Source: an uncultured Craurococcus sp.
GTDB taxonomy: Bacteria > Pseudomonadota > Alphaproteobacteria > Acetobacterales > Acetobacteraceae
Reading direction: 5' to 3'
Assembly: GCA_902805545.1 (NCBI GenBank)
Contig: CADCTD010000178.1
Location: 1 to 64,000, forward strand
DNA length: 64,000 nt
Position 1 is the first letter of the stretch, and each line of letters begins with the position of its first letter. The notes under the pieces are model-generated. The model was not told the origin of the DNA, ran no database searches, and worked only from the letters and a program-made list of their open reading frames with translations. The position numbers were made by a program, and so were the translations under genes. This document shows positions 1 through 64,000 of the stretch, piece after piece.

Positions 1-197
1 CGGGACCCGCGCCAGCAGCAGACCGCCAGGTGCCGAACCCGGTGCAGCGGGCCGCTAATCCGCGGCTCTGGGCCGGCGATGGCGGCGCGCCCAACCCGGC
101 GATCGGCTTCCTCGGCTTCGATGCCGGCCGCCCGGCCGGTGCCGCGCCGCCCGAGCCCGCCACCGGTCCGGCCCCGCGCCGCACCGGCCGGGGCTGA
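1..197 (+). CDS. C-terminal fragment of an unidentified protein, cut by the window edge
   Basis: A frame open from the left edge ends in TGA at 195-197 and gives about 64 residues rich in Gly, Ala and Pro, with a more ordinary stretch (WAGDGG then AIGFLGFD) in the middle. No family is recognisable from this piece. It lies four bases from the stop of the aminotransferase gene on the other strand, so the two genes converge. The composition suits a low-complexity tail of an envelope or secreted protein, but that is only inference. No start is visible. Confidence 0.4.
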   Translation, partial: GPAPAADRQVPNPVQRAANPRLWAGDGGAPNPAIGFLGFDAGRPAGAAPPEPATGPAPRRTGRG

Positions 198-201
198 CCG
201 C

Positions 202-1488
202 TCAGCCGCCCGGCAGGGAGGTCAGCGCGGCCTCGAAGGCCTCCAGCGTCTGCACCTCGTCGCGCGCCTCATGCGCGGTGGAGAGGTAGTACTTGCTCTC
301 GCCCTTCAGGATGCCGCGCTCGCGCAGCACGGCATTGACGTGCCGCTGCACCGCCGCATCCGCGCGCAGCATGCCGCGATAGTCGCGCGGCGCCTCCTCG
401 GCGAAGACGACGTCGAAGAGCGGCGGCTCGCCGATGGCATGGCCCGGCACGCCATGGCGGCGCAGCAGCCCCTCCATCTCGGCCATCATCCGCCGGCCCA
501 TGGCGAAGACGCCGTCATAGGCCCCCGGCCGCCGCAGCACCTCGAGCGTGGCGAGGCCGGCGGCCGAGGCGACCGGGTTGCCGGAGAGCGTGCCGACCTG
601 CATGAGGAAACCGTCATCGCCGACGATCTCGCGGTCGAAATGCGCCATGATGTCGGCCCGCCCGGCGATGGCGGCGAGCGGGAAGCCGCCGCCGATGATC
701 TTCCCGAGCGTGCAGAGGTCGGGCACGACGCCGTAGTAGTCCTGCGCCCCGCCGTAGCAGAAGCGGAAGCCGGTCACGACCTCGTCGAAGATCAGCGGGA
801 TGCCGTATTGCGTGGCCAGGTCGCGCATCCCCTGCAGGAAGCCGGGCGCGGGCGGGATCAGCCGCTGGAAGGGCTCGAGGATGATGGCGCCGAGCTCGTC
901 ATGATGCTCGGCGATCAGGCTCCGCGCCGTCTCCAGGTCGTTGAAGGGCGCGACCAGCACCTCCTCCCGCACGCTCCGCGGGATTCCGGCGGAATCCGGG
1001 ACGGCGACGGGGAAGTTGGCGAGCTGCCTCGGCGCCAGGCTCATCAGCCCCCAGTCGGACATGCCATGGTAGCCGCCCTCGAATTTCAGGATGCGGTCGC
1101 GCCCGCGGAAAGCCCGCGCCACCCGCAGCGCATACATGTCCGCCTCCGACCCGCTGGAGACGAAGCGCACCTGCTCGGCGCAGGGCAACGCCGCGACGAT
1201 CGCCTCGGCGAGGCGGATGCCGGGCTCGCTGGTGGCGAAGAAGGTGGTGCCGCGCGGCAGCTGCGCCTCGACCGCCGCCAGCACCTCCGGATGGCCATGG
1301 CCGAGGAACATCGGGCCGGAGCCGAGCAGGTAGTCGACATACTCCCGCCCGGCCACGTCCCACACGCGCCCGCCCCTGCCTTCCCGCAGGATGATCCCGG
1401 GGGCAAAATTGCCGAAGCCGCCCGCCGGCAGGACGCGCCGCGCGGCCTCGGCCAGGCTCTCGCTCGGGGGGATGCTGTCCATCGCCAT
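202..1488 (-). CDS. Class III PLP-dependent aminotransferase, glutamate-1-semialdehyde aminomutase-like
   Basis: 428 residues, the usual length for this family. The PLP lysine lies in LGKIIGGGFP near residue 260. Upstream are FDEVVTGFR, whose Asp contacts the pyridine nitrogen, and SSGSEADMYALR, a phosphate-binding region typical of the glutamate-1-semialdehyde 2,1-aminomutase branch. The start at 1488 (MAMDSIPPSE) leaves a 28-base gap to the preceding gene; the open frame runs further up but that part lies inside the neighbour. Members act on amino groups of small substrates. Many alphaproteobacterial paralogues are catabolic rather than haem-biosynthetic, and with no hem gene nearby this is probably such a paralogue. 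Likely cotranscribed with the split-barrel gene at 1517-2131. Family call is firm, substrate unknown. Confidence 0.9.
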   Translation of the reverse strand: MAMDSIPPSESLAEAARRVLPAGGFGNFAPGIILREGRGGRVWDVAGREYVDYLLGSGPMFLGHGHPEVLAAVEAQLPRGTTFFATSEPGIRLAEAIVAALPCAEQVRFVSSGSEADMYALRVARAFRGRDRILKFEGGYHGMSDWGLMSLAPRQLANFPVAVPDSAGIPRSVREEVLVAPFNDLETARSLIAEHHDELGAIILEPFQRLIPPAPGFLQGMRDLATQYGIPLIFDEVVTGFRFCYGGAQDYYGVVPDLCTLGKIIGGGFPLAAIAGRADIMAHFDREIVGDDGFLMQVGTLSGNPVASAAGLATLEVLRRPGAYDGVFAMGRRMMAEMEGLLRRHGVPGHAIGEPPLFDVVFAEEAPRDYRGMLRADAAVQRHVNAVLRERGILKGESKYYLSTAHEARDEVQTLEAFEAALTSLPGG

Positions 1489-1516
1489 CGATCCTTCGGC
1501 CGGGATGGCGCCCAGC

Positions 1517-2131
1517 CTAGGGGCTGCGCTCAGGCAGGACCAGCCGGTGCGGATCGTCGGCCGGCAGGATCGGCCGGATATAGTCGCGCGACTTCCATTC
1601 CGGCGCGACCTGGCTGCCATCCGGCCGCGGCAGATAGGCCGAGGGTTCGCCGGCCCCGAGATCGGGGATGTAGCGCGGGCAGTTGGGAAAGATGTCCGTC
1701 ACCGCGACGCTCACCAGCCGCCGCGCCCCGGGAATGCCGGCAAGGCGGGCGGCATCCTCGACCAGCGCCGCATGGCCGCGCAGGCGAAGCCGCAGCGAGC
1801 GGCCGTCGAAGGCGATGAAGAGCATGCCGATTGCGGGGCTGACGGCGATGTTCCCCAAGCTGAGATACATCGAGTTGCCGTCGTAATCGGGGAATTCCAG
1901 CGCGGCCGGGCCGGTGACGCGGACGAAGCCCGGCGGCCCGCCCTTGAAGCTGCAATCCACCGCGCCCTCGGCCGCGGTGGCGAGGAAGAAGAAGGGCGCC
2001 GCCTCGATCATCGACACATGCTCGGGCAGGAAATGGTCCTGCCGGCGCCGCGCCTCCAGCGTATCCGCCACGCGGCGGCCGTCGAAGCGGTCCTGCAGGG
2101 CGCGGTTGCCGGCGTGGAACAGGTGCGACAT
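1517..2131 (-). CDS. Pyridoxamine 5'-phosphate oxidase-family split-barrel flavoprotein
   Basis: 204 residues from ATG at 2131 (MSHLFHAGNRALQD). It carries family signatures of the FMN-binding split barrel: FLATAAEGAVDCSFKGG near residue 45, GNIAVSPAIGMLF, and the late PNCPRYIP motif. Proteins of this type bind FMN or another cofactor and are usually of unknown substrate; true PNP oxidase activity cannot be assumed. The ribosome binding site GGGAGA lies five bases before the ATG, inside a perfect 20-base palindrome (2137-2156), so initiation could depend on RNA folding. The aminotransferase gene follows 28 bases downstream on the same strand. A longer upstream frame exists but would run into the repeat at 2165-2270. 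Confidence 0.85.
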   Translation of the reverse strand: MSHLFHAGNRALQDRFDGRRVADTLEARRRQDHFLPEHVSMIEAAPFFFLATAAEGAVDCSFKGGPPGFVRVTGPAALEFPDYDGNSMYLSLGNIAVSPAIGMLFIAFDGRSLRLRLRGHAALVEDAARLAGIPGARRLVSVAVTDIFPNCPRYIPDLGAGEPSAYLPRPDGSQVAPEWKSRDYIRPILPADDPHRLVLPERSP

Positions 2132-2136
2132 GGGCC

Positions 2137-2156
2137 TCTCCCGATCGATCGGGAGA
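2137..2156. promoter_or_regulatory. 20-base perfect palindrome covering the ribosome binding site of the split-barrel gene
   Basis: The sequence TCTCCCGATCGATCGGGAGA is fully self-complementary. Read leftward, its second half GGGAGA is the apparent Shine-Dalgarno of the gene starting at 2131. It could act as an operator in DNA or, as RNA, hide the ribosome binding site. Confidence 0.4.
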
Positions 2157-2164
2157 AGCCTAGA

Positions 2165-2270
2165 GCAAACTCCGATCAGGCGGAGGCGCCTGATCGGAGT
2201 AATTTGCCCGACCAAGCAACAGGCTAGAGCGGGTTCCGTTCGCCTTGGCTCACGGAACCCGCTCTAGCCT
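2165..2270 (+). repeat. Two-hairpin dispersed element, copy A
   Basis: Two inverted repeats in tandem. The first has 14-base arms (2169-2182 and 2187-2200) around a 4-base loop. The second has perfect 19-base arms (2221-2239 and 2252-2270) around a 12-base loop. The block 2165-2239 aligns without gaps to the reverse strand of 29049-29123, with 61 of 75 positions identical. The second hairpin recurs at 39963-40011. It lies just past the end of the suf operon, so it could end transcription or protect the 3' end of the mRNA. Confidence 0.85.
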
Positions 2271-2276
2271 ACAGGC

Positions 2277-2645
2277 TCAGACGTGGAAGCTCTCCCCGCA
2301 GCCGCACCGCCCCTTCTCGTTCGGGTTGGTGAAGGTGAAGCCGGCCGACATGGACTTCTGCTCGTAATCCATGGTGGTGCCGATCAGGAACAGGCTCGCC
2401 TTGCGGTCCACCAGCACGGTGACATCCTTGTCGGTGACACGCTCATCGGTCGGCTCCGGCGCGTCGACCCAGGAAAGGTCATAGGACAGGCCGGAACAGC
2501 CCTTGGTCTTGACCCCGATGCGCAGCAGCCGCCCGGCCTCGCCGGCGGCATAGAGGGCGCGCAGCCGGTCGGCCGCGGCATCGGTGAGCTGCATCAGCGG
2601 CGGCAGGGCGCGGCGGGGGCGTTTGGTCTCGATCGTGGTGCTCAT
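2277..2645 (-). CDS. sufA: A-type iron-sulfur carrier protein (SufA/IscA/ErpA family)
   Basis: 122 residues, standard for the family. The three conserved cysteines are present: one in KTKGCSGLSY near residue 50 and two in the C-terminal CGCGESF. A-type proteins accept a cluster from the SufBCD scaffold and pass it to client apoproteins in the cytoplasm. This is the last gene of the suf operon, 10 bases after sufT, and is followed by the two-hairpin element at 2165-2270. The N-terminal 15 residues are basic and variable. Whether it acts as SufA or ErpA cannot be read from sequence; operon position favours SufA. Confidence 0.95.
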   Translation of the reverse strand: MSTTIETKRPRRALPPLMQLTDAAADRLRALYAAGEAGRLLRIGVKTKGCSGLSYDLSWVDAPEPTDERVTDKDVTVLVDRKASLFLIGTTMDYEQKSMSAGFTFTNPNEKGRCGCGESFHV

Positions 2646-2655
2646 GGCGCCGTCC

Positions 2656-3027
2656 TCAGAACATGTTCATGGCAAGGCGGGCATCCTCGCTCATCCGGCC
2701 CTGGTCCCAGGGCGGATCCCAGACGACCTCCACCTGCACATCGGTGACGCCGGGGACCATGCGGACGCTTTCCTCCACCTGGCTCGGCAGTTCCTGCGCC
2801 GAGGGGCAGGAGGGGGTGGTCAGCGTCATCTCGACCTTCACCCGCCCGTCATCCTCGATCTCGACGGCGTAGATCAGGCCGAGCTCGTAGATGTCGACCG
2901 GGATCTCCGGGTCGAAGACCGTCTTCAGCATGGTGATGACGGCATCCTCGCTCACCTTCGGCGCCGGCGGCGGAACCTCGCCGTCCGGAGTCCAGGCGCC
3001 ATGCGTGGCGGTGGCTTCGTCACTCAC
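2656..3027 (-). CDS. sufT: SufT-like MIP18/DUF59 protein
   Basis: 123 residues from GTG at 3027, chosen because AAGGAGG sits six bases upstream and the gene then overlaps the sufU stop by eight bases; an ATG at 3051 has no such site. The DUF59 core is clear: VFDPEIPVDIYELGLIY near residue 45, then TLTTPSCPSAQELP with the conserved cysteine, and VVWDPPWDQGRMSEDAR at the end. MIP18-family proteins help mature Fe-S proteins; in bacteria SufT is an auxiliary maturation factor. Encoded between sufU and sufA, the common order in alphaproteobacteria. Confidence 0.93.
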   Translation of the reverse strand: MSDEATATHGAWTPDGEVPPPAPKVSEDAVITMLKTVFDPEIPVDIYELGLIYAVEIEDDGRVKVEMTLTTPSCPSAQELPSQVEESVRMVPGVTDVQVEVVWDPPWDQGRMSEDARLAMNMF

Positions 3028-3487
3028 TCGTCGCCTCCTTGCCGCTGCCATCGAGGGCGGCGTTCAGCGTATGCCAGGCGAGCGTCGCGCATTTCACGCG
3101 GCTCGGGAATTCATGGACGCCGGAGAGGGGCTGCAGCCGCTCCATCTCGTCGGCGAGCGAAGCGCCGCACTCCGCGCAGGTGCCGGTCATGGCGAGGCTG
3201 CGGAACTGCTCGCCGAGCGCCTGCGCCTCGGCGGGCTGCTTGCCCTTCACCGTCTCCGTCATCAGCGAGGCGCTGGCCATGGAGATGGCGCAGCCGCGGC
3301 CCTGGAAGGCCACATCCTCGATGCCGCCATCCTCCCGGAGCTTCAGGAACAGCTCCATCCGGTCGCCGCACATCGGGTTGTCGCCGCGGGCGGTGCGGTC
3401 GGCATCCTCGAGGCGGCGGAAATTCCGCGGCTTCCGCCCATGGTCGAGGATGACCTCCTGGTAGAGGTCGCGCAGGTCGTCGAACAT
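3020..3487 (-). CDS. sufU: SufU, NifU/IscU-like iron-sulfur assembly protein
   Basis: 155 residues beginning MFDDLRDLYQEVILDH, whose ATG shares one base with the sufS stop (TGATG). The frame is open further upstream but that lies inside sufS. Three cysteines sit where the IscU fold puts them: PMCGDR, GRGCAIS and RVKCATLAW. There is also an inserted CAECG typical of the SufU subgroup. In Suf systems SufU usually relays sulfur from SufS to SufBCD rather than acting as the main scaffold. Coupled to sufS upstream and sufT downstream. Confidence 0.95.
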   Translation of the reverse strand: MFDDLRDLYQEVILDHGRKPRNFRRLEDADRTARGDNPMCGDRMELFLKLREDGGIEDVAFQGRGCAISMASASLMTETVKGKQPAEAQALGEQFRSLAMTGTCAECGASLADEMERLQPLSGVHEFPSRVKCATLAWHTLNAALDGSGKEATSE

Positions 3488-4734
3488 CAGGCGAAGAACT
3501 CCCTGGCCTTCGTCAAAGCCTCGGCGAGGTAGTCGATCTCGCCCTGCGTCGTGTAGAGCCCGAAGGAGGCCCGGCAGGTCCCGCCCTCGAGGCCGAAGCG
3601 CGCATGCAGCGGCTCGGCGCAATGCCGCCCCGCCCGCACCGCGATGCCGGCCCTGTCGAGCAGCGTCGCCAGGTCGTGGGGATGCGCATTGTCGAGCGCG
3701 AAGGAGAAGACCCCGCCGCGATCCTGCGCCCGCCCGAGCAGGGTCAGCCCCTCGATATCGGAGAACCGCCGCATCGCATGGTCGACGAGGCTGCGCTCAT
3801 GCGCCTCGAGCGCCGGCATGCCGATGGCGGAGACATAGTCGATCGCCGCGTGCAGCCCGACCGCCTCGACGATGGGCGGCGTGCCCGCCTCGAACTTCGC
3901 CGGCGGCTCCGCCCAGGTGCTGCCCTCGAGCGTCACGCTCGCAATCATGTCGCCACCGCCGAGGAAGGGCGGCATCCGCTCCTGGTGCTCGAGCCGGGCC
4001 CAGAGCACGCCGATCCCTGTGGGCCCGTAGAGCTTGTGGCCGGTGAAGACGTAGAAGTCTGCCCCCAACGCCTGCATGTCGACGCGGCGATGCACCGCCG
4101 CCTGGCTGCCGTCGAGCAGCACCTTGGCGCCCTTGGCATGCGCCATGGCGACGATCCGCTCGGCCGGCGTCACCGTGCCCAGCACGTTCGACATGTGGGT
4201 GACGGCGACGAGCCCGACCTTGCCATCCGCCAGCTTCGCCTCGAGATCGTCGAGATCGAGCTCGCCCGCATCGGTCACGCGGCAGATGCGGAGCTCGATG
4301 CCCCGGCCCTCGTCCCGCAGCATGTGCCAGGGGACGAGGTTGGCATGGTGCTCCATCTCGGAGACCAGCACCGCCTGCCCAGGCTTCAGCACCCCCCGTC
4401 CCCAGCTATGGGCGACGAGGTTGATCGCCGCCGTGCTGTTGGTGGTGAAGATCACCTCGCGCGGATCGGCGGCGTTGACGAAGCGGGCAACCGCCGCCCG
4501 CGCCGCCTCGTAATCGGCGGTCGAGGCCTCGCTCAGCCGGTAGGCGCCGCGATGCACATTGGCATAGCGCTCCTCCATGCAGCGGACCATCGCCTCGATC
4601 ACCTGGCGCGGCTTCTGCGCCGAGGCGCCGCTGTCCAGGAAGACAAGCGGCTTGCCGCGATGCTGTTGCGCCAGGATCGGGAAGTCGGCGCGGATGCGCT
4701 CGACATCGTAGACTGGCTGGACCGACGCGTTCAT
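3487..4734 (-). CDS. sufS: Cysteine desulfurase SufS
   Basis: 415 residues from ATG at 4734, which overlaps the sufD stop (ATGA); six further in-frame codons upstream are not needed. A class V aminotransferase fold: the PLP lysine lies in TGHKLYGPTG near residue 233 and the catalytic cysteine in GRHCAEP near residue 370, the short-loop type II arrangement of SufS. It removes sulfur from L-cysteine to form a persulfide that is handed to SufU. All motifs are intact, so it should be active. Confidence 0.97.
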   Translation of the reverse strand: MNASVQPVYDVERIRADFPILAQQHRGKPLVFLDSGASAQKPRQVIEAMVRCMEERYANVHRGAYRLSEASTADYEAARAAVARFVNAADPREVIFTTNSTAAINLVAHSWGRGVLKPGQAVLVSEMEHHANLVPWHMLRDEGRGIELRICRVTDAGELDLDDLEAKLADGKVGLVAVTHMSNVLGTVTPAERIVAMAHAKGAKVLLDGSQAAVHRRVDMQALGADFYVFTGHKLYGPTGIGVLWARLEHQERMPPFLGGGDMIASVTLEGSTWAEPPAKFEAGTPPIVEAVGLHAAIDYVSAIGMPALEAHERSLVDHAMRRFSDIEGLTLLGRAQDRGGVFSFALDNAHPHDLATLLDRAGIAVRAGRHCAEPLHARFGLEGGTCRASFGLYTTQGEIDYLAEALTKAREFFA

Positions 4735-6023
4735 GCGGCCTCCTTGCTCCACCAGCCGGCGACGGCTTCCTCCAGCGCGGCGCGGGCGGTCTCGTCGGTG
4801 ACGCCCTCGATCGCCTCCTGCAGGAAGGCCTCGACCAGCATGCTGCGGGCCTTGCCTTCGGGAATCCCGCGGGCCCGCAGGTAGAAAAGCTGTTCGGCAT
4901 CAAGCGCGCCGACGGTCGCGCCGTGGCTGCACTTGACGTCGTCGGCATAGATCTCGAGTTGCGGCTTGCTGTCGATCTCGGCCTCGGGGCTGAGCAGCAG
5001 CGCCTGGTTCATTTGGTAACCGTCGGTCCGCTGCGCAACCTGGTGGACGTGAATCTTGCCCTGGAACACGCCGCGCGACTTGCCCTGCAGCACCGTCTTG
5101 TAGGTCTGGCGACTGGCGCAATCCGGCGCGGCATGGTCGAGCACCGTGGTGGTGTCGGCATGCTGGCCGTCCCGCAGCAGCTGGGCGCCGTTCATGTGGC
5201 AGGTGGATTTCGGTCCTGCCAGCACCGCATGGATCTCGTTACGCACCAGCCGCCCGCCGGCATTGAGCGTGAAGTTGTCGTAGGTCGCACCGGCCTCGAT
5301 CCGGGCATAGACGGTGCCGAGCTGGAAGCCCTTCACCCCCTCCCGCTGGATCCGCGCATGGGTCAGCACGGCGCCTTCCGCCAGCTCGATCTCGAAGACC
5401 GGGTTGTGCAGGTAGCGCGTGCCCTCGGGCCCGCTCGCCTCCTCGATGATGGTGAGGCTGGCGCCGGCCTCGAGCCGGATCAGGTGGCGCGGGTGGAAGG
5501 CCGAGGGCCGCTCGCTGCGGCTGGCGATGGAGCTCAGCTCCAGCACGCCGCCCGCGATGCCCGCCGGCACCGTGATCACCAGGCCATCCTCGAACAGCAT
5601 GGTGTTGAGCGCGACCAACGCCTCCTCGCCCGGCCGCGCCAGGGCCCCGAGCCGGGATTCCAGGCGCGGCAACTCGTGGGCGAGGCTGCCGACGGCAAAG
5701 CTTGCGCCATCGAGCGAGGAATGCTCCTCGCGGAACCGTCCATCGACGAAGACGGCGCGGCGCTCGCCGCGCGGTGCCGGCAATCCCTCGCCATCGCCGA
5801 GGATGGTGAGCGCCTCGTCGAAGGCCGCATCGGCCACGGGACGCAGATCGGTGTATTTCCACGCCTCGACCCGCCGCGTCGGGAAGCCCGCAGCCCGGAA
5901 TTGCTCCGCCGCCCCCTCGCGCAGCGCCTGCACCCAGGCCAGCCGCTGCCCCGGCAGCCGCGCCCGCAGCCCGTCGAAACGGTGCAGGAAGCCCTCGGCG
6001 CCGCTATGCACGACCGTGTTCAT
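4731..6023 (-). CDS. sufD: SufD, component of the SufBCD scaffold
   Basis: 430 residues. The C-terminal half shows the SufB/SufD beta-helix core, with DYANSRQ-like CASRQTYKTVL and VHQVAQRTDGYQMNQALLL, and the end carries KCSHGATVGALDAEQLFYLRARGIPE, the conserved motif with the histidine used in cluster assembly with SufB. The N-terminal 150 residues are more variable, as usual. Its ATG overlaps the sufC stop and its stop overlaps sufS, so sufC-sufD-sufS are translationally coupled. Confidence 0.96.
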   Translation of the reverse strand: MNTVVHSGAEGFLHRFDGLRARLPGQRLAWVQALREGAAEQFRAAGFPTRRVEAWKYTDLRPVADAAFDEALTILGDGEGLPAPRGERRAVFVDGRFREEHSSLDGASFAVGSLAHELPRLESRLGALARPGEEALVALNTMLFEDGLVITVPAGIAGGVLELSSIASRSERPSAFHPRHLIRLEAGASLTIIEEASGPEGTRYLHNPVFEIELAEGAVLTHARIQREGVKGFQLGTVYARIEAGATYDNFTLNAGGRLVRNEIHAVLAGPKSTCHMNGAQLLRDGQHADTTTVLDHAAPDCASRQTYKTVLQGKSRGVFQGKIHVHQVAQRTDGYQMNQALLLSPEAEIDSKPQLEIYADDVKCSHGATVGALDAEQLFYLRARGIPEGKARSMLVEAFLQEAIEGVTDETARAALEEAVAGWWSKEAA

Positions 6024-6766
6024 GCCGCCGCCTGCACCGAGGCATAGCCCGACGCCTCGAGCTGCTTGGCCAGCTCCGGCCCACCGGTCTGGGCGATGCG
6101 CCCCTGCATCAGCACATGCACCTTGTCGGGCACGATGTAGTCGAGCAGCCGCTGGTAGTGGGTGATGACGAGGGCCGAGAAATCCGGCGCCCGCAGCGCG
6201 TTCACCCCATCCGCCACGATCTTCAGCGCGTCGATGTCGAGGCCGCTGTCGGTCTCGTCGAGGATGGCGAGGCTCGGGCGAAGCAGCGCCATCTGCAGCA
6301 CCTCGTTCCGTTTCTTCTCGCCGCCGGAGAAGCCGACATTGACGCCGCGCTTCAGCATGTCCTCCGACATCTGCAGCTCCTTGAGGCGGGCGCGGGCCAG
6401 CTTCAGGAACTGCATCGCATCCAGTTCCGCCTCGCCCTTGCCGCGACGGATGGCATTCAGCGCGGTGCGGAGGAAGTTGGCGTTGCCGACGCCGGGCAGC
6501 TCCACCGGATACTGGAAGGCGAGGAAGACGCCGGCCGCGGCGCGCTCCTCCGGCTCCATCGCCAGCAGGTCGACGCCGTTCAGCGTCGCGCTGCCGCCCG
6601 TCACCTCATAGCCCTCGCGCCCGGCGAGGACATAGGAGAGGGTCGACTTGCCGGAGCCGTTCGGCCCCATGATGGCATGCACCTCGCCGGCGGGCACTTC
6701 CAGGTCGATCCCCTTGAGGATCGGCTTGCCGTCGACCTCGGCGGTCAGTCCTTCGATACGCAGCAT
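6020..6766 (-). CDS. sufC: SufC ATPase of the SufBCD complex
   Basis: 248 residues of a soluble ABC ATPase. Walker A is GPNGSGKSTLS near residue 35, the signature is FSGGEKKRNE, and Walker B is LAILDETDSGLD, the sequence particular to SufC. It drives conformational change in SufB-SufD during cluster assembly in the cytoplasm. The ATG directly follows the sufB stop, and the stop overlaps sufD. Confidence 0.98.
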   Translation of the reverse strand: MLRIEGLTAEVDGKPILKGIDLEVPAGEVHAIMGPNGSGKSTLSYVLAGREGYEVTGGSATLNGVDLLAMEPEERAAAGVFLAFQYPVELPGVGNANFLRTALNAIRRGKGEAELDAMQFLKLARARLKELQMSEDMLKRGVNVGFSGGEKKRNEVLQMALLRPSLAILDETDSGLDIDALKIVADGVNALRAPDFSALVITHYQRLLDYIVPDKVHVLMQGRIAQTGGPELAKQLEASGYASVQAAA

Positions 6767-8266
6767 TTAACCGACGCTCCCTTCGAGCGAAATCTGGAGG
6801 AGCTTCTGGGCCTCGACGGCGAACTCCATCGGCAGCTCCTTCAGCACCTCGCGGCAGAAGCCGTTGACGATCAGCCCGACCGCATCCTCCTCCGACAGGC
6901 CGCGCTGCCGGCAGTAGAAGAGCTGGTCCTCCGCGATGCGGCTGGTGGTCGCCTCGTGCTCCACCTTGGCCGACATGTTGCGGTTCTCGATGTACGGGAC
7001 GGTATGCGCCCCGCACTGGTCGCCGATCAGCAGGCTGTCGCACTGGGTGAAGTTGCGCGCGGCCGAGGCCGTCGGCGCGATCCGCACCAGCCCGCGATAG
7101 GTATTCTGCCCCTTGCCGGCCGAGATGCCCTTGGAGACGATGGTCGATGTCGTGCGCTTGCCGACATGGATCATCTTCGTGCCGGTATCGGCCTGCTGGT
7201 AGTTGTTGGTGATGGCCACCGAGTAGAACTCGCCGACGCTGTCATCGCCGAGCAGCACGCAGGACGGGTACTTCCAGGTGATGGCCGAGCCGGTCTCCAC
7301 CTGCGTCCAGCTCACCTTGCTGCGCTTGCCGCGGCACTGCGCCCGCTTGGTGACGAAGTTGTAGATGCCGCCCCGGCCCTCGGCATCGCCCGGGTACCAG
7401 TTCTGCACCGTGCTGTACTTGATGCTGGCGTCATCCAGCGCGACCAGCTCCACCACCGCCGCATGCAGCTGGTTCTCGTCGCGCATCGGCGCCGTGCAGC
7501 CCTCGAGATAGGAGACGATCGCGCCCTCGTCGGCGATGATCAGCGTCCGCTCGAACTGGCCGGTGCTCTTCGCATTGATGCGGAAATAGGTGCTGAGCTC
7601 CATCGGGCAGCGCACCCCCTTCGGGATGTAGACGAAGCTGCCGTCGGTGAAGACCGCGCTGTTCAACGCGGCATAGAAGTTGTCGCCCGGCGGCACCACG
7701 GTGCCGAGATACTGGCGTACCAGCTCCGGATGCTCCTGCACCGCCTCGGAGATGGCGCAGAAGATGATGCCGTCCTTCGCCAGCCGCTCCTTGTAGGAGG
7801 TGGCGACGGAGACGCTGTCGAAGACCGCATCGACGGCGATCGGCATGCGGCCGCCCTCCGAGGGGCTGTCCCCCGCGCCCTCGACGCCGGCCAGGATCGC
7901 CTGCTCCTTCAGCGGGATGCCGAGCTTCGCGTAGGTCTTCAGCAGCTCGGGATCGACCTCGTCGAGCGACTTCGGGCCGTCCTTCTTCTTCGGCGCCGCG
8001 TAGTAGTACGCGTCCTGGTAGTCGATCGGCGGGTACTTCACCGCCGGCCAGCGCGGCTCCTGCATCCGCTGCCAGGTGGCGAAGGCCTTCAGCCGCCATT
8101 CGAGCAGCCACTCAGGCTCCTTCTTCTGGGCGGAGATGAAGCGGACGGTATCCTCGTTCAGCCCTTTCGGGGCGAAATCCATCTCGATCTCGGTCTCGAA
8201 GCCCCACTTGTAGGTGCCTTCGGTGACGGACTGGACGGTGTCGAGGGTCTCGGCGACTGCGGGCAT
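6767..8266 (-). CDS. sufB: SufB, cluster-building scaffold protein
   Basis: 499 residues, near the usual 480-500. Family landmarks in order: [16 protein letters not shown] near the start, [59 protein letters not shown], and the C-terminal [20 protein letters not shown]. SufB is the main site of de novo cluster assembly in complex with SufC and SufD. The gene begins nine bases after the rrf2 stop, so regulator and operon are one transcription unit. Confidence 0.98.
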
Positions 8267-8275
8267 ATCGGGTTC

Positions 8276-8737
8276 CTACTCGGCGACGAGCTGAGCGAAT
8301 ACGGGGGCCGAGCCGCAGCGCGCGGGGCCGGCCAGATCGGCGAGGGTGATGTCGGACAAGGCCCGGCGGATGGCGTCGTTGACCGGGTCCCAGCGGCCGC
8401 GGACGGCGCAGATGCTCTGCGCCTCGCACTGCCCCTGCCCGCCATCGACGCAGGCCGTGAGGGCGATCGGACCATCTACGGCGACGATCACCTCGGAGAG
8501 CGGCACCGCGGCGAGCGGCCGGGTCAGCCGGTAGCCGCCGCGGGCGCCCCGCAGCCCTTCCACCAGCCCCGCCTGGCCCAATATCTTGAGCACCTTGGCG
8601 ACGGTCGGCTCGGCGATGCCGGTGGCCTGCGCGAGGCCCGGCGCGGTCTGCACCCGGCCTTCCGGCAAGGCGCCGTCCCGCGCGAGCCGGGCCATGACGA
8701 CCACGGCATAATCGGTCAGTTTCGAGAGCCTCAACAC
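8276..8737 (-). CDS. Rrf2-family iron-sulfur-responsive regulator of the suf operon
   Basis: 153 residues if started at GTG 8737, six bases after GAGGGA; a GTG at 8740 or TTG at 8734 are alternatives. The N-terminus LRLSKLTDYAVVVMARLA begins the winged helix-turn-helix, and ATGIAEPTVAKVLKILGQAGLVEG is the recognition region. Three cysteines follow (ACVDGG, GQCEAQ, SICAVRG), spaced x7 and x5, consistent with the [2Fe-2S] site of IscR-type regulators, whose usual spacing is x5 and x5. As first gene of the suf operon it probably senses cluster status and represses its own promoter. A palindrome lies 17 bases upstream of the start. Confidence 0.93.
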   Translation of the reverse strand: MLRLSKLTDYAVVVMARLARDGALPEGRVQTAPGLAQATGIAEPTVAKVLKILGQAGLVEGLRGARGGYRLTRPLAAVPLSEVIVAVDGPIALTACVDGGQGQCEAQSICAVRGRWDPVNDAIRRALSDITLADLAGPARCGSAPVFAQLVAE

Positions 8738-8753
8738 CACACTTCCCTCATGC

Positions 8754-8767
8754 GTCCTAAATAGGAC
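8754..8767. promoter_or_regulatory. Candidate Rrf2 operator upstream of the suf operon
   Basis: GTCCTA-AA-TAGGAC is an inverted repeat with perfect 6-base arms. On the leftward strand it overlaps a weak -10-like TATTTA preceded at 17 bases by TTCAAA, so a bound regulator would block the promoter. Neither promoter element is strong. Binding by the adjacent Rrf2 protein is inference from position. Confidence 0.45.
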
Positions 8768-8850
8768 CAATGGGGTCCCCTTTGAAGCCCCCCCTCGCCC
8801 AAAACCCCGGCCCATGCCTACCCTGCAGGCCGCCGCCGGGGGGTCCATTG

Positions 8851-9741
8851 ATGCCGATCATCACCACCGATGACGGGGTTGAGCTGCATGTCGAGGAGGC
8901 CGGCCACGGCGCGCCGCTGGTCTTCGCCCATGAATTCGCCGGCGACGTCCGGAGCTGGGAGCCGCAGCTCCGCTTCTTCTCCCGCCGCTACCGCTGCATC
9001 GCCTTCAACGCCCGGGGCTACCCGCCCTCCGCCGTCCCGCGTGACCCGGCCGCCTATTCCCAGGACCGCGCCACGGACGACATCGCCCAGGTGATCGAGC
9101 GGCTCGGCCTCGGCCCGGCGCATGTGGTCGGGCTCTCGATGGGCGCCTTCGCCACCCTCCATCTTGGCCTCCGCTACCCGCACCTCGCGCGCAGCCTGAC
9201 CGCCGCCGGCGTCGGCTACGGCGCCGCCCCCGGCAAGCGCGACCAGTTCCGCGCGGAGGTGGACGCAACCGCCGACCGCATCGCCGCCGAGGGCATGTGG
9301 ACGATGGCGAGGACCTATGGCCGCGGCCCGACCCGCCTGGTCTTCGAGGAGAAGGACCCCCGCGGCCATGCCGAGTTCCTCTCCCAGCTCGCCGCGCACG
9401 ACACCGACGGCGCGGTGCTCACCATGCGCGGCGTCCAGCGCGAGCGGCCGAGCCTCTTCGAACTCGAGGCGCAATTCCGGCAGATGAAGCTCCCCACCCT
9501 CATCATCTGCGGCGACGAGGACGACCCGACGCTGGAGCCCGGCCTCTTCCTCAAGCGCAGCATCGCCACCAGCGCCCTCATGGTCCTGCCCCGCTGCGGC
9601 CACGCCATGAACATTGAGGAGCCGGACGCGTTCAACCGTGGCGTGCTCGACTTCATCACCTGGGTCGATGCCGGCCGCTGGTGGGAGCGGAACCCGGCGA
9701 CGCTCGCCGGCGGAATCATTGCAGGCCCGTCCAGGGCCTAG
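8851..9741 (+). CDS. Alpha/beta hydrolase
   Basis: 296 residues from ATG 8851 (MPIITTDDGVELHVEE). The frame stays open upstream to 8770, but that stretch is not conserved-looking and overlaps the suf promoter region. The nucleophile elbow is GLSMGAFATLH near residue 97. An acid candidate lies in CGDEDDPTLEPG and the histidine in CGHAMNIEEPD, a complete catalytic triad; FAHEFAGD forms the oxyanion-hole strand. Substrate unknown; this subgroup resembles 3-oxoadipate enol-lactonase-like esterases. It is divergent from suf and followed by the P450 gene. Confidence 0.9.
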   Translation: MPIITTDDGVELHVEEAGHGAPLVFAHEFAGDVRSWEPQLRFFSRRYRCIAFNARGYPPSAVPRDPAAYSQDRATDDIAQVIERLGLGPAHVVGLSMGAFATLHLGLRYPHLARSLTAAGVGYGAAPGKRDQFRAEVDATADRIAAEGMWTMARTYGRGPTRLVFEEKDPRGHAEFLSQLAAHDTDGAVLTMRGVQRERPSLFELEAQFRQMKLPTLIICGDEDDPTLEPGLFLKRSIATSALMVLPRCGHAMNIEEPDAFNRGVLDFITWVDAGRWWERNPATLAGGIIAGPSRA

Positions 9742-9818
9742 TTTTCACTCGCCCGCCGCGCCTCCTGCGCTAGGCTTCCGTGCAAGGACGGCAAAGTCCG
9801 GCCCAGGGAGGCCCCGCC

Positions 9819-11045
9819 ATGAACGTCATCACCCGCGCCCCATCCGCCCTGTCGCATCTCGACCCGAGCGACCCCGCCCTCTACCAGAACGAGGCCTGGG
9901 GCCCGCTCTTCGCCCGGCTGCGGCGGGAGGAGCCGGTGCATTTCTGCGCCGAGAGCCGCTTCGGCCCCTACTGGTCGCTCACCCGCTACAAGGACATCAT
10001 GGCGGCGGAGGTGGACCATGCCACCTTCTCCTCCGAGGCCGGCGGCATCCAGCTCATCGACCAGCCGAAGGACATGGCCCGGCCCAGCTTCATCCGCATG
10101 GACCCGCCGCGGCATGACGAGCAGCGGAAGGTCGTCCAGCCCATCGTCGCCCCCGGCAACCTCGCCAACATGGAGGTGCTGATCCGGGAGCGGACCTGCC
10201 AGGTGCTGGACGGGCTGCCGCGCGGCGAGGCCTTCGACTGGGTCGAGCGCGTCTCCATCGAGCTGACGACCATGATGCTGGCGACGCTCTTCGACTTCCC
10301 CTTCGAGCAACGGCACAAGCTGACCTACTGGTCGGACGTGGCGATCTGCGACGTGAACGGCCCCGACCCGCTGGTCCCGACGGAGGAGGCGCGCTTCGCC
10401 GAGTTGAAGGTGATGGCGGAGACCATGGCCGGCCTCTTCAACGCCCGGCGCGACGCCCCGCCGCGCTTCGACCTGCTCTCCATGCTGGCCCATGGTCCGG
10501 CAACGCGGGACATGCCGCTGCGCGAGTTCATGGGCAACCTCGCCCTGCTCATCGTCGGCGGCAACGACACCACCCGCAATTCGATGACCGGCGGCCTGCT
10601 CGCCCTGCACCAGAATCCGGCCGAGTACCGCAAGCTCCGCGACGACCCGGCGCTGATCCCCAACATGGTCTCCGAGATCATCCGCTGGGTGACGCCCGTC
10701 ATCCACATGCGCCGCACCGCGACGCGCGAGGTGGAGCTTGGCGGGCGCACCATCCGTGCGGGGGACAAGGTCGCGATGTGGTACGTCTCCGGCAACCGCG
10801 ACGAGGCGGCGATCGAGCAGCCAGACCGCTTCCTCATCGACCGCCCGCGGGCCCGCCAGCACCTCTCCTTCGGCTTCGGCGTGCATCGCTGCGTCGGCAA
10901 CAGGCTCGCCGAACTGCAGCTCCGCATCCTCTGGGAGGAGATCCTGGCCCGCTTCCCGGTGATCGAGGTGCTGGGGCCGCCGCGGCGGATCTACTCCAAT
11001 TTCATCCACGGCATCGCAGGCCTGCCGGTGCGCATTCCGGCCTGA
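9819..11045 (+). CDS. Cytochrome P450
   Basis: 408 residues from ATG 9819, preceded by CAGGGAGG. The I-helix oxygen-binding motif is VGGNDTTRNSM near residue 250, the K-helix ExxR is SEIIRWV, and the haem-ligand loop is FGFGVHRCVGNRLAE with the axial cysteine near residue 359. A soluble class I bacterial P450 with no membrane anchor, so it needs a ferredoxin and reductase, neither of which is adjacent. The neighbouring SDR and hydrolase suggest a catabolic role on a hydrophobic substrate, perhaps steroid- or terpenoid-like, but the substrate cannot be read from sequence. Confidence 0.95.
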   Translation: MNVITRAPSALSHLDPSDPALYQNEAWGPLFARLRREEPVHFCAESRFGPYWSLTRYKDIMAAEVDHATFSSEAGGIQLIDQPKDMARPSFIRMDPPRHDEQRKVVQPIVAPGNLANMEVLIRERTCQVLDGLPRGEAFDWVERVSIELTTMMLATLFDFPFEQRHKLTYWSDVAICDVNGPDPLVPTEEARFAELKVMAETMAGLFNARRDAPPRFDLLSMLAHGPATRDMPLREFMGNLALLIVGGNDTTRNSMTGGLLALHQNPAEYRKLRDDPALIPNMVSEIIRWVTPVIHMRRTATREVELGGRTIRAGDKVAMWYVSGNRDEAAIEQPDRFLIDRPRARQHLSFGFGVHRCVGNRLAELQLRILWEEILARFPVIEVLGPPRRIYSNFIHGIAGLPVRIPA

Positions 11046-11111
11046 CCCCGGCTTCACGGGGCGACCGGACGGGTCTAGGAATAGATAGCCACCTATGGAG
11101 AGGAAACGCCA

Positions 11112-12023
11112 ATGGGCATGCTGGATGGTAAGGTCGCGGTCGTCACCGGCTCGGGCGGCGGCGTCGGCCGCGAGATCGCGCTGCAGATGGCAGAGGCCGG
11201 GGCGAAGGTCATCATCAACGACATCGGCGCCAGCCTGACCGGCGAGGGCCAGTCCGCCACCCCGGCGCAGCAGACCAAGGCGATCATCGAGCAGCGCGGC
11301 GGCCAGGCCGAGATCAACACCGACAGCGTCGCCTCCTGGGAGAGCGCCGGGAAGATCGTCCAGTCGGCGATGGACCATTTCGGCCGCATCGACATCGTCG
11401 TGAACAATGCCGGCATCCTGCGCGACCAGATCTTCCACCGGATGACGCCGGAGGAGTGGACGGCCGTCATCGACGTCCACCTCAACGGCTCCTTCTACAT
11501 GTCGCGCCATGCGGCGACGCATTTCCGCAAGCAGGAGAGCGGCGCCTTCGTCCACATCACCTCGACCTCGGGGCTGATCGGCAATTTCGGCCAGGCGAAC
11601 TACTCGGCGGCGAAGCTCGGCATCGTCGCGCTGTCGAAGTCGATCGCGCTCGACATGAAGCGCTACAATGTCCGCTCCAACTGCCTCGCCCCCTTCGCCT
11701 GGAGCCGCATGACCAGCTCCATCCCGGCCGAGACGCCGGAGCAGAAGGCGCGGGTCGAGAAGATCATGCGCATGGGCCCGGAGAAGAACGCGCCGCTCGC
11801 CGTCTTCCTCGCCTCCGACGCGGCGAAGGAGGTCAACGGCCAGATCTTCGCCCCGCGCATGAACGAGCTCTTCCTGTTCAGCCAGAACCGCCCGATCCGC
11901 AGCATCCACAGCAGCGACGGCTGGACGCCGGAGAGCCTCGCGGAGCATGCGCTCCCGGCGCTGAAGAGCTTCTTCGTCCCGCTCGAGCGCTCGGGCGAGG
12001 TCTTCTCCTGGGACCCGCTGTAA
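11112..12023 (+). CDS. SDR-family oxidoreductase, MFE-2-like hydroxyacyl-CoA dehydrogenase type
   Basis: 303 residues with AGAGGA eight bases upstream. The Rossmann glycine motif is TGSGGGVGRE near residue 12, NNAG lies near residue 97, and the catalytic YSAAK near residue 163. The long loop after the second strand (DIGASLTGEGQS) and the tail after residue 250 match the dehydrogenase domain of multifunctional beta-oxidation enzymes, which act on 3-hydroxyacyl-CoA. It follows the P450 gene by 66 bases, so both may serve one catabolic route. Two hairpins follow the stop. Confidence 0.9.
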   Translation: MGMLDGKVAVVTGSGGGVGREIALQMAEAGAKVIINDIGASLTGEGQSATPAQQTKAIIEQRGGQAEINTDSVASWESAGKIVQSAMDHFGRIDIVVNNAGILRDQIFHRMTPEEWTAVIDVHLNGSFYMSRHAATHFRKQESGAFVHITSTSGLIGNFGQANYSAAKLGIVALSKSIALDMKRYNVRSNCLAPFAWSRMTSSIPAETPEQKARVEKIMRMGPEKNAPLAVFLASDAAKEVNGQIFAPRMNELFLFSQNRPIRSIHSSDGWTPESLAEHALPALKSFFVPLERSGEVFSWDPL

Positions 12024-12026
12024 CCT

Positions 12027-12057
12027 CCCCGCGACACCGCTTCGCGGCGTCGCGGGG
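12027..12057 (+). terminator. Hairpin after the SDR gene
   Basis: Arms of 14 bases (12027-12040 and 12044-12057) with one mismatch close on a TTC loop, three bases after the stop. No T-run follows, so it may stabilise the 3' end or act with the next hairpin. Confidence 0.45.
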
Positions 12058-12095
12058 GCCCCGGTAAGGCCGCCTGGCGCCCGAGGCTTCGGCAA

Positions 12096-12122
12096 CCCCT
12101 CCGTGGCGAAGCCACGGAGGGG
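12096..12122 (+). terminator. Second hairpin between SDR and nitroreductase genes
   Basis: Perfect 12-base arms (12096-12107 and 12111-12122) with a GAA loop. No T-run follows. It lies 26 bases before the nitroreductase start, so it could also affect that gene's leader. Confidence 0.45.
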
Positions 12123-12147
12123 CTCCGCCCGCCATGAAGGAGAGGCC

Positions 12148-12978
12148 GTGACGCCCGACAGCCTGATCCGCGGCCGCTACGGCCTCGCGCCCGAGACGCC
12201 GCTGCCCTTCGCCCCGCCGGCCGAGGTCCCGCCGGCGCTCGCCGCCCTGCTCGACCGCCGCGTCACCCGACGCTACTCGTCCGAGCCGGTGCCGGAGGCC
12301 CTGTTGCACACGGTCCTCGCCGCCGCCCAGTCGGCGCCGAGCAAGTCCGACCTGCAGCAATACGCGATCATCCTGATCCAGGCGCCGGAGAAGATCGCCC
12401 GCATCGCCGACTGGATCGGCGGCATGGACTGGATCAAGGGGGCGCCCGCCTTCCTGCTCTTCTGCGGCGACATCCGCCGGGGCCGGCGCGTCGCGGCGCT
12501 CCATGGGCGGCGCCACGCCAACGACAATGTCGACACCTTCCTCAACGCCACGGCCGATGCGGCGCTCGCCCTCGGCTTCACGGTGATGGCGGCGGAGGCG
12601 GCCGGGCTCGGCACCTGCCCCATCTCCTATGTCCGCAACCATGTCGAAAAGATCGGGCCGATGTGCCGCCTGCCGGAGGGCGTCTTCCCGGTCGCCGGGC
12701 TGACCCTCGGCTGGCCCGAGGGGCCGCGCAACTGGCTGTCGCCCCGCCTGCCGCAGGCGCTCGTCGTCCACCGCGAGACCTATGACGACAGCGGCCTGGA
12801 AGCCGCCCTGCCCGCCTATGACGCCGCCCGCCCTCCGGCCAGGCCGCGCTACCCCGAGATCCATGGCCCCAAGCCGGAGGGCTGCGGCTGGAGCGAGAAC
12901 GCCGCCCGCCAGCTCTCCGTCCCGGAGCGCTTCGGCCTCCGCACCTGGCTGAAGCTGCAGGGCCTCTCGCTTGACTGA
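12148..12978 (+). CDS. Nitroreductase-family FMN oxidoreductase
   Basis: 276 residues from GTG 12148, preceded by AAGGAGAGG; an upstream in-frame start would cross the hairpin at 12096-12122. The FMN-phosphate contact is RRVTRRYSSEPV near residue 37, then AAAQSAPSKSDLQQYAIIL, and the C-terminal half holds AEAAGLGTCPISYVRN and AGLTLGWPEGP, as in NfsA/FRP-type enzymes. Members reduce nitroaromatics, quinones or flavins using NAD(P)H. Its last bases overlap the start of the NUDIX gene, so the two are coupled. Confidence 0.9.
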   Translation: MTPDSLIRGRYGLAPETPLPFAPPAEVPPALAALLDRRVTRRYSSEPVPEALLHTVLAAAQSAPSKSDLQQYAIILIQAPEKIARIADWIGGMDWIKGAPAFLLFCGDIRRGRRVAALHGRRHANDNVDTFLNATADAALALGFTVMAAEAAGLGTCPISYVRNHVEKIGPMCRLPEGVFPVAGLTLGWPEGPRNWLSPRLPQALVVHRETYDDSGLEAALPAYDAARPPARPRYPEIHGPKPEGCGWSENAARQLSVPERFGLRTWLKLQGLSLD

Positions 12979-13660
12979 GGCGCCGACCGCCGACAACCCG
13001 GGCGGCGTCGAGGAGGCGAGGCGGACCGCCGGCCGCTCCGTCACCCCCCGCCACGCCGCCAGCCTCATCCTCTGGCGCCAAGGGCCGCAGGGGGTGGAGG
13101 TGCTGATGGGCCTCCGCCATGCCTCGCACCGCTTCATGCCGAATGTCCTGGTCTTCCCCGGCGGCCGCGTCGACCGCGCCGACCACCGCGCCCCGGCCCT
13201 TGGCGAGCTGCCAGCCTTCACCCGCACCTGCCTCGAGCGCCAGGCCCCGCCCTCCCTGGCGCGGGCCATCGGCATCGCCGCGGCGCGCGAGCTGGAGGAG
13301 GAGACCGGCCTCGTCCTCGGCCGGATGGAGGGGAAGCGCCTGCTGCCCGACCTCGCCGCGCTCGACTATCTCTGCCGCGCGGTGACGCCGCCCAACCGCT
13401 TCCGCCGCTTCAACGCCCGCTTCCTCATCGCCCCGGCCGAGGCCGCGCAGGGCACGCTCCGCGGCAGCGGCGAGCTGGAGGAGCTGCGCTTCTTCGGCAT
13501 CGAGGAGGCGTTCGAGCACAAGATCGCCAGCATCACCTCGAAGGTGCTGCGGGAATTCGCCGACTGGCTCGCCCTCACCCCCGCCGGGCGCGAGGCGCGG
13601 GAGCTGGTCTGCTTCCGCGGGATGGACACGCGCCTGCCGGAGCGCCCGCCCCGACCATGA
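12971..13660 (+). CDS. NUDIX hydrolase of the NUDT19-like type
   Basis: 229 residues if started at TTG 12971, which overlaps the nitroreductase stop. The core VLVFPGGRVDRAD near residue 55 and the distant AAARELEEETGLVLG near residue 97 form a Nudix box split by an insertion, a feature of the NUDT7/NUDT19 branch that cleaves acyl-CoA or similar diphosphates. RHAASLILWRQG begins the domain. TTG is an unusual start; no better codon exists nearby without losing the conserved N-terminus. Confidence 0.88.
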   Translation: MTEAPTADNPGGVEEARRTAGRSVTPRHAASLILWRQGPQGVEVLMGLRHASHRFMPNVLVFPGGRVDRADHRAPALGELPAFTRTCLERQAPPSLARAIGIAAARELEEETGLVLGRMEGKRLLPDLAALDYLCRAVTPPNRFRRFNARFLIAPAEAAQGTLRGSGELEELRFFGIEEAFEHKIASITSKVLREFADWLALTPAGREARELVCFRGMDTRLPERPPRP

Positions 13661-13690
13661 TCCTCGATCACCGGATCGCCGCTCATGGTC
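13653..13690. terminator. Inverted repeat between convergent NUDIX and metallo-hydrolase genes
   Basis: GACCATGA at 13653-13660 pairs with TCATGGTC at 13683-13690; the left arm contains the NUDIX stop codon. The longer loop can fold on its GATC repeats. The convergent setting suggests a shared terminator, without a T-run. Confidence 0.4.
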
Positions 13691-13700
13691 CGGCTCGTCC

Positions 13701-14579
13701 TCACATCCCTGCGGCTACCCATGCCGCGCCCGCCCGCGCCACCTTGCCCTCGCCCTCCAGCTTGATGAGGTGGCTGAGGAGGCTCCGCCCCGCCGGCCCG
13801 ACCAGCCTTGCGTCGAGCGGCCCGTAGACCGGCGGAACCAGCTCCGCCGGCGTCGCCCGCCCGGCCGCCCGGAGCGCTGCCAGCACCTTCGCCTCCCGCT
13901 CCACCCGATGCGCCTTGAGCGCGGCGAGGAAGGGCTTCGGCTCGGTGAGCGGCGCCCCATGCCCGGGCAGCAGCAGCCGGTCGTCCCGCGCCATCACCCG
14001 CTCGAGGCTGCGCATGTAGTCCGCCATGTCGCCATCCGGCGGGCTGACCACGCTGGTGGACCAGCTCATCACATGGTCGGCGCTGAACAGGATGCCCGTC
14101 CCCTCCAGCGCGAAGCAGAGATGGTTGGCGCAATGCCCCGGCGTGTGCAGCGCCCTGAGCCGCCAGCCCTCGCCCTCCAGCACCTCGTCATCGGCCAGGC
14201 GCACATCCGGGTGGAAGCCATGGTCGCCCCCCTCGCCCCCGGCCTCGGGCGGCGTCATGTGCGGGCCGAAGCCATAGGTCATCGCCCCGGTCTGCGCGAC
14301 CAGGGGCCGCGCCCCCGGCGAGTGGTCGCGATGGGTATGGGTGACGATCACCCGGGTGATCCGCTCCCCCTCCGTCGCGCGGAGGATCGCCGCCAGATGC
14401 GCCTCGTTCTCCGGCCCGGGATCCATCACCGCCACCTGCCCCTCGCCGATCAGGTAGGTGTTGGTCCCGCGGAAGGTGAAGGCCGAGGGGTTGTTGCAGA
14501 CCAGCCGCCGCACCCCCGGCGCGATGCGCTCCACGGCGCCGTGCGCCAGGCCGTCCTGGGTCAGGAAGGGGATGCTCAT
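13701..14579 (-). CDS. Metallo-beta-lactamase-fold hydrolase (LACTB2-like)
   Basis: 292 residues from ATG 14579, which overlaps the stop of the upstream EamA gene. The metal site THTHRDHSPG lies near residue 76, with later ligands in LHTPGHCANHLCF, FSADHV and LPGHGAP. The C-terminal 60 residues form the winged-helix-like tail seen in LACTB2-type proteins. FRGTNTYLIG near the start is typical of this branch. Bacterial members are annotated as hydrolases of uncertain substrate; the human relative is an endoribonuclease. Last gene of a three-gene leftward unit. Confidence 0.9.
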   Translation of the reverse strand: MSIPFLTQDGLAHGAVERIAPGVRRLVCNNPSAFTFRGTNTYLIGEGQVAVMDPGPENEAHLAAILRATEGERITRVIVTHTHRDHSPGARPLVAQTGAMTYGFGPHMTPPEAGGEGGDHGFHPDVRLADDEVLEGEGWRLRALHTPGHCANHLCFALEGTGILFSADHVMSWSTSVVSPPDGDMADYMRSLERVMARDDRLLLPGHGAPLTEPKPFLAALKAHRVEREAKVLAALRAAGRATPAELVPPVYGPLDARLVGPAGRSLLSHLIKLEGEGKVARAGAAWVAAGM

Positions 14580-15493
14580 CTCTTGCGCTCCTCCGCGAGT
14601 GGCGCCGCGCGGCGGCGGACCAGCTCCCGATGGAGGATGTACAAGCCGGCCGCGACGATCAACACGCTCCCCGCAAGCATCGCGGGCCCCGGCAGGTCGC
14701 CGAAGGCGAGAAAGCCGAAGAGCATCGACCAGAGCAGCGCCGAATAGGAATAGGGCGCCAGCGCCGAGACCTGCGCGCTGGCCCAGGCCTCGGTCAGCAG
14801 CCATTGCGCCGCCCCGCCGACCAGCCCCACCAGGATGAGCAAGGCGAGTTCCAGCGGCGTCGGCGTCACCCAGAAGAAGGGGAGCAGAAGGATGGCGAAG
14901 CCGCCCATCAGCAGCGACTGCCAGAGGGTGATGGTGGTCGAGCTCTCCGTCGCCGAGAGCTGCCGGACCAGCAGCGTGGTCAGTGCCGAGAACATCCCCT
15001 GCGCGACGGCCGTCGCAACTCCCATCGCCGGCGCCCCGGCTACGCCGCCGAGCGCGCCCTGCCCCGCCGCGATCACCAGCACGCCGCAGAAGCCGATGGC
15101 GACGGCCGACCAGCGATGGAGGCCAACCTTCTCGCCGAGGAAGGGGATCGCCAGCATGGTGACGAAGAGCGGCTGGGTGTAGCCGAGCGCCGTCTGCTCC
15201 GCGAGCGGCAGCAGGGTGAGGGCGAAGAAGCCGCAGGACTGCGCCGCGATGCCGCTGCCCGCCCGCAGCGCATGCCCGCCAAAGCGCCGCGTCCGCAAGC
15301 TGCCGAGCCCGAGCCCGGAGCGCATCAGGATGACCATCAATACCGGCAGGGCGAAGACGCTGCGGAAGACCATCAGCTCCACGACCGGGATGCGCCCGCC
15401 CAGCTCCTTCACCAGCACGTTCATCGCCGTGAAGAGCGCATGCGAGGCGAGCATGCAGAGCGCGCCCCGCCGGATGTCGTGGCGGAGGGCCAT
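14576..15493 (-). CDS. EamA/DMT-family transporter, second of a pair
   Basis: 305 residues, about ten membrane segments in two EamA repeats; the first begins GALCMLASHALFTAMNVLVKELGG and the second VATAVAQGMFSALTTLLVRQL. LGYTQPLFVTMLAIPFLGEKVG is the hallmark loop of the family. Such inner-membrane proteins export small metabolites; the substrate is unknown. Its ATG overlaps the stop of the adjacent paralogue (TGATG), so the pair could form a heterodimer. Confidence 0.9.
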   Translation of the reverse strand: MALRHDIRRGALCMLASHALFTAMNVLVKELGGRIPVVELMVFRSVFALPVLMVILMRSGLGLGSLRTRRFGGHALRAGSGIAAQSCGFFALTLLPLAEQTALGYTQPLFVTMLAIPFLGEKVGLHRWSAVAIGFCGVLVIAAGQGALGGVAGAPAMGVATAVAQGMFSALTTLLVRQLSATESSTTITLWQSLLMGGFAILLLPFFWVTPTPLELALLILVGLVGGAAQWLLTEAWASAQVSALAPYSYSALLWSMLFGFLAFGDLPGPAMLAGSVLIVAAGLYILHRELVRRRAAPLAEERKR

Positions 15494-16443
15494 CAGCCCG
15501 CCCCGGCGCGGCGCTCGGCCGCCCGCCGCACCCGCTCCCGGTGGAGGTTGTAGAGCCCCGCCCCGATCACGATGGCCGCGCCGCCGAGCGTCGTCCAGGC
15601 CGGCACCTCGCCCCAGATCAGGAAGCCGAGCCCGATCCCCCAGAGCAGCGGCGTGTACTCGAAGGGCGCGATGGCCTGGATCGGCGCGAGCGCGAAGCCG
15701 CGGGCGAAGAGCATCTGCGCCACCCCATTGGCGAGGCCGAAGGCCAGCAGCGCGGCGATGCCGAGGAGGCTCGGCAGCAGGGGCGGCGGCCCGCCCGCCG
15801 GCCAGAGGAAGGGAAAGGGCAGCCCCAGCAGCCCCACCGGCACATGCGCCAGCAGCAGCCAGAAGGCGATGGCGTGCGGCCCGTCCGTCCGCGTCAGGAT
15901 GCGGGTCCAGATGCGGGTCAGCGCCATGACCGCCGTCGCCGCCAGCAGGATGAGCGATTCGATGCGCCACAGCTCGCCCCCCGGCTGCAGCATGAAGATG
16001 ACGCCGCCGAAGCCCACCATGGTGCTGGTCCAGCGCCGCCATCCCACCTTCTCGCCCAGCAGCGGGATGGCCAACAAGGTCATCAGGAGCGGCGAGGCGC
16101 TCGCCACCGCATAGCTGTCGGCGAGCGAGACCCCCGCCGCCCAGCAATAGTACCAGGTGATCGAGACGAAGCAGTGCAGCAGGCTCCGCACCGCGAGCAG
16201 CCGCCGGTTGACCGGGATCAGCCCCCGCCCCCGTGCCAGGATGAAGACCAGCAGCGCCCCGATCAGCCCGCGCCAGACCAGCGCCGCGGCCGGCCCGGTC
16301 TCCGGCATGACCCATTTCACCGTCGCATCGGCGATCGAGACCACGCCGTAGCCGAGGCCGACGATGGCGAGGCCGCGCATCGCCTCCTCGCCGGTGGGCG
16401 CGGCGCGGAAGCTCGGCGCCAGCGGCAAGGCGGCGGAGCGCAT
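15493..16443 (-). CDS. EamA/DMT-family transporter, first of a pair
   Basis: 316 residues from ATG 16443, with GGGAGG eight bases upstream; an alternative ATG at 16380 has its site too close. Ten predicted membrane segments, with VASASPLLMTLLAIPLLGEKVG as the family loop and FEYTPLLWGIGLGFLIWGE in the second repeat. Clearly paralogous to the next gene, so a tandem duplication that diverged. It diverges from the methyltransferase gene across a 223-base gap (16444-16666) in which I see no clear promoter. Confidence 0.9.
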   Translation of the reverse strand: MRSAALPLAPSFRAAPTGEEAMRGLAIVGLGYGVVSIADATVKWVMPETGPAAALVWRGLIGALLVFILARGRGLIPVNRRLLAVRSLLHCFVSITWYYCWAAGVSLADSYAVASASPLLMTLLAIPLLGEKVGWRRWTSTMVGFGGVIFMLQPGGELWRIESLILLAATAVMALTRIWTRILTRTDGPHAIAFWLLLAHVPVGLLGLPFPFLWPAGGPPPLLPSLLGIAALLAFGLANGVAQMLFARGFALAPIQAIAPFEYTPLLWGIGLGFLIWGEVPAWTTLGGAAIVIGAGLYNLHRERVRRAAERRAGAG

Positions 16444-16666
16444 CAGCCCGGCCTCCCGGATCGGGGCGGCAGGGGGCAGTGGGCGGGCTCCGACACGGCG
16501 AACTCCTTGCCGCCCAGCGCAACCGGTGGGGCGGACGATCAGCACGAGGACAGGCGGCGCCTTACCCCGCAGGGGGATAACCGAAGATGCATGCTTCGCA
16601 AGGCAGAACGGACCGCCGACGCAGCATCGCCTTGTTTTCGCCGCGCCGAACCGTCAGAAGCGCCGC

Positions 16667-17401
16667 GTGGAACCCGCTGAATACGACCTGATGGATGCCG
16701 CCGAGCAGGGCATGTGGTGGTACCGCGCCCTGCACGCCCACGCCATCGCCGCCCTGCCGGCCGCGCGGATCGGCGGTGCCGGCCTGCTCGATGCCGGCTG
16801 CGGCACCGGCGGCTTCCTCGCCCGGCTGCGCGCCGCCCGGCCGGACCTCCCGGCGACCGGCCTCGAATACTTCCCCGCCGCCGCCGCCCGCGCCCGGGCC
16901 AAGGCCAGGGTGCCGGTCGCCATCGGCTCGGTGAACGCCATGCCCTTCGATGGCGGCCGCTTCGGCGCCGTGGCAAGCCTAGACGTGCTCTGCCATGCAG
17001 CGGTCGAGCCAGGGCCGGCGCTGGCCGAGATGGCCCGGGTCCTCGCCCCCGGCGGCCTGCTGCTGCTGAACCTGCCGGCCTTCGACTGGCTGCACTCCGC
17101 CCATGATCTCCGCGTGCGGAACATCCGCCGCTTCACCGCCGCCGGAGCGCGGCGCCTGCTGGAGGCCGGCGGCTTCACCGCCATCCGCACCCGCTACTGG
17201 AACGCGCTGCTGCTGCCGCTGATGGTCGCCCAGCGCAAGCTCCTGGCCCGCGCGCCCCATCATGGCTCCGATGTTGCCCCGTTTCCGCCTTGGCTCGATC
17301 GTAGCCTGCATGCGGTCACGGTGCTGGAGCGCCGCCTGATGGGGCTCGGCCTTCCCTTCCCCGCCGGCGGTTCCATCCTTGCCACCGCCATCCGCGCATG
17401 A
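16667..17401 (+). CDS. Class I SAM-dependent methyltransferase
   Basis: 244 residues from GTG 16667; ATG 16691 is an alternative and neither has a strong ribosome binding site. Motif I is LLDAGCGTGGFLARL near residue 42, then ATGLEYF as the ribose-binding acidic strand, FDGGRFGAVASLDVLCHA, and LAPGGLLLLNLPAFDWLHSAHD. The last part is typical of Methyltransf_11 proteins linked to polysaccharide or lipid genes. Its stop overlaps the start of the glycosyltransferase gene, so both probably act on one lipid-linked sugar. Acceptor unknown. Confidence 0.85.
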   Translation: MEPAEYDLMDAAEQGMWWYRALHAHAIAALPAARIGGAGLLDAGCGTGGFLARLRAARPDLPATGLEYFPAAAARARAKARVPVAIGSVNAMPFDGGRFGAVASLDVLCHAAVEPGPALAEMARVLAPGGLLLLNLPAFDWLHSAHDLRVRNIRRFTAAGARRLLEAGGFTAIRTRYWNALLLPLMVAQRKLLARAPHHGSDVAPFPPWLDRSLHAVTVLERRLMGLGLPFPAGGSILATAIRA

Positions 17402-18414
17402 GGTTGTCCCAGATGGGTTTCGAGGACTTGAAGCTTTCCCAGGCACTGGCGGAGCCGCCCGGCCATCCGGTCGGCCTCTCGATCGTCGTCCCGGTCTATC
17501 GCGGCGCCGCGACGGTCGGGCGCCTGGTCGAGGCGCTCTCCGCCCTCCGCCCCGAGGGCGGGCTGGAGGTGGTGCTGGTGAATGACGGCAGCCCGGACAA
17601 TTCCGGCGAGGTCTGCCGCGCGCTGGCCGCCACGGCCGCCATCCCGCTCACCTATGTCGAGCATGCCCGGAACTTCGGCGAGCACAACGCGGTCATGACC
17701 GGCCTCCGCCACGCCCGCGGCGCCTACGTCATCACCATGGACGACGACCTGCAGAACCCGCCGGAAGAGGTGCTGAAGCTCTACGACCATGCCCGCCTCG
17801 GCGGCTGGGACGTGGTCTACACCCGCTATGCCGAGAAGAAGCACGAGGGCTGGCGCAACATCGGCAGCCGCTTCGCCAACGGCGTCGCCGACATGCTGCT
17901 CGACAAACCGCGCGGCCTCTACCTCTCCTCCTTCCGCTGCATGAGCGCCCTCGTCGTCGCCGAGGTCACCCGCTACAGCGGCCCCTACCCCTATATCGAC
18001 GGCCTGATCATGCAGGTGACGCAGCGGATCGCGTCCATCGAGGTAATGCATCTCGCCCGCGCCGAGGGCCGCTCCAACTACACGCTGAAGCGCCTGGTCC
18101 TGCTCTGGCTGAACCTGGCGACGAACTTCTCCATCCTGCCGCTCCGCCTCGCCATCCTGGCCGGCGTGGCGATGGGCATCCTCGGCCTGCTCGGCGCCAT
18201 CGCCGTGGTGGTGGAGGCAATGATGGGCAGCGGCACCCCTTCCGGCTGGGCCTCCTCCATGACGACGACGCTGCTGCTCGCCGGGGTGCAGTTCCTCATC
18301 CTCGGCGTGATGGGCGAGTATGTCGGCCGCGCCTTCCTTTCCGCCAACGGCAAGCCGCAGGGGGTGGTGCGCGAGGTGCTGCCGGCCCGCCTTCCGGTGG
18401 ACCGCGCCCAGTGA
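17398..18414 (+). CDS. GtrB/ArnC-like polyprenyl-phosphate glycosyltransferase (GT2)
   Basis: 338 residues from ATG 17398, overlapping the previous stop (ATGA); ATG 17413 is also possible. The GT2 domain has LSIVVPVYRG, VLVNDGSPDNSG and ITMDDDLQNPPEEV with the metal-binding aspartates. Two C-terminal membrane segments follow (near residues 255-285 and 290-320), the layout of GtrB, DPM1 and ArnC enzymes that load a sugar onto undecaprenyl phosphate at the inner face of the membrane. The small flippase-like gene directly downstream supports that role. The sugar is unknown. Confidence 0.92.
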   Translation: MRLSQMGFEDLKLSQALAEPPGHPVGLSIVVPVYRGAATVGRLVEALSALRPEGGLEVVLVNDGSPDNSGEVCRALAATAAIPLTYVEHARNFGEHNAVMTGLRHARGAYVITMDDDLQNPPEEVLKLYDHARLGGWDVVYTRYAEKKHEGWRNIGSRFANGVADMLLDKPRGLYLSSFRCMSALVVAEVTRYSGPYPYIDGLIMQVTQRIASIEVMHLARAEGRSNYTLKRLVLLWLNLATNFSILPLRLAILAGVAMGILGLLGAIAVVVEAMMGSGTPSGWASSMTTTLLLAGVQFLILGVMGEYVGRAFLSANGKPQGVVREVLPARLPVDRAQ

Positions 18415-18424
18415 GCGCCCGCCC

Positions 18425-18766
18425 ATGACGGCCTATTGGGCCGCGCTCGCGCTGGCCATCGTGACCTCGCTTGCCGGCCAGGTGATGCTGAAGGCGGGGG
18501 CGGTGGCGGAGGGCCATTTCGTCGCCCAGCTCTTTCGCCCCATGACGATCATCGGCCTCGCCACCTATGGCGGCGCGGCGCTGCTCTACATCGTCGCCCT
18601 GCGGCGGATTCCGATGAGCGTCGCCCTGCCCTGCACCGCGGCCAGCTATGTCGCCGTCGCCGTCATCGGCCACCTGATGTTCGGCGAAAGCCTCGGCGGG
18701 CAGAAGCTGGCGGCGATCGGGCTGATCTGCGGCGGCGTCCTGCTGCTCGCCAGCGCCCCCGGTTGA
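18425..18766 (+). CDS. SMR/EamA-like four-helix membrane protein, probable lipid-linked sugar flippase subunit
   Basis: 113 residues with four hydrophobic segments, the size of EmrE or ArnE/ArnF. It begins MTAYWAALALAIVTSLAGQVMLKAGA and contains RRIPMSVALPCTAASYVAVAVIGHLMFGE, close to the SMR core. It lies ten bases after a GtrB/ArnC-like gene, and small SMR-fold proteins next to such enzymes often flip the undecaprenyl-phosphate sugar. A drug exporter is possible but the context argues against it. Confidence 0.85.
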   Translation: MTAYWAALALAIVTSLAGQVMLKAGAVAEGHFVAQLFRPMTIIGLATYGGAALLYIVALRRIPMSVALPCTAASYVAVAVIGHLMFGESLGGQKLAAIGLICGGVLLLASAPG

Positions 18767-18820
18767 CCGCCCGGCACTCGCGGGAAACAGTGCGGCGCCC
18801 TGGCGCCTGAGGAGCCCCGC

Positions 18821-20218
18821 ATGACCGAACTCTGGCGGCTGACCGCCACCGACCTCGCCGCCCGCATCCGCCGGCGCGAGGCCTCGGCCCGCGAGGCCAC
18901 CGCATCCGCCCTTGCCCGGCTGGATGCGGTGAACCCCAGGATCAACGCCGTCGTTGCCCATGACCCGGCGGAGGCGCTGGCCGCCGCCGATGCGGTGGAT
19001 GCGGCGCTGGCCCGCGGCGAGGAGCCCGGCCCACTGGCCGGCGTGCCCGTCACCGTGAAGGTGAACACCGACCAGGAGGGTTGGCCCACCACCAACGGCC
19101 TCCGCCTGCAGGAAGGCCTCGCCGCGGCGCAGGACAACCCGGTCGTCGCCAATCTCCGCCGGGCCGGCGCCGTCATCATCGGCCGCACCAACACGCCGGC
19201 CTTCTCGCTCCGCTGGTTCACCCGCAACGCCCTGCATGGGGCGACGCGCAACCCGCGGGATGCCTCGCTCACACCGGGCGGTTCCTCGGGCGGCGCCGCG
19301 GCGGCGACGGCGGCCGGCATCGGCGCCATCGGCCATGGCACGGATATCGGCGGCTCCATCCGCTACCCGGCCTATGCCTGCGGCATCCATGGCCTCCGCC
19401 CGACCATCGGCCGCATCCCCGCCTGGAACGCGACGGCGCCCGACCGCTTCGTCGGCGCCCAGCTGATGGCCGTCTCCGGCCCGCTCGCCCGCAGCATCGC
19501 CGATCTCCGCCTGGCGCTCGCCGCGATGAGCGCCGCCGATGCGCGCGACCCCTGGTGGACGCCCGCCCCGCTCGAAGGCCCGGCCTGGCCGAAGCGCGCG
19601 GCGCTCTGCATCGCCCCCGAGGGCATGCCGGTCGATCCCGCGATCGCCGGAGCCCTCCGCGATGCCGCCGCCCGCCTCGAGGCCGCCGGCTGGCAGGTCG
19701 AGGAGGTGGATGCCCTCCCGCCGCTCGGCGAATCCGCCCGCCTCCAGGCGACGCTCTGGCTCGCCGAGATGCGCCGCGGCGGCAACTCGGCCATCGCCCG
19801 CGAGGCCGACCCGGATGCGCTGGCCGTCTACAGCTTCATGGAGCGGCTGAGCCCCGCCCCGGACCTCGACGCCTTCCAGGATGCGTTGCAGCGCCGCCTC
19901 GCCCTGCTGCGCGAATGGCTGCTCTTCCTCGAGCGCACCCCGGTGGCGCTGATGCCCGTCTCCGGCGCCCTGCCCTTCCCCGACCATGCGGATGTGGAAA
20001 GCTTCGAGGGCTTCCAGCGCATCCTCGCCGCCCAGCTCCCCCAGGTCGGCCTGCCGCTGCTGAGCCTGCCGGGCCTCGCCGTCAGCACCGGCCTCTCCGG
20101 CACGGCGCCGGTCGGCGTCCAGCTCGTCGCCGGCCGCTACCGGGAGGACATCCTGCTCGCCGCCGCCGAGGCGATCGAGGCCGGCGGCACCCCGCCCTCC
20201 CCCGTCGACCCGGCCTGA
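18821..20218 (+). CDS. Amidase-signature family enzyme
   Basis: 465 residues with GAGGAG eight bases upstream. The Ser-cisSer-Lys triad is intact: Lys in VPVTVKVNTD near residue 78, Ser in TPGGSSGGAA near residue 153, and Ser in GTDIGGSIRYPA near residue 176. Members hydrolyse amides, or serve as GatA in tRNA amidation; no gatB or gatC is near and the C-terminal half is divergent, so a catabolic amidase is more likely. Its stop overlaps the next start (TGATG), coupling it to a lipoprotein gene. Confidence 0.92.
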   Translation: MTELWRLTATDLAARIRRREASAREATASALARLDAVNPRINAVVAHDPAEALAAADAVDAALARGEEPGPLAGVPVTVKVNTDQEGWPTTNGLRLQEGLAAAQDNPVVANLRRAGAVIIGRTNTPAFSLRWFTRNALHGATRNPRDASLTPGGSSGGAAAATAAGIGAIGHGTDIGGSIRYPAYACGIHGLRPTIGRIPAWNATAPDRFVGAQLMAVSGPLARSIADLRLALAAMSAADARDPWWTPAPLEGPAWPKRAALCIAPEGMPVDPAIAGALRDAAARLEAAGWQVEEVDALPPLGESARLQATLWLAEMRRGGNSAIAREADPDALAVYSFMERLSPAPDLDAFQDALQRRLALLREWLLFLERTPVALMPVSGALPFPDHADVESFEGFQRILAAQLPQVGLPLLSLPGLAVSTGLSGTAPVGVQLVAGRYREDILLAAAEAIEAGGTPPSPVDPA

Positions 20219-20559
20219 TGCGGCGCCTCGCCGCCCTTCTCCTGCCTGCGCTGCTGGCGGGCTGCGGCGGCCAGCGCGGCGCCTGCGGCCCGTCCCGGGC
20301 GATGGTGGAGAATGCCTCCTCCCTCGCCGTGGAGCAGCTGTACCTCGCCCCCGCCGCCGGCGAGGGCTGGGGCACCGACCTGCTCGGCCAGGCGCCCGCC
20401 CTGGCAGCGGCGGGGCGGATGCCGCTCGCCCTCGACGGCCCCGGCCCCTGGCGGCTGCGGCTGGTCTGGGTGAATGGCCAGGCGATCGAGCTCCGCGGCG
20501 TCGATGGCTGCGCCACCCGCCGCATCACCATCCGCGATGGCATGGCGGTCGCCGACTAA
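20218..20559 (+). CDS. Predicted lipoprotein, first of two tandem paralogues
   Basis: 113 residues starting inside the amidase stop (TGATG). A signal peptide of about 14 residues ends in the lipobox LLAGC. The mature part starts with a Gly-rich linker and then a small all-beta domain: VENASSLAVEQLYLAP, GWGTDLLG, RLVWVNGQAIELRGVDGC and ITIRDG. The same order of motifs is found in the gene at 20626-21000. No known family is recognised. A two-cysteine pattern suggests a disulfide in the periplasm. Confidence 0.75.
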   Translation: MRRLAALLLPALLAGCGGQRGACGPSRAMVENASSLAVEQLYLAPAAGEGWGTDLLGQAPALAAAGRMPLALDGPGPWRLRLVWVNGQAIELRGVDGCATRRITIRDGMAVAD

Positions 20560-20599
20560 ACCTCTGCTTGCCGGTGCGCGGTCCCTCCCCGTATCGTCC

Positions 20600-20618
20600 G
20601 GTCCTTCCTTGAAGGACC
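20600..20618 (+). promoter_or_regulatory. Hairpin covering the ribosome binding site of the second tandem lipoprotein
   Basis: GGTCCTTC and GAAGGACC (20600-20607, 20611-20618) pair perfectly across a CTT loop. The 3' arm contains the AAGGA that serves the ATG at 20626, so the folded mRNA would hide it. Confidence 0.45.
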
Positions 20619-20625
20619 CGCCGGC

Positions 20626-21000
20626 ATGCCGGGACGCGCCCTGGCTTCCATCACCCTCGTCCTCGGCCTCGCCGCCTGCTCGCCCCCGCCGCCCGCCCGC
20701 ATCGCCGCCGAGCCCCCGTCCCGCGGCGGCTGCGAGGGCGAGTTGCAGGTGGTCAACGCCTCCTCCCGCACGGTGGACCGACTTTTCCTCGCCCGGCTCT
20801 CGCTGGAAGGCTGGGGCAATGACCGGCTCGGGCAGGAGGTCCTGCGCCCCGGCCGCAGCGCCCGCTACCGCGCGACGGCCAGTGGCCGGCAGGATGTCCG
20901 CGTCGTCTGGGCCGATGGCCGTGCCGTCGAGCTGCGCCAGGTCGACCCCTGCGCCACAGGCACCATCCGCGTCGAGGATGGCGGGCTGAAGGCGGGCTAA
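20626..21000 (+). CDS. Predicted lipoprotein, second of two tandem paralogues
   Basis: 124 residues. Signal peptide with lipobox LAAC near residue 18, a Pro/Ala linker, then VVNASSRTVDRLFLAR, GWGNDRLG, VRVVWADGRAVELRQVDPC and IRVEDG, matching the upstream gene motif by motif. The shared pattern (NASS, LxLA, GWGxDxLG, VxWxxGxAxELRxVDxCAT, IxxxDG) shows a tandem duplication. Function unknown; the fold looks like a compact beta sandwich held by one disulfide. Its TAA overlaps the recX stop on the other strand. Confidence 0.8.
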   Translation: MPGRALASITLVLGLAACSPPPPARIAAEPPSRGGCEGELQVVNASSRTVDRLFLARLSLEGWGNDRLGQEVLRPGRSARYRATASGRQDVRVVWADGRAVELRQVDPCATGTIRVEDGGLKAG

Positions 21001-21581
21001 CCTTGGCGGAGCTGGAAGAGGCGCTCCTCCGCCTCCTCCGGCGCCATGTCGAGCGCCCGCTCCGCCACCTCCCGCGCGAAGCCCGCCCGGGCCAGCGCGC
21101 CAAGCGCCTTCAGCCGCGCCTCCCGCTCCATCGGCGCGCGGGCGAAGGGGCCGATCCGCCGCCGCCGGCACTGGGCCAGCGCCGCGTCCAGCTCCTCCTC
21201 CGGCAGCACGCTGGCCGCGACCTCGCGCGCCACGCCCTTCCCCGCCAGATGCGCAGCGATCGCCCGCCGCGAACGCCCGCCCCGCGCCAGCCGCTGCGCC
21301 CGCGCCGCGGCGAAGGCGGCATCGTCCACCACGCCGAGCGCCACCATCTGCCGCGCCACCTGCGCCGCCAGCGCCCGCGCCGCGGCGGCACCGGAGATGT
21401 CCTGCCCCTCCGCCTCCGCCCGCCGCGCCCAGCGGTCCACCCTCCGCTCCAGCACGCGCCGGAGCCCCATCTCGGTTGCGGAAAAGCGCGCGAGATGGGC
21501 GAGCGCCGCCTCGCGCAACCGGGCCTCGCCCGGTGGTGGCCCGGCGGGGATGGGCTGGCGTCTCGGTCGCTCCTTCGTCAT
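20997..21581 (-). CDS. recX: RecX-family regulatory protein
   Basis: 194 residues from ATG 21581. Helical repeats of the RecX fold: ALAHLARFSATEMGLRRVLERR near residue 30, VARQMVALGVVDDAAFAAARA near residue 73, and RSRRAIAAHLAGKGV. RecX binds RecA filaments and usually inhibits strand exchange. recA is not next to it, as is common in alphaproteobacteria. The gene converges with the lipoprotein and their stop codons share two bases in CTAA. Confidence 0.85.
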   Translation of the reverse strand: MTKERPRRQPIPAGPPPGEARLREAALAHLARFSATEMGLRRVLERRVDRWARRAEAEGQDISGAAAARALAAQVARQMVALGVVDDAAFAAARAQRLARGGRSRRAIAAHLAGKGVAREVAASVLPEEELDAALAQCRRRRIGPFARAPMEREARLKALGALARAGFAREVAERALDMAPEEAEERLFQLRQG

Positions 21582-21671
21582 CCCGTGCAATCTGCCACGT
21601 TCCCCCCGAGGCTGGCGAACCTCCGTCCATCCGGGCATAGGCAAGGGCGAACAAGACCGGAGGACGCCCCC

Positions 21672-22127
21672 ATGGCCCGCTACCCGACCAATGGCCTCAC
21701 CCTCGCGCAGGCCAATGCGATCATCGCCGCCGCGCTGGCCAAGGGGCGGGAGCTGAACCTGCTGCCGCTCACCGTCACCGTCCTCGATGCCGGGGGCCAG
21801 GTGAAGGCGGTGCAGCGCGAGGACGGCGCCTCCCTCCTCCGTCCGGAGATCGCCGAGGGCAAGGCGAAGGGCGCCCTCGCCCTCGGCCTCGGCGGGCGGG
21901 AGCTGGCACGCCGCGCCCAGGCGATGCAGGGCTTCATGAACGCCCTCTCCGACCTCGCCGGCGGCAAGGCCGTGCCCGTCCCGGGCGGGGTGCTGGCCTG
22001 CGATGCCTCGGGCCTGATCCTCGGCGCGGTCGGCATCAGCGGCGACGTCTCGGCGCAGGATGAGGTCTGCGCCATCGCCGGCATCGAGGCGGCGGGCCTC
22101 GTCCCGGATACGGGCGACCCCGCCTGA
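21672..22127 (+). CDS. GlcG/HbpS-family protein
   Basis: 151 residues, usual size. LTLAQANAIIAAALAKGRELNLLPLTVTVLDAGGQVKAV is the N-terminal pattern, and GGVLACDASGLILGAVGISGD the C-terminal one. The family includes haem-binding HbpS and GlcG, found with glycolate or other oxidation genes. No such genes are adjacent, so the role is unknown. It is divergent from recX across 90 bases. Confidence 0.88.
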   Translation: MARYPTNGLTLAQANAIIAAALAKGRELNLLPLTVTVLDAGGQVKAVQREDGASLLRPEIAEGKAKGALALGLGGRELARRAQAMQGFMNALSDLAGGKAVPVPGGVLACDASGLILGAVGISGDVSAQDEVCAIAGIEAAGLVPDTGDPA

Positions 22128-22250
22128 GCCGTCACAGCCACGGGTTGTCACCGTCCTGGCTGCGCCACCGAGGCAACCCCGACTCGCCCGGCGGCGTTTC
22201 CCTGGCCTCACCCGGCCTGGACCGGGTCAAGCCACGAAGGTAACGCCGCC

Positions 22251-22922
22251 ATGCGAACGACCCGCGATTCTCTCCTTGCCATGACCGCCGCCGCAGCGCT
22301 GCTCGCCCTCCCGGCGCTCGCCCAGGCCCAGACCCAGGGCCAGCCGCGCGACGCCTCCGGTGGCCTGCTCGCCCAGACCCCGCCGCGCGATGGCGCCCCG
22401 GGCAACCCGCCGAGCACCGCCACCCAGCGCGGCGCGGACTCCACGACCGGCAACCGCACCCCGGCCGACGGCACGCCCGGCAACCCGCCCGGCACCGCCG
22501 CCGGCCGCGCCGTGGACCGGACCCTCGGCACCAACACCACCGGCGCCCAGCCGGAGAACAACCGCGCCGCCACACCCTCCGCCACCGGCGCCACCACCGG
22601 TGCGCTTGCCGTCGACAGCAGCGCGCTGCGCAGCGGCCGCCGCGCCAGCAAGGTGATCGGCTCCGCCGTCTACAACGAGAACAACGAGAGCATCGGCGAG
22701 ATCGACGACATCCTGATCCCGCCCGGCGGCAGCGCCCCCGTCGCGGTGATCTCGGTCGGCGGCTTCCTCGGCATCGGCGCCAAGCTGGTCGCCGTGCCCT
22801 ATGACCGGCTGAACATGGCCGCCAACAGCAACGGCCGCTGGACGCTGGCTGGCGCCACCAAGGACAGCCTCGGCAGCCTGCCGACCTTCACCTATGAGAG
22901 CCAGCCCGAGCGCCGCGGCTGA
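22251..22922 (+). CDS. Secreted PRC-barrel protein
   Basis: 223 residues. A signal peptide of about 25 residues ends at ALAQA. Next comes a low-complexity region of about 90 residues rich in Gly, Pro, Thr and Asn, with GNPPSTAT, GNPPGTAA and similar short repeats. A PRC-barrel domain then follows from RASKVIGSAVYNENNESIGEIDDILIPPGG to AVPYDRLNM. Periplasmic PRC-barrel proteins of this type are common in alphaproteobacteria and often stress-related; the ligand is unknown. Single gene with a 123-base leader region. Confidence 0.85.
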   Translation: MRTTRDSLLAMTAAAALLALPALAQAQTQGQPRDASGGLLAQTPPRDGAPGNPPSTATQRGADSTTGNRTPADGTPGNPPGTAAGRAVDRTLGTNTTGAQPENNRAATPSATGATTGALAVDSSALRSGRRASKVIGSAVYNENNESIGEIDDILIPPGGSAPVAVISVGGFLGIGAKLVAVPYDRLNMAANSNGRWTLAGATKDSLGSLPTFTYESQPERRG

Positions 22923-23080
22923 GCCCCGGACAGGCGAGGGAGCAATTCCCTCGCCGGCAGGGCCGGAATTCATCTTCGACGGTTTGACGCGGCCGCCCGA
23001 TTGCGGCCAAATCCGCGACTTCTCTCCGGAAGGCCCGCGATCCGCGCCGGCCAGGGGAGAGGCCTGGAGTCGATGACCTC

Positions 23081-24283
23081 GTGATCCCGTCCCTGATGCC
23101 CACCTACAACCGCGCCGACCTCGCTTTCGAGCGGGGCGAGGGCGCCTGGCTGTGGACCGGCGACGGCCGACGATTCCTCGACTTCGGCTCCGGCATCGCC
23201 ACCGCCTCCGTCGGCCATGCGCATCCGCACCTCGTGCAGGCCATCGCCGAGCAGGCGGCGAAGGTGATGCACACCTCGAACCTCTACCGCATCCCGCAGG
23301 CCGAGCGCCTGGCGCAGCGGCTGGTCGAGACCTCCTTCGCCGACAGCGTCTTCTTCGCCAATTCCGGCGCCGAGGCGAATGAGGGGATGATCAAGGCCGT
23401 CCGCAAATACCATGCGGAGCAGGGCCATCCGGAGCGCTTCGTCACCGTCTGCTTCGAGGGCGCCTTCCACGGCCGCACCCTCGGTACGCTGGCGGCGACC
23501 GGCAACGAGAAGTACCTCGCCGGCTTCGGCCCGCCGGTACAGGGCTTCCGGCATGTGCCCTTCGGCAACATGAACGCGCTGCGCGACGCCATCGACGGCA
23601 CCACCGCCGCCATCATGGTCGAGCCGGTCCAGGGCGAGGGCGGCGTCCGCCCGGCCAGCCTGCAATTCCTCCGCGACCTGCGCGCCGCGGCCGACGAGTT
23701 CGGCCTGCTGCTCGCGCTGGATGAGGTGCAGACCGGCATGGGCCGCTCCGGCAAGCTCTGGGCCCATCAATGGGCCGGGATCGAGCCGGATGTCATGTCC
23801 TCGGCCAAGGGCATCGGCGGCGGCTTCCCGCTCGGTGCGATCCTCGCCAAGGAGAAGGTGGCGCAGTACCTCAAGCCCGGCACCCATGGCAGCACCTATG
23901 GCGGCAACCCGCTCGCCTGCGCCGCCGGCAATGCGGTGCTCGACATCATCCTCGCCCCCGGCTTCCTCGACGGCGTCGACCGGGTCGCCCGCCATCTCTG
24001 GCGCGGCCTCCTCGAGCTCGCCGGCCGTCACCCGGCGGTGGCCGAGGGCGTCCAGGGTGCCGGGCTCCTCGTCGGCCTCAAGCTGCGGCCCGAGGTCAGC
24101 AATGGCGAGATGCAGAACGCCGCGGCGGCGGAGGGCCTGCTGACCGTCGCTGCCGGGATGAACGTGCTGCGCCTGGCGCCGCCGCTCATCATCACCGAGG
24201 CGGAGGCCGACGAGGCGCTCCGCCTGCTCGACCGGGCCTGCCTCCGTTGCACCCCATCCCGGGCGCGGGATGCGGCGAAATGA
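23081..24283 (+). CDS. argD: Acetylornithine aminotransferase
   Basis: 400 residues from GTG 23081. Class III aminotransferase motifs: [20 protein letters not shown] near residue 90, [35 protein letters not shown], and the PLP lysine in [14 protein letters not shown] near residue 246. It converts N-acetylglutamate semialdehyde to acetylornithine in arginine synthesis. Its stop overlaps argF (ATGA), which confirms the pathway. The C-terminal dozen residues are unusually basic and are probably not conserved. Confidence 0.95.
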
Positions 24284-25236
24284 GCGCTGCGCTGAAGCCC
24301 ATGGCCGGCGGGGGGGATCCTCCCCCCCGCCACTTCCTCGAGCTGATGGATCTCGAGCCGGCGACGCTCCGCCGCATGCTCGACCTCGCCGCGCAGACCA
24401 AGCGCGGCCTCGGCGCCAGGCCGCTCGCCGGCAAGACCGTCGCGCTGATCTTCGAGAAGCCCTCGACCCGCACCCGCGTCAGCTTCGAGGTCGGCATCCG
24501 CCAGCTTGGCGGCGACGTCGTCTACCTCAACGCCCGCGACATGCAGTCCTCCCGCGGCGAGGAGCTGAGCGATACGGCGAAGGTCCTCTCCCGCTATGTC
24601 GACGCCATCATGATGCGCACGCATGACGTGACCCGCATCCGCGAGATGGCGGCGCATGCGACGGTGCCGGTGATCAACGGCCTCACCGACATCTCGCATC
24701 CCTGCCAGCTCATGGCCGATGTGCTGACCTTCGAGGAGCATCGCGGCCCGATCGCCGGCCAGGTCGTCGCCTGGGTCGGCGACGGGAACAACGTGGCGCA
24801 GAGCTTCATCCAGGCCGCCGCCCGCTTCGGCTTCACCCTGCGCCTGGCGACGCCCGCCGCGCTCCGCCCGCCGCAATGGGTGGTCGACTGGGCCCGCGCC
24901 CAGGGCGCCACCATCGAGCTCACCGAGGACCCGGTGGAGGCCGTCCGCGGCGCCCGCTGCGTCGTCACCGATGCCTGGGTCTCGATGAACGACGAGACCG
25001 GCGATGACGGCGCCGGCCCCAACCGCCACAACCTGCTCGCCCCCTACCAGGTGACCTCGGCGCTGATGCGCCATGCGGCGCCGGACGCCATCTTCCAGCA
25101 CTGCCTCCCCGCCCATCGCGGCGAGGAGGTGGCGGCGGAGGTGATCGACGGGCCGCAGAGCGTCGTCTTCGACGAGGCGGAGAACCGGCTGCATGCCCAG
25201 AAGGGCGTGCTGCTCTGGGCGCTCGGCGCGGGTTAA
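24280..25236 (+). CDS. argF: Ornithine carbamoyltransferase
   Basis: 318 residues. The carbamoyl-phosphate site is [12 protein letters not shown] near residue 62. Ornithine contacts include [11 protein letters not shown] near residue 140, [10 protein letters not shown] and [13 protein letters not shown]. It makes citrulline from ornithine and carbamoyl phosphate in the cytoplasm. Translationally coupled to argD. Confidence 0.96.
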
Positions 25237-25290
25237 CCGGCCTTTCACCCGCCCGTCCCATGATCGGCCTCCCCAACAGGAGAGCCGCTC

Positions 25291-26973
25291 ATGCGCGTAC
25301 CGCGCCTCCGCCTCGGCTTCGGCGCCCGGATCATGGCGCTGGCGCTGGTCGTCACCGCCCTTGGCCTCGCCGGGCTTGAGGCCCTGCGCCTCGGCCACTT
25401 GCGGGAGACGGCGATGGCGGAGGCCGCCCACCGGCTCGAGGCCAGCATCCGCCTCCTGCGGATGGAGACGGAGGCGCTGGGCGGCGCCTGGCGGCTGGAG
25501 GGGACGGACCGGCTGTATCGCGGCGATGTCGCACTGAACGGGCTCAACACGCTGCCCGACCATGTGCGCGACATCACCGGCGGCGTCGCCACCATCTTCG
25601 CCGGCGAGACGCGCATCGCCACCAATGTCACCAAGCCGGAGGGCGGCCGCGCGGTCGGCACCCGCCTCGCCCCCGGCCCGGCATTGGAGGCGATCCGCCG
25701 CGGCGAGGCCTATCGCGGCAGCAACGCCATCCTCGGCCGGCCCCATCTCACCATCTATGAGCCGGTGCGGGATGCCTCGGGCCGCCCCGTCGGCATCCTT
25801 TTCGTCGGCATCTCCATCGCCGAGATCGATGCGGCCGTCGCCGATGCCGTCCGCCGGGCGCTGCTGATCAGCCTCGGGGTGCTGGCGGCGGCGGCGCTCC
25901 TGCTCGGACTCGTGCTGCGGCGGATGCTGCGGCCGCTGCGGGACCTGACCGGAGCGCTGCGCGACCTCGGCACCGGGCGGCTCGATGTCGCCGTGCCCTG
26001 CCTCCGCCGCGGGGATGAGCTGGGAGAGATCGGTCGCGCGGTCGAATCCCTCCGCACCGCGACGCTTGCCGCACGCCAGCATGAGGCGAGCGCCGAAGCC
26101 GCCCGCCACGCCGCCGAGGCGGAGCGCGAGGCCTCCCGCGACCGCATTGCCGGGGAGGTGGAGCGGGCCATCGGCGGCGTCGCCGGGGCGCTGGCGGAGG
26201 CCTCCGCCGGTTTGCGCGAGGCAGTGGACGGCGTCGCCGGCATCGCCACCAGCGCTGCACTCGGTGCCGAAGCCTCGGCGGGGCGGGTGGAGGCGGTCGC
26301 CGCCAATGTCCAGCACGTCGCCGCCGCGACCGAGGCCCTGGCCGGCTCCATCGCCGAGATTACCCGCCAGGTGAACGAGGGCACGCGCCTCTCGGCCGAG
26401 GCCGTCGCCGCGGCCCGGGCGGGGGATGCCTCCGTTTCCGGCCTTTCCGAGGCCGCGGGCCGCATCGGCGACGTGGTGCGGCTGATCAGCGACATCGCCG
26501 CCCAGACCAACCTGCTGGCGCTGAACGCGACGATCGAGGCGGCGCGCGCCGGCGAGGCCGGCAAGGGCTTCGCCGTGGTGGCGAGCGAGGTGAAGCAGCT
26601 CGCCAGCCAGACGGCCAGGGCCACCGAGGAGATCGGCCAGCAGATCGCCGCCATGCAGCAGGCGACCACGGGCACGATCGGCACGGTGCATGGCATCGCC
26701 GATGCCGTGGCGCGGATGGAAGCGGTCACCGGCGCCATCGCCGCCGCGCTGGAGGAGCAGGGCGAGGCGACCCAGCGCATCATCCGCAACGCCGCCGATG
26801 CCGCCACCGGCACGGCAGAAGCGGTGGCGCGCATCCAGGGGCTGAACGGGGAGCTGGCCGGGACCGACGAGCGCCTCGCCCGGCTGCGCCAATCCGATGC
26901 CGCGGTGGCCGAGCAGGGCGAGGCGCTGCGCACCAGCGTTGCGAGCTTCGTCGCTGCCGTCCGTGCGGCGTGA
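25291..26973 (+). CDS. Methyl-accepting chemotaxis protein with periplasmic Cache domain
   Basis: 560 residues, AGGAGAG upstream. Membrane segment near residues 8-30, a periplasmic single Cache domain to about residue 185 ([22 protein letters not shown] and [26 protein letters not shown]), a second membrane segment near 190-210, HAMP, then a long helical signalling domain. The hairpin tip reads [36 protein letters not shown]. It senses a small periplasmic ligand and controls CheA. No che genes are near, so it is an orphan receptor. No C-terminal CheR-tethering pentapeptide is seen. Confidence 0.95.
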
Positions 26974-27042
26974 AGCCCCTACGCCTGGGCGAAGCGCCTC
27001 GGCCGGCCTATCTATGGGGCCGAAGCACCAAGGTTCGTACCG

Positions 27043-28023
27043 TTGCCCGACCCGACCCAGCCCTCCTCGACGCCCGATTTCCTGCAGCACGACCGGCCGC
27101 CGGTGCCGGATATCAGCGTCCCGCGCGGCATCCTGCCCTTCCACCTCGCGGACAAGCCGGTCCGTGGCCGGCTCGTCCGCCTCGGCCCGCTGGCCGACGC
27201 GCTGCTGACCAGGCACGAGAACCACCCCGCCGTCACTCGCCTCGCCGGGGAGGCGCTGGCGCTGACCGCCGGCCTCGCCGCCGCGCTCAAGTTCAAGGGC
27301 AGCTTCTCGCTCCAGGCCAAGGGAGACGGCCCGGTCTCCATGCTGCTGGCCGATTGCACGGAGGCCGGCGCGCTGCGCGGCTATGCCCGGGCGGATGAGG
27401 CGGCGCTGACGAAGCTCCTGTCGAAGGACCCGGTCGGCGATGCCGCGGCGTTGCTCGGCCGCGGCTACCTCGCCTTCACGGCCGACCAGGGGCCGGAAAT
27501 GGACCGCTACCAGGGCATCGTCGAGATTCACGGGCTGACGCTCGCGGCGATGACCAGCCACTATTTCGAGACCTCGGAGCAGCTCCGCGCCCATGTGCGC
27601 CTGGCCTGCGACCACACCGAGGCCGGCTGGCGCGCCGCTGCCCTCATCATCGAGAAGGTCGCCGGCGAGGGCGGCATCGCCCCCGAGCTCGACGCCGCGG
27701 CGCAGGACGAGGCCTGGCGCACGGCCCTCGCCCTGGTCGGGACCCTGACCGATGCCGAGCTGCTGGACGATGCCCTGCCCTCGCAGACCCTGCTGCACCG
27801 GCTCTTCCATCTCGAGGGGCTGGCGGTCGACCGGCCGCGGCCGCTCTCCTATGGCTGCCGCTGCTCGCGCTCGCGCCTTGCGGGCGTGCTCTCCCGCTTC
27901 GGCCAGGACGACCTCGACCATATGGCCCAGGAGGACGGGGCCATCACCATGACCTGCGAGTTCTGCAACCTCGACTTCCGCTTCGACCGGGCGGAAGTCC
28001 AGGGTAGCGGCACGGCCGAATGA
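27043..28023 (+). CDS. hslO: Hsp33 redox-regulated chaperone
   Basis: 326 residues from TTG 27043, with AAGG nine bases upstream; no better start precedes the conserved DISVPRGILPFHL. The zinc-binding redox switch is complete: CRC near residue 275 and CEFC near residue 306. KFKGSFSLQAKGDGPVSMLLADCT is the family core. It is a cytoplasmic holdase activated when oxidants release the zinc. Next to argD-argF in several alphaproteobacteria, a known arrangement. Its TGA is 41 bases before the next start. Confidence 0.93.
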   Translation: MPDPTQPSSTPDFLQHDRPPVPDISVPRGILPFHLADKPVRGRLVRLGPLADALLTRHENHPAVTRLAGEALALTAGLAAALKFKGSFSLQAKGDGPVSMLLADCTEAGALRGYARADEAALTKLLSKDPVGDAAALLGRGYLAFTADQGPEMDRYQGIVEIHGLTLAAMTSHYFETSEQLRAHVRLACDHTEAGWRAAALIIEKVAGEGGIAPELDAAAQDEAWRTALALVGTLTDAELLDDALPSQTLLHRLFHLEGLAVDRPRPLSYGCRCSRSRLAGVLSRFGQDDLDHMAQEDGAITMTCEFCNLDFRFDRAEVQGSGTAE

Positions 28024-28064
28024 GCCGTTACACCTGTGGCGCTCACCCGGCTGGAGGTCCCGCA

Positions 28065-28694
28065 ATGCCCGACCGGCGCACTATCCTGCTGCTCCCCCTG
28101 CTTGCCGCGGCCTGCGGGGGCCGGCCGGAGCCGGTGCCGCTGCCGCCCGGGCCGCTGAGCTACAAGTATCTCTCGCCGCTGCCCCTGAACGTCGCCAACA
28201 TCGACATCGCAGAGGATGCGCCGCCGCCGGTACCCGGCGACATCGGCGCCCGGCTGTCGCCTTCAGCGCCCGGGGCGGTGCGGATCATGGCGCGCGACCG
28301 GCTGCTTGCCGTCGGCACCACCGGCCAGGCGCGCTTCACCGTCAGCCAGGCGCAGGTCATCCAGCAGCAGGATCAGCTCACCTGCCTGCTTGGCTGCCGG
28401 CTGGAAATCCTCTCCGGCCTCGGCAGCCGGGTCGGCTTCGCCGAGGCGGCCGTCACCCGTTCGGTCAGCGGGCTGGAGGCGAGGCGGCCGAACGCGCCCG
28501 AGGCGCTGCTGCGCCGCGGCATGGACGACCTCAATGTGGAGTTCGAATTCCAGCTCCGCCGGGCGCTGAAGGACTGGATCTCCGCGGTGACGCCCAATGC
28601 GGATGGCGGCATGCCCGCCCCCGGCCCCGGCCAGGTGGGCGTCGAGGACCTGCCGCCCGAAGGTGCCGCCCCGCGACGCGAAACCCTCCCGTAG
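28065..28694 (+). CDS. Predicted lipoprotein of unknown function
   Basis: 209 residues from ATG 28065 with GGAGG seven bases before. The signal peptide MPDRRTILLLPLLAAAC gives the lipobox at Cys 17. The mature part contains LSPLPLNVANIDIAED, MARDRLLAVGTTGQARFTVSQAQVIQQQDQLTC and a helical FEFQLRRALKDWI segment, with a Pro-rich tail. The order resembles small envelope lipoproteins of Acetobacteraceae and related alphaproteobacteria. No catalytic motif is visible. Downstream of hslO and possibly cotranscribed. Confidence 0.8.
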   Translation: MPDRRTILLLPLLAAACGGRPEPVPLPPGPLSYKYLSPLPLNVANIDIAEDAPPPVPGDIGARLSPSAPGAVRIMARDRLLAVGTTGQARFTVSQAQVIQQQDQLTCLLGCRLEILSGLGSRVGFAEAAVTRSVSGLEARRPNAPEALLRRGMDDLNVEFEFQLRRALKDWISAVTPNADGGMPAPGPGQVGVEDLPPEGAAPRRETLP

Positions 28695-28739
28695 CGGGAG
28701 CCCGCGGAACCCGGCGCCCCGCCGAGCGATGGGGCGGAC

Positions 28740-29024
28740 ATGAAGAGCCTCGTCCTGCCCCTCGCCGCGCTGTCCCTCACCGCCTGCATGGTTCGCGTGC
28801 CGGTGAGCGAGCAGCCGTCCCGCGCCGTCTATTCCCAGGCCTCGCCCTATGCCGCACCGCTGCCGCAGAACGGCTATGTGCAGCAGGCCCCGGCCGATCC
28901 CTACTGCGCCGAGGCGGTCGGCGAGGCGCAGGACGCCGCCGCCATCGCCTCGACGACCGGCCGCGGCCGGGATGCCGGCCGGGCCGGGCGCACCGAGCAG
29001 CAGGCCCGGCGCGCCTGCCGCTAG
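28740..29024 (+). CDS. Small predicted lipoprotein
   Basis: 94 residues. The signal peptide MKSLVLPLAALSLTAC ends at lipobox LTAC, Cys 16. The mature part is short and polar, with two more cysteines (DPYCAEAV and the penultimate Cys), which could form a disulfide. The last third is rich in Arg, Gly and Ala. The stop TAG is part of the hairpin arm of repeat copy B, so the repeat supplies the end of the gene. Function unknown. Confidence 0.7.
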   Translation: MKSLVLPLAALSLTACMVRVPVSEQPSRAVYSQASPYAAPLPQNGYVQQAPADPYCAEAVGEAQDAAAIASTTGRGRDAGRAGRTEQQARRACR

Positions 29025-29123
29025 AGCGATCTCTGTTCGACCTGGCTCACGGAATCCGCTCTAGCCTGTTGTCTGGCCGAGCGGATTACCCCGACCAGGT
29101 GCTTCCACTTGGTCGGAGTTTGC
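29021..29123 (-). repeat. Two-hairpin dispersed element, copy B
   Basis: Reverse-strand copy of the element at 2165-2270. Over 29049-29123 it aligns ungapped with 61 of 75 bases identical, and all 14 differences are transitions. In the first hairpin two base pairs change on both sides and keep pairing. The loop of the second hairpin is nearly the reverse complement of copy A's loop, as if flipped. The element lies between convergent genes and contains the stop of the gene at 28740-29024. Confidence 0.85.
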
Positions 29124-29198
29124 CCTGGACCGTGATTCCAGGGGCCGGCACGACCGGAGGCGTGATCCGCGGAACGCAACGACAAGCCGGATCTCGGC

Positions 29199-29837
29199 CT
29201 AGCCTTCCATCGAACCGCGCTGCCCGCCGATCATCGCCAGGAACTCGCGCCGGGTGGAGGCATCGTCGCGGAAGGCGCCCAGCATCCGGCTCGTCACCAT
29301 GGTGACCCCCGGCTTGTGGATGCCGCGCGTGGTCATGCACTGGTGCGCCGCCTCGATCACCACGGCGACGCCCTTCGGCTTCAGCACCTCGTTGATGCAG
29401 TTCGCCACCTGCGCGGTCAGCTTCTCCTGGATTTGCAGCCGCTTGGCATAGACCTCGAGCACCCGCGCCAGCTTGCTGATGCCGACCACGCGGCCGGCCG
29501 GCAGATAGGCGACATGCGCCCGGCCGATGATCGGCACGACATGGTGCTCGCAATGGCTCTCGAGGCGGATGTCGCGCAGCACCACCATCTCGTCATAGCC
29601 ATCCGTCTCCTCGAAGGATCGGGCGAGCAGCTCCACCGGGTCGACATCGTAGCCGGCGAAGAACTCCTCATAGGCGCGGACGACGCGGGCCGGGGTGTCG
29701 ACCAGCCCCTCGCGGTCCGGGTCGTCGCCGGTCCAGCGCAGCAGGGTGCGGACAGCGGCCTCCGCCTCCTCCCGGCTTGGCCGGCCCTCGAAGCTGGCCT
29801 TGGTGTCGATGACATGGTTAGGCGTCTGGATATTCAC
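29199..29837 (-). CDS. folE: GTP cyclohydrolase I (FolE)
   Basis: 212 residues from GTG 29837, chosen for GGGGA eight bases upstream; ATG 29882 would add 15 residues. Zinc ligands lie in [21 protein letters not shown] near residue 97 and in the [10 protein letters not shown] region. [20 protein letters not shown] is the conserved core. It makes dihydroneopterin triphosphate, the first step of folate synthesis. All active-site residues are present, including the cysteine near residue 165. Single gene that converges on the lipoprotein. Confidence 0.96.
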
Positions 29838-29931
29838 GATGAGGATCCCCAAGGCTCGCGGGCCATTGACCCAGTATCGCACTCGGACATGGGGCCAGTC
29901 TACGAATCTGCAATGGTTCGAAGCGGGACTA

Positions 29932-30591
29932 TCAACTTGGAGGCGGACCGGATGGCGCGCCCGCTGGTGGCGGCTGCCGCGGCGGCGGCAGGGGCAGGCT
30001 GATGGCGGTCGCCTTCAGGTCGCGCAGCAGGCTGGTCGCGCCGCGGCCGAGTTTCACCTCGCGCTGCACCAGGATGCCGGAGACGCCCTCCAGCCAGTAG
30101 CGCACGGTGAGGCTCTGCGCTGCATTGGCGCCGGTGCCGTTCACCATCCGCTCCAGCACCACCGTGTCGTAGCGCCCGGCCGGGGTCTGCAGCCTCTCGA
30201 AGCCGACCACGCGCCAGCGCGTCTCGAAGGGATACTGGATGCCGCTGCCGGGGGAGGCGACGGTCGAAGTGTAGCTCGCATTCGTCCCCGTCCTGGCCGG
30301 AAACAGGCTCTGCATCCCCGGCCGGTGCCCGCGCCCCTCGCTGTTCATCTCCTCGACCATGCCCCAGACCAGCCGCACCGTTCCGCCGCTTGCCGTCCGC
30401 GCCGTGCAGATGGCGGGGTCGCCCGGGTCCGCCCCGGTGAAGGTCAGGCTCCGCCCGTCATCCCAGTCAACGCGGCTCCCCGGCTCGGGGCAGGCGAAGA
30501 CCCATTCCTTCTCGGTTTGCGGCGTCGACGTCTTGCAGCCCAGCAAGGCGAGGGCGATCAGCGGCAGGGCTCGGCCCGGGGGAAAGCGCAT
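29932..30591 (-). CDS. Predicted lipoprotein of unknown function
   Basis: 219 residues. Signal peptide [19 protein letters not shown] with the lipobox at Cys 19. The mature domain is beta-rich with [65 protein letters not shown], and [17 protein letters not shown], a pattern seen in secreted proteins that carry several two-strand repeats. The C-terminus is a Pro-rich tail of about 25 residues. It diverges from the next gene over a 158-base gap. Confidence 0.78.
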
Positions 30592-30749
30592 GCGGAAGGT
30601 CCTGGCTGCTCGGGATAGCGGCGACGCGCCTTAACCATTCGTTAAATAACCTGGGACAAAATCCCATTCGGCGAGACGACGGAGCGACTAATGGGAAATT
30701 CTCTCAATAAGCGATATTCCTGCCCCGCCACCATCGCCGGGGGCGAGCC
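30592..30749. promoter_or_regulatory. Divergent promoter region between a lipoprotein gene and the lnt operon
   Basis: More AT-rich than its surroundings. It holds the inverted repeat TTAAC-N5-GTTAA (30631-30645), a small hairpin at 30652-30666, and the 9-mer TCTCAATAA (30702-30710), whose reverse complement recurs at the palindrome upstream of the PraR-like gene (32956-32964). No confident -35/-10 pair could be fixed. Confidence 0.35.
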
Positions 30750-31349
30750 ATGATGCGCCCGGGTTTCGCCACGAGGTCAAGTGCCCAGGAGGATCCCTGG
30801 GACGAGATCTGGGCCGGCTACGATGCCGCCCATCGCCCGCTGCCTCTGCACGCCCTTGCCCCAGTCCGCGGCGAGGCCCGCGCCGAGGCCCGCACCTGGG
30901 CCCGCAATGGCCGCGTCCTGCCGGTGCTGCTGACGATGCTTGCCCTGTTGGGCGTGGCGGCCTCGGCCTTCGCTGCCCCGCGACAGGCGGCACGGGAGCT
31001 GGCCGCGGCGCTTCGCAGCGCGGACCAGGCGAGCCTCGCCGCCCTGGTCGACTGGCAGGCCCTGCTCCAGGCGCCCCCCCTCGCGGCCGCAGAGGAGGCC
31101 GGCTTCCTCGCCAGCCTCAGCCGCAGCATCCACCAGCAGCGGGCGACGCCGGAGGGGCTGGCGGCACTGGTCCAGGCTCGGGTTGGCCCCGGCTGGCCCG
31201 ATCCGGCGATCGAGACCACGGGCCTCGCCTCGGCGCGACTCGTCCTCGCCTCCACCAGCCAGCCGGGCCGCGGCATCGCCCTCTCCCTTGCCTTGCAGGA
31301 CTACCTGCCGCCGCGCTGGCGGGTGGTCGCAGTGGAGCCGCTCGGCTGA
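30750..31349 (+). CDS. Membrane-anchored protein with DUF2939-like region
   Basis: 199 residues. A short cytoplasmic part (about 50 residues), one membrane segment VLPVLLTMLALLGVAASAFA, and an extracytoplasmic domain of about 120 residues starting ARELAAALRSADQASLAALVDWQALLQ, a pattern like DUF2939 proteins (an ALxxLVDW helix). The rest, GLASARLVLASTSQPGRGIALSLALQDYL and RWRVVAVEPL, completes a small alpha-beta domain. ATG 30750 or 30753 may start it. It is one base from lnt, so the two are likely cotranscribed. Function unknown. Confidence 0.75.
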   Translation: MMRPGFATRSSAQEDPWDEIWAGYDAAHRPLPLHALAPVRGEARAEARTWARNGRVLPVLLTMLALLGVAASAFAAPRQAARELAAALRSADQASLAALVDWQALLQAPPLAAAEEAGFLASLSRSIHQQRATPEGLAALVQARVGPGWPDPAIETTGLASARLVLASTSQPGRGIALSLALQDYLPPRWRVVAVEPLG

Positions 31350-31350
31350 G

Positions 31351-32952
31351 ATGGACCTGCCGCTTGCCCTGGCCGCCCGAGGCGGTCTAGCTGCGGCCGT
31401 GCTTACCTCCCTCCTGGCGCGCCTCGTCGCGCTTCCCTGGCGGCGACAGCTGGCGGCTGCCTTCGGGCTCGGCCTGCTCTCCACCCTCGCCTTGCCGCCG
31501 GTGCATGCCGTGCCGGTCCTGCTGATCGCCATCCCTGGCCTGCTGGCGCTGGTCGCCGCGGCACGGAGCGGCAGGCGCGCCGCCTGGCTCGGCTTCGCCT
31601 GGGGCTGGGGGCATGGGCTGGCAGGCATCTACTGGATCACCCACGCCATCCTCACCGATGCCGCGACTTTCTGGTGGCTCGTCCCGCTGGCGGCACCGGC
31701 CGTCGCCATCCCCCTCGCCCTCTTCGTCCTGCCGCCGGTGCTGGCGGCGCGCGCGCTGCCGGCAGGCTGGCCGAGGCTGTTCGGCTTCGCCGGCGCCTGG
31801 GTGCTGGCGGAGCTTGCCCGGGGCTTCCTCCTCACCGGCTTCCCCTGGAACCTCATGGGCACGGCCTGGGCCTTCGCCGCCCTGCCGATCCAGCCGGCGG
31901 CGCTCATCGGTGTCCATGGCCTTTCGTTGCTGACCATGCTGCTGGCCGGCCTGCCGCTGCTGCCGGGCTGGCGCCCCTGGGCCGGGGCGGCGGCGATGCT
32001 CGCCGCGCTGGCCGGCTTCGGCACCTGGCGCCTGGCCCAGCCCGCGCCGTCCGCGCCCGCGGTGCAACTCCTGCTGGTACAAGGGAACATCCAGCAGGAG
32101 GTGAAATGGCGCCCCGAGCAGCGAATGCCAAACTTTCAGCGCTACCTGGAGTTGACTGCAGAGGCCGCACGACACGCGAGCCCCACCGGCAAGCTGGTGG
32201 TGATCTGGCCGGAGACCGCCAGCCCCTTCCTCCTCGCCCAGGACCCGGAGGCGCAGCGCATGGCGGCCGAGTCCCTCCCCCCCGGCGCGACGCTCCTCGC
32301 CGGCACGGTGCGCGGCGAATGGGCACCGGACGGCCAGCTGGAGCGCGTGTTCAACAGCCTGGTCGCCCTCGATTCGGAGGGCCGGGTGGAGGCCGTCTAC
32401 GACAAGTCCCACCTCGTCCCCTTCGGCGAGTACATGCCGCTCTCCGGCCTGCTGCCGATCCGCCTGGTGACGGGCGGGATGGACTTCACCGCCGGCCCCG
32501 GGCCGCAGCGCCTTGCCCCGCCTGGCCTGCCGCCCTTCGGCGCGCTGATCTGCTACGAAGTGATCTTCCCCGCCGCCGTGACCCCCTCGCCGCGGCCCGA
32601 CTGGCTGGTGAACATCACCAATGACGGCTGGTTCGGCATCTCGTCCGGCCCCTGGCAGCATCTCGCCGCCGCGCGGCTGCGTGCGGTTGAGGAGGGCCTG
32701 CCGCTCGCGCGGGCGGCGCAGACCGGCATCTCGGCCCTCTTCGACTCGCGCGGGCGGCAGGTGGCCATGATCCCGCTCGGCACCATGGGGACCACGACGG
32801 TGGCGCTGCCCGGCACCGATGCGCCGCCGCCCTTCGCCCATGGCGGGCTGGCGATTCCCTTGCTGCTCGCGCTGGCCTGCCTGGGGCTCGCCTGGCGTCT
32901 GCGGCCTATGGTTGTATCGCCGCAGGCGTTACCGCCAGAGCCGCGAAGGTGA
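31351..32952 (+). CDS. lnt: Apolipoprotein N-acyltransferase
   Basis: 533 residues. About seven N-terminal membrane segments, then a nitrilase-like periplasmic domain from residue 230. The Glu-Lys-Cys triad is present: Glu in IWPETASPF near residue 288, Lys in YDKSHLVPFGEYMP near residue 352, and Cys in GALICYEVIFP near residue 404. FPWNLMGTAW is the family loop. It adds the third acyl chain to lipoproteins at the outer face of the inner membrane, and eight predicted lipoproteins are encoded in this window. A PraR-like gene follows, as in rhizobia. Confidence 0.96.
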   Translation: MDLPLALAARGGLAAAVLTSLLARLVALPWRRQLAAAFGLGLLSTLALPPVHAVPVLLIAIPGLLALVAAARSGRRAAWLGFAWGWGHGLAGIYWITHAILTDAATFWWLVPLAAPAVAIPLALFVLPPVLAARALPAGWPRLFGFAGAWVLAELARGFLLTGFPWNLMGTAWAFAALPIQPAALIGVHGLSLLTMLLAGLPLLPGWRPWAGAAAMLAALAGFGTWRLAQPAPSAPAVQLLLVQGNIQQEVKWRPEQRMPNFQRYLELTAEAARHASPTGKLVVIWPETASPFLLAQDPEAQRMAAESLPPGATLLAGTVRGEWAPDGQLERVFNSLVALDSEGRVEAVYDKSHLVPFGEYMPLSGLLPIRLVTGGMDFTAGPGPQRLAPPGLPPFGALICYEVIFPAAVTPSPRPDWLVNITNDGWFGISSGPWQHLAAARLRAVEEGLPLARAAQTGISALFDSRGRQVAMIPLGTMGTTTVALPGTDAPPPFAHGGLAIPLLLALACLGLAWRLRPMVVSPQALPPEPRR

Positions 32953-32958
32953 TCTTTA

Positions 32959-33006
32959 TTGAGAAATCTCAAAAGTATTGACGCTCCGTAGCGCCGCGCG
33001 TAAAGG
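32959..33006 (+). promoter_or_regulatory. praR: Promoter and candidate operator of the PraR-like regulator gene
   Basis: TTGAGA-AA-TCTCAA (32959-32972) is an inverted repeat with 6-base arms. It is followed by TTGACG (32978-32983), a 17-base spacer and TAAAGG (33001-33006), a plausible sigma-70 promoter. The leader to ATG 33104 is about 90 bases. The palindrome is just upstream of -35, the usual place for an autoregulator site, but binding is inference. Confidence 0.45.
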
Positions 33007-33103
33007 TGTCGTTAGGGAGTGGTCCCTGCCGTTGCGGCCCGTGCGTCGGCCGCAGCCTTAGGGGTGCCCCGCCACCGGCGCCTCGGATTGGGATGAGACA
33101 GGA

Positions 33104-33553
33104 ATGCCGAGCGACGAACCCCTGGACCGCGCTGTGCGGGAGCCCCGCCCGAGCCCCATCGATGTGCATGTCGGCACGCGGGTTCGCCTCCGCCGCACCC
33201 TGCTCGGCATGAGCCAGGAAAAGCTCGGCGAGGCGCTCGGCCTCACCTTCCAGCAGGTGCAGAAATACGAGCGCGGCGTGAACCGCATCGGCGCCAGCCG
33301 GCTCTTCGACCTCGCCCGCGTTCTCGACGTGCCGATCGGCTTCTTCTTCGACGACATGCCCGATGCGGTCGGCGGCTCGATGAACGGCATCCGCCGTGCC
33401 ATGGGCTTCGCCGACAGCCAGGACGCCTTCGAGGACGACACGCTGCACCGCCGCGAGACGCTCGAACTGGTCCGCGCCTACTACCGCATCACCGACCCCT
33501 CCGTGCGGAAGCGCGTCTTCGACCTCATCAAGAGCCTGACCCCGTCCGAATAG
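33104..33553 (+). CDS. praR: PraR/PhrR-like XRE-family regulator
   Basis: 149 residues. Cro-type helix-turn-helix at residues 22-80: VGTRVRLRRTLLGMSQEKLGEALGLTFQQVQKYERGVNRIGASRLFDLARVLDVP. Residues 105-149 hold the tail ETLELVRAYYRITDPSVRKRVFDLIKSL, typical of the alphaproteobacterial PraR/PhrR group. PhrR is low-pH-inducible in Sinorhizobium and PraR controls biofilm and symbiosis genes in rhizobia; the role here is unknown. lnt directly upstream is the order described in Sinorhizobium. The metK gene that often follows is absent; DUF2244 and nth come next. Confidence 0.9.
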   Translation: MPSDEPLDRAVREPRPSPIDVHVGTRVRLRRTLLGMSQEKLGEALGLTFQQVQKYERGVNRIGASRLFDLARVLDVPIGFFFDDMPDAVGGSMNGIRRAMGFADSQDAFEDDTLHRRETLELVRAYYRITDPSVRKRVFDLIKSLTPSE

Positions 33554-33559
33554 CCGGGC

Positions 33560-34081
33560 TCAGCCCTCGCGCAATTGGGGGTTGTCGAAGGCGGGCTCCC
33601 GCAACCGCCGCAGCGCCTCCTCGAGGGCGCCCGCGAGGTCCCGCTTCTGCTCGTCGCCCAGCAGCCGCCCGATCTCCACGTCGCTGCCGCGCTGGCGCAG
33701 CACCAACAGGCTGACACGGCCCGGCCGCTCCTCCAGCCGCAGCCGCGCCCAATAGGGGTCGATCTCGATCTGCTCCTGCCGCCCGCGCCCGTCGGTGCGG
33801 TGGATGGTCAGCCGCTCCCCGGTCAGGATCAGCACCTCCGCCGCCCGCGCGCTCCAGCGCCGGTGCGTGGCGACCAGCCCGAGCACCAGGGCGGCCTCGA
33901 TCCCGGTGAAGCCGATGATCGGCCAGGCCCCCATCGCCAGGAACATCCCGCCCGTCACCGCCGAGAGCCCGAGCAGCGCGACGCACAGCACGCGCATCCC
34001 CTTTGGCCCCAGGCTGCGGGCCGGGGTGCAGATCGCCTCGAACAGGACAGGCTGGGATGCGGTCTCAGGCGGGACTGGCAT
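33560..34081 (-). CDS. DUF2244 membrane protein
   Basis: 173 residues from ATG 34081 (MPVPPETAS). Two adjacent membrane segments near residues 27-65 (CVALLGLSAVTGGMFLAMGAWPIIGFTGIEAALVLGLV) are followed by a cytoplasmic beta-rich domain with ERLTIHRTDGRGRQEQIEIDPYWARL, the DUF2244 pattern. Function unknown. Convergent with praR, divergent from nth by 56 bases; DUF2244 next to nth is a frequent alphaproteobacterial pairing. Confidence 0.85.
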   Translation of the reverse strand: MPVPPETASQPVLFEAICTPARSLGPKGMRVLCVALLGLSAVTGGMFLAMGAWPIIGFTGIEAALVLGLVATHRRWSARAAEVLILTGERLTIHRTDGRGRQEQIEIDPYWARLRLEERPGRVSLLVLRQRGSDVEIGRLLGDEQKRDLAGALEEALRRLREPAFDNPQLREG

Positions 34082-34137
34082 AACGTTACCGGAGATGGGA
34101 TGGCCTTCGCATCCTGCCATGGATTGAATCGCCGACG

Positions 34138-34845
34138 ATGCCTCGCCCCACACCCAGGACCCCGCTCCACGGCACCGCCGAGAAGCCCCGCCGCGCCCGC
34201 CGCATGTCGGCAGCGCAAGCCGGGGAGTTCGTCCGCGCGCTCGCCATGCACAACCCGAAGCCGGAGACGGAACTCCTCTACACCACCCCGTTCACCCTCC
34301 TTGTCGCCGTCGTCCTCTCCGCGCAGACGACGGATGCCGCGGTCAACCGGTGCACCCCCGCCCTTTTCGCCGCCGCACCCGGCCCGGCCGAGATGGCCGC
34401 CCTCGGCGCCGAGGGCATCGCCCCCTTCATCCGCAGCATCGGCCTCTGGCAGGGCAAGGCGAAGAATGTCGCCGCCCTCGCCCGCCTGCTGGTCGAGCGG
34501 CATGGCGGCGAGGTCCCGGCCGACCGTGCCGCGCTCGAGGCGCTGCCGGGCGTCGGCCGCAAGACGGCGAATGTCGTCCTCAACGTCGCCTTCGGCGAGA
34601 ACACCATGGCGGTCGACACGCACATCTTCCGCATCGGCAACCGCACCGGGCTCGCCCCGGGCCGGACGCCGCGCGAGGTGGAGGATGGGCTGGTCAAGCG
34701 CTGCCCGCCGGAGCTGCTGCGCGACGCCCACCACTGGTTGATCCTGCACGGCCGCTACATGTGCAAGGCCCGGCTTCCGGAATGTTGGCATTGCCCCGCC
34801 GCAACGCATTGCAATTACGGCAGCAAGGTGGCCGCACCGGGCTAA
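34138..34845 (+). CDS. nth: Endonuclease III
   Basis: 235 residues. Helix-hairpin-helix LPGVGRKTANVVLN near residue 138 with the catalytic Lys, and the catalytic Asp in MAVDTHIFRIGNRTGL near residue 161. The [4Fe-4S] site has the exact spacing C-x6-C-x2-C-x5-C at the end (CKARLPECWHCPAATHC). It removes oxidised pyrimidines and cuts abasic sites. The cluster would be supplied by the Suf system at 2.3-8.7 kb. The N-terminal 22 residues are basic and variable. Confidence 0.96.
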   Translation: MPRPTPRTPLHGTAEKPRRARRMSAAQAGEFVRALAMHNPKPETELLYTTPFTLLVAVVLSAQTTDAAVNRCTPALFAAAPGPAEMAALGAEGIAPFIRSIGLWQGKAKNVAALARLLVERHGGEVPADRAALEALPGVGRKTANVVLNVAFGENTMAVDTHIFRIGNRTGLAPGRTPREVEDGLVKRCPPELLRDAHHWLILHGRYMCKARLPECWHCPAATHCNYGSKVAAPG

Positions 34846-35024
34846 ACCGTTGCGCATCCGTGGCCCCTCCGTATGGGAACCTCCGGCTTCGCCGCTGCGT
34901 TGCAATGCCATAACCGATCCGCAAGCCCGAACCGCGCAATGCGCGTCTGGCAAGCCCGGTTCGGACTCCGCCGGCGGGTTCCCCGCTGGTGGTCCCACGG
35001 CGATTGCAACTGAAGGGACCCCCA

Positions 35025-36260
35025 ATGACCGACGCCCTGCCGGGCAGCGCTGCCCCTCGCTTGGCCGCCGCGCGCCCGACGCCGTCCGCGCTGCTGCTTT
35101 GCCTGTCCCATCTGCGCTGGAACTTCGTCTTCCAGCGGCCGCAGCACCTGCTGACCCGGGCGGCCCAGGGCTATGACGTGGTCCTCCTGGAAGAGCCGAT
35201 CTACCAGCCCGGCATCGCCCCTCGCCTCGACCTCCACAAGACGCCCGAGGGCGTGACGGTCGCCGTGCCGCTGCTGCCGGAGGGCATACCCGCTGCCGCC
35301 GCCATCGCCGCGCAGCGCAGCCTGCTGAACGAGCTGCTGGCGCCCGAGGCGGGGCGGCCGTTGATCGCCTGGTACTACACTCCGATGGCGCTGGAATTCT
35401 CGGCCCATCTCCGTCCCGACGTAACCGTCTACGACTGCATGGACGAGCTCTCCGCCTTCCGCGGCGCCCCGCCCCGGATGCTGGAGCTGGAGCAGGCGCT
35501 GCTGAACCGCGCCGACCTGGTCTTCACCGGCGGCCGCAGCCTCTACGAAGCGAAGCGCAATCGTCACGCGCGCGTCTCCTGCTTCCCCTCGTCGATCGAC
35601 ACCGCGCATTTCGCCGCCGCCCGCACCGGCGCCGCCGAGCCGGCCGAGATGGCGGGTCTGCCGCGCCCGCGCATCGGCTTCTTTGGCGTGATCGACGAGC
35701 GGATGGACCCGGCCCTGGTCGGCGAGCTCGCCGCCCTCCGGCCCGAATGGTCCTTCGCGATGATCGGCCCGGTGGTGAAGATCGACCCGGCCGACCTGCC
35801 GCACCTGCCGAACATCCACTGGCTCGGCGGCCGCGGCTACAAGGAGCTGCCGGCCCAGCTCGGCGCCTGGGATGCGGGCTTCATGCCCTTCGCCCGGAAC
35901 GAGAGCACCCGCTTCATCAGCCCGACCAAGACGCCGGAATTCCTCGCCGCCGGCCTCCCCGTCGTCTCCACGCCGATCATCGACGTGGTGCGCGACTGGG
36001 GGCCGAAGCAGGATGGCAGCCCGGGCCTCGTCGAGATCGCCGAGGATGCGGCCGGCTTCGCCCGCGCCCTCGACATGATGCTCGCCCGCCCCCGCGCCCC
36101 CTGGCTGAAGCAGGTGGACCGGCGCCTGGCGCAGATCTCCTGGGACCGCACCTGGTCCGAGATGCGCGGGCTGGTGGAAACCGCCCTGCGGGCGTCGACG
36201 CGCACCGCCAGGACGCGTGCGGCGGCGGAGATGATCAAGCGGGCGGCAGCGGGCGACTAG
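35025..36260 (+). CDS. Glycosyltransferase, GT4-like
   Basis: 411 residues from ATG 35025. It begins with LCLSHLRWNFVFQRPQHLLTRAAQGYDVVLLEEP, typical of a subgroup of GT-B enzymes often found beside UDP-galactopyranose mutase. The Rossmann-like half contains PRIGFFGVIDERMDPALVGELA, and the donor site region SPTKTPEFLAAGLPVVSTPI is intact. It should transfer a nucleotide sugar to a glycan or lipid. No other sugar genes are adjacent; the nearest polysaccharide genes are about 11 kb away. The 179-base region upstream has an 8-base inverted repeat but no clear promoter. Confidence 0.88.
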   Translation: MTDALPGSAAPRLAAARPTPSALLLCLSHLRWNFVFQRPQHLLTRAAQGYDVVLLEEPIYQPGIAPRLDLHKTPEGVTVAVPLLPEGIPAAAAIAAQRSLLNELLAPEAGRPLIAWYYTPMALEFSAHLRPDVTVYDCMDELSAFRGAPPRMLELEQALLNRADLVFTGGRSLYEAKRNRHARVSCFPSSIDTAHFAAARTGAAEPAEMAGLPRPRIGFFGVIDERMDPALVGELAALRPEWSFAMIGPVVKIDPADLPHLPNIHWLGGRGYKELPAQLGAWDAGFMPFARNESTRFISPTKTPEFLAAGLPVVSTPIIDVVRDWGPKQDGSPGLVEIAEDAAGFARALDMMLARPRAPWLKQVDRRLAQISWDRTWSEMRGLVETALRASTRTARTRAAAEMIKRAAAGD

Positions 36261-37032
36261 CCGGGCACGGGGCCCCCGCCCCCGCAGACCCCCGCCGGGG
36301 CCAAGGCCTGGCCCCGGATCCCGCCCCTCGTTCAGTTCGAACAGCCGCCCGAGCCGTAGCGCCGGGCGCTTGCTTGTCCACCCCAAGCGCGTCCAGGCAG
36401 GCCCAGACGCCGATCGAGGCCGGGTCCAGCACCGGCACGCCGAGCTCCGCCTCCAGCGCGGGGACCAGCGCGAGGCCGGGCAGGTTGGTGCTCCAGATCA
36501 GCACCGCCCCCGCCGCCACCTCCCGCGCCAGCCCGGCGATCGCCCCGGGCTCCACCGCGCTCGCCGCCGCATCGTCGCGGATGCCCAAAGCCCGCAGCCC
36601 GGCCACCTCCACCGGCAGCCCGGCCGCATGCGCCGCCGCCTCCTCCATCGGGCCCTGCGCCACCATGCCGACCCGCCGCAGCCCGAGCCGCTCCAGCACC
36701 CGCACCGTCGCCGTCACCGTGGTGATCCCGACGCACCCCGCCGCCTCGCCCATCGCCGCGGCCAGCGCCTCGTCCTGCGCCAGCCCGAGCGCGGCCCCCC
36801 GCGTTCCGTTCCAGCACACCACCCCGACGCCCGCATGCCCGAGCAGCCACGCGGCCTCGCGGAAGCTCCCGAGGTCATACCCGTTCGCCGGTTGCCCCAT
36901 TCCTTGGCCCCAACAGGGAATGCGGGCCACGCACCCGTCCACCTCGGGAAACAGCGGCAGGATCGCGCCGAGGACCCGCTCCACCATCGGGTTCGAGGAT
37001 GGCAGGACGGTGCCGATGGCGGGGCGAGGCAT
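36235..37032 (-). CDS. Asp/Glu racemase-superfamily protein with a probable C-terminal frameshift
   Basis: 265 residues from ATG 37032 (MPRPAIGTVLPSSNPM). The family folds as two similar halves, each with a catalytic Cys: here VVCWNGTRG near residue 72 and GCVGITTVTATVRVLERLGLRRV near residue 98; the second canonical cysteine, usually near residue 190, is replaced in LIWSTNLPGL. Relatives include maleate isomerase and arylmalonate decarboxylase. After ALGVDKQAPG the frame leaves the family pattern; YG and then GRLFELN appear in the other two frames. The present reading crosses a terminator hairpin and enters the 3' end of the glycosyltransferase gene. The true end is probably near 36332. Confidence 0.7.
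   Translation of the reverse strand: MPRPAIGTVLPSSNPMVERVLGAILPLFPEVDGCVARIPCWGQGMGQPANGYDLGSFREAAWLLGHAGVGVVCWNGTRGAALGLAQDEALAAAMGEAAGCVGITTVTATVRVLERLGLRRVGMVAQGPMEEAAAHAAGLPVEVAGLRALGIRDDAAASAVEPGAIAGLAREVAAGAVLIWSTNLPGLALVPALEAELGVPVLDPASIGVWACLDALGVDKQAPGATARAAVRTERGAGSGARPWPRRGSAGAGAPCPASRPLPPA
36295..36317. terminator. Hairpin between the glycosyltransferase and racemase-like genes
   Basis: CCGGGGCCA and TGGCCCCGG (36295-36303, 36309-36317) pair perfectly across five bases. It lies 35 bases after the glycosyltransferase stop, inside the extended frame of the convergent gene, which supports the view that the latter should end earlier. Confidence 0.5.
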
Positions 37033-37078
37033 GCGACGGCTCCTTCCGGGGCAAGGGGTTTCGCGCTTAGCTTCCCCG

Positions 37079-38671
37079 ATGGACACGCCCGGCACCAGCA
37101 CCGTCCGCCACGCCGTCATGCAGTTGCTCCGCGACTGCGGCATGACGACCGTCTTCGGCAACCCGGGCTCGACCGAACTGCCCTTCCTCGACCGCTGGCC
37201 GAACGACCTGCGCTACATCCTCGGCCTGCAGGAATCCTCCGTTGTCGCCATGGCGGACGGCTATGCCCGCGCGACCGGCCGCGCCGCCTTCTGCTCGCTG
37301 CACTCGGCGGTCGGCGTCGGCCATGCCGCGGGCAGCATCTTCACCGCCTACCGCAACCAAGCGCCGCTGGTGATCACCGCCGGCCAGCAGGCCCGCAGCC
37401 TGCTGCCGCTGAACCCCTTCCTCGGCGCCACCGAGGCCGCGCAGTTCCCGAAGCCCTACGTGAAGTGGTCGACCGAGCCCGCCCGCGCCGAGGACGTGCC
37501 GGCCGCCCTCGCCCATGCCTGGCACGTCGCCATGCAGCCGCCTTGCGGCCCGACCTTCGTCTCCATCCCGATGGATGACTGGTCCGCCCCCGCCGAGCCC
37601 CTCCCGCCCCGTCGCATCGGCCGCGATACCGGCCCCGACCCGGAGCTGCTCCAGGAGGCCGCCACGGCGCTCGCCGCCAGCCGCAACCCCGCCCTCGTCA
37701 TCGGCCCCGAGGTGGATGCGGCAGGCGCCGGCCCCGCGGCCGTGGCGCTGGCCGAGCGCCTCGGCGCCCCCGTCCTCTCGAGCCCCTTCTCCAGCCGCAC
37801 CAGCTTCCCGGAGAACCATCCGCTTTTCGCAGGTTTCCTCGCCGCCGCCCCGAACGCCGTCACCGCCAGCCTCGCCCCCCATGACCTCGTTCTGGTCCTC
37901 GGCGCCCCGGTCTTCACCTTCCACGTCGCCGGCGACTACAGCCTGCCGCCCCTCATCCAGATGACGGCCGATGGCGAGGCCATTGCCGCCGCCCCCTCCG
38001 GCACCGGCATCCTCGGCAGCCTCCGCCTCGGCCTCCCCGCCCTCGCCGCCCTCCTGCCGGAGGGCCGCCGCCCGACCCCGGCGCCGCGCCCGCGCCCGCC
38101 TGCCGCCGCGGCGGCCACCCCCATCCCTGTCGAATACCTGCTCCAGCGCCTGGCCGCGGTGCGCCCCGCGGACTCGATCATCGTCGAGGAGGCTCCCTCC
38201 CACCGCCCGGCGATCCAGCAGCACCTGCCGATTCCCGATTGGGGCGGCTTCTTCACCATGGCAAGCGGCGGCCTCGGCTATGGCCTGCCCGCCGCCGTCG
38301 GCGTCGCCCTCGCCCGGCCCGGCCGCCGGGTCATCGCCGTCATCGGCGACGGATCGATGATGTATTCCATCCAGGCGCTCTGGACCGCCGTGCGCGAGTC
38401 CCTGCCGCTCACCGTCATCGTGCTGAACAACGGCGGCTACGGCGCCATGCGCTCCTTCAGCCGCGTCCTCGGCGTGGAGGATGCGCCCGGCATCGACCTC
38501 CCCGGCCTCGACTTCCCGAACCTCGCCGCCGGCATGGGTTGCCCCGCCTGCCGGGTCACCGAGCCGGGCGATCTCGCCCCCGCCCTCGGCACGGCCTTCG
38601 CCTCGCCCACCCCGATGCTGGTCGATGTCGCGCTCGACCCGGCGATCCACACCCTGTACCGCAAAGGGTGA
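37079..38671 (+). CDS. Thiamine-diphosphate-dependent enzyme, benzoylformate decarboxylase-like
   Basis: 530 residues. The TPP-binding catalytic Glu is in GLQESSVVAMADGYARATG near residue 47, and HSAVGVGHAAGS follows it, as in benzoylformate decarboxylase. The diphosphate motif is GDGSMMYSIQALWTAVRESLPLTVIVLNN near residue 423, and the middle domain ends in a Pro/Arg-rich linker. Benzoylformate decarboxylase makes benzaldehyde from the 2-oxo acid of mandelate breakdown; the neighbouring racemase-family gene, divergent by 46 bases, fits a 2-oxo or malonic acid pathway. Other 2-oxo-acid decarboxylases are possible. Confidence 0.85.
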   Translation: MDTPGTSTVRHAVMQLLRDCGMTTVFGNPGSTELPFLDRWPNDLRYILGLQESSVVAMADGYARATGRAAFCSLHSAVGVGHAAGSIFTAYRNQAPLVITAGQQARSLLPLNPFLGATEAAQFPKPYVKWSTEPARAEDVPAALAHAWHVAMQPPCGPTFVSIPMDDWSAPAEPLPPRRIGRDTGPDPELLQEAATALAASRNPALVIGPEVDAAGAGPAAVALAERLGAPVLSSPFSSRTSFPENHPLFAGFLAAAPNAVTASLAPHDLVLVLGAPVFTFHVAGDYSLPPLIQMTADGEAIAAAPSGTGILGSLRLGLPALAALLPEGRRPTPAPRPRPPAAAAATPIPVEYLLQRLAAVRPADSIIVEEAPSHRPAIQQHLPIPDWGGFFTMASGGLGYGLPAAVGVALARPGRRVIAVIGDGSMMYSIQALWTAVRESLPLTVIVLNNGGYGAMRSFSRVLGVEDAPGIDLPGLDFPNLAAGMGCPACRVTEPGDLAPALGTAFASPTPMLVDVALDPAIHTLYRKG

Positions 38672-38732
38672 CAACCTCTAGGCTGCCCGCCGGAGCGCCC
38701 CAGCCAAGGGTCGCCGAAGGGAGCCCTCGTCC

Positions 38733-39959
38733 ATGCATCTGACCCGTCGCGCCGCGCTCGGCGCCACCGCTGGCCTGCTCGCCGCACCCGCCCTCCGCGC
38801 CCAGACCGCGGACGTCATCCGCATCGGCGTGCTGACCGACCTCGCCGGCCCCTATCGCGACGTGACGGGCCCCACCTCCGTCGCCTGCGTCCGCCAGGCG
38901 GTCGAGGAGTACACCGCGGCGCGCCCCGGCCTTCGCGTGGAGGTCATCGCCGCCGACCACCAGAACAAGCCGGATGTCGGCATCAACACCGTCCGCCAGT
39001 GGTTCGACCAGCGCGGCGTCGACGTTGTCACCGATGTCGGCAACAGCGCCATCGCCCTCGGCATCAACCCGGTCTGCGTCGAGAAGGACAAGGTCCACCT
39101 CAACGCCTCCGCCGGCACCTCGGACCTCACCGGCCGTGCCTGCACGCCGAACTCGATCCACTGGTCCTACGACACCTGGTGCCTGTCCAATACCTCAGGC
39201 ACCGCGCTGACCAAGGCGGGCGGCGACCGCTGGTACTTCATCACCGCCGACTACGCCTTCGGCCATGCGATCGAGCGCGACACCACCCGCTTCATCGAGG
39301 CGGCCGGCGGCAAGATGATCGGCGCCTCCCGCTATCCCTTCCCGCAGACCACGGATTTCTCGGCCTTCCTGCTGCAGGCGAAGGCCTCGGGCGCCAAGGT
39401 GCTCGGCCTCGCCATGGCCGGCGACGACCTGGTGAACTGCGTGAAGCAGGCGCAGGAATTCGGCCTCACCCGCAGCATGAAGCTCGCCGCCATCATCGGC
39501 TCCATCACCGGCGTCAATGCCGCAGGCCTGCAGACGATGCAGGGGATGTACATCGCCGAGACTTTCTGGTGGGACCTCGACGACCGCACCCGCGCCTTCA
39601 CCCGGCGCGTGCAGCAGAAGCTCCCCGCCGGCGTCTTCCCCAACTACGTCCACGCCGCCAACTACAGCGGCATCCTCCACTACCTGAAGGCCGTCGAGGC
39701 CCTCGGCATCGCCCGCGCCAAGGCGAGCGGCCGCGAGGTCGTGGCGCAGATGAAGCGCATGCCGACGGATGACGACGCCTTCGGCCAGGGCTCGATCCGC
39801 GAGGATGGCCGCAAGATCCACCCCTCCTACCTGCTCGAGGTGAAGAAGCCCGGCGAGAGCCGCTATCCCGGCGATGTCTACCGCCTCGCCGCCACCGTCC
39901 CGGCGGACCAGGCCTTCCGTCCGCTCGCCGAGGGCGCCTGCCCGATGGTCCGCAGCTAG
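38733..39959 (+). CDS. Periplasmic binding protein of a branched-chain amino acid-type ABC transporter
   Basis: 408 residues, AAGGGAG upstream. The N-terminus has a Tat-type signal (LTRRAALGATAGLLAAPALRA). Mature protein starts DVIRIGVLTDLAGPYRDVTGPTS, the type I fold of LivJ-like proteins; NAGTSDLT-like NASAGTSDLTGRACTPN forms the ligand cleft. Such proteins here bind a wide range of acids or amides. No permease or ATPase genes follow, so it must share a transporter. It is 61 bases after the decarboxylase-like gene and may bring in its substrate or a precursor. Confidence 0.92.
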   Translation: MHLTRRAALGATAGLLAAPALRAQTADVIRIGVLTDLAGPYRDVTGPTSVACVRQAVEEYTAARPGLRVEVIAADHQNKPDVGINTVRQWFDQRGVDVVTDVGNSAIALGINPVCVEKDKVHLNASAGTSDLTGRACTPNSIHWSYDTWCLSNTSGTALTKAGGDRWYFITADYAFGHAIERDTTRFIEAAGGKMIGASRYPFPQTTDFSAFLLQAKASGAKVLGLAMAGDDLVNCVKQAQEFGLTRSMKLAAIIGSITGVNAAGLQTMQGMYIAETFWWDLDDRTRAFTRRVQQKLPAGVFPNYVHAANYSGILHYLKAVEALGIARAKASGREVVAQMKRMPTDDDAFGQGSIREDGRKIHPSYLLEVKKPGESRYPGDVYRLAATVPADQAFRPLAEGACPMVRS

Positions 39960-39962
39960 GGC

Positions 39963-40011
39963 AGGCTGGGGCGGGTTCCGTGAGCCGGGTCGAACGGAAG
40001 CCGCCCTAGCC
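39963..40011 (-). repeat. Second hairpin of the dispersed element alone, copy C
   Basis: Arms 39963-39981 and about 39994-40011 with a 12-base loop. It matches the second hairpin of the element at 2221-2270. The loop is in the same orientation as copy A when read leftward. The first hairpin is missing. It lies between two convergent genes and provides the TAG stop of the CHAP gene (40006-40008). Confidence 0.75.
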
Positions 40012-40470
40012 CGGATGCACGAAGCCATAGGCCGGATAGGCCGTGGCGCCATAGCCGCTCACCGGCGGATACCAGACCCGGATCAGGGACCAGTCGTTCC
40101 CCGGCGAGACGTCGAGCACCGGCTGGTCCCGCGCCACCCGCCCCTTGCCGCGGCCCGAGGCCCAGTTGGCATGGTCGACGCGGATCTCCCGCGCCGAGAC
40201 CACGCGCGCGACGATGGAGACATGCCCCTGCGGCAGCCGCGCGGTGCGCATCATCACCAGCACGCTGCCGGCCCGCGGCACCCGGCCCCGCGCATAGGCC
40301 GCGCCGCCCTCCCACCATTGCCAGGCATCGCCGCGGATCGGCAGGCCGGTCCGCGCCCGCACATAGGGCACGCAGCTCCAGTCCCCAGCGCCATCCCCGC
40401 CGGAGCGTGGCGCCCGCGCCGTCCCGCAGGCGGCAAGCGCGAGCAGCGCCAGCAGCATCACCCATCGCAT
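40006..40470 (-). CDS. CHAP-domain lipoprotein (putative amidase/endopeptidase)
   Basis: 154 residues from ATG 40470. Signal peptide MRWVMLLALLALAAC with the lipobox at Cys 15. The CHAP fold follows: catalytic Cys in GDWSCVPYVRARTG near residue 33, then PRAGSVLVMM, and His in GHVSIVARV near residue 81, with DHANW completing the site. CHAP enzymes cut peptidoglycan stem peptides or cross-links; as a lipoprotein it would act in the periplasm. Its stop lies within repeat copy C. Confidence 0.85.
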   Translation of the reverse strand: MRWVMLLALLALAACGTARAPRSGGDGAGDWSCVPYVRARTGLPIRGDAWQWWEGGAAYARGRVPRAGSVLVMMRTARLPQGHVSIVARVVSAREIRVDHANWASGRGKGRVARDQPVLDVSPGNDWSLIRVWYPPVSGYGATAYPAYGFVHPG

Positions 40471-40714
40471 CGCAGCGAATCCGGCCCCCAAGGCCCCCCG
40501 GCCCGCGGCACCATATCCGAAACCGCCGATCGATCCAGCAGGAAACCATGCACGATCAGAGGTTTGCAACGCATTACTCGAACGCCATCATCAACCCCTC
40601 GCCCAAGCCCGGCATTTATGCGAAAGACGGCCCGCTGCGGGAGGGACGTTCCAGCCGTGCCGGCATTCCCGGCCGACGGAACCGCGCCCGCACTTGCTCA
40701 GGAAGGGCCAGGTG

Positions 40715-41269
40715 ATGACCGAAACCAACAGGCGGCCGCGTCGCCGCCCCGCCGCTGCGCCGGTTGCGCTGCTGATGGCCGGCGTGCTTCTCGCCGCCCA
40801 GCCCGCCAGCGCCCTGCCGCGCTGCGCCGCCGATACCGACCAGACCGTCTTCGAGATCGAGGCGCTGAAGACCGAGCTGATGGTGGTCGCAACCACCTGC
40901 AAGCAGGAAGACCGCTACAACGCCTTCGTGCAGAAGTACCAGCCCACGCTGGCGCAGAACGGCCGCGCCTTCGGCCAGTACTTCATCCGCACCCATGGCG
41001 GCACCCGCCCTGGCCAGCGCCAGAACGACATCTACATCACCGAGCTGGCCAATGTGCGCTCCAACGTCGCCCGCTCGCTCGGCAGCGACTACTGCCCGCG
41101 CAACGGCGGCCTCTTCGACGAGGTGATGGCGCTGCAGAGCGCGGACGACCTCGCCGGCTACGCCGCCGGCAAGGACCTGCTCTCCTCCGGCGCCACCGCC
41201 TGCCAGGGCGCGCCCACCCCACGCGCGGCCACCCCGGCCCGCCGCACCGCTGGAACCAACACGCGATGA
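40715..41269 (+). CDS. Secreted protein of unknown function
   Basis: 184 residues. A signal region of about 36 residues includes a basic start and VALLMAGVLLAAQPASALP. The mature domain of about 120 residues has cysteines in PRCAADTD, TTCKQEDRYNAFV and SDYCPRNG, then a last Cys near 165, which could form two disulfides. IEALKTELMVVATTC and TELANVRSNVARSLGSDYC are likely helices. The tail is Ala/Pro/Arg-rich. No family is recognised. Its stop overlaps the next gene (ATGA), so the two products may act together in the envelope. Confidence 0.78.
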   Translation: MTETNRRPRRRPAAAPVALLMAGVLLAAQPASALPRCAADTDQTVFEIEALKTELMVVATTCKQEDRYNAFVQKYQPTLAQNGRAFGQYFIRTHGGTRPGQRQNDIYITELANVRSNVARSLGSDYCPRNGGLFDEVMALQSADDLAGYAAGKDLLSSGATACQGAPTPRAATPARRTAGTNTR

Positions 41270-41772
41270 GCCTTCGCCTTTCCCTCGCCGGCCCGCTGAC
41301 CCTGGCCGCCCTGCTCGCCGCCTGCGCCCCGCAGCAGCAGGCTCGCCAAGCCGCGCCGGGCGCCCGCCTCTACGCCAACGACCTCGCCGGCGGCGCCAAG
41401 ACCTGCACCGTGCCGCAGGCTGCCGTGCTCGCGGCCGGGCAGCAGGTCGAGACGACAATGACCGTCGACAACGACGGCGGCTGGTGCGGCATCACCGTCG
41501 CCCAGTCCGGGCCCAAGCCCTTCGCCTATGGCACGGTGCAGAGCCGCCCGCGGAACGGCCGCGTCCATATCCACACCGTGGGCGACAACACCCGCGTGGA
41601 CTACATCCCGAACGCGGCCTTCGGCGGGACGGACAATTTCGCCGTCCAGCTCAAGCCGGGCAACGCGACGATGCGCGTGGCGGTCACGGTGAGCTACACC
41701 CCGCCGCCGGCCCCGCCCGCCCCGCCGGCGCCGCCGCCGCGGCAGGGCCGGACGCCGGCGCGGAACCGGTAG
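41266..41772 (+). CDS. Lipoprotein with Ig-like domain and Pro-rich tail
   Basis: 168 residues. Signal peptide with lipobox LLAAC near residue 19. The mature domain has ETTMTVDNDGGWCGITVAQSGPKPFAYGTV and VDYIPNAAFGGTDNFAVQL, a cadherin-like pattern typical of beta-sandwich repeats, and two cysteines that may pair. The end is a PPPAPPAPPAPP tail. It is translationally coupled to the secreted protein upstream. Binding partner unknown. Confidence 0.8.
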   Translation: MSLRLSLAGPLTLAALLAACAPQQQARQAAPGARLYANDLAGGAKTCTVPQAAVLAAGQQVETTMTVDNDGGWCGITVAQSGPKPFAYGTVQSRPRNGRVHIHTVGDNTRVDYIPNAAFGGTDNFAVQLKPGNATMRVAVTVSYTPPPAPPAPPAPPPRQGRTPARNR

Positions 41773-41781
41773 GGGGGGAAA

Positions 41782-41808
41782 GTCCGGGGGAAGGCGCTTC
41801 CCCCGGAC
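41782..41808. terminator. Strong hairpin between convergent genes
   Basis: GTCCGGGGGAAG and CTTCCCCCGGAC pair perfectly over 12 bases (41782-41793, 41797-41808) with a 3-base loop. It lies between the Ig-like lipoprotein stop and the HMG-CoA lyase stop and could serve both strands. Confidence 0.65.
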
Positions 41809-41825
41809 CCCTTCGTCTCCGCGGG

Positions 41826-42725
41826 TTACGCCGCCTTGCGGGCGGCGGGAACACGGCGCATGGCGCCTCCCGGGACGGCGCCCGGCACGGCAGCGGCCAT
41901 GTCGGCGGCGAGCAGCAGCCGGTCCCAGCCGATGCCGGTCTCGATGCCCATCCGGCCGAACATCCAGGCGACATCCTCCATCGCCACATTGCCCGTCGCC
42001 CCGGGCGCGAAGGGGCAGCCGCCGATACCGCCCGAGGCCGCATCGATCACCCGCACCCCCGCCTGATAGGCCGCGACCACATTGGCGACGCCCATCCCGT
42101 AGGTGTCATGCCCATGGAAGGCGAAGCGCTTGCCCCAGGCCGCGATCGCCCGCTCGAAGATCCGCCGCACCTGGTCCGGCGCCGCATTCCCCGTGGTGTC
42201 GCAGATGGCGATCTCCATCTCCGGGTCGAGCGCCACCACCTGCTCCACCAGGTCGAGCGTCGCCTGCTCCGGCACCACGCCTTCGAAGGGGCAGTGGAAG
42301 GCGCAGGACAGGTTGAAGCGGATCGGCGTCCCCTGCGGCGCCTCCCGCACGATCGCCGAAAGGTCGGCGAGGCTCTCCGCCCGGCTGCGGTTCAGGTTCG
42401 CCTTGTTGTGGCTCTCGGTGACGGACATGAAGAGGCCAAGCCGGTCCGCCCCCGCCGCCATCGCCGCCTCGAAGCCGCGCCGGTTCGGCACCAGCACGGT
42501 GCATTCCAGGCCCTCGAGCTGCTTGGCGAATTGCAGCACCGCGCCCGTATCCGCCATCTGCGGGATGGCCTTGGGCGAGACGAAGCTGCCCACCTCCATG
42601 CGCCGGAGCCCCGCCTCGTAGCAGGCGCGGACCAGGCCGATCTTGGTCTCCGTCGGCACGAAGGCGCCGATGGATTGCAGCCCGTCGCGCGGCGCGACCT
42701 CGGAAAGACTGACGGCGTCGACCAT
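41826..42725 (-). CDS. Hydroxymethylglutaryl-CoA lyase
   Basis: 299 residues, typical size. DRE-TIM barrel signatures: SEVAPRDGLQSIGAFVPTETKI near residue 8, EVGSFVSPKAIPQMADT, metal-binding FHGHDTYGMGVAN near residue 198, and the active-site loop GGIGGCPFAPGATGN near residue 232 with the catalytic Cys. It splits HMG-CoA into acetoacetate and acetyl-CoA in leucine breakdown. The CaiB-type gene upstream on the same strand may make or use the CoA ester. Some family members act on related substrates. Confidence 0.93.
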   Translation of the reverse strand: MVDAVSLSEVAPRDGLQSIGAFVPTETKIGLVRACYEAGLRRMEVGSFVSPKAIPQMADTGAVLQFAKQLEGLECTVLVPNRRGFEAAMAAGADRLGLFMSVTESHNKANLNRSRAESLADLSAIVREAPQGTPIRFNLSCAFHCPFEGVVPEQATLDLVEQVVALDPEMEIAICDTTGNAAPDQVRRIFERAIAAWGKRFAFHGHDTYGMGVANVVAAYQAGVRVIDAASGGIGGCPFAPGATGNVAMEDVAWMFGRMGIETGIGWDRLLLAADMAAAVPGAVPGGAMRRVPAARKAA

Positions 42726-43182
42726 GGAACTATCCCCACCTGGACCCTCGGGCCCTCACCTTCGGACGCCCCGAACCCTGCCACAAGCCCGCCTGTCCGC
42801 CTGCCGCCCGGTTGCGGCCGCGCGGAGACCCTGACCAGGGGCCTCGCGGCCTCATGGCGAGTCGTGTTGCTGCGGCAGGCTTGGGCTTCGCGGCGCCGCG
42901 GCGGGGATCCGGCGGGCGCCGCCGGGGTTGCCGAGCGCCTCGGTGACGGGCCTGCGCATCGGGCGGCTGACCGAGCCGCCGCTCGCGGGCCTGGACATGC
43001 TGGCGCCGCCGCGCGCTGCGGCTCTCGCCGCGGCCCTGGCGGAGCTCGGCGCGACGCCCGCGCCGGCGAGCCCGGTATGGTCGACTGCTGCCGCCGGCGC
43101 AGCCCGGTTGCGAGCGGATAGCGGACGCTCCGGGCCGGTGCCCGAGGCTATCCGGGAGCAGGGCGAGGCTCCCGCCTGCGCC
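42726..43182. other. 457-base gap with a possible amidase remnant
   Basis: No complete gene is seen. A frame on the plus strand near 42928-43125 reads GLRIGRLTEPPLAGL then APPRAAALAAALAELG, which resembles the middle of amidase-family proteins, but it has no start with a ribosome binding site and no catalytic motifs. The rest is unassigned, with no obvious promoter or terminator. Confidence 0.3.
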
Positions 43183-44379
43183 TCACCCCTTGGTCTTCCC
43201 GCCACCGCCGAGCAATTCCTCGAAGACATGGCGGTTGTGCGCCCCAGCCGCCGGCCCGGTCCAGCGCACCATCTCGCGCGGCGCAACCCCATCGAAGCGG
43301 AAGGGCGCCGCCGGATGCAGCACCTGGCCGAGCAGCGGGTCCTCCACCGGCATCACCACGTCGCGCGTGCGGAAATGCGGATCTTCCGCGCAATCCCGCA
43401 TGTCGTAGAGGCGCGAGCACGGCACCTCCGCCCGCTCCAGCACCGCCTCGGCCTCGGCTGCCGGCAGGGTCCGCGTCCAGTCCGCGATCATCCCGTCCAG
43501 CTCGGCGACGTTCTCGCAGCGCAGCGCATTGTTGGCGAAGCGCGGGTCGGCCGCCGCCTCCGCCCGCCCGATCGCCGCCATCAGCCGGCGGAAGATGAGG
43601 TCCGAGTTGCCCGCGATGCAGAGCCACTTCCCGTCAGCGCAGGGATAGGTGTTGGTCGGCGCCGCCGTCTTGATCGCCGCCCCCTGCGGCTGCCGCACCC
43701 AGCCGAACAGCCCGTATTCCGGCAGCATCCCCTCCATCAGCGAGAAGACGCTGCTGACCAGGTCCACGTCGATGACGCGCCCGCGCGCCTCCGGATCGCC
43801 CTTCACCTGCCAGCAGGCCGCGACCAGCCCCATCGCCGCATACATGCCCGCCAGGTCGTCGCTGATCGAGACGCCGCAGCGCGGCGGCGGCAGGTCGGTC
43901 TGCCCCGGATTGGCGGTGAGGTGCCGCAAGCCGCCCATCGCCTCGCCGATCGCCCCGAAGGCCGGCTTGTCGCGGTAGGGCCCGTCCTGCCCGTAGCCGC
44001 TGATCCGCGCGATGACGAGGCGCGGATTGACCGCGTGCAGGTCGGCTGGCCCCAGCCCGTAGCGCTCGAGCTGCCCGGGGCGGAAATTCTCGACCAGCCC
44101 ATCCGCCCTGGCGACCAGCTGCCGCAGCCTGGCCTTGTCCGCCCCGCTCTTCAGGTCGAGCGTGACGGAGAGCTTGTTCCGCCCGTGCACGCTGAACCAC
44201 ACGGCATGCCCGTCGACGGCGGAGCCCCAGCCGCGCACCGGGTCGCCCTCCGGCGGCTCCACCTTGATGACCTCCGCCCCGAGATCGGCCAGCAGCCGCG
44301 TGGCGAAGGGCGCCGCGATGTAATGCCCGAGCTCGACGATCCGGAGCCCCGCGAGCGGCAGTCCCTGTGGCGACGGCAT
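43183..44379 (-). CDS. CaiB/BaiF-family CoA transferase
   Basis: 398 residues from ATG 44379, directly preceded by GGAGGAAGGGA. Type III CoA-transferase motifs: LRIVELGHYIAAPFATRLLADLGAEVIKVEPPEGDPVRGWG near residue 12, NKLSVTLDLKS, ENFRPGQLERYGL near residue 110, the region around the usual catalytic Asp (SGYGQDGPYRDKPAF) near residue 140, and VIDVDLVSSVFSLM. It moves CoA between acyl-CoA donors and carboxylic acids. With HMG-CoA lyase downstream on the same strand it may feed a branched-acid pathway, but the substrates are unknown. Confidence 0.92.
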   Translation of the reverse strand: MPSPQGLPLAGLRIVELGHYIAAPFATRLLADLGAEVIKVEPPEGDPVRGWGSAVDGHAVWFSVHGRNKLSVTLDLKSGADKARLRQLVARADGLVENFRPGQLERYGLGPADLHAVNPRLVIARISGYGQDGPYRDKPAFGAIGEAMGGLRHLTANPGQTDLPPPRCGVSISDDLAGMYAAMGLVAACWQVKGDPEARGRVIDVDLVSSVFSLMEGMLPEYGLFGWVRQPQGAAIKTAAPTNTYPCADGKWLCIAGNSDLIFRRLMAAIGRAEAAADPRFANNALRCENVAELDGMIADWTRTLPAAEAEAVLERAEVPCSRLYDMRDCAEDPHFRTRDVVMPVEDPLLGQVLHPAAPFRFDGVAPREMVRWTGPAAGAHNRHVFEELLGGGGKTKG

Positions 44380-44581
44380 TCCCTTCCTCCCGCCTGGCGA
44401 TGCATCCTGCATAGACCCCGTCCGGCGCCGACGAAAGCCGCCAGCACCGCAACGATGCCGCCATCCCCGCGGCGCATCCCAGCCCCAGGCCAGCGATGGT
44501 CCCGCGCACCGCAGTGCCTGCAAGGGTTCCGCCCCTTCCTCATTTGCGCCACCATCCCGCCGCAGCGAGGAGGGCATCGGG

Positions 44582-44761
44582 ATGGCGGGGAATGCCGAAA
44601 CCCTGGCGAAGGCCGCAGGCCTCGACCGCGCCTGGCAGGACCACCGTGAGGATGTCGAGGAGGCGATCGCCCTCGCCGCCCGCTTCCGCGACGCCTTCAC
44701 CCGCCCCTCGAGCCCCGCCGCCGAACCCATCCCGCCCTACCGCGCCCCGGTGAAACCGTGA
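44582..44761 (+). CDS. AtzG-like small protein (DUF4089)
   Basis: 59 residues, with GAGGAGG eight bases before the ATG. The pattern LAKAAGLDRAWQDHREDVEEA then AARFRDAF and the end PIPPYRAPV matches DUF4089/AtzG-like proteins, which form a complex with an AtzE-like amidase. The stop TGA overlaps the GTG of the amidase gene, so the two are made together. AtzG stabilises AtzE in cyanuric acid breakdown; here the substrate is unknown. Confidence 0.75.
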   Translation: MAGNAETLAKAAGLDRAWQDHREDVEEAIALAARFRDAFTRPSSPAAEPIPPYRAPVKP

Positions 44762-46152
44762 CCGCGCCGCACACCCTGCCGCTGGCCGAGGCCGCCGCCC
44801 TCATCGCCGCCCGCCGCCTCTCGCCGGTCGAGTTGCTGCAATCCTGCCTCGACCGCATCGCGGCCGTGGAACCCCGCCTCGACGCCATCATCCGCCTCGC
44901 CGCCGAAGAGGCGATGGCGGAGGCCCGCGCCGCCGAGGCCGAGATCGCCCGCGGCGGCCCGCGCAGCCCGCTGCATGGCATCCCCGTCGGGCTGAAGGAC
45001 ATCATCGACCTCGCCGGCCACCCGACCACCTGCCACTCGAAGCTGCAGCTCGACCGCATCGCGCCCGGGGACGCCCATGCGACGGCCCGCCTCCGCGCCG
45101 CCGGCGCCCTCTTCCCGGCGAAGCTGGCGACGCATGAATTCGCCGTCGGCGGCCCGGCCTTCGACCTGCCTTTCCCGCCCGCCCGCAACCCGTGGAATAC
45201 GGCGCACCATCCGGGCGGCTCCTCCTCCGGCTCCGGCGCCGCGGTCGCGGCCCGCATGCTGCCGGCCGCCCTCGGCACCGATACCGGCGGCTCCGTCCGC
45301 CACCCCGCCAGCCATTGCGGCCTGGTCGGGCTGAAGCCGACCTATGGCCTCGTCTCCCGCCGCGGCGTCTTCCCGCTTTCCTTCACCCTCGACCATATCG
45401 GGCCGATGACCCGCACGGTGCGCGACAACGCCGTGCTGCTGAACGCCATAGCCGGCCACGACCCCGCCGACCCCGGCAGCGCCGCGCATCCGGCGGAGGA
45501 CTACACCCGGGACCTCCATCTCGGCCTGAAGGGCCTCCGGATCGGCTTCGTCCGTCACTTCCACGAGCACGACCAGCCGGCGACGCCCGAGATGGCTGCT
45601 GCCCTCGAGGCCGCCGCCACCCTGCTGGCCGCCGAGGGCGCCCGGGTGACGACCGCGATCCTGCCGCCCCTGAGCGAGTTCGCCGGCATCAACCGCACCA
45701 TCATGCTGGCCGAGGCGACCGCCATCCACGAGGCCTGGCTGCGCGAGCGCCCGGGCGACTATGCCCGCATCACCCGCCGCCGCCTGCTGCCGGGGATGTT
45801 CATCACCGGCGCCGACTACGTCCAGGCCCAGCGCCGCCGCCGCGAGCTGGTCGCCGCAGTGGAAGCGGCCTTCGCCGAAGTCGACCTGCTGCTCTGCGCC
45901 AGCTCCATGGATCCGGCCTGCCGCATCGACGACGCGGCGGAGGTCGAGCGCACCTATCCGCGCCAGGCCCGCACGCCCTTCAACGTCACCGGCCATCCGG
46001 CCATCAGCCTCATGTGCGGCCTGAGCCGCGAGGCGGGCCTGCCCCTCGGCCTGCAACTCGTCGCCCCAAGCTTCCAGGAGGCGCTGCTCTACCGCGCCGC
46101 CGCCGCCTACGAGCGCGCCGCCCCCTGGAAGGACATGGCGCCGCCCAACTAG
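44758..46152 (+). CDS. Amidase of the AtzE-like type
   Basis: 464 residues from GTG 44758, coupled to the AtzG-like gene. Triad: Lys in GIPVGLKDIIDLAGHPT near residue 81, Ser in HHPGGSSSGSGAA near residue 157, and Ser in GTDTGGSVRHPASHCG near residue 181. The C-terminus includes NVTGHPAISLMCGLSREAGLPLGLQL. It hydrolyses an amide or biuret-type bond. Distinct from the amidase at 18821-20218. AtzE forms a heterotetramer with AtzG, which fits the gene pair. Confidence 0.92.
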   Translation: MTAPHTLPLAEAAALIAARRLSPVELLQSCLDRIAAVEPRLDAIIRLAAEEAMAEARAAEAEIARGGPRSPLHGIPVGLKDIIDLAGHPTTCHSKLQLDRIAPGDAHATARLRAAGALFPAKLATHEFAVGGPAFDLPFPPARNPWNTAHHPGGSSSGSGAAVAARMLPAALGTDTGGSVRHPASHCGLVGLKPTYGLVSRRGVFPLSFTLDHIGPMTRTVRDNAVLLNAIAGHDPADPGSAAHPAEDYTRDLHLGLKGLRIGFVRHFHEHDQPATPEMAAALEAAATLLAAEGARVTTAILPPLSEFAGINRTIMLAEATAIHEAWLRERPGDYARITRRRLLPGMFITGADYVQAQRRRRELVAAVEAAFAEVDLLLCASSMDPACRIDDAAEVERTYPRQARTPFNVTGHPAISLMCGLSREAGLPLGLQLVAPSFQEALLYRAAAAYERAAPWKDMAPPN

Positions 46153-46236
46153 GCCGTGATCCCCGGCCACCGGGTTGCCGATCTTGGTGCCGCGTCATCC
46201 GCGCCTCCGGTCGCCCCGACCTTCGGCGGTCACGCT

Positions 46237-47025
46237 CTAGCCCTCCGGCGCGATCCGGAAGCGGAAGCGCCGCACCAGCCGGTCCGCCACCGGCGCCGGC
46301 AGCAGGGCCAGCCCCCGCAGCGCCGCCCCAACCACCCAGGGCAGCACCACCCGCCCTTCGCCGCGCAGCAAGGCCCGCTCCGCCCGTGCCGCCACAGCCG
46401 CGACCGACAGCTTGAGTGGATGCTCGCTGAGGAAGCGCGCCGACATCGCACTTTCGAAGAAGCCCGGCGCCACCACCGTCACCCTGAGGCCCGCCGGCCC
46501 ATGCGCTGCCCGGAGCGCCTCGCCATAGGCCCAGAGCCCGGCCTTGCTCGCCGAGTAAGCTGGGCCATCCGGCAGCCCGATGAACCCCGCGACCGACCCG
46601 ACCAGCAGCACCGAGCCCCGCTTGCGCGCCAGCATCCCCGGCAGCACCGGCTCGACCAGGTTGACCGCCCCCATCAGGTTCACCGCGATCTGCGCGCTCG
46701 CCGCCGCATGCCCCTCCGGCTGCCCGTCGGGCCCGGTGCCGCCATTGATCCCGGCATTGGCGATGACGGCCCCGATCGGCGCCGCCGCCTCCCAGCCTGC
46801 GAGACAGGCCGCCATCGCCGCCGCCTCGCGCACGTCGATCGCCGCCGTCTCCACCAGAGCCCCGGCCGCCCGGCAGGCCGCCGCCGTCTCCGCCAGCCCC
46901 GCCCCGCCGCGCGCGATCAGCCCGAGCCGCCGCCCCGGCCGCGCCAGCCGCCGCGCCAGCGCCGCCCCGAGCCCACGGGAGGCTCCGGTAATGACGACAT
47001 GGCCGAGGCTTGCATCCGCATCCAC
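46237..47025 (-). CDS. SDR-family oxidoreductase
   Basis: 262 residues if started at GTG 47025, just before the conserved GHVVITGASRGLGAALARRL; no good ribosome binding site is visible and an ATG at 47193 is the only other choice in frame. NADP-type start TGASRGLG, VIANAGINGG near residue 91, and the catalytic YSASKAGLWAYGEALR near residue 158. A C-terminal stretch near residue 240 is hydrophobic, as in several membrane-associated SDRs. The stop TAG sits in GCTCTAGCC, which resembles an arm of the dispersed repeat. Substrate unknown. Confidence 0.85.
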   Translation of the reverse strand: MDADASLGHVVITGASRGLGAALARRLARPGRRLGLIARGGAGLAETAAACRAAGALVETAAIDVREAAAMAACLAGWEAAAPIGAVIANAGINGGTGPDGQPEGHAAASAQIAVNLMGAVNLVEPVLPGMLARKRGSVLLVGSVAGFIGLPDGPAYSASKAGLWAYGEALRAAHGPAGLRVTVVAPGFFESAMSARFLSEHPLKLSVAAVAARAERALLRGEGRVVLPWVVGAALRGLALLPAPVADRLVRRFRFRIAPEG

Positions 47026-47150
47026 GGCTATCGTAATACTTTCAAAACGATCGAACGAGACGATGGCGGAATGCCTGGCTTTGGTTAAGGCATCGTTTAC
47101 GGACAGGAGCGTATACGGTTCCACCGGCTTGCTTGGCGCAGGAAGACAGC

Positions 47151-47178
47151 TTGTCCTTGGCTCGCGTTTTGGTAAAGG
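47151..47178 (+). promoter_or_regulatory. Candidate promoter of the capsule export operon
   Basis: TTGTCC (47151-47156), a 16-base spacer and TAAAGG (47173-47178). The same TAAAGG occurs in the proposed praR promoter at 33001-33006. The region 47026-47201 is less GC-rich than its surroundings. The pair is close to sigma-70 but not strong. Confidence 0.35.
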
Positions 47179-47201
47179 GATCGGGGGACCCACTGATCGC
47201 G

Positions 47202-47600
47202 ATGATGTTTAATTCTGCCGATGTCCGTACCGGCCGGACGCGCATCGCCGGGCGTGCCCTAACGGTGCTGGGCCTTGGCCTGCTCACCGGCTGCACCGCC
47301 ACGACCGCGCCCGGCGCCGGCACGTCCGCCGCTCCCATTGCTGCGGCCGGGCCGATGGACCCGCTCGTCGCCTTCGCCGCCACCGCGCAACCTGGCGCCG
47401 AGGCCACCCTCGCCCTCCCCGGCAACGGCCCCGCCCGGGTCCGCATGCTGCGCGCCTACAACGCCGCCAGCGGCCGCGAATGCCGCGAGGTGCTGATCGG
47501 CGCCGGCCTCGGCGAGCGCACCCGCCTGGTCTGCGGCGCCGATGGCCAGTGGGCCGAGGCCCGCCCGCTGCTCCGGGGCGGCGGCCTGCAACGCCCGTGA
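47202..47600 (+). CDS. Predicted lipoprotein heading the capsule export genes
   Basis: 132 residues from ATG 47202 (or 47205). Signal peptide with VLGLGLLTGC near residues 24-33, the last being the lipidated Cys. The mature part has a Gly/Ala/Pro linker, then RVRMLRAYNAASGRECREVLIGAGLGERTRLVCGADGQWAEARPLL, with two cysteines that could pair; this ending resembles the surface-antigen-like domain of small outer-membrane lipoproteins. The stop overlaps the permease GTG (GTGA), so it is likely part of the export machine, but no role is known. Confidence 0.75.
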   Translation: MMFNSADVRTGRTRIAGRALTVLGLGLLTGCTATTAPGAGTSAAPIAAAGPMDPLVAFAATAQPGAEATLALPGNGPARVRMLRAYNAASGRECREVLIGAGLGERTRLVCGADGQWAEARPLLRGGGLQRP

Positions 47601-48409
47601 CCGACGCCGCCCTGCCCGCGCCCGCCCGGCGCGGCACTCGGATAGGCGATGTCCTCGCCTGCCAGCTGCGCGTCATCGGCGCCCTGGTGCTGCGCGAGCT
47701 GGGCACGCGGTTCGGCCGCGACAATCTCGGCTATCTCTGGCTCTTCGTGGAGCCTGCGCTGCTCGGCGGCGCGCTCGGCACGCTGCACTACGTCGTTGCC
47801 CACTCGGTACCGGGCGGGCTGAATCCCTTCGAGTTCTGGGTGATTGCCTACATCCCCTTCTACCTGCTGCGCGGCGTGATCAACCGGGCGCCCTTCGGCA
47901 TCCAGGCCAACCAGTCGCTGCTCTACCACCGCAACGTCACCGTGCTCGACATCCTGGTCGCGCGAAACCTGCTCGAGGGCGCGGCGGTGCTCGGCGCGCT
48001 CATCATCTTCCTCGTCTTCTTCGGCATCATCTTCGGGCACTGGCCGTCCGACCCGTTCAAGATGCTCTTCGGCATGGTGCTGATGCTGCTGCTCGCGCAC
48101 GGCGTCTCGCTGCTGATCTCCGCCGGCGCCGTCTATACGGAGCTGTTCGAGCGGCTGGTCCACCTCGTGACCTATCTCTCCATGCCGCTGCTCGGCGCCT
48201 TCTGGATGGTCTTCTGGCTGCCCTATGAGGCGCAGCGCCTCGCCCTCTGGATCCCGAGCGTCCATATCTTCGAGCTGATCCGCGACGGGCATTTCGGCAA
48301 CCTGGTGCCGACGACCTACGACATCGGCTATGTCCTCGCCTGGATCGCCGGCACCAACCTGCTCGGCATGGCGGCGATCCGCCGCGCCCGGCGCGACCTC
48401 GTGCTCTAG
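47597..48409 (+). CDS. kpsM: Capsular polysaccharide ABC exporter permease, KpsM-like
   Basis: 270 residues from GTG 47597. Six membrane segments of the ABC-2 type: for example TRFGRDNLGYLWLFVEPALLGGALGTLHYVV, EGAAVLGALIIFLVFFGIIFG and LFGMVLMLLLAHGVSLLISAGAVY. Interacts with KpsT and carries lipid-linked capsular polysaccharide across the inner membrane. The gene order KpsM-KpsT-KpsE-KpsD and the lack of an O-antigen type repeat support a capsule rather than LPS O-antigen exporter. Confidence 0.92.
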   Translation: MTDAALPAPARRGTRIGDVLACQLRVIGALVLRELGTRFGRDNLGYLWLFVEPALLGGALGTLHYVVAHSVPGGLNPFEFWVIAYIPFYLLRGVINRAPFGIQANQSLLYHRNVTVLDILVARNLLEGAAVLGALIIFLVFFGIIFGHWPSDPFKMLFGMVLMLLLAHGVSLLISAGAVYTELFERLVHLVTYLSMPLLGAFWMVFWLPYEAQRLALWIPSVHIFELIRDGHFGNLVPTTYDIGYVLAWIAGTNLLGMAAIRRARRDLVL

Positions 48410-48412
48410 CCG

Positions 48413-49060
48413 ATGATCCGCCTGCACGACCTCCACAAGGCCTACAAGACCCATCTCGGGGTGAAGCCCGTGCTGCGCGGCATCGACGCCACCTTCCGCC
48501 CGGGCGAGAAGGTCGGCATCCTCGGCCGCAACGGCGCGGGCAAGACCACGCTGCTGCGCCTCATCGCCGGCGTCGAGTATCCGACGACCGGCAAGGTCGA
48601 GCGGCAGATGAGCGTCTCCTGGCCGCTCGGCTTCGCCGGCGCCATGCATTACAGCATCACCGGCGCCGACAATGCCCGCTTCATCGCCCGGATCTACGGC
48701 AAGCCGATCCAGGAGACGGTGGATTTCGTCCAGGATTTCTCCGAGCTCGGCGAATACTACCGCCTTCCCGTCCGCACCTATTCCTCCGGCATGATCATGC
48801 GGCTCGGCTTCGCCCTGTCGCTCGCCGTCGATTTCGAATGCTACCTGGTGGATGAGGTGATCGCCGTCGGCGATTCCCGCTTCGGCGAGCGCTGCCGCAA
48901 GGCGCTGGCCGAACGCCAGGCCCGGAGCGCGCTGCTCCTCGTATCCCACCAGGCGGAGACGGTGCGGTCCTTCTGCACCACGGCCGCGGTCCTCAACGAT
49001 GGTAGGCTGACCCGATATGACGATCTGGACCAGGCGATCGCCGTCTACCAAGCTGTCTGA
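48413..49060 (+). CDS. kpsT: Capsular polysaccharide ABC exporter ATPase, KpsT-like
   Basis: 215 residues, usual for KpsT. Walker A GILGRNGAGKTTLLRLIAG near residue 36, short signature RTYSSGMIMRLGFAL near residue 125, and Walker B ECYLVDEVIAVGDSRFGERC near residue 144. There is no carbohydrate-binding C-terminal domain as found in Wzt, which supports a capsule system. The end of the gene overlaps the start of the next by 44 bases. Confidence 0.93.
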   Translation: MIRLHDLHKAYKTHLGVKPVLRGIDATFRPGEKVGILGRNGAGKTTLLRLIAGVEYPTTGKVERQMSVSWPLGFAGAMHYSITGADNARFIARIYGKPIQETVDFVQDFSELGEYYRLPVRTYSSGMIMRLGFALSLAVDFECYLVDEVIAVGDSRFGERCRKALAERQARSALLLVSHQAETVRSFCTTAAVLNDGRLTRYDDLDQAIAVYQAV

Positions 49061-50222
49061 GGCCGCGGGGACGCTGGACGCCGCCGGCTGGTCGGGCCCG
49101 GTTCCGCAGCCGGGCTTCGGCGCGCGCCTGCGCCGCTGGGCGAGGCGCCACGCCTTCGCCCTCACCGTCATCCTGCCGACGGCGCTCGCCGGCATCTATC
49201 TCCTTGGCATCGCCGCCCCGCAATACGACAGCGAGGCGCGCTACCTGATCCGCGGCCGCTCCGCCGCGGCGCCCAGCCTCGGCGGGCTCGGCGACATGAT
49301 GTCCGGCGGCGCCCTCCGCCCGTCGGCCGAGGATGCCATGGGCATCCGCGACTACCTGCAATCGCATGACGCCGTCGCCTCCCTCCGCGGCAAGCTGCCG
49401 CTGGTCGAGATCTTCCGCCGCCCCGAGGCCGACCCGATCGCCCGCCTCTGGTGGGAGGAGCCGAATGCCGAGCGCCTGCTCGACTATTTCCGCCGCCTGG
49501 TCACGGTCGAGTACGACACGACCAGCGGCATCACCACCCTCCATGTCCGCAGCTTCCGCGCCGAGGATTCCCGCGGCATCGCCACCGCCCTGCTCGACCT
49601 CTCCGAGGCCATGGTGAACCGGTTGAACGAGCGCCTCCAGCAGGACAGCCTCCGCGTCGCCCGCGAGGAGCTGGCGCGTGCCGAGGCCCGCCTCACCGCC
49701 GCCCAGCTCGCCATGAGCCAGTTCCGCGAGCGCGAGCGCGCCGTCGACCCGACGCGCTCCGCCGCCGTCGCCGTCGAGACCATCGGCAAGCTCGACGGCG
49801 CCCTCGCCCAGGCCCGCGCCGAGCTGGCCGAGGCCCAGCGCTTCGCCCGCGCTGACAATCCGCGCCTCACGACGCTCCGCAACCGCGTCGAGGCGCTGGA
49901 CGCCCAGGCCCGGGCCGAGCGCGAGCGCGTCAGCATCGGCGAGGCCGGCCTGTCCCAGCAGATCGGCGACTTCGAGCGGCTGAGCCTGGAGCGTGAGCTG
50001 GCGCGCGCGCAGCTCGCCTCGGCCACCGCCTCGCTCGAGAAGGCGCGGGTCGATGCCCAGCGCCAGCAGCTCTTCCTGCTCCGCGTGGTCGAGCCCAACC
50101 TCGCGGAATATGCCCGCTACCCGAAGGCGACCCTGACAGTGCTGTACATCTTCCTCTCCCTCTCCGTCGCCTATGGGCTGGCCTGGCTGCTGGTCGCCGG
50201 CATGCGCGAACATGCGGCCTGA
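49017..50222 (+). CDS. kpsE: KpsE-like inner-membrane capsule export protein
   Basis: 401 residues from ATG 49017, overlapping kpsT. N-terminal membrane segment near 45-70 (AFALTVILPTALAGIYLLGIA), a large periplasmic domain with a long coiled coil near residues 180-340 (Arg/Glu/Ala heptads), and a second membrane segment at the end. This is the PCP-3 architecture. It links the inner-membrane exporter to the outer-membrane channel. A later internal start is less likely because the N-terminal segment would be lost. Confidence 0.9.
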   Translation: MTIWTRRSPSTKLSEAAGTLDAAGWSGPVPQPGFGARLRRWARRHAFALTVILPTALAGIYLLGIAAPQYDSEARYLIRGRSAAAPSLGGLGDMMSGGALRPSAEDAMGIRDYLQSHDAVASLRGKLPLVEIFRRPEADPIARLWWEEPNAERLLDYFRRLVTVEYDTTSGITTLHVRSFRAEDSRGIATALLDLSEAMVNRLNERLQQDSLRVAREELARAEARLTAAQLAMSQFRERERAVDPTRSAAVAVETIGKLDGALAQARAELAEAQRFARADNPRLTTLRNRVEALDAQARAERERVSIGEAGLSQQIGDFERLSLERELARAQLASATASLEKARVDAQRQQLFLLRVVEPNLAEYARYPKATLTVLYIFLSLSVAYGLAWLLVAGMREHAA

Positions 50223-50226
50223 CGCG

Positions 50227-51996
50227 ATGCGCAGCACCCTCCTCGCCGCCGCGCTGCTGGCCGCGGCCCCCGCCGCGGCGCAGACCCCGCTGCAGTCCTG
50301 GCAGATGAACCAGCAGCAGCAATTGCTGAACCAGTCGGCCGCCGGCCTCGCCGCCCAGGGCCGCGCCGGCATGGTGGCGCCGAGCACCGGCGTGGTGCAG
50401 ACCCTGCCGAACCTCCTCGGCTCGGAGCGCGTCGTCTCCCGCGCCGGCCAGGTGACGGAGTCCGAGGGCGGCCCGGTCGCCATCGGCCCGCTCGGCGACG
50501 GCCAGCGCGCCGCCGGCGTGACCGCCGTCTTCGGCGCCAGCCTCTTCACCCGCGAGGCGCCCGCCGTCTCCGACGCGCCCAACCCGAACTACGTCATCGT
50601 CCCGGGCGACCGCGTCTCGCTCCGCGTCTGGGGCGCCGTCGAGGCGGAGGCGATGGGCGTCGTCGACCCGTCCGGCAACCTCTTTCTGCCGAATATCGGC
50701 CCGATCCGCGTCGCCGGCACCCGCGCCGGCGACCTCCAGCGCGTGGTCGAGGCCGAGGTGCAGAAGGTCTACACCAGCCAGGTCCAGGTCTACGCCGTGC
50801 TGCTGTCCACGCAGCGCATCGGCGTCTTCGTCACCGGCTTCGTCCGCACCCCCGGCCGCTTCGGCGGCTCGGCGGCGGACAGCGTGATCGACTTCCTGGT
50901 CCGCGCAGGCGGCGTCGATCCCGGCCGTGGCTCCTACCGCGAGATCGCCATCCAGCGCGGCGGCCGCAGCGTCGCCAATGTCGATCTCTACCGCTTCCTG
51001 ACCGAGGGCACCCTGCCGCAGGTCCGGCTGCAGGAGGGCGACACCATCGTCGTCGCCCGCCAGCGCGCCGTGGTCGGCGCCGACGGCGCGGTGCGCAACA
51101 ACTACCTCTTCGAGGTGCCCGGCCGCGCCATGACGGGGCGGGAGCTGATCGACTATGCCCGTCCCCTCCCCGCTGCCACCAATGCGGTGGTGCGCGGCAG
51201 CCGCGGCGGCCAGCCCTTCTCCCGCTACGCGACGCTGACCGAGCTCGCCGGCCAGGTCCTGGCGGACCAGGACACTGTCACCTTCATCACCGACAGCCCG
51301 GCGCGGACGGTGCGCGTCACCGTCGAGGGCAGCCGCATCGGCCCCTCGGTGCTGGTCGCCGAGCGCGACACCCAGCTCTGCCAGCTGCTCGACCATATCG
51401 CGGTGGACCCGGTGCTGGCCGATACCCGCTCGGTCTTCCTCCTCCGCCCCTCGGTCGCCCAGCAGCAGCGCCGCGCCATCGACGAGGCGCTGGACCGGCT
51501 GGAGCGCCAGCTCTTCCTCGCCGTCTCGCCGACCACCGGCGTCGCGGCGATCCGGGCGAGCGAGGCCAATCTCGTCTCCTCCTACATCCAGCGCGCCCGG
51601 CGCACCCAGCCGGAGGGCCGCGTCGTCGTCTCCGACCGCGACGGCCGCTGCGCCCCGATCCGGCTCGAGGATGGGGATGTCATTGTCATCCCCGAGCGGT
51701 CGCAGACGGTGCTGGTCGCCGGCGAGGTCACCGCGCCGCATGCCGTCATCTGGCGGCAGGGGATGCGGCTCACCGACTATGTTCGCGCCGCCGGCGGCTT
51801 CACGCCGCGTGGCAATGAGGGCTCGATCATGATCCGCCGCGCCAGCGGCGAGCTGGTGCTCGACCCGCAGGAGGCTCCGCGCCCGGGCGAGGAGCTGATC
51901 GTCCTGCCGCGGCTCGATCCCAAGGCCTTCCAGATCGGCAGCGACCTGCTGGGCCTGCTCTACCAGATCGCCGTCTCGACCCGCATCTTCCTCTGA
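50227..51996 (+). CDS. kpsD: KpsD-like outer-membrane polysaccharide export protein
   Basis: 589 residues from ATG 50227 (MRSTLLAAALLAAAPAAAQ, a signal peptide); ATG 50212 is also possible. The poly-export domain reads NYVIVPGDRVSLRVWGAVEAEAMGVVDPSGNLFLPNIGPIRVAG near residue 122. Two or more SLBB domains follow (LSTQRIGVFVTGFVRTPGRFGG, then a C-terminal TVLVAGEVTAPHAVIW). It forms the outer-membrane channel for the capsule. The mature protein lacks a lipobox cysteine, which fits KpsD rather than Wza. Last gene before a strong terminator. Confidence 0.92.
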   Translation: MRSTLLAAALLAAAPAAAQTPLQSWQMNQQQQLLNQSAAGLAAQGRAGMVAPSTGVVQTLPNLLGSERVVSRAGQVTESEGGPVAIGPLGDGQRAAGVTAVFGASLFTREAPAVSDAPNPNYVIVPGDRVSLRVWGAVEAEAMGVVDPSGNLFLPNIGPIRVAGTRAGDLQRVVEAEVQKVYTSQVQVYAVLLSTQRIGVFVTGFVRTPGRFGGSAADSVIDFLVRAGGVDPGRGSYREIAIQRGGRSVANVDLYRFLTEGTLPQVRLQEGDTIVVARQRAVVGADGAVRNNYLFEVPGRAMTGRELIDYARPLPAATNAVVRGSRGGQPFSRYATLTELAGQVLADQDTVTFITDSPARTVRVTVEGSRIGPSVLVAERDTQLCQLLDHIAVDPVLADTRSVFLLRPSVAQQQRRAIDEALDRLERQLFLAVSPTTGVAAIRASEANLVSSYIQRARRTQPEGRVVVSDRDGRCAPIRLEDGDVIVIPERSQTVLVAGEVTAPHAVIWRQGMRLTDYVRAAGGFTPRGNEGSIMIRRASGELVLDPQEAPRPGEELIVLPRLDPKAFQIGSDLLGLLYQIAVSTRIFL

Positions 51997-52015
51997 GCGG
52001 GGAGCCTCGACGGAA

Positions 52016-52048
52016 AACCCCTCCCGGGCAGGCCGCCCGGGAGGGGTT
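52016..52048. terminator. Bidirectional intrinsic terminator
   Basis: AACCCCTCCCGGGC and GCCCGGGAGGGGTT (52016-52029, 52035-52048) form a perfect 14-base stem with a 5-base loop. It is flanked by A-rich and T-rich bases, and stands between the convergent kpsD-like and glycosyltransferase genes. Confidence 0.85.
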
Positions 52049-52075
52049 CTTCATATCCGGCGTTGAAGCGGCGCC

Positions 52076-54274
52076 TCAGGCGAAGACCATCCGTGGCAGC
52101 GCCGCGCGCTCCAGGTAGTCGAGCCGCGCCGCCAGGTCATCCCGCCGGCAGGCCATCAGGCTGCGCACACCGATGGCCACCTGCCGGCCATCCGGTAGGG
52201 CCGCGCCGCGATCGGCCTCGATTTCAACCTCGATCTCGCTGCCTGCAGCCGCTTCGAGCTCGAGCATGCAGAACAGCGCCTCGCCCGCCGCCGCCGTCAC
52301 CTCGCGGAAGGGACCGGCCGCGGCGCCCCGCATGCCGGCACGGATGCGGAAGGCGACGGCTTCCGGCGGCGCCAACAATTCGAGATAGACGCGCAACCGC
52401 CCCGCCTCGGCCCCCGGCTCCAGCGGCAGGCGCAGCAGGCTCTGCCCCGGGCCGGTCCAGGCGCCCCAATCCTCCAGCCGATGCCAGCCCTCGCCATCCC
52501 GCAGCAGGTCGGCGACCCCCATGGCGAGGCTCGGCTCCGGCCCCGGCAGCAGGCGTAGCGGATGCACCTCGCCCAGCCGGCAGGCGAGCCTCGCCCGCGG
52601 CGCCGGCAGGCGGATGCGCCCGGCCTCGCGCACCGCATCTTGGATCTGCGCCGCGACCTCCGCCCAGCGCCGCGGCGGCGGGCCGGCCGCCAGCGCCGCC
52701 TCCCGCCCCACCCGGAAGCCCGCCTCGAAGATCAGCCGCTCCAGCTTCGCCACCAGGTCGGGCTCGCTCTGCGGGGTGAAGTAGACGGCACCGTCCCGCC
52801 CTGCCTCGCGCAGCGAGGAATGGTCCGGCACCAGCGGCACCTTCCCGGCCGCGAGGCTCTCCGTCACCGGCAGGCCCCAGCCCTCGTAGAAGCTGTTGTA
52901 GAGGGTGAAGAGGCAGCCCCGGTAGAGCGCGGCCAGCTCGGTATCCGGCACGCCGTGCAGCAGGTGCACCTTGGCCCTGAGCGCCGGCGAATTCCGGTGC
53001 AGCTGCAGCGCCGCCTCGGCCAGCCAGCCGAGCTTGCCGACGCAGACGAGGTCCGGCACCGCCTCCGCCCCGTGCCGTCGCAGCAGGCTGAGCCAGGCAT
53101 TGAAGGCGAGCAGGTGGTTCTTCCGCGACTCGATCGTGCCGACGAAGAGCACGTAGGGCCGGCCGGAGCGCAGCAGCGGCGGCAGCGCCGCAGCGGCGGG
53201 CATCGGGTCCGCGGCGTCGAGCGGCACGGTGAAAGCCGGGATCTCGAGTCCCGGCAGCAGCCGCCGCTGAGCGCGCCGGAAATCCCTCCGCGTGCAGTCG
53301 GAGTTGGTCAGCACCGCATCCGCATGCAGGCAGACCGAGACGAACCAGCGGGCGAATTCATCGACCAGCCCGCTCGAGCAATGCTCCGGCACCAGCAGCG
53401 GAATGCAGTCGTGGATGAAGGGGATGTAGCGCAGGCCGAAGCGCGCCTGGGCCTGGCGCACCGCCCGCAGGTAGTCGGGAATCCACCAGGAGGTGCCGAG
53501 GTTGACGAGGCTCGCCCCCGGCGGCAGTTCGAGCGGCGCCGCCTCGCGCAATGCCTGCTCCACCGCCTGGACCGCCGCGCGCCAGGCCGGGTCCTGCACC
53601 GCGCTGCCATCGCGCGACAGCGCCGCGAGCCGCAGGAAGAGTGCCGGCGCCACCGGCTTCCACCGCCCCGTGCCGGCGTCGAAGCCGGTGATTGCGACGC
53701 CGCCGGCATCCGCCGCGGCCAGCGCCTCGCGGATGATGTTGAGCTGCACCCGCTGGATGCCCGTCGGCGCGCGGTTGTGGCGGAAATAGTCGATCAGGTC
53801 GGAGGCGTCGAAGATGAGCGCGCCGGCCCCGGTCGGCAGCACGGCCGGCAGCTCGGCCGGCGCCGCCATCGCCGCCCCGGCCGGCGCCGTATGCAGCGCC
53901 AGCAGCTCGGACCGCGCCGCGTTATTCGCCGGGTCGAGGGTCAGCGCCCGCGCGTACTCCTCCAGCGCCTCCTCCGGGCGGCCGAGCAGCTTCAGCGCAT
54001 GCCCGATCTGGAGGTGGATGTCGGCATCCTCGGGGCATTGCCGCTCGGCCTCGCGATAGGCGAGCAGCGCCGCATGCGGATCCCCGGACTCCTTCAGGCA
54101 GTGCCCGTACTGGACGCGGATCGACCAATCCTGCGGCCGCAGGCGGAGGAAGGCGGCATAGGCGGCCGCGGCTTCGGCCCAGGAATGGCCGTCACGCAGG
54201 GCATCGGCCCGGGCGAGGACCTCATCGGGACCGCCCCCCGCCGCGGCCGCACCGCCCCAGGTCATGACATCCAT
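52076..54274 (-). CDS. TPR-glycosyltransferase fusion
   Basis: 732 residues. Residues 17-125 hold TPR helices (WAEAAAAYAAFLRLRPQDW, PHAALLAYREAERQCPEDADIHLQIGHALKLLGRPEEALEEYARAL). Residues 150-570 form a GT4-type glycosyltransferase: RAPTGIQRVQLNIIREAL at its start, FVGTIESRKNHLLAFNAWL and FTLYNSFYEGWGLPVTESLAAGKVPLVPDHSS for the donor. The last 160 residues are a beta-rich domain without a known match. It probably adds a mannose-like sugar to the capsule. Start ATG 54274 or 54265. The 54358-54528 gene lies upstream on the same strand. Confidence 0.88.
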   Translation of the reverse strand: MDVMTWGGAAAAGGGPDEVLARADALRDGHSWAEAAAAYAAFLRLRPQDWSIRVQYGHCLKESGDPHAALLAYREAERQCPEDADIHLQIGHALKLLGRPEEALEEYARALTLDPANNAARSELLALHTAPAGAAMAAPAELPAVLPTGAGALIFDASDLIDYFRHNRAPTGIQRVQLNIIREALAAADAGGVAITGFDAGTGRWKPVAPALFLRLAALSRDGSAVQDPAWRAAVQAVEQALREAAPLELPPGASLVNLGTSWWIPDYLRAVRQAQARFGLRYIPFIHDCIPLLVPEHCSSGLVDEFARWFVSVCLHADAVLTNSDCTRRDFRRAQRRLLPGLEIPAFTVPLDAADPMPAAAALPPLLRSGRPYVLFVGTIESRKNHLLAFNAWLSLLRRHGAEAVPDLVCVGKLGWLAEAALQLHRNSPALRAKVHLLHGVPDTELAALYRGCLFTLYNSFYEGWGLPVTESLAAGKVPLVPDHSSLREAGRDGAVYFTPQSEPDLVAKLERLIFEAGFRVGREAALAAGPPPRRWAEVAAQIQDAVREAGRIRLPAPRARLACRLGEVHPLRLLPGPEPSLAMGVADLLRDGEGWHRLEDWGAWTGPGQSLLRLPLEPGAEAGRLRVYLELLAPPEAVAFRIRAGMRGAAAGPFREVTAAAGEALFCMLELEAAAGSEIEVEIEADRGAALPDGRQVAIGVRSLMACRRDDLAARLDYLERAALPRMVFA

Positions 54275-54357
54275 CCGACGGCTCTCCGCACGCGACCAGA
54301 CCAGCCCGCGGTGAACCGCGGCTGACCGGACCGGTATCCCCTATCGCCGCCTTGCGC

Positions 54358-54528
54358 TCAAGCGAATGCGAGGACCAGAATGAGGATCGGCGAGAGCAGC
54401 AGGAGAATTGCGCTGGCGCGCAGCAGGACGACGGCGATGTCCACCAGACCGATCGCCGCGACGCTGCGCAATGGGAGGGCGGCATCCGCCGCCGCCAAGC
54501 CCGCAACCCTTTCCGACGACCGCGCCAC
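54358..54528 (-). CDS. Small predicted membrane protein
   Basis: 56 residues from GTG 54528, with AGGAG six bases upstream. The C-terminal two-thirds is hydrophobic, VAAIGLVDIAVVLLRAS and AILLLLSPILILVLAFA, enough for one or two membrane segments; the N-terminus is polar. It precedes the TPR-glycosyltransferase by 83 bases on the same strand. No family is recognised. It might anchor a sugar-assembly enzyme. Confidence 0.5.
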   Translation of the reverse strand: MARSSERVAGLAAADAALPLRSVAAIGLVDIAVVLLRASAILLLLSPILILVLAFA

Positions 54529-54598
54529 GACAGGCTCCTGAACCAACTACGCGATATGACACCCAGCCCTACCGCGCCACAAGAGATATCAGGAGGTG

Positions 54599-54691
54599 AT
54601 GAAGGCTTCGGAAATGCCAGGTCCCTTTTCTCTGTTTCAAATTTCTGTGCATGTCGAACCGATGCTTCCGATCCCGAAGGCGCCCGCATGA
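54599..54691 (+). CDS. Possible 30-residue leader peptide before a glycosyltransferase
   Basis: A 30-codon frame from ATG 54599 ends in TGA that overlaps the glycosyltransferase ATG. The Shine-Dalgarno AGGAGGTGAT is a 10-base match to the 16S rRNA 3' end, but stands only two bases from the ATG, closer than usual. The sequence is less GC-rich than its surroundings. It might couple ribosomes to the next start. The peptide has no recognised function. Confidence 0.3.
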   Translation: MKASEMPGPFSLFQISVHVEPMLPIPKAPA

Positions 54692-56067
54692 CCTCCAAGG
54701 CCCGCCCCCGCGTGTTCCTCGACGGCTACAACCTCGCCCTCGGCCAGGGCACCGGCGTCGCCACCTATGCACGCAATCTGAGCCTGGCGATGGGCTCGCT
54801 CGGCACCGAGGTCGGCGTGCTCTACGGCACCCGCGCCGCCCCCTCGCTCGACCCGCTGATCCGCGAGATCGCCTTCTTCGACGAGCGTGTCGGCAGCCCG
54901 CCGGGTTGGCTCGTCGCGCTTCGCCGCGCGAGGCGCATGTGGCGCGCCGCGGTCGGCGAGCTGGCGGTGCCGGTGCCCATCACCGGCCAGGTGATCGCCA
55001 CGACCTTCCGCGACCGCCTGCCGCATTTCGACGAGATCTGGAACTCCCAGGACCTGTTCCAGCAGGCCCATGCGCATTTCCGCGTCTTCGGCGTCGAGCT
55101 GCAGGTGACGATCCCCGACCGGCCGCAGCTCATGCACTGGACCTATCCGCTGCCGCTCCGGGCCAAGGGCACCCGCAACATCTACACGATGCACGACCTG
55201 GTGCCGCTGCGCCTGCCCTACACGACGCTCGACAACAAGCGCCGCTACTACCGGCTGAACCGCCGCCTCGGCCGTGATGCAGACCATATCGTCACCGTCT
55301 CCGAGGCTTCGAAGCGGGACATCGTGAACCTGCTCGGCGTGCCGGAGGAGCGCGTCACCAACACCTACCAGGCGGTCGACATCCCCCGGAAGTTCACCGA
55401 CGTGCCGATGCACCAGGTTGCCGCCGAGGTGCAGGGCAGCTTCGGCCTGGAGGCCGGTGGCTACTGGCTCTTCTTCGGCGCCATCGAGCCGAAGAAGAAT
55501 GTCGGCCGCATGATCCAGGCCTTCCTCGCCAGCGGCGTCGAGGGCCCGCTCGTCATCGTCGGCAAGAAGGCCTGGAAGTCGGAGGAGGAGCTTCGGCTCA
55601 TGTTCGACGACCATATCCGCTACCTGGTGCAGGAGGGGATGACGCTCCGCACCCGGCACAAGATCATGCTGCTCGACTACGCTCCCTTCCGCTTGCTGGT
55701 GAACCTCATCCGCGGCGCGCGTGGCGTGCTCTTCCCCTCGCTCTACGAGGGCTTCGGCCTGCCGGCGCTCGAGTCGATGCTGCTCGGCACGCCCGTCATC
55801 ACCTCCAACACCGCCTCCATGCCGGAGGTGGTGGGCGATGCGGCGCTGACCGTCGACCCCTACGACATCTCCGCACTGGTCCAGGCGATCCAGGCGATGG
55901 ATCGGGACGAGCTGCTGCGCGCCCGCCTGGCCCATGCCGGACCGCAGCGCGCCGCCCTGTTCAGCGCCGAACGCTACGCTGCGCGGCTGGCCGAGCTCTA
56001 CACCCGCCTGGGCGTCCCGCCGGCCGCCCGGCAGCCGTCGGCGGCCGGCTACCGGATGGCGGTCTGA
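54688..56067 (+). CDS. GT4-family glycosyltransferase
   Basis: 459 residues from ATG 54688. GT4 signatures: [21 protein letters not shown] near residue 10, [13 protein letters not shown] near residue 168, [35 protein letters not shown] near residue 265, and the donor site [38 protein letters not shown] near residue 350. Probably a mannosyl- or rhamnosyltransferase acting on the capsule. Divergent from the small membrane protein and the TPR-glycosyltransferase. Confidence 0.92.
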
Positions 56068-56223
56068 GCCCGACGGCGCCATGGTTCCATCACAATGCAG
56101 GATTAATTCAGCACCTCAACAGAACTTGACACCGCCACTGATCGCGGTCCGCTAAACCATTGGTAGGCGTTGTGGAACAACCACCTCCAAGCAGGGTTGC
56201 AACGCCAGTGGAACGAGGCAGCG

Positions 56224-56652
56224 ATGAATCAGGCGCTCGAAGCTGGGAATGGCATACGCGTCCTGGTGGCGGAGGATGAACCGCTTGCCGCCATGGTCGT
56301 CGAGGATGTCCTGAGCGAACTCGGCTATGACGTGCTGCTGGCCTCGGATGGCGAGGAGGCGATGCGGCTCGCCGAGCGCCAGGTCTTCGACGTGCTGGTG
56401 ACCGACCTTGCCATGCCGCGGATGACGGGGTGGGAGCTGATCCCGCGCCTCCGCTCCAAGCGCCCGGACCTGCCGGTGGTGGTGATGACCGGCTTCCTCC
56501 CTCCGAACGGGCGGGAGGTGCTTCTCTCCGGCCAGAGCGGGCCGCTCGCCCTGGTGCTGAAGCCTTTCGAGATCAGCCACCTGGTCCGGGCCCTTGAGAA
56601 GGTCATCGGCAACCGGGCCGAGTGCGGCCCGGCCCTGCTCCCGGTGTCCTGA
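56224..56652 (+). CDS. Single-domain response regulator
   Basis: 142 residues from ATG 56224, with GAGG upstream; a longer frame starts at 56170. One receiver domain: acidic pair VLVAEDEPLAAMVVEDVL near residue 17, phosphoacceptor Asp in FDVLVTDLAMPRMTGWELIP near residue 63, and Lys in LALVLKPFEI near residue 113. No output domain, so it acts through protein contacts or as a phosphorelay partner. No histidine kinase is nearby. A TTGACA (56126-56131) lies upstream but without a clear -10. Confidence 0.9.
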   Translation: MNQALEAGNGIRVLVAEDEPLAAMVVEDVLSELGYDVLLASDGEEAMRLAERQVFDVLVTDLAMPRMTGWELIPRLRSKRPDLPVVVMTGFLPPNGREVLLSGQSGPLALVLKPFEISHLVRALEKVIGNRAECGPALLPVS

Positions 56653-56784
56653 AAGGCGGTCGGCGCGGGCGCTGCCCGCCGTGGCGCCGGGATGGCGCCC
56701 TGGCCTCGTGCCCCGGATGGGCCGGCAGCGCCGATCAGGCGGGTGACCCGATCGGTGCCTGCTCCAGGCCGGGGCGGCCAGGTC

Positions 56785-58323
56785 TCAGATCATCAGCTCG
56801 ATCAGGAATGGCCCGGGCCGGGCGAAGCTCTGCGCCATCAGGTCGCCGAGCGCTTCGAGCGTCGTCGCCTGCGCCGCCTCGACGCCCATGGAGTTGGCGA
56901 GCTGGACCCAGCCGATATCGGGATTGCCGAGATCGAGCATGTCCATGGCCGTCCGTCCCGGATTCGCACCGACATTCTGGTACTCGCCGAGCAGGATCTG
57001 ATACTTGCGGTTGGAGAGCAGCACGGTCGTCACCGGCAGCTTCTCGCGCGCCTGGGTCCAGAGGCCCTGCACCGTGTACATGGCGCTGCCGTCGGCCTGC
57101 AGGCCAATGACGCGGCGGCCGCCGCCGGCCAGCGCCGCGCCGACCGCGACGGGGATGCCGTAGCCGATGGCGCCGCCGCAATTCTGCAGCCAGTCATGCG
57201 CCGGCGCCGCCACCGTCTCGGGGAAGAAGCCACGGCCATAGGTGACGGATTCATCGACCACGATCGAGCCTTCCGGCATCAGCGCGGCGACGGCGCGGGC
57301 GAGGCCCTCGGGCGAGAGGGCGCCGCGCGGCGCTTCCGGGCGCTGGCCGGCGGAGGGGATCGCCGCAGCCGGGGCGCCAAGCTCCTCGGCGAGCGCCGCA
57401 AGCGCCGCCTCGGCATCCTGCTCGTAGCGGGTCAGGACATGGACCGCGGCATCGGCCGGGTAGAGGCGACTCGGCTTGCCGGGATAGCCGAAGAAGCCGA
57501 TCGGCTCCTTGGCGTTGACGAGGACGAGGTGCTGGACATCGGCGAGCGCCGCGAGGGCCTGATCGACCACATAGGGCACGCGGTCGAGCGGCAGGCGGCC
57601 CTGGCCGCGCTGGGTGCGGGCGTTCGACCCCTCGGCCAGCAGCCGGCAGCCGGTGGCGGCGGCGATGCGGTGGGCCTGGCGCTGGGCGCCCTCCGTCAGG
57701 GCGAGGCCGCCGAGCAGGAGCAGGATGCCGCGCTTCTCCCGCAGGATGCGGGCGACCTGCTTCACCGCATGCGGGTCGGCCACGGGGACGGCGGGGACGG
57801 GCAGCGCGGGGGCGACGACGCCGCCCTCGTTCCAGGAGCTGTCGGAGGGGAGGATCAGCGTGGCGATCCCGCCGGGCGAGGTGCGGGCGGCCTGGATGGC
57901 GGTCGCGGCATCGGCGCCGACCTCCTCCGCGCGCGTCGAGGTGCGGGTCCAGGCGGAGACGCCCCTCGCCCAGCCTTCCGTGTCGGCGGTCAGCGGCGCG
58001 TCGAAGGGGCGGTGATAGACCGCCTGGTCGCCCACGATGTTGACGATGCCGGAGCGTGCGCGGCGGGCATCGTGCAGGCCGGCGAGTCCATTGGCGAGGC
58101 CGGGGCCGCAATGCAGCAGGGTGCAGGCCGGCCGCCCGGCGATGCGCCAGTAGCCATCCGCCGCGCCGGTGACGATGTTCTCCTGCAGGCCGAGGACGCA
58201 GCGCATGCCGGGAATCCGGTCGAGCGCCGCCACGAAATGCATCTCGCTGGTGCCGGGGTTGGAGAAGCAGACATCGACCCCTCCCCCGAGAAGGGTCTTC
58301 ACCAGGCTTTCGGCTCCGTTCAC
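56785..58323 (-). CDS. Thiamine-diphosphate-dependent enzyme, acetolactate synthase-like
   Basis: 512 residues from GTG 58323, with GAGAGGAA upstream. N-terminal domain: VDVCFSNPGTSEMHFVAALDRIPGMRCVLGLQENIVTGAADGYWRIAGRP, with the catalytic Glu near residue 48. The C-terminal diphosphate motif is ADGSAMYTVQGLWTQAREKLPVTTVLLSNRKYQIL near residue 403. Family members include acetolactate synthase large subunits and 2-oxo-acid decarboxylases. No regulatory subunit gene is near, so a catabolic or biosynthetic C-C lyase is as likely. Divergent from the binding protein gene. Confidence 0.88.
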   Translation of the reverse strand: MNGAESLVKTLLGGGVDVCFSNPGTSEMHFVAALDRIPGMRCVLGLQENIVTGAADGYWRIAGRPACTLLHCGPGLANGLAGLHDARRARSGIVNIVGDQAVYHRPFDAPLTADTEGWARGVSAWTRTSTRAEEVGADAATAIQAARTSPGGIATLILPSDSSWNEGGVVAPALPVPAVPVADPHAVKQVARILREKRGILLLLGGLALTEGAQRQAHRIAAATGCRLLAEGSNARTQRGQGRLPLDRVPYVVDQALAALADVQHLVLVNAKEPIGFFGYPGKPSRLYPADAAVHVLTRYEQDAEAALAALAEELGAPAAAIPSAGQRPEAPRGALSPEGLARAVAALMPEGSIVVDESVTYGRGFFPETVAAPAHDWLQNCGGAIGYGIPVAVGAALAGGGRRVIGLQADGSAMYTVQGLWTQAREKLPVTTVLLSNRKYQILLGEYQNVGANPGRTAMDMLDLGNPDIGWVQLANSMGVEAAQATTLEALGDLMAQSFARPGPFLIELMI

Positions 58324-58427
58324 GGCGCATTCCTCTCGTCTGTCGGGCGCAGGGTGCAGGGGCTTGCGGCGGTGGGCAAGATGGGGCGCGGCATGGCATT
58401 CTGTTGCGGAATCGAGGGGACACGTCC

Positions 58428-59456
58428 ATGACCGCAGAACGCTTCATCGTTTCGCGCCGGGTGGCGCTCGGGCTCGCCACGGGGCCGCTGCTGGTGGCCG
58501 CCGGCCAGGTGCGGGCGCAGCCGCGGCTCGACAAGGTGAGCTTCGTCACCAACTGGCGCGCCCAGGCCGAGCATGGCGGCTTCTACCAGGCGCAGGCGGC
58601 GGGGCTGTACCGCGCGGCGGGGCTCGAGGTGGAGCTGCGCTCGGGCGGGCCGCAGATCAACCCGGCGCAGCTGCTGATCGGCGGGCGGGTCGACATGGCG
58701 ATGGGCAACGGGCTCGGCGCGCTGGGCTTCGTCCGTGAGGGGATCCCCTTCCTCTGCGTCGCCGCCGTCTTCCAGAAGGACCCGGTGGTGCTGATCGGGC
58801 ATCCGGGCCAGGGCATCGACGGCTTCGCCTCGCTGAAGGGGCGGCCGGTGCTGATCAGCGCCGAGCCGCGCGTGACCTGGTGGCCCTATGTGCGGCAGAA
58901 GTTCGGGCTGAGCGACGAGCAGGTGCGGCCCTACACCTTCAGCCTGGCGCCCTTCCTTGCCGACAAGCGGGTGGTGCAGCAGGGCTATCTCGGCAGCGAG
59001 CCCTTCTCCATCCGGCAGCAGGGCGTGGAGCCGGTGGTGCTGCTGGTGCATGACAGCGGCTTCCAGGACTACGGCACCACGATCAATGTCGGGGCGAAGA
59101 CGCTCGCCGAGCGGCGCGAGGTGATCGGGCGCTTCGTCGATGCCAGCATGGCCGGCTGGGACCAGTACTTGAAGGGCAAGGCCGGCGGCTTCGACACGGA
59201 CGGCGCCAACCGGCTGATCCGTCAGCAGAACCCCGACATGGGCGAGGACCTCATCGCCTATGGCACGGAGATGATGAACAAGGAGGGCATCGTGCGCTCG
59301 GGCGATGCCGCGCGCCTCGGCATCGGGGCGATGACGGAGGCGCGGTGGCAGGCGCTCTACGAGGCGGCCGCGCAGGTGGGCGTGGTGCCGCGCGCGATGG
59401 AGTGGCGGCGGGCCTTCGATGCGGGGCTGGTCGGGAAGGGCATCGGCAAGGCCTGA
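58428..59456 (+). CDS. NMT1/THI5-like ABC transporter binding protein
   Basis: 342 residues from ATG 58428, with GAGGGGA eight bases upstream. Signal region ending at VRAQ. The mature protein begins LDKVSFVTNWRAQAEHGGFYQAQAAGLYRAAGLEVELRSGGPQINPAQLLIGGRVDMAMGN, the type 2 fold of NMT1/SsuA/ThiY proteins. These bind pyrimidine precursors of thiamine, sulfonates, nitrate or similar. The ATPase and permease follow. The exact ligand is unknown; the divergent TPP-dependent enzyme does not by itself show thiamine uptake. Confidence 0.92.
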   Translation: MTAERFIVSRRVALGLATGPLLVAAGQVRAQPRLDKVSFVTNWRAQAEHGGFYQAQAAGLYRAAGLEVELRSGGPQINPAQLLIGGRVDMAMGNGLGALGFVREGIPFLCVAAVFQKDPVVLIGHPGQGIDGFASLKGRPVLISAEPRVTWWPYVRQKFGLSDEQVRPYTFSLAPFLADKRVVQQGYLGSEPFSIRQQGVEPVVLLVHDSGFQDYGTTINVGAKTLAERREVIGRFVDASMAGWDQYLKGKAGGFDTDGANRLIRQQNPDMGEDLIAYGTEMMNKEGIVRSGDAARLGIGAMTEARWQALYEAAAQVGVVPRAMEWRRAFDAGLVGKGIGKA

Positions 59457-59699
59457 GGTCTCGAGGGCCGGGGTGGTGGCCGGGCATGCTCATCCGGGTC
59501 TCGCCGCAATGACACATCATGTGCCGACCGCGCCGCGGGGAAGGTTCGGGCGAGGGGCGCAGGCGGAGATGCGCTTGGAACCTTGTGATGATGTGGACAC
59601 GGCAGGGCAAGGCTTCCCCGCAGCCGCGCCCGGCCCTTGCCGCCCGCGCTTTCCACCCGTCATTCTCGCCTCGATGTACTCCCTCCCCTCCCCCTTCGC

Positions 59700-60449
59700 G
59701 TGACGCTCGTCGCCCTCGACGGCGTCGGCAAGCGCTTCGCCAGCGGGACGGAGGCGCTGCGGGATGTCGACCTCAGGATCGAGCCAGGGGAGTTCCTCTC
59801 GCTGCTCGGTCCCTCGGGCTGCGGCAAGTCGACGCTGCTGCGGCTGATCGCGGGGCTTGCCGAGCCGAGCGCGGGGCGGATCGAGCGGGCGGCCTCGCGG
59901 CAGGTGGGCTTCGTCTTTCAGGAGGCAACGCTGCTGCCCTGGTCGGATGCGGTCACCAATGTGCGGCTGCCGCTGCGGCTCCTTGGCCTGCCGAGGGCGG
60001 AGCAGGAGGAGCGGGCGGCCGAGGCGCTGGCGCAGGTCGGGCTCGGCGGCTTCGAGCGGGCCTATCCGCGGGAGCTGTCGGGGGGCATGCGGATGCGCGT
60101 CTCCATAGCCCGCGCCCTGGTGACGCGGCCGAGCCTGCTGCTGATGGACGAGCCCTTCGCGGCACTCGACGAGCTGACGCGGCACAGGCTGAACGACGAC
60201 CTGCTGGCGCTCTGGGCGGGGAGCGGGGTGACGGTGGTCTTCGTCACCCATTCGGTCTTCGAGAGCGTCTATCTTTCCTCGCGCATCCTGGTCATGGCGG
60301 CACGGCCGGGGCGCATCGCGGCGGAGGTCGTCGTCGAGGCGCCAAGGGGAGAGGGATCGCCCCGGCCGGAGGGGTTCCGCACCTCGGCGGAGTATGCGGC
60401 GCTATGCCGGCGGGCGACCGAGGCGCTGGAGGGGGCGATGCGGGCATGA
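59700..60449 (+). CDS. ABC transporter ATPase of the NMT1/THI5-type system
   Basis: 249 residues if started at GTG 59700; the stretch before it is pyrimidine-rich with no ribosome binding site, so the start is uncertain. Walker A LLGPSGCGKSTLLRLIAG near residue 36, Q-loop VGFVFQEATLLPWSDAVTNV, signature RELSGGMRMRVSIARAL, and Walker B LLLMDEPFAALDELTR. Members of this group drive uptake of sulfonates, nitrate or thiamine precursors. Its stop overlaps the permease start. The 243-base gap upstream of it (59457-59699) has no recognised gene. Confidence 0.92.
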   Translation: MTLVALDGVGKRFASGTEALRDVDLRIEPGEFLSLLGPSGCGKSTLLRLIAGLAEPSAGRIERAASRQVGFVFQEATLLPWSDAVTNVRLPLRLLGLPRAEQEERAAEALAQVGLGGFERAYPRELSGGMRMRVSIARALVTRPSLLLMDEPFAALDELTRHRLNDDLLALWAGSGVTVVFVTHSVFESVYLSSRILVMAARPGRIAAEVVVEAPRGEGSPRPEGFRTSAEYAALCRRATEALEGAMRA

Positions 60450-61228
60450 GGCGATGGGCGGACTGGCTGGCGCCGAGCCTCGTCGGCCTGCTCGTGCTCG
60501 GGGGGTGGGAGGCGGCCGTCAGGCTGCTGGAGGTGCCGGCCTATGAGGTGCCGGGGCCGGTGGCCATCGCGCAGGCCTTGGTGGCGGACTGGCCGCTCTT
60601 CCGGTCCTCCATGCTGGTGACGCTGAAGATCGCGCTGCTCGCCCTGCTGCTGGCGGTGACGCTGGGCGGGCTGCTCGCCGTGGCCTTCGCGCAGTCGCGC
60701 TGGGTGGAGCGGGCCTTCTTTCCCTATGCCGTGGTGCTGCAGGTGACGCCGGTGGTCGCCATCGCGCCGCTGATCCTGATCTGGGTCGACGATGTCACCG
60801 TCAGCCTGCTGATCTGCGCCTGGATCGTCGCCTTCTTCCCCATCCTGTCGAACACGGTGCTCGGGCTGAACAGCGCGGACCGCAACCATGTGGAGCTGTT
60901 CCGGCTCTATGGCGCGACGCGGTGGCAGACGCTGCTGCTGCTGCGGCTTCCGGGGGCGCTGCCCTTCTTCCTCGCCGGCTTGCGGGTGGCGGGAGGGTTG
61001 GCGCTGATCGGGGCCGTGGTCGCGGAGTTCGTCGCGGGCGCCGGAGGGACGGGCTCTGGCCTCGCCTTCCGCATCCTCGAGGCGGGGTACCAGTTGAAGA
61101 TCCCGCGCATGTTCGCCGCACTCGCGCTGATCTCGGCGCTCGGCATCGCCATCTTCGCGGCGCTGGGGCTGGTGCAGCACCTGCTGCTCAGGCGCTGGCA
61201 TGAGAGCGCCATGCGGCCCGAGAGCTAG
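60446..61228 (+). CDS. ABC transporter permease of the NMT1/THI5-type system
   Basis: 260 residues, coupled to the ATPase gene by ATGA. Six membrane segments, with the EAA loop near residue 155 (ELFRLYGATRWQTLLLLRLPGALPFFLAGLRVAGG). Typical of SsuC/ThiX-type permeases. With 58428 and 59700 it makes a complete importer. Confidence 0.93.
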   Translation: MRRWADWLAPSLVGLLVLGGWEAAVRLLEVPAYEVPGPVAIAQALVADWPLFRSSMLVTLKIALLALLLAVTLGGLLAVAFAQSRWVERAFFPYAVVLQVTPVVAIAPLILIWVDDVTVSLLICAWIVAFFPILSNTVLGLNSADRNHVELFRLYGATRWQTLLLLRLPGALPFFLAGLRVAGGLALIGAVVAEFVAGAGGTGSGLAFRILEAGYQLKIPRMFAALALISALGIAIFAALGLVQHLLLRRWHESAMRPES

Positions 61229-61229
61229 G

Positions 61230-61256
61230 GCGCGATCGCCGGCGGGTGGATCGCGC
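61230..61256 (+). terminator. Hairpin after the ABC transporter genes
   Basis: GCGCGATC and GATCGCGC pair (61230-61237, 61249-61256) right after the permease stop. There is no T-run, so confidence is limited. Confidence 0.4.
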
Positions 61257-61309
61257 GGCAAGGCGGCAGCCAGGCCGTGAACCACGATCCGGCCATCGCG
61301 CATGCTGAT

Positions 61310-61771
61310 CTAGCCGGGCGGGCCGGGCGCGCGGGAGAGGGCGGCGTTCTGGTAGCGCGGGTCCTCGGTGACCTCGGAGCCGAGCCAGGCGGGGCGAGCG
61401 AAGGGCTCGTCAGGCGAGGCCAGCTCGATCTCGGCGAGGACGAGGCCGGCGAGGTGGCCGGCGAACTCGTCGATCTCCCAGGTCAGGCCGTCGAGCGCGA
61501 GGCGGTGGCGGGTCTTGTCGATGATGGGCGGCGGGCAGAGGGAGGCGAGCATCGCCTCGGCATCCTCGGGCGGGATCGGGTATTCGTACTCGGCGCGGGC
61601 GAGCAGGCCCGGCCCCTTGATCGTCAGGAAGGCCAGCTCACCGGCCTGGCGGATGCGGACCACCGGCGTGCCCGCATGCAGGTAGCCCTGGCGGAGGCGG
61701 ATGCCGGGGCCAGCCCCGGCGCGCCAGATGCCGGAGGTGACGAGGAATTTGCGTTCGATCTCGGTGCCCAT
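61310..61771 (-). CDS. CYTH-domain protein
   Basis: 153 residues. GTEIERKFLV at the start is the family signature, followed by charged strands: IRLRQGYL, VVRIRQAGELAFLTIKGPG, EYEYPIPPEDAEAML, IDKTRHRL and WEIDEFAGHLAGLVLAEIEL. The fold is a triphosphate tunnel; bacterial members are inorganic triphosphatases or bind polyphosphate-like ligands. No catalytic partner such as CHAD is present. Single gene. Confidence 0.92.
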   Translation of the reverse strand: MGTEIERKFLVTSGIWRAGAGPGIRLRQGYLHAGTPVVRIRQAGELAFLTIKGPGLLARAEYEYPIPPEDAEAMLASLCPPPIIDKTRHRLALDGLTWEIDEFAGHLAGLVLAEIELASPDEPFARPAWLGSEVTEDPRYQNAALSRAPGPPG

Positions 61772-61820
61772 GCCCAGGCTGTCTAGGGCATCGGCGGGGG
61801 AAGGCGAAGCATCCCGGCGC

Positions 61821-62348
61821 TCAGGCGGGCGGGATGCGGATCACCATGCCCGGGCCAGGCAGGCTGCCGCCGAGGATCTGGGCATTGGCCTCCATCAGCC
61901 GGGCCTCGTCGCCGCCCAGGTGGCGGGCGGCGAGCGTCGCCAGCGTCTCGCCCGGCTGCATGGTGTGGAACAGGCTGCGGCCGGGGCCGAAGCGGGTGCC
62001 GGCCTCGATCTCGGCGCGGTGGAGGGCGGTCTCGGCGGCTTCCGTGCTGGCGGCGCCGGCAGGGAGATGGGCGAAGGCGCCGAGGCCGTCGAGCAGGCCA
62101 GGGGTATGGGCGGGGACCAACCGGTTGTCGACGCGGGCGATGCCCTGGAGGTTGCCGGCGGCGAGCACGAGGAGCTCGGCGGCCTCGCCATCCGCGACCT
62201 GGCCCTCGAGGATCACGCTGTCGCCCTGGCGGGCGATGCGGATGCCCTGGTGCGGCAGGCCGAGGCGGCCGAGATGGGAGGCGATCGCCTCCGGCGCAGG
62301 GCCCGGGGCGGGCAGGCCGGCTTCGGTAGGAAAATGGTAGCTGGGCAT
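61821..62348 (-). CDS. BON-LysM protein, Kbp/YgaU-like
   Basis: 175 residues from ATG 62348, with AAGGAGAG upstream. A BON domain near residues 20-85 (DSVILEGQVADGEAAELLVLAAGNLQGIARVDNRL) is followed by a LysM domain at the end (FHTMQPGETLATLAARHLGGDEARLMEANAQI). This layout is that of E. coli Kbp, a cytoplasmic potassium-binding protein. No signal peptide is present, which fits. Confidence 0.88.
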   Translation of the reverse strand: MPSYHFPTEAGLPAPGPAPEAIASHLGRLGLPHQGIRIARQGDSVILEGQVADGEAAELLVLAAGNLQGIARVDNRLVPAHTPGLLDGLGAFAHLPAGAASTEAAETALHRAEIEAGTRFGPGRSLFHTMQPGETLATLAARHLGGDEARLMEANAQILGGSLPGPGMVIRIPPA

Positions 62349-62426
62349 CGGGCTCTCCTTCGGACCGGCAACGTATGGAGGGAGGGCGGGTTGCGCCGGG
62401 GGCCGGGGCCCCTCACCTTCCGGCCC

Positions 62427-63299
62427 ATGGAAACGCCGCTTCTCGTCCAGCCCGATCCCGCCGACCCGCGCCTCACCCGCCGCGTCGCGGGCGTCGACCA
62501 GACGGGGGCGCGGGTCGAGGCGAGCGTCACGGTGGAGCGGCCGCTGACGCTCTACCTGAACGGGCAGGAGATCGTCACCATGATGACGATCCTCGACCGG
62601 CCGGAGGAGCTGGCGCTCGGCTACCTGCTGAACCAGGGGATGCTGCGGCGGGACGATGCGGTGCAGGGCGTCGAGTATGACGATGATCTCGGCGTCGTCG
62701 TGGTGCGCACGGAACGGCGGACCGACTACGAGGAGAAGCTGAAGAAGAAGACGCTGACCAGCGGCTGCGCGCAGGGCACCGCCTTCGGCGACCTGCTCGA
62801 GGATTTCGCGGGGCGCCGATTGCCGCCTGCGGAGCTGCGGACGAGCTGGCTCTACCGGCTGCTGCACCGGATCAACACGCTGCCGACGCTCTACCTGGAA
62901 GCAGGCGCGATCCATGGCTGCGCACTCTGCGAGCGGGACCGGCCGCTGGTCTACATGGAGGATGTCGGCCGGCACAACGCGGTCGACAAGATCGCGGGCT
63001 GGATGTTCCGTGCGGGCTGCGAGCCGGGCGACAAGATCTTCTACACGACGGGACGCCTGACCTCGGAGATGGTGATCAAGACGGTGCGCATGGGCATCCC
63101 CATCCTCGTCTCGCGCAGCGGCTTCACCGCCTGGGGGGTGGAGCTGGCGCGGGAGGCGGGCGTGATGCTCATCGGGCGGTGCAAGGGGAAGCGCTTCACC
63201 GCGCTCGCGGGAGAGGAGCGGATCGTCTTCGATGCCGACCTCGCCTATGTCGAGGAGGAAAGCGCGAAGCACTGGCGGAAGAACGGCCGCGATGGATAG
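62427..63299 (+). CDS. fdhD: Formate dehydrogenase accessory sulfurtransferase FdhD
   Basis: 290 residues. Key motifs: [34 protein letters not shown] near residue 40, [11 protein letters not shown] near residue 114, and the CxxC sulfur-transfer site GCALCERD near residue 169. [17 protein letters not shown] and [25 protein letters not shown] complete the family. FdhD moves sulfur from IscS to the molybdenum cofactor of formate dehydrogenase. It overlaps mobA, the other cofactor gene. Confidence 0.96.
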
Positions 63300-63945
63300 C
63301 ACGCTCGCGGTGGTGCTGGCGGGCGGGCTGGCGCGGCGGATGGGAGGCGGCGACAAGCCGTTGCGGCTGCTCGGCGGGCGGCCCCTGCTCGACCATGTGC
63401 TGGCGCGGGTCGGGCCGCAGGTGGCGCGGGTCGTCATCAATGCGAATGGCGATCCGGGGCGCTTCGCGGCCTACGGGCTGCCGGTCGTCGCCGACCCGCT
63501 GCCGGATCATCCGGGGCCGCTGGCCGGGGTGCTGGCCGGGCTCGACTGGGCGGCGCAGGCCGGCGTGACGGATGTGCTCTCGGTGCCTGGGGATTGCCCC
63601 TTCCTGCCGGGCGACCTGCTGGCGCGGCTGGACGCAGCCCGGCGGGCGGCAGGGATGCCGATGGCCTGCGCGGCCTCGGGCGGCTGGACCCATCCGCCCG
63701 TCGCGCTCTGGCCGGTTTCGCTCCGGGGCGAGCTGCGGGCGGCGCTGCTGGCCGGCGAGAAGAAGATCGATCGATGGACGGCGCGCTTCGGCTGCGCGGG
63801 CGCGGAGTGGCCGGTGGCGCCGGTCGACCCCTTCTTCAATGCGAATGCGCCGGAGGACCTGGCGGAGGCGGAGCGGCTCTTGTCTTCCGGCGCCGGCGGA
63901 CCCATAGGAACCGGGAACGGAACCATCCTGGGAGATCCGCCGTGA
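63292..63945 (+). CDS. mobA: Molybdenum cofactor guanylyltransferase MobA
   Basis: 217 residues from ATG 63292, which overlaps the fdhD stop. [20 protein letters not shown] at the start is the nucleotide-binding motif. [14 protein letters not shown] and [10 protein letters not shown] follow, and the end has [12 protein letters not shown]. It converts molybdopterin to the bis-MGD cofactor that formate dehydrogenase needs. Confidence 0.95.
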
Positions 63946-64000
63946 AAGCCTTTCTCGCCGGCCTCGTCGCCGCCGTCGCCATCGCCATCGCCGCCGCCGT
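63942..64000 (+). CDS. Start of a secreted or membrane protein, cut by the window edge
   Basis: GTG 63942 overlaps the mobA stop (GTGA) and has GGGAG seven bases before it. The first residues, [19 protein letters not shown], are a signal peptide or membrane anchor. Coupling to fdhD-mobA suggests a formate dehydrogenase subunit or c-type cytochrome, but only 19 codons are visible. Confidence 0.6.

Follow-up and report, generated by a model that had tools for sequence, protein, structure and literature searches.

The CcrM-associated intergenic repeats (CIR; Chen & Shapiro 2003) of Caulobacter, Brucella and other alphaproteobacteria are the described elements closest to the one treated here (PMC2229807, PMC10969869). 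CIR have been known since 2003, and the passages on them in a 2007 review left both mobility and function open: terminal inverted repeats (TIRs) were given as absent, the target-site duplication as unknown and the mechanism of mobility as still to be ascertained (PMC2229807). A 2024 review describes CIR as strictly intergenic, and neither 'IS630' nor 'CTAG' occurs in its main text (PMC10969869). Among the titles and abstract openings listed in searches of an open-access library, no printed link of CIR to IS630 or CTAG was found. The IS630 family is described as having TA targets in a paper whose reference list contains the title 'Preferential transposition ... to TA in the 5'-CTAG-3' sequence' (PMC2170065). 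Among other short repeats, BOX elements are stated to encode the stop codon of 36 genes, and RUP to go with IS630-Spn1, in the passages of PMC3049150 dealing with them.

The window, a stretch of 64,000 nucleotides of an uncultured Craurococcus sp. (Acetobacteraceae), contains three members of a dispersed family with a repeat unit of 108 bp. The family is best explained as a CIR-like, non-autonomous IS630-family MITE whose target rule places copies at stop codons, a reading to which a probability of about 0.83 is assigned. The features of the window that bear on this are as follows.

2160-2267, plus strand: full element, copy 1 (BLAST and covariance-model matches, alignment A1)
2163-2209, plus strand: hairpin 1 of copy 1 (alignment A1)
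2210-2223, plus strand: linker of copy 1 (alignment A1)
2224-2267, plus strand: hairpin 2 of copy 1 (alignment A1)
29021-29128, minus strand: full 108-bp element, copy 2 (E 3.9e-15; 105.2 bits; alignment A1)
39956-40009, plus strand: deletion derivative, hairpin 1 lost and hairpin 2 kept (borders from sequence; 49.9 bits)
1517-2131, minus strand: gene flanking copy 1, PNPOx_N family, start 28 bp from the element
2277-2645, minus strand: gene flanking copy 1, Fe-S_biosyn family (Pfam), stop codon 9 bp from the element
29021-29024, plus strand: element end CTAG with the TAG stop of the gene at 28740-29024 (plus strand)
29199-29882, minus strand: gene flanking copy 2, GTP cyclohydrolase I, 3' end 70 bp from the element
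39956-39959, plus strand: element end CTAG with the TAG stop of the gene at 38733-39959 (plus strand), Peripla_BP_6
40006-40009, minus strand: element end CTAG with the TAG stop of the gene at 40006-40458 (minus strand), CHAP domain

A sequence-only reading of the window had aligned 2165-2239 with the reverse complement of 29049-29123 over 75 gapless bases, 61 of them identical and all 14 differences transitions, and this alignment was reproduced exactly. Its end at 2239 is due to hairpin 2, which in copy 1 has the opposite orientation to that in the other 28 rows of A1: identity to the consensus is 41/44 as reverse complement and 36/44 in forward orientation. Recombination or re-mobilisation of a single arm could be the source of the flip. 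The inverted arm (2224-2267) has CTAGAGC on both flanks. The two double changes in hairpin 1 to which the same reading drew attention do exist (alignment columns 22/29 and 17/35), but each is found in just one of 29 copies. Hairpin 2, which was thought to stand alone at 39963-40011, is indeed kept there, but as part of a deletion derivative with the left end CTAGGGC and terminal CTAGs at 39956 and 40006; the covariance model placed its match at 39929-40009, and the borders were taken from the sequence. Copy 1 lies between two minus-strand genes, past the stop of one and ahead of the start of the next. A chance match is excluded, as copy 1 used as query finds other copies at E values down to 5.6e-29, and copy 2 at the value listed above.

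BLASTN with a window copy returned 67 matches in the window's own genome (G000), counting reverse matches of hairpin 2, and a covariance model built from 29 copies found by sequence search (alignment A1) returned, at E <= 0.01, 78 matches in G000 and 51 in one of the sister genomes G001-G006 (G005). Matches also extend across related genomes, to 90 of 150 genomes of the host family and 15 of 289 in a sample of the class, the own genome being counted in both, so that the expectation of many further copies was borne out. Among the matches listed in these two surveys, model positions 1-108 are covered. The hairpin-1 pattern is present in records of Belnapia mucosa and B. rosea, Belnapia being a member of the Alphaproteobacteria. 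No element match was found in the plasmids searched; an Rfam scan of the window gave no family at gathering score, and a scan around one G000 copy gave a single chance-level match (E 0.54). Divergence of the 29 full G000 copies from their consensus averages 11.8% (range 4.6 to 20.4%). Copies group by genome in G000 and G005: 92% of 49 copies have their nearest neighbour in their own genome, compared with 51% after shuffling. In genome G088, the 15 copies examined differ from one another at few positions only and have distinct flanks, which points to a recent burst of activity.

Some copies are associated with other repeats. Four G088 copies share a second palindromic repeat in their surroundings, which contains GGAATC and is found in the right flank of L263, in the left flanks of L265 and L271, and near L261. 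It also occurs in genome G163 (L320:1126-1228), matches the model weakly (48 bits in L320) and is perhaps a sister CIR type. In two G000 copies, L058 (C165:101236-101328) and L055 (C120:11441-11508), hairpin 2 is swapped for another palindrome or cut by an apparent IS end. An IS abuts the hairpin-2 end in four G005 copies (L079, L074, L063 and L069), the transposase at L079 belonging to the IS1182 family, and in 9 of 15 G088 copies (L261, L262, L264, L267, L269-L271, L273 and L274) the hairpin-2 end is abutted by IS-like ends that start similarly (GTGTCGGATTGG). Because CTAG flanks the abutting IS on both sides in the three G005 loci read, this IS seems to take the element's CTAG as its target.

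The element ends, CTAGAGC[AA/GG]NYTCCG, resemble those of IS630-family transposons found in G000, G005 and G167, three of the five genomes tested. A search for a partner with a 17-base end pattern, one mismatch being allowed, also matched G000:C154:2154 and G005:C1:4734968, both of which are right ends of IS630-family transposons. The G000 transposon is 1057 bp long with ends CTAGGGCAAAATCCG and CTAGAGCAGAATCCG; its right end at L283, CTAGAGCAGAATCCGATCA, is identical to the left end of the element at 17 of 21 bases. The G005 transposon (L288) is 1054 bp long and carries CTAGAGCGGTTTCC at both ends. Two reading frames lie around a run of eight A in the G000 transposon, and its transposase would probably be made by frameshifting. 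Both frames are best matched by the IS630 model NF033545, the second above the cut-off, and Pfam finds HTH_Tnp_IS630 and DDE_3, the latter being the sole DDE_3 match in G000. Altogether, 4 of 30 DDE_3 loci examined are IS630 transposons with such ends on both sides (one in G000, one in G005 and two in G167). No such transposon was found among the 8 of 21 DDE_3 matches examined in G118, nor among all five DDE_3 matches of G088, the genome with the fresh burst, where the loci are ended by contig ends. Two other kinds of partner were rejected. For an IS5-type partner (DDE_Tnp_1), 79 matches were obtained in G000 and G005; 20 loci were examined, 14 of them bounded by inverted repeats, and among the best pairs listed none was like the element beyond about the first seven bases. 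For an autonomous copy with identical long ends, the end-pattern matches listed for G000 and G005 contained no gene-sized pair.

Among the best 53 of 68 cross-genus rows (alignment A2), 38 have TA at both ends, L259 and L278 in this count being the same copy. Their outer bases are C..G in 22, T..G in 12, A..G in 2 and C..A in 2, and none of the 38 has a direct 4-mer repeat besides CTAG. As judged from these outer bases and from the empty sites, the target duplication is most likely TA, mostly within CTAG. A 4-bp CTAG duplication is disfavoured, as ends other than CTAG are never direct repeats. The base outside TA is T in 12/38 at the hairpin-1 end, and its counterpart A occurs in only 2/38 at the hairpin-2 end; this asymmetry may possibly reflect an orientation rule of insertion.

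Under the preferred reading, the element would borrow the IS630 enzyme of a larger transposon for its movement. The enzyme would recognise the ends (TA)GAGC...GCTC(TA) and insert at TA, mostly in CTAG, with TA being duplicated. As each strand of the transposon starts with G, TAG would be rebuilt at both borders when the TA used as target belongs to a stop codon, and a gene ending at the target, or two convergent genes with a 4-bp CTAR overlap, would keep their frames; insertions elsewhere in coding sequence would be lost. Source copies would need the two-hairpin fold, whether for mobilisation or for host tolerance, and resident copies would decay neutrally. Visible in the DNA itself are the IS630-like ends, CTAG borders, empty sites, stop-codon borders and lineage-specific amplification from which this scheme is drawn.

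Insertion was assessed at 20 of 69 sites (C151 and 19 others that score at least 85 bits and have a long gene near the border) using orthologs in G001-G006; L141, which repeats L138, was left out of the flank comparison. A model match at the site is lacking in 91 of the 96 orthologous gene ends, and five are filled (L135, L163, L173, L212 and L231). Both flanks could be aligned in 70 rows, two of them filled. Among the other 68, the difference is exactly 4 bases in only 12 and ranges up to hundreds of bases in the remainder, which counts against an IS630-family MITE. Clean empty sites read CTAG in L149, L150 and L146 and CTAA in L177, L187 and L229. At C170:63061, G000 has CTAA[element]CTAC and both G005 and G006 read CTAG; at C124:47356, G000 has CTAG[element]CTAG and G001 reads CTAG; and at C93:122495, G000 has CTAA[element]CTAG and three genomes read CTAA. 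The ortholog stop lies at the same place in 60 of 72 rows read at the 16 sites with a stop-codon border in the query, and at the stop position of the G000 gene in 73 of 88 rows over all 20 sites. Stops in the 88 rows are TAG in 41, TGA in 35 and TAA in 12, and the stop type varies among relatives at 11 of the 16 border sites. TGA in 24 of the 72 rows at these sites also counts against the preferred reading. At C121:3573 (5/5 relatives) and C170:87134 (2/2), the relatives' stop is TGA, leaving no TA to insert into, and under TA targeting an earlier change of the stop to TAG must therefore be assumed. The confidence given above was lowered slightly because of these TGA sites and because partners were not found in two of five genomes.

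Gene context was examined for 69 of the 78 G000 matches, leaving out three reverse matches overlapping a copy and six weak ones, with genes called by a codon-model gene finder trained on the examined loci. The 3'-end bias of the family, which the sequence-only reading had seen in three copies, is strong: 44 copies lie between convergent genes, 14 between tandem and 5 between divergent ones, and 6 are at contig edges. Within the examined loci, 43 of 62 junctions with an element are convergent, compared with 39 of the 342 without one. At 53 of 104 facing 3' ends in G000, gene and copy overlap by exactly 4 bases, with the stop codon inside the terminal tetranucleotide; the stops concerned are TAG in 44, TAA in 6 and TGA in 3. 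TAG makes up 66 of all 104 facing stops, compared with 89 of 341 elsewhere (p about 1e-11). The 4-base border occurs at both sides in 11 G000 copies. It was also found at 27 of 41 facing ends in G005 (30 of 51 matches used) and at 37 of 76 in other genera and families, the latter count covering 63 copies of which several come from the same genomes. None of the 69 copies lies wholly within a predicted gene; three overlap a gene by 68, 105 and 107 bases, and many by the 4-base stop border. A 4-bp convergent overlap CTAA without an element is present in the window at 20997-21000 and resembles some of the empty sites in relatives.

CTAG itself is rare. In 435 kb outside elements, 111 CTAG sites were observed against 1124 expected from base composition, of which 42 are in-frame stops, 46 are intergenic and 23 lie within genes. 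In the window, 22 were counted against a mean of 76 in dinucleotide shuffles, 7 of the 22 being in the three element copies; this depletion of only about 3.5-fold is a point against the preferred reading. Copies that target CTAG and are lost from the inside of genes would therefore be found at stop codons and in spacers, and target choice together with purging explains most of the 3'-end bias. Because the element seems to insert at TA in CTAG, which is often a stop codon, and brings its own TAG, the bias needs no terminator. Copies go beyond this expectation, moderately for the presence of at least one stop border (23 of 33 full copies compared with 42 of 88 free CTAG sites outside CDS, p = 0.04) and clearly for double-stop borders (6 of 33 compared with 1 of 88, p = 0.002). 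Target choice alone may thus be insufficient for the convergent excess, which leaves room for an extra advantage, or a preferential use, of convergent overlaps. Convergent copies are not significantly better preserved (p = 0.10).

Hairpin 1 has a 20-pair stem with a 3-base bulge and the apex GGAATC; hairpin 2 has a stem of 15 pairs, interrupted by a mismatch, and a loop of 12 bases; and a 14-base linker lies between the arms. This two-arm architecture is the same in 68 model-fitted cross-genus rows, 66 of which are distinct. The earlier suggestion that pairing is under selection holds between genera but hardly within G000. Between genera, 33 of 35 pairs show double changes, with 363 double-change cells versus 99.5, a covariation score of 0.459 versus 0.166, and 93.5% of cells paired versus 77.4% in shuffled and 30-37% in slid controls; the rows were picked by the model and aligned to it, so that the effect size leans upward, although the slid controls still reach only 30-37%. 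For the same reason, namely that a pairing-favouring model chose and aligned the rows, the cross-genus excess of G.T (70 versus 37) was not used. Within G000, 89.2% of cells are paired versus 88.5% in shuffled ones (sd 0.3), double-change cells number 17 versus 10.3 (sd 2.8) and pairs changed on both sides 10 versus 6.1, and G.T and A.C mismatches are balanced (53 versus 61, p = 0.51). As pairing is barely above shuffled and the mismatches are balanced, there is no sign of selection at the RNA level among resident copies. A paired change, G-C to A-T, separates even the G000 consensus from that of G005. The fold used is the one described above; RNAalifold on A1 gives a partly different fold with 24 pairs and a covariation term of 0. 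Because covariation is strong between genera and slight within G000, the constraint is placed in lineages that keep spreading, being not detectable in resident copies.

Depletion of the pentanucleotide GANTC is expected where it is methylated by CcrM. In coding DNA, 231 were counted against 985 expected from composition, and the depletion is weaker in intergenic DNA (72 versus 132). The G000 consensus contains a single GANTC, at the apex of hairpin 1. Its conservation parallels that of the pairing: it is near the apex in 53 of the 68 cross-genus rows, in place in 13 of 29 G000 residents, and lost from both full copies of the window. A bolder and rather improbable extension of the preferred reading is that CIR are IS630 MITEs in which the fold and the apex GANTC are part of transposition, a hemimethylated apex behind the replication fork licensing one move per cell cycle and stop-codon homing making the moves near harmless. 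If true, CcrM-licensed mobilisation would explain why the fold and GANTC are kept in source lineages and decay in residents.

The main rival to an IS630-family MITE placed by its target is a bidirectional terminator or mRNA 3'-end stabiliser that is selected between convergent genes, whatever its origin. Such a role would account for the convergent excess at element junctions and for the covariation between genera, and the predicted folds of copies 1 and 2 are stable on both strands (z-scores of -8.4 and -10.2 for copy 1, -5.3 and -4.3 for copy 2, and -2.4 for the derivative on the plus strand only). The best fold of copy 2, however, retains hairpin 1 and not hairpin 2 on either strand, and a scan for T-run terminators gave one weak match, on the minus strand in the region of copy 1, and none in the regions of copy 2 and the derivative. 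Pairing within the genome that hardly exceeds shuffled, balanced G.T and A.C mismatches, relatives that mostly do without the element at the same gene ends, and convergent copies kept no better than others also speak against it. The sequence-only reading had put this role forward; the resident copies lend it no support, and although possible as a by-product, it is a somewhat unlikely explanation of the family. Between-genus covariation is not required by ordinary DDE transposition, which counts against the preferred reading as well, and the double changes might instead have arisen at the level of DNA palindromes, by template switching or conversion of one arm by the other. In favour are the near-perfect palindromy of both arms, the slight excess of paired changes within G000 and the inverted hairpin 2 of one copy. 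Against it, the hairpin-2 mismatches and the hairpin-1 bulge are found again in different genera, as read by eye, and GANTC stands near the apex in 53 of 68 aligned rows despite lying off the symmetry centre of the stem. This alternative to structural selection is judged unlikely. Far less probable still is a REP/REPIN-type element moved single-stranded by a Y1 (RAYT) transposase. Hairpins do lie close to both ends, and the termini of GTAG REPs are described as often providing the TAG stop of flanking ORFs in the part of PMC3733652 that concerns them, but the element ends are IS630-like and Y1_Tnp matched none of four genomes tested, while 5 of 14 control genomes matched; a RAYT/REPIN origin was rejected on this absence.

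What distinguishes the element from the systems described so far? Going by the descriptions of CIR in PMC2229807, the element fits as CIR-like: both are about 110 bp long and consist of two long stem-loop arms with a linker between them, one arm carrying GANTC at its terminal loop, and both have TA termini and alphaproteobacterial hosts. CIR are also intergenic; the element resembles them to the extent that no copy examined lies wholly in a gene, although three overlap one deeply and many by the 4-base border. Unlike CIR as there described, the element has IS630-linked ends, empty sites showing insertion and many stop-codon borders. Together, IS630 ends, targeting of TA in CTAG and stop-codon borders provide a simple reason for a 3'-end and convergent-gene bias that could be mistaken for evidence of a terminator, and selection on source copies is set apart from drift in residents. 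Going by the available descriptions of the other three systems, RUP of Streptococcus pneumoniae (107 bp, IS630-Spn1) is likewise a MITE related to IS630, equal in size and with TA in its target, but pairs its two ends together, whereas the element here has two independent arms, a preference for CTAG and stop-codon borders. The Correia/NEMIS elements of Neisseria are also MITEs (107-155 bp) with TA termini and structured transcripts, but have 24-bp TIRs, a proposed processing by RNase III and another host group. The GTAG/CGTC REPs share palindromy, a convergent or 3' bias and TAG stops often drawn from their termini (PMC3733652), but consist of 20-40 bp units and have a RAYT link without counterpart here.
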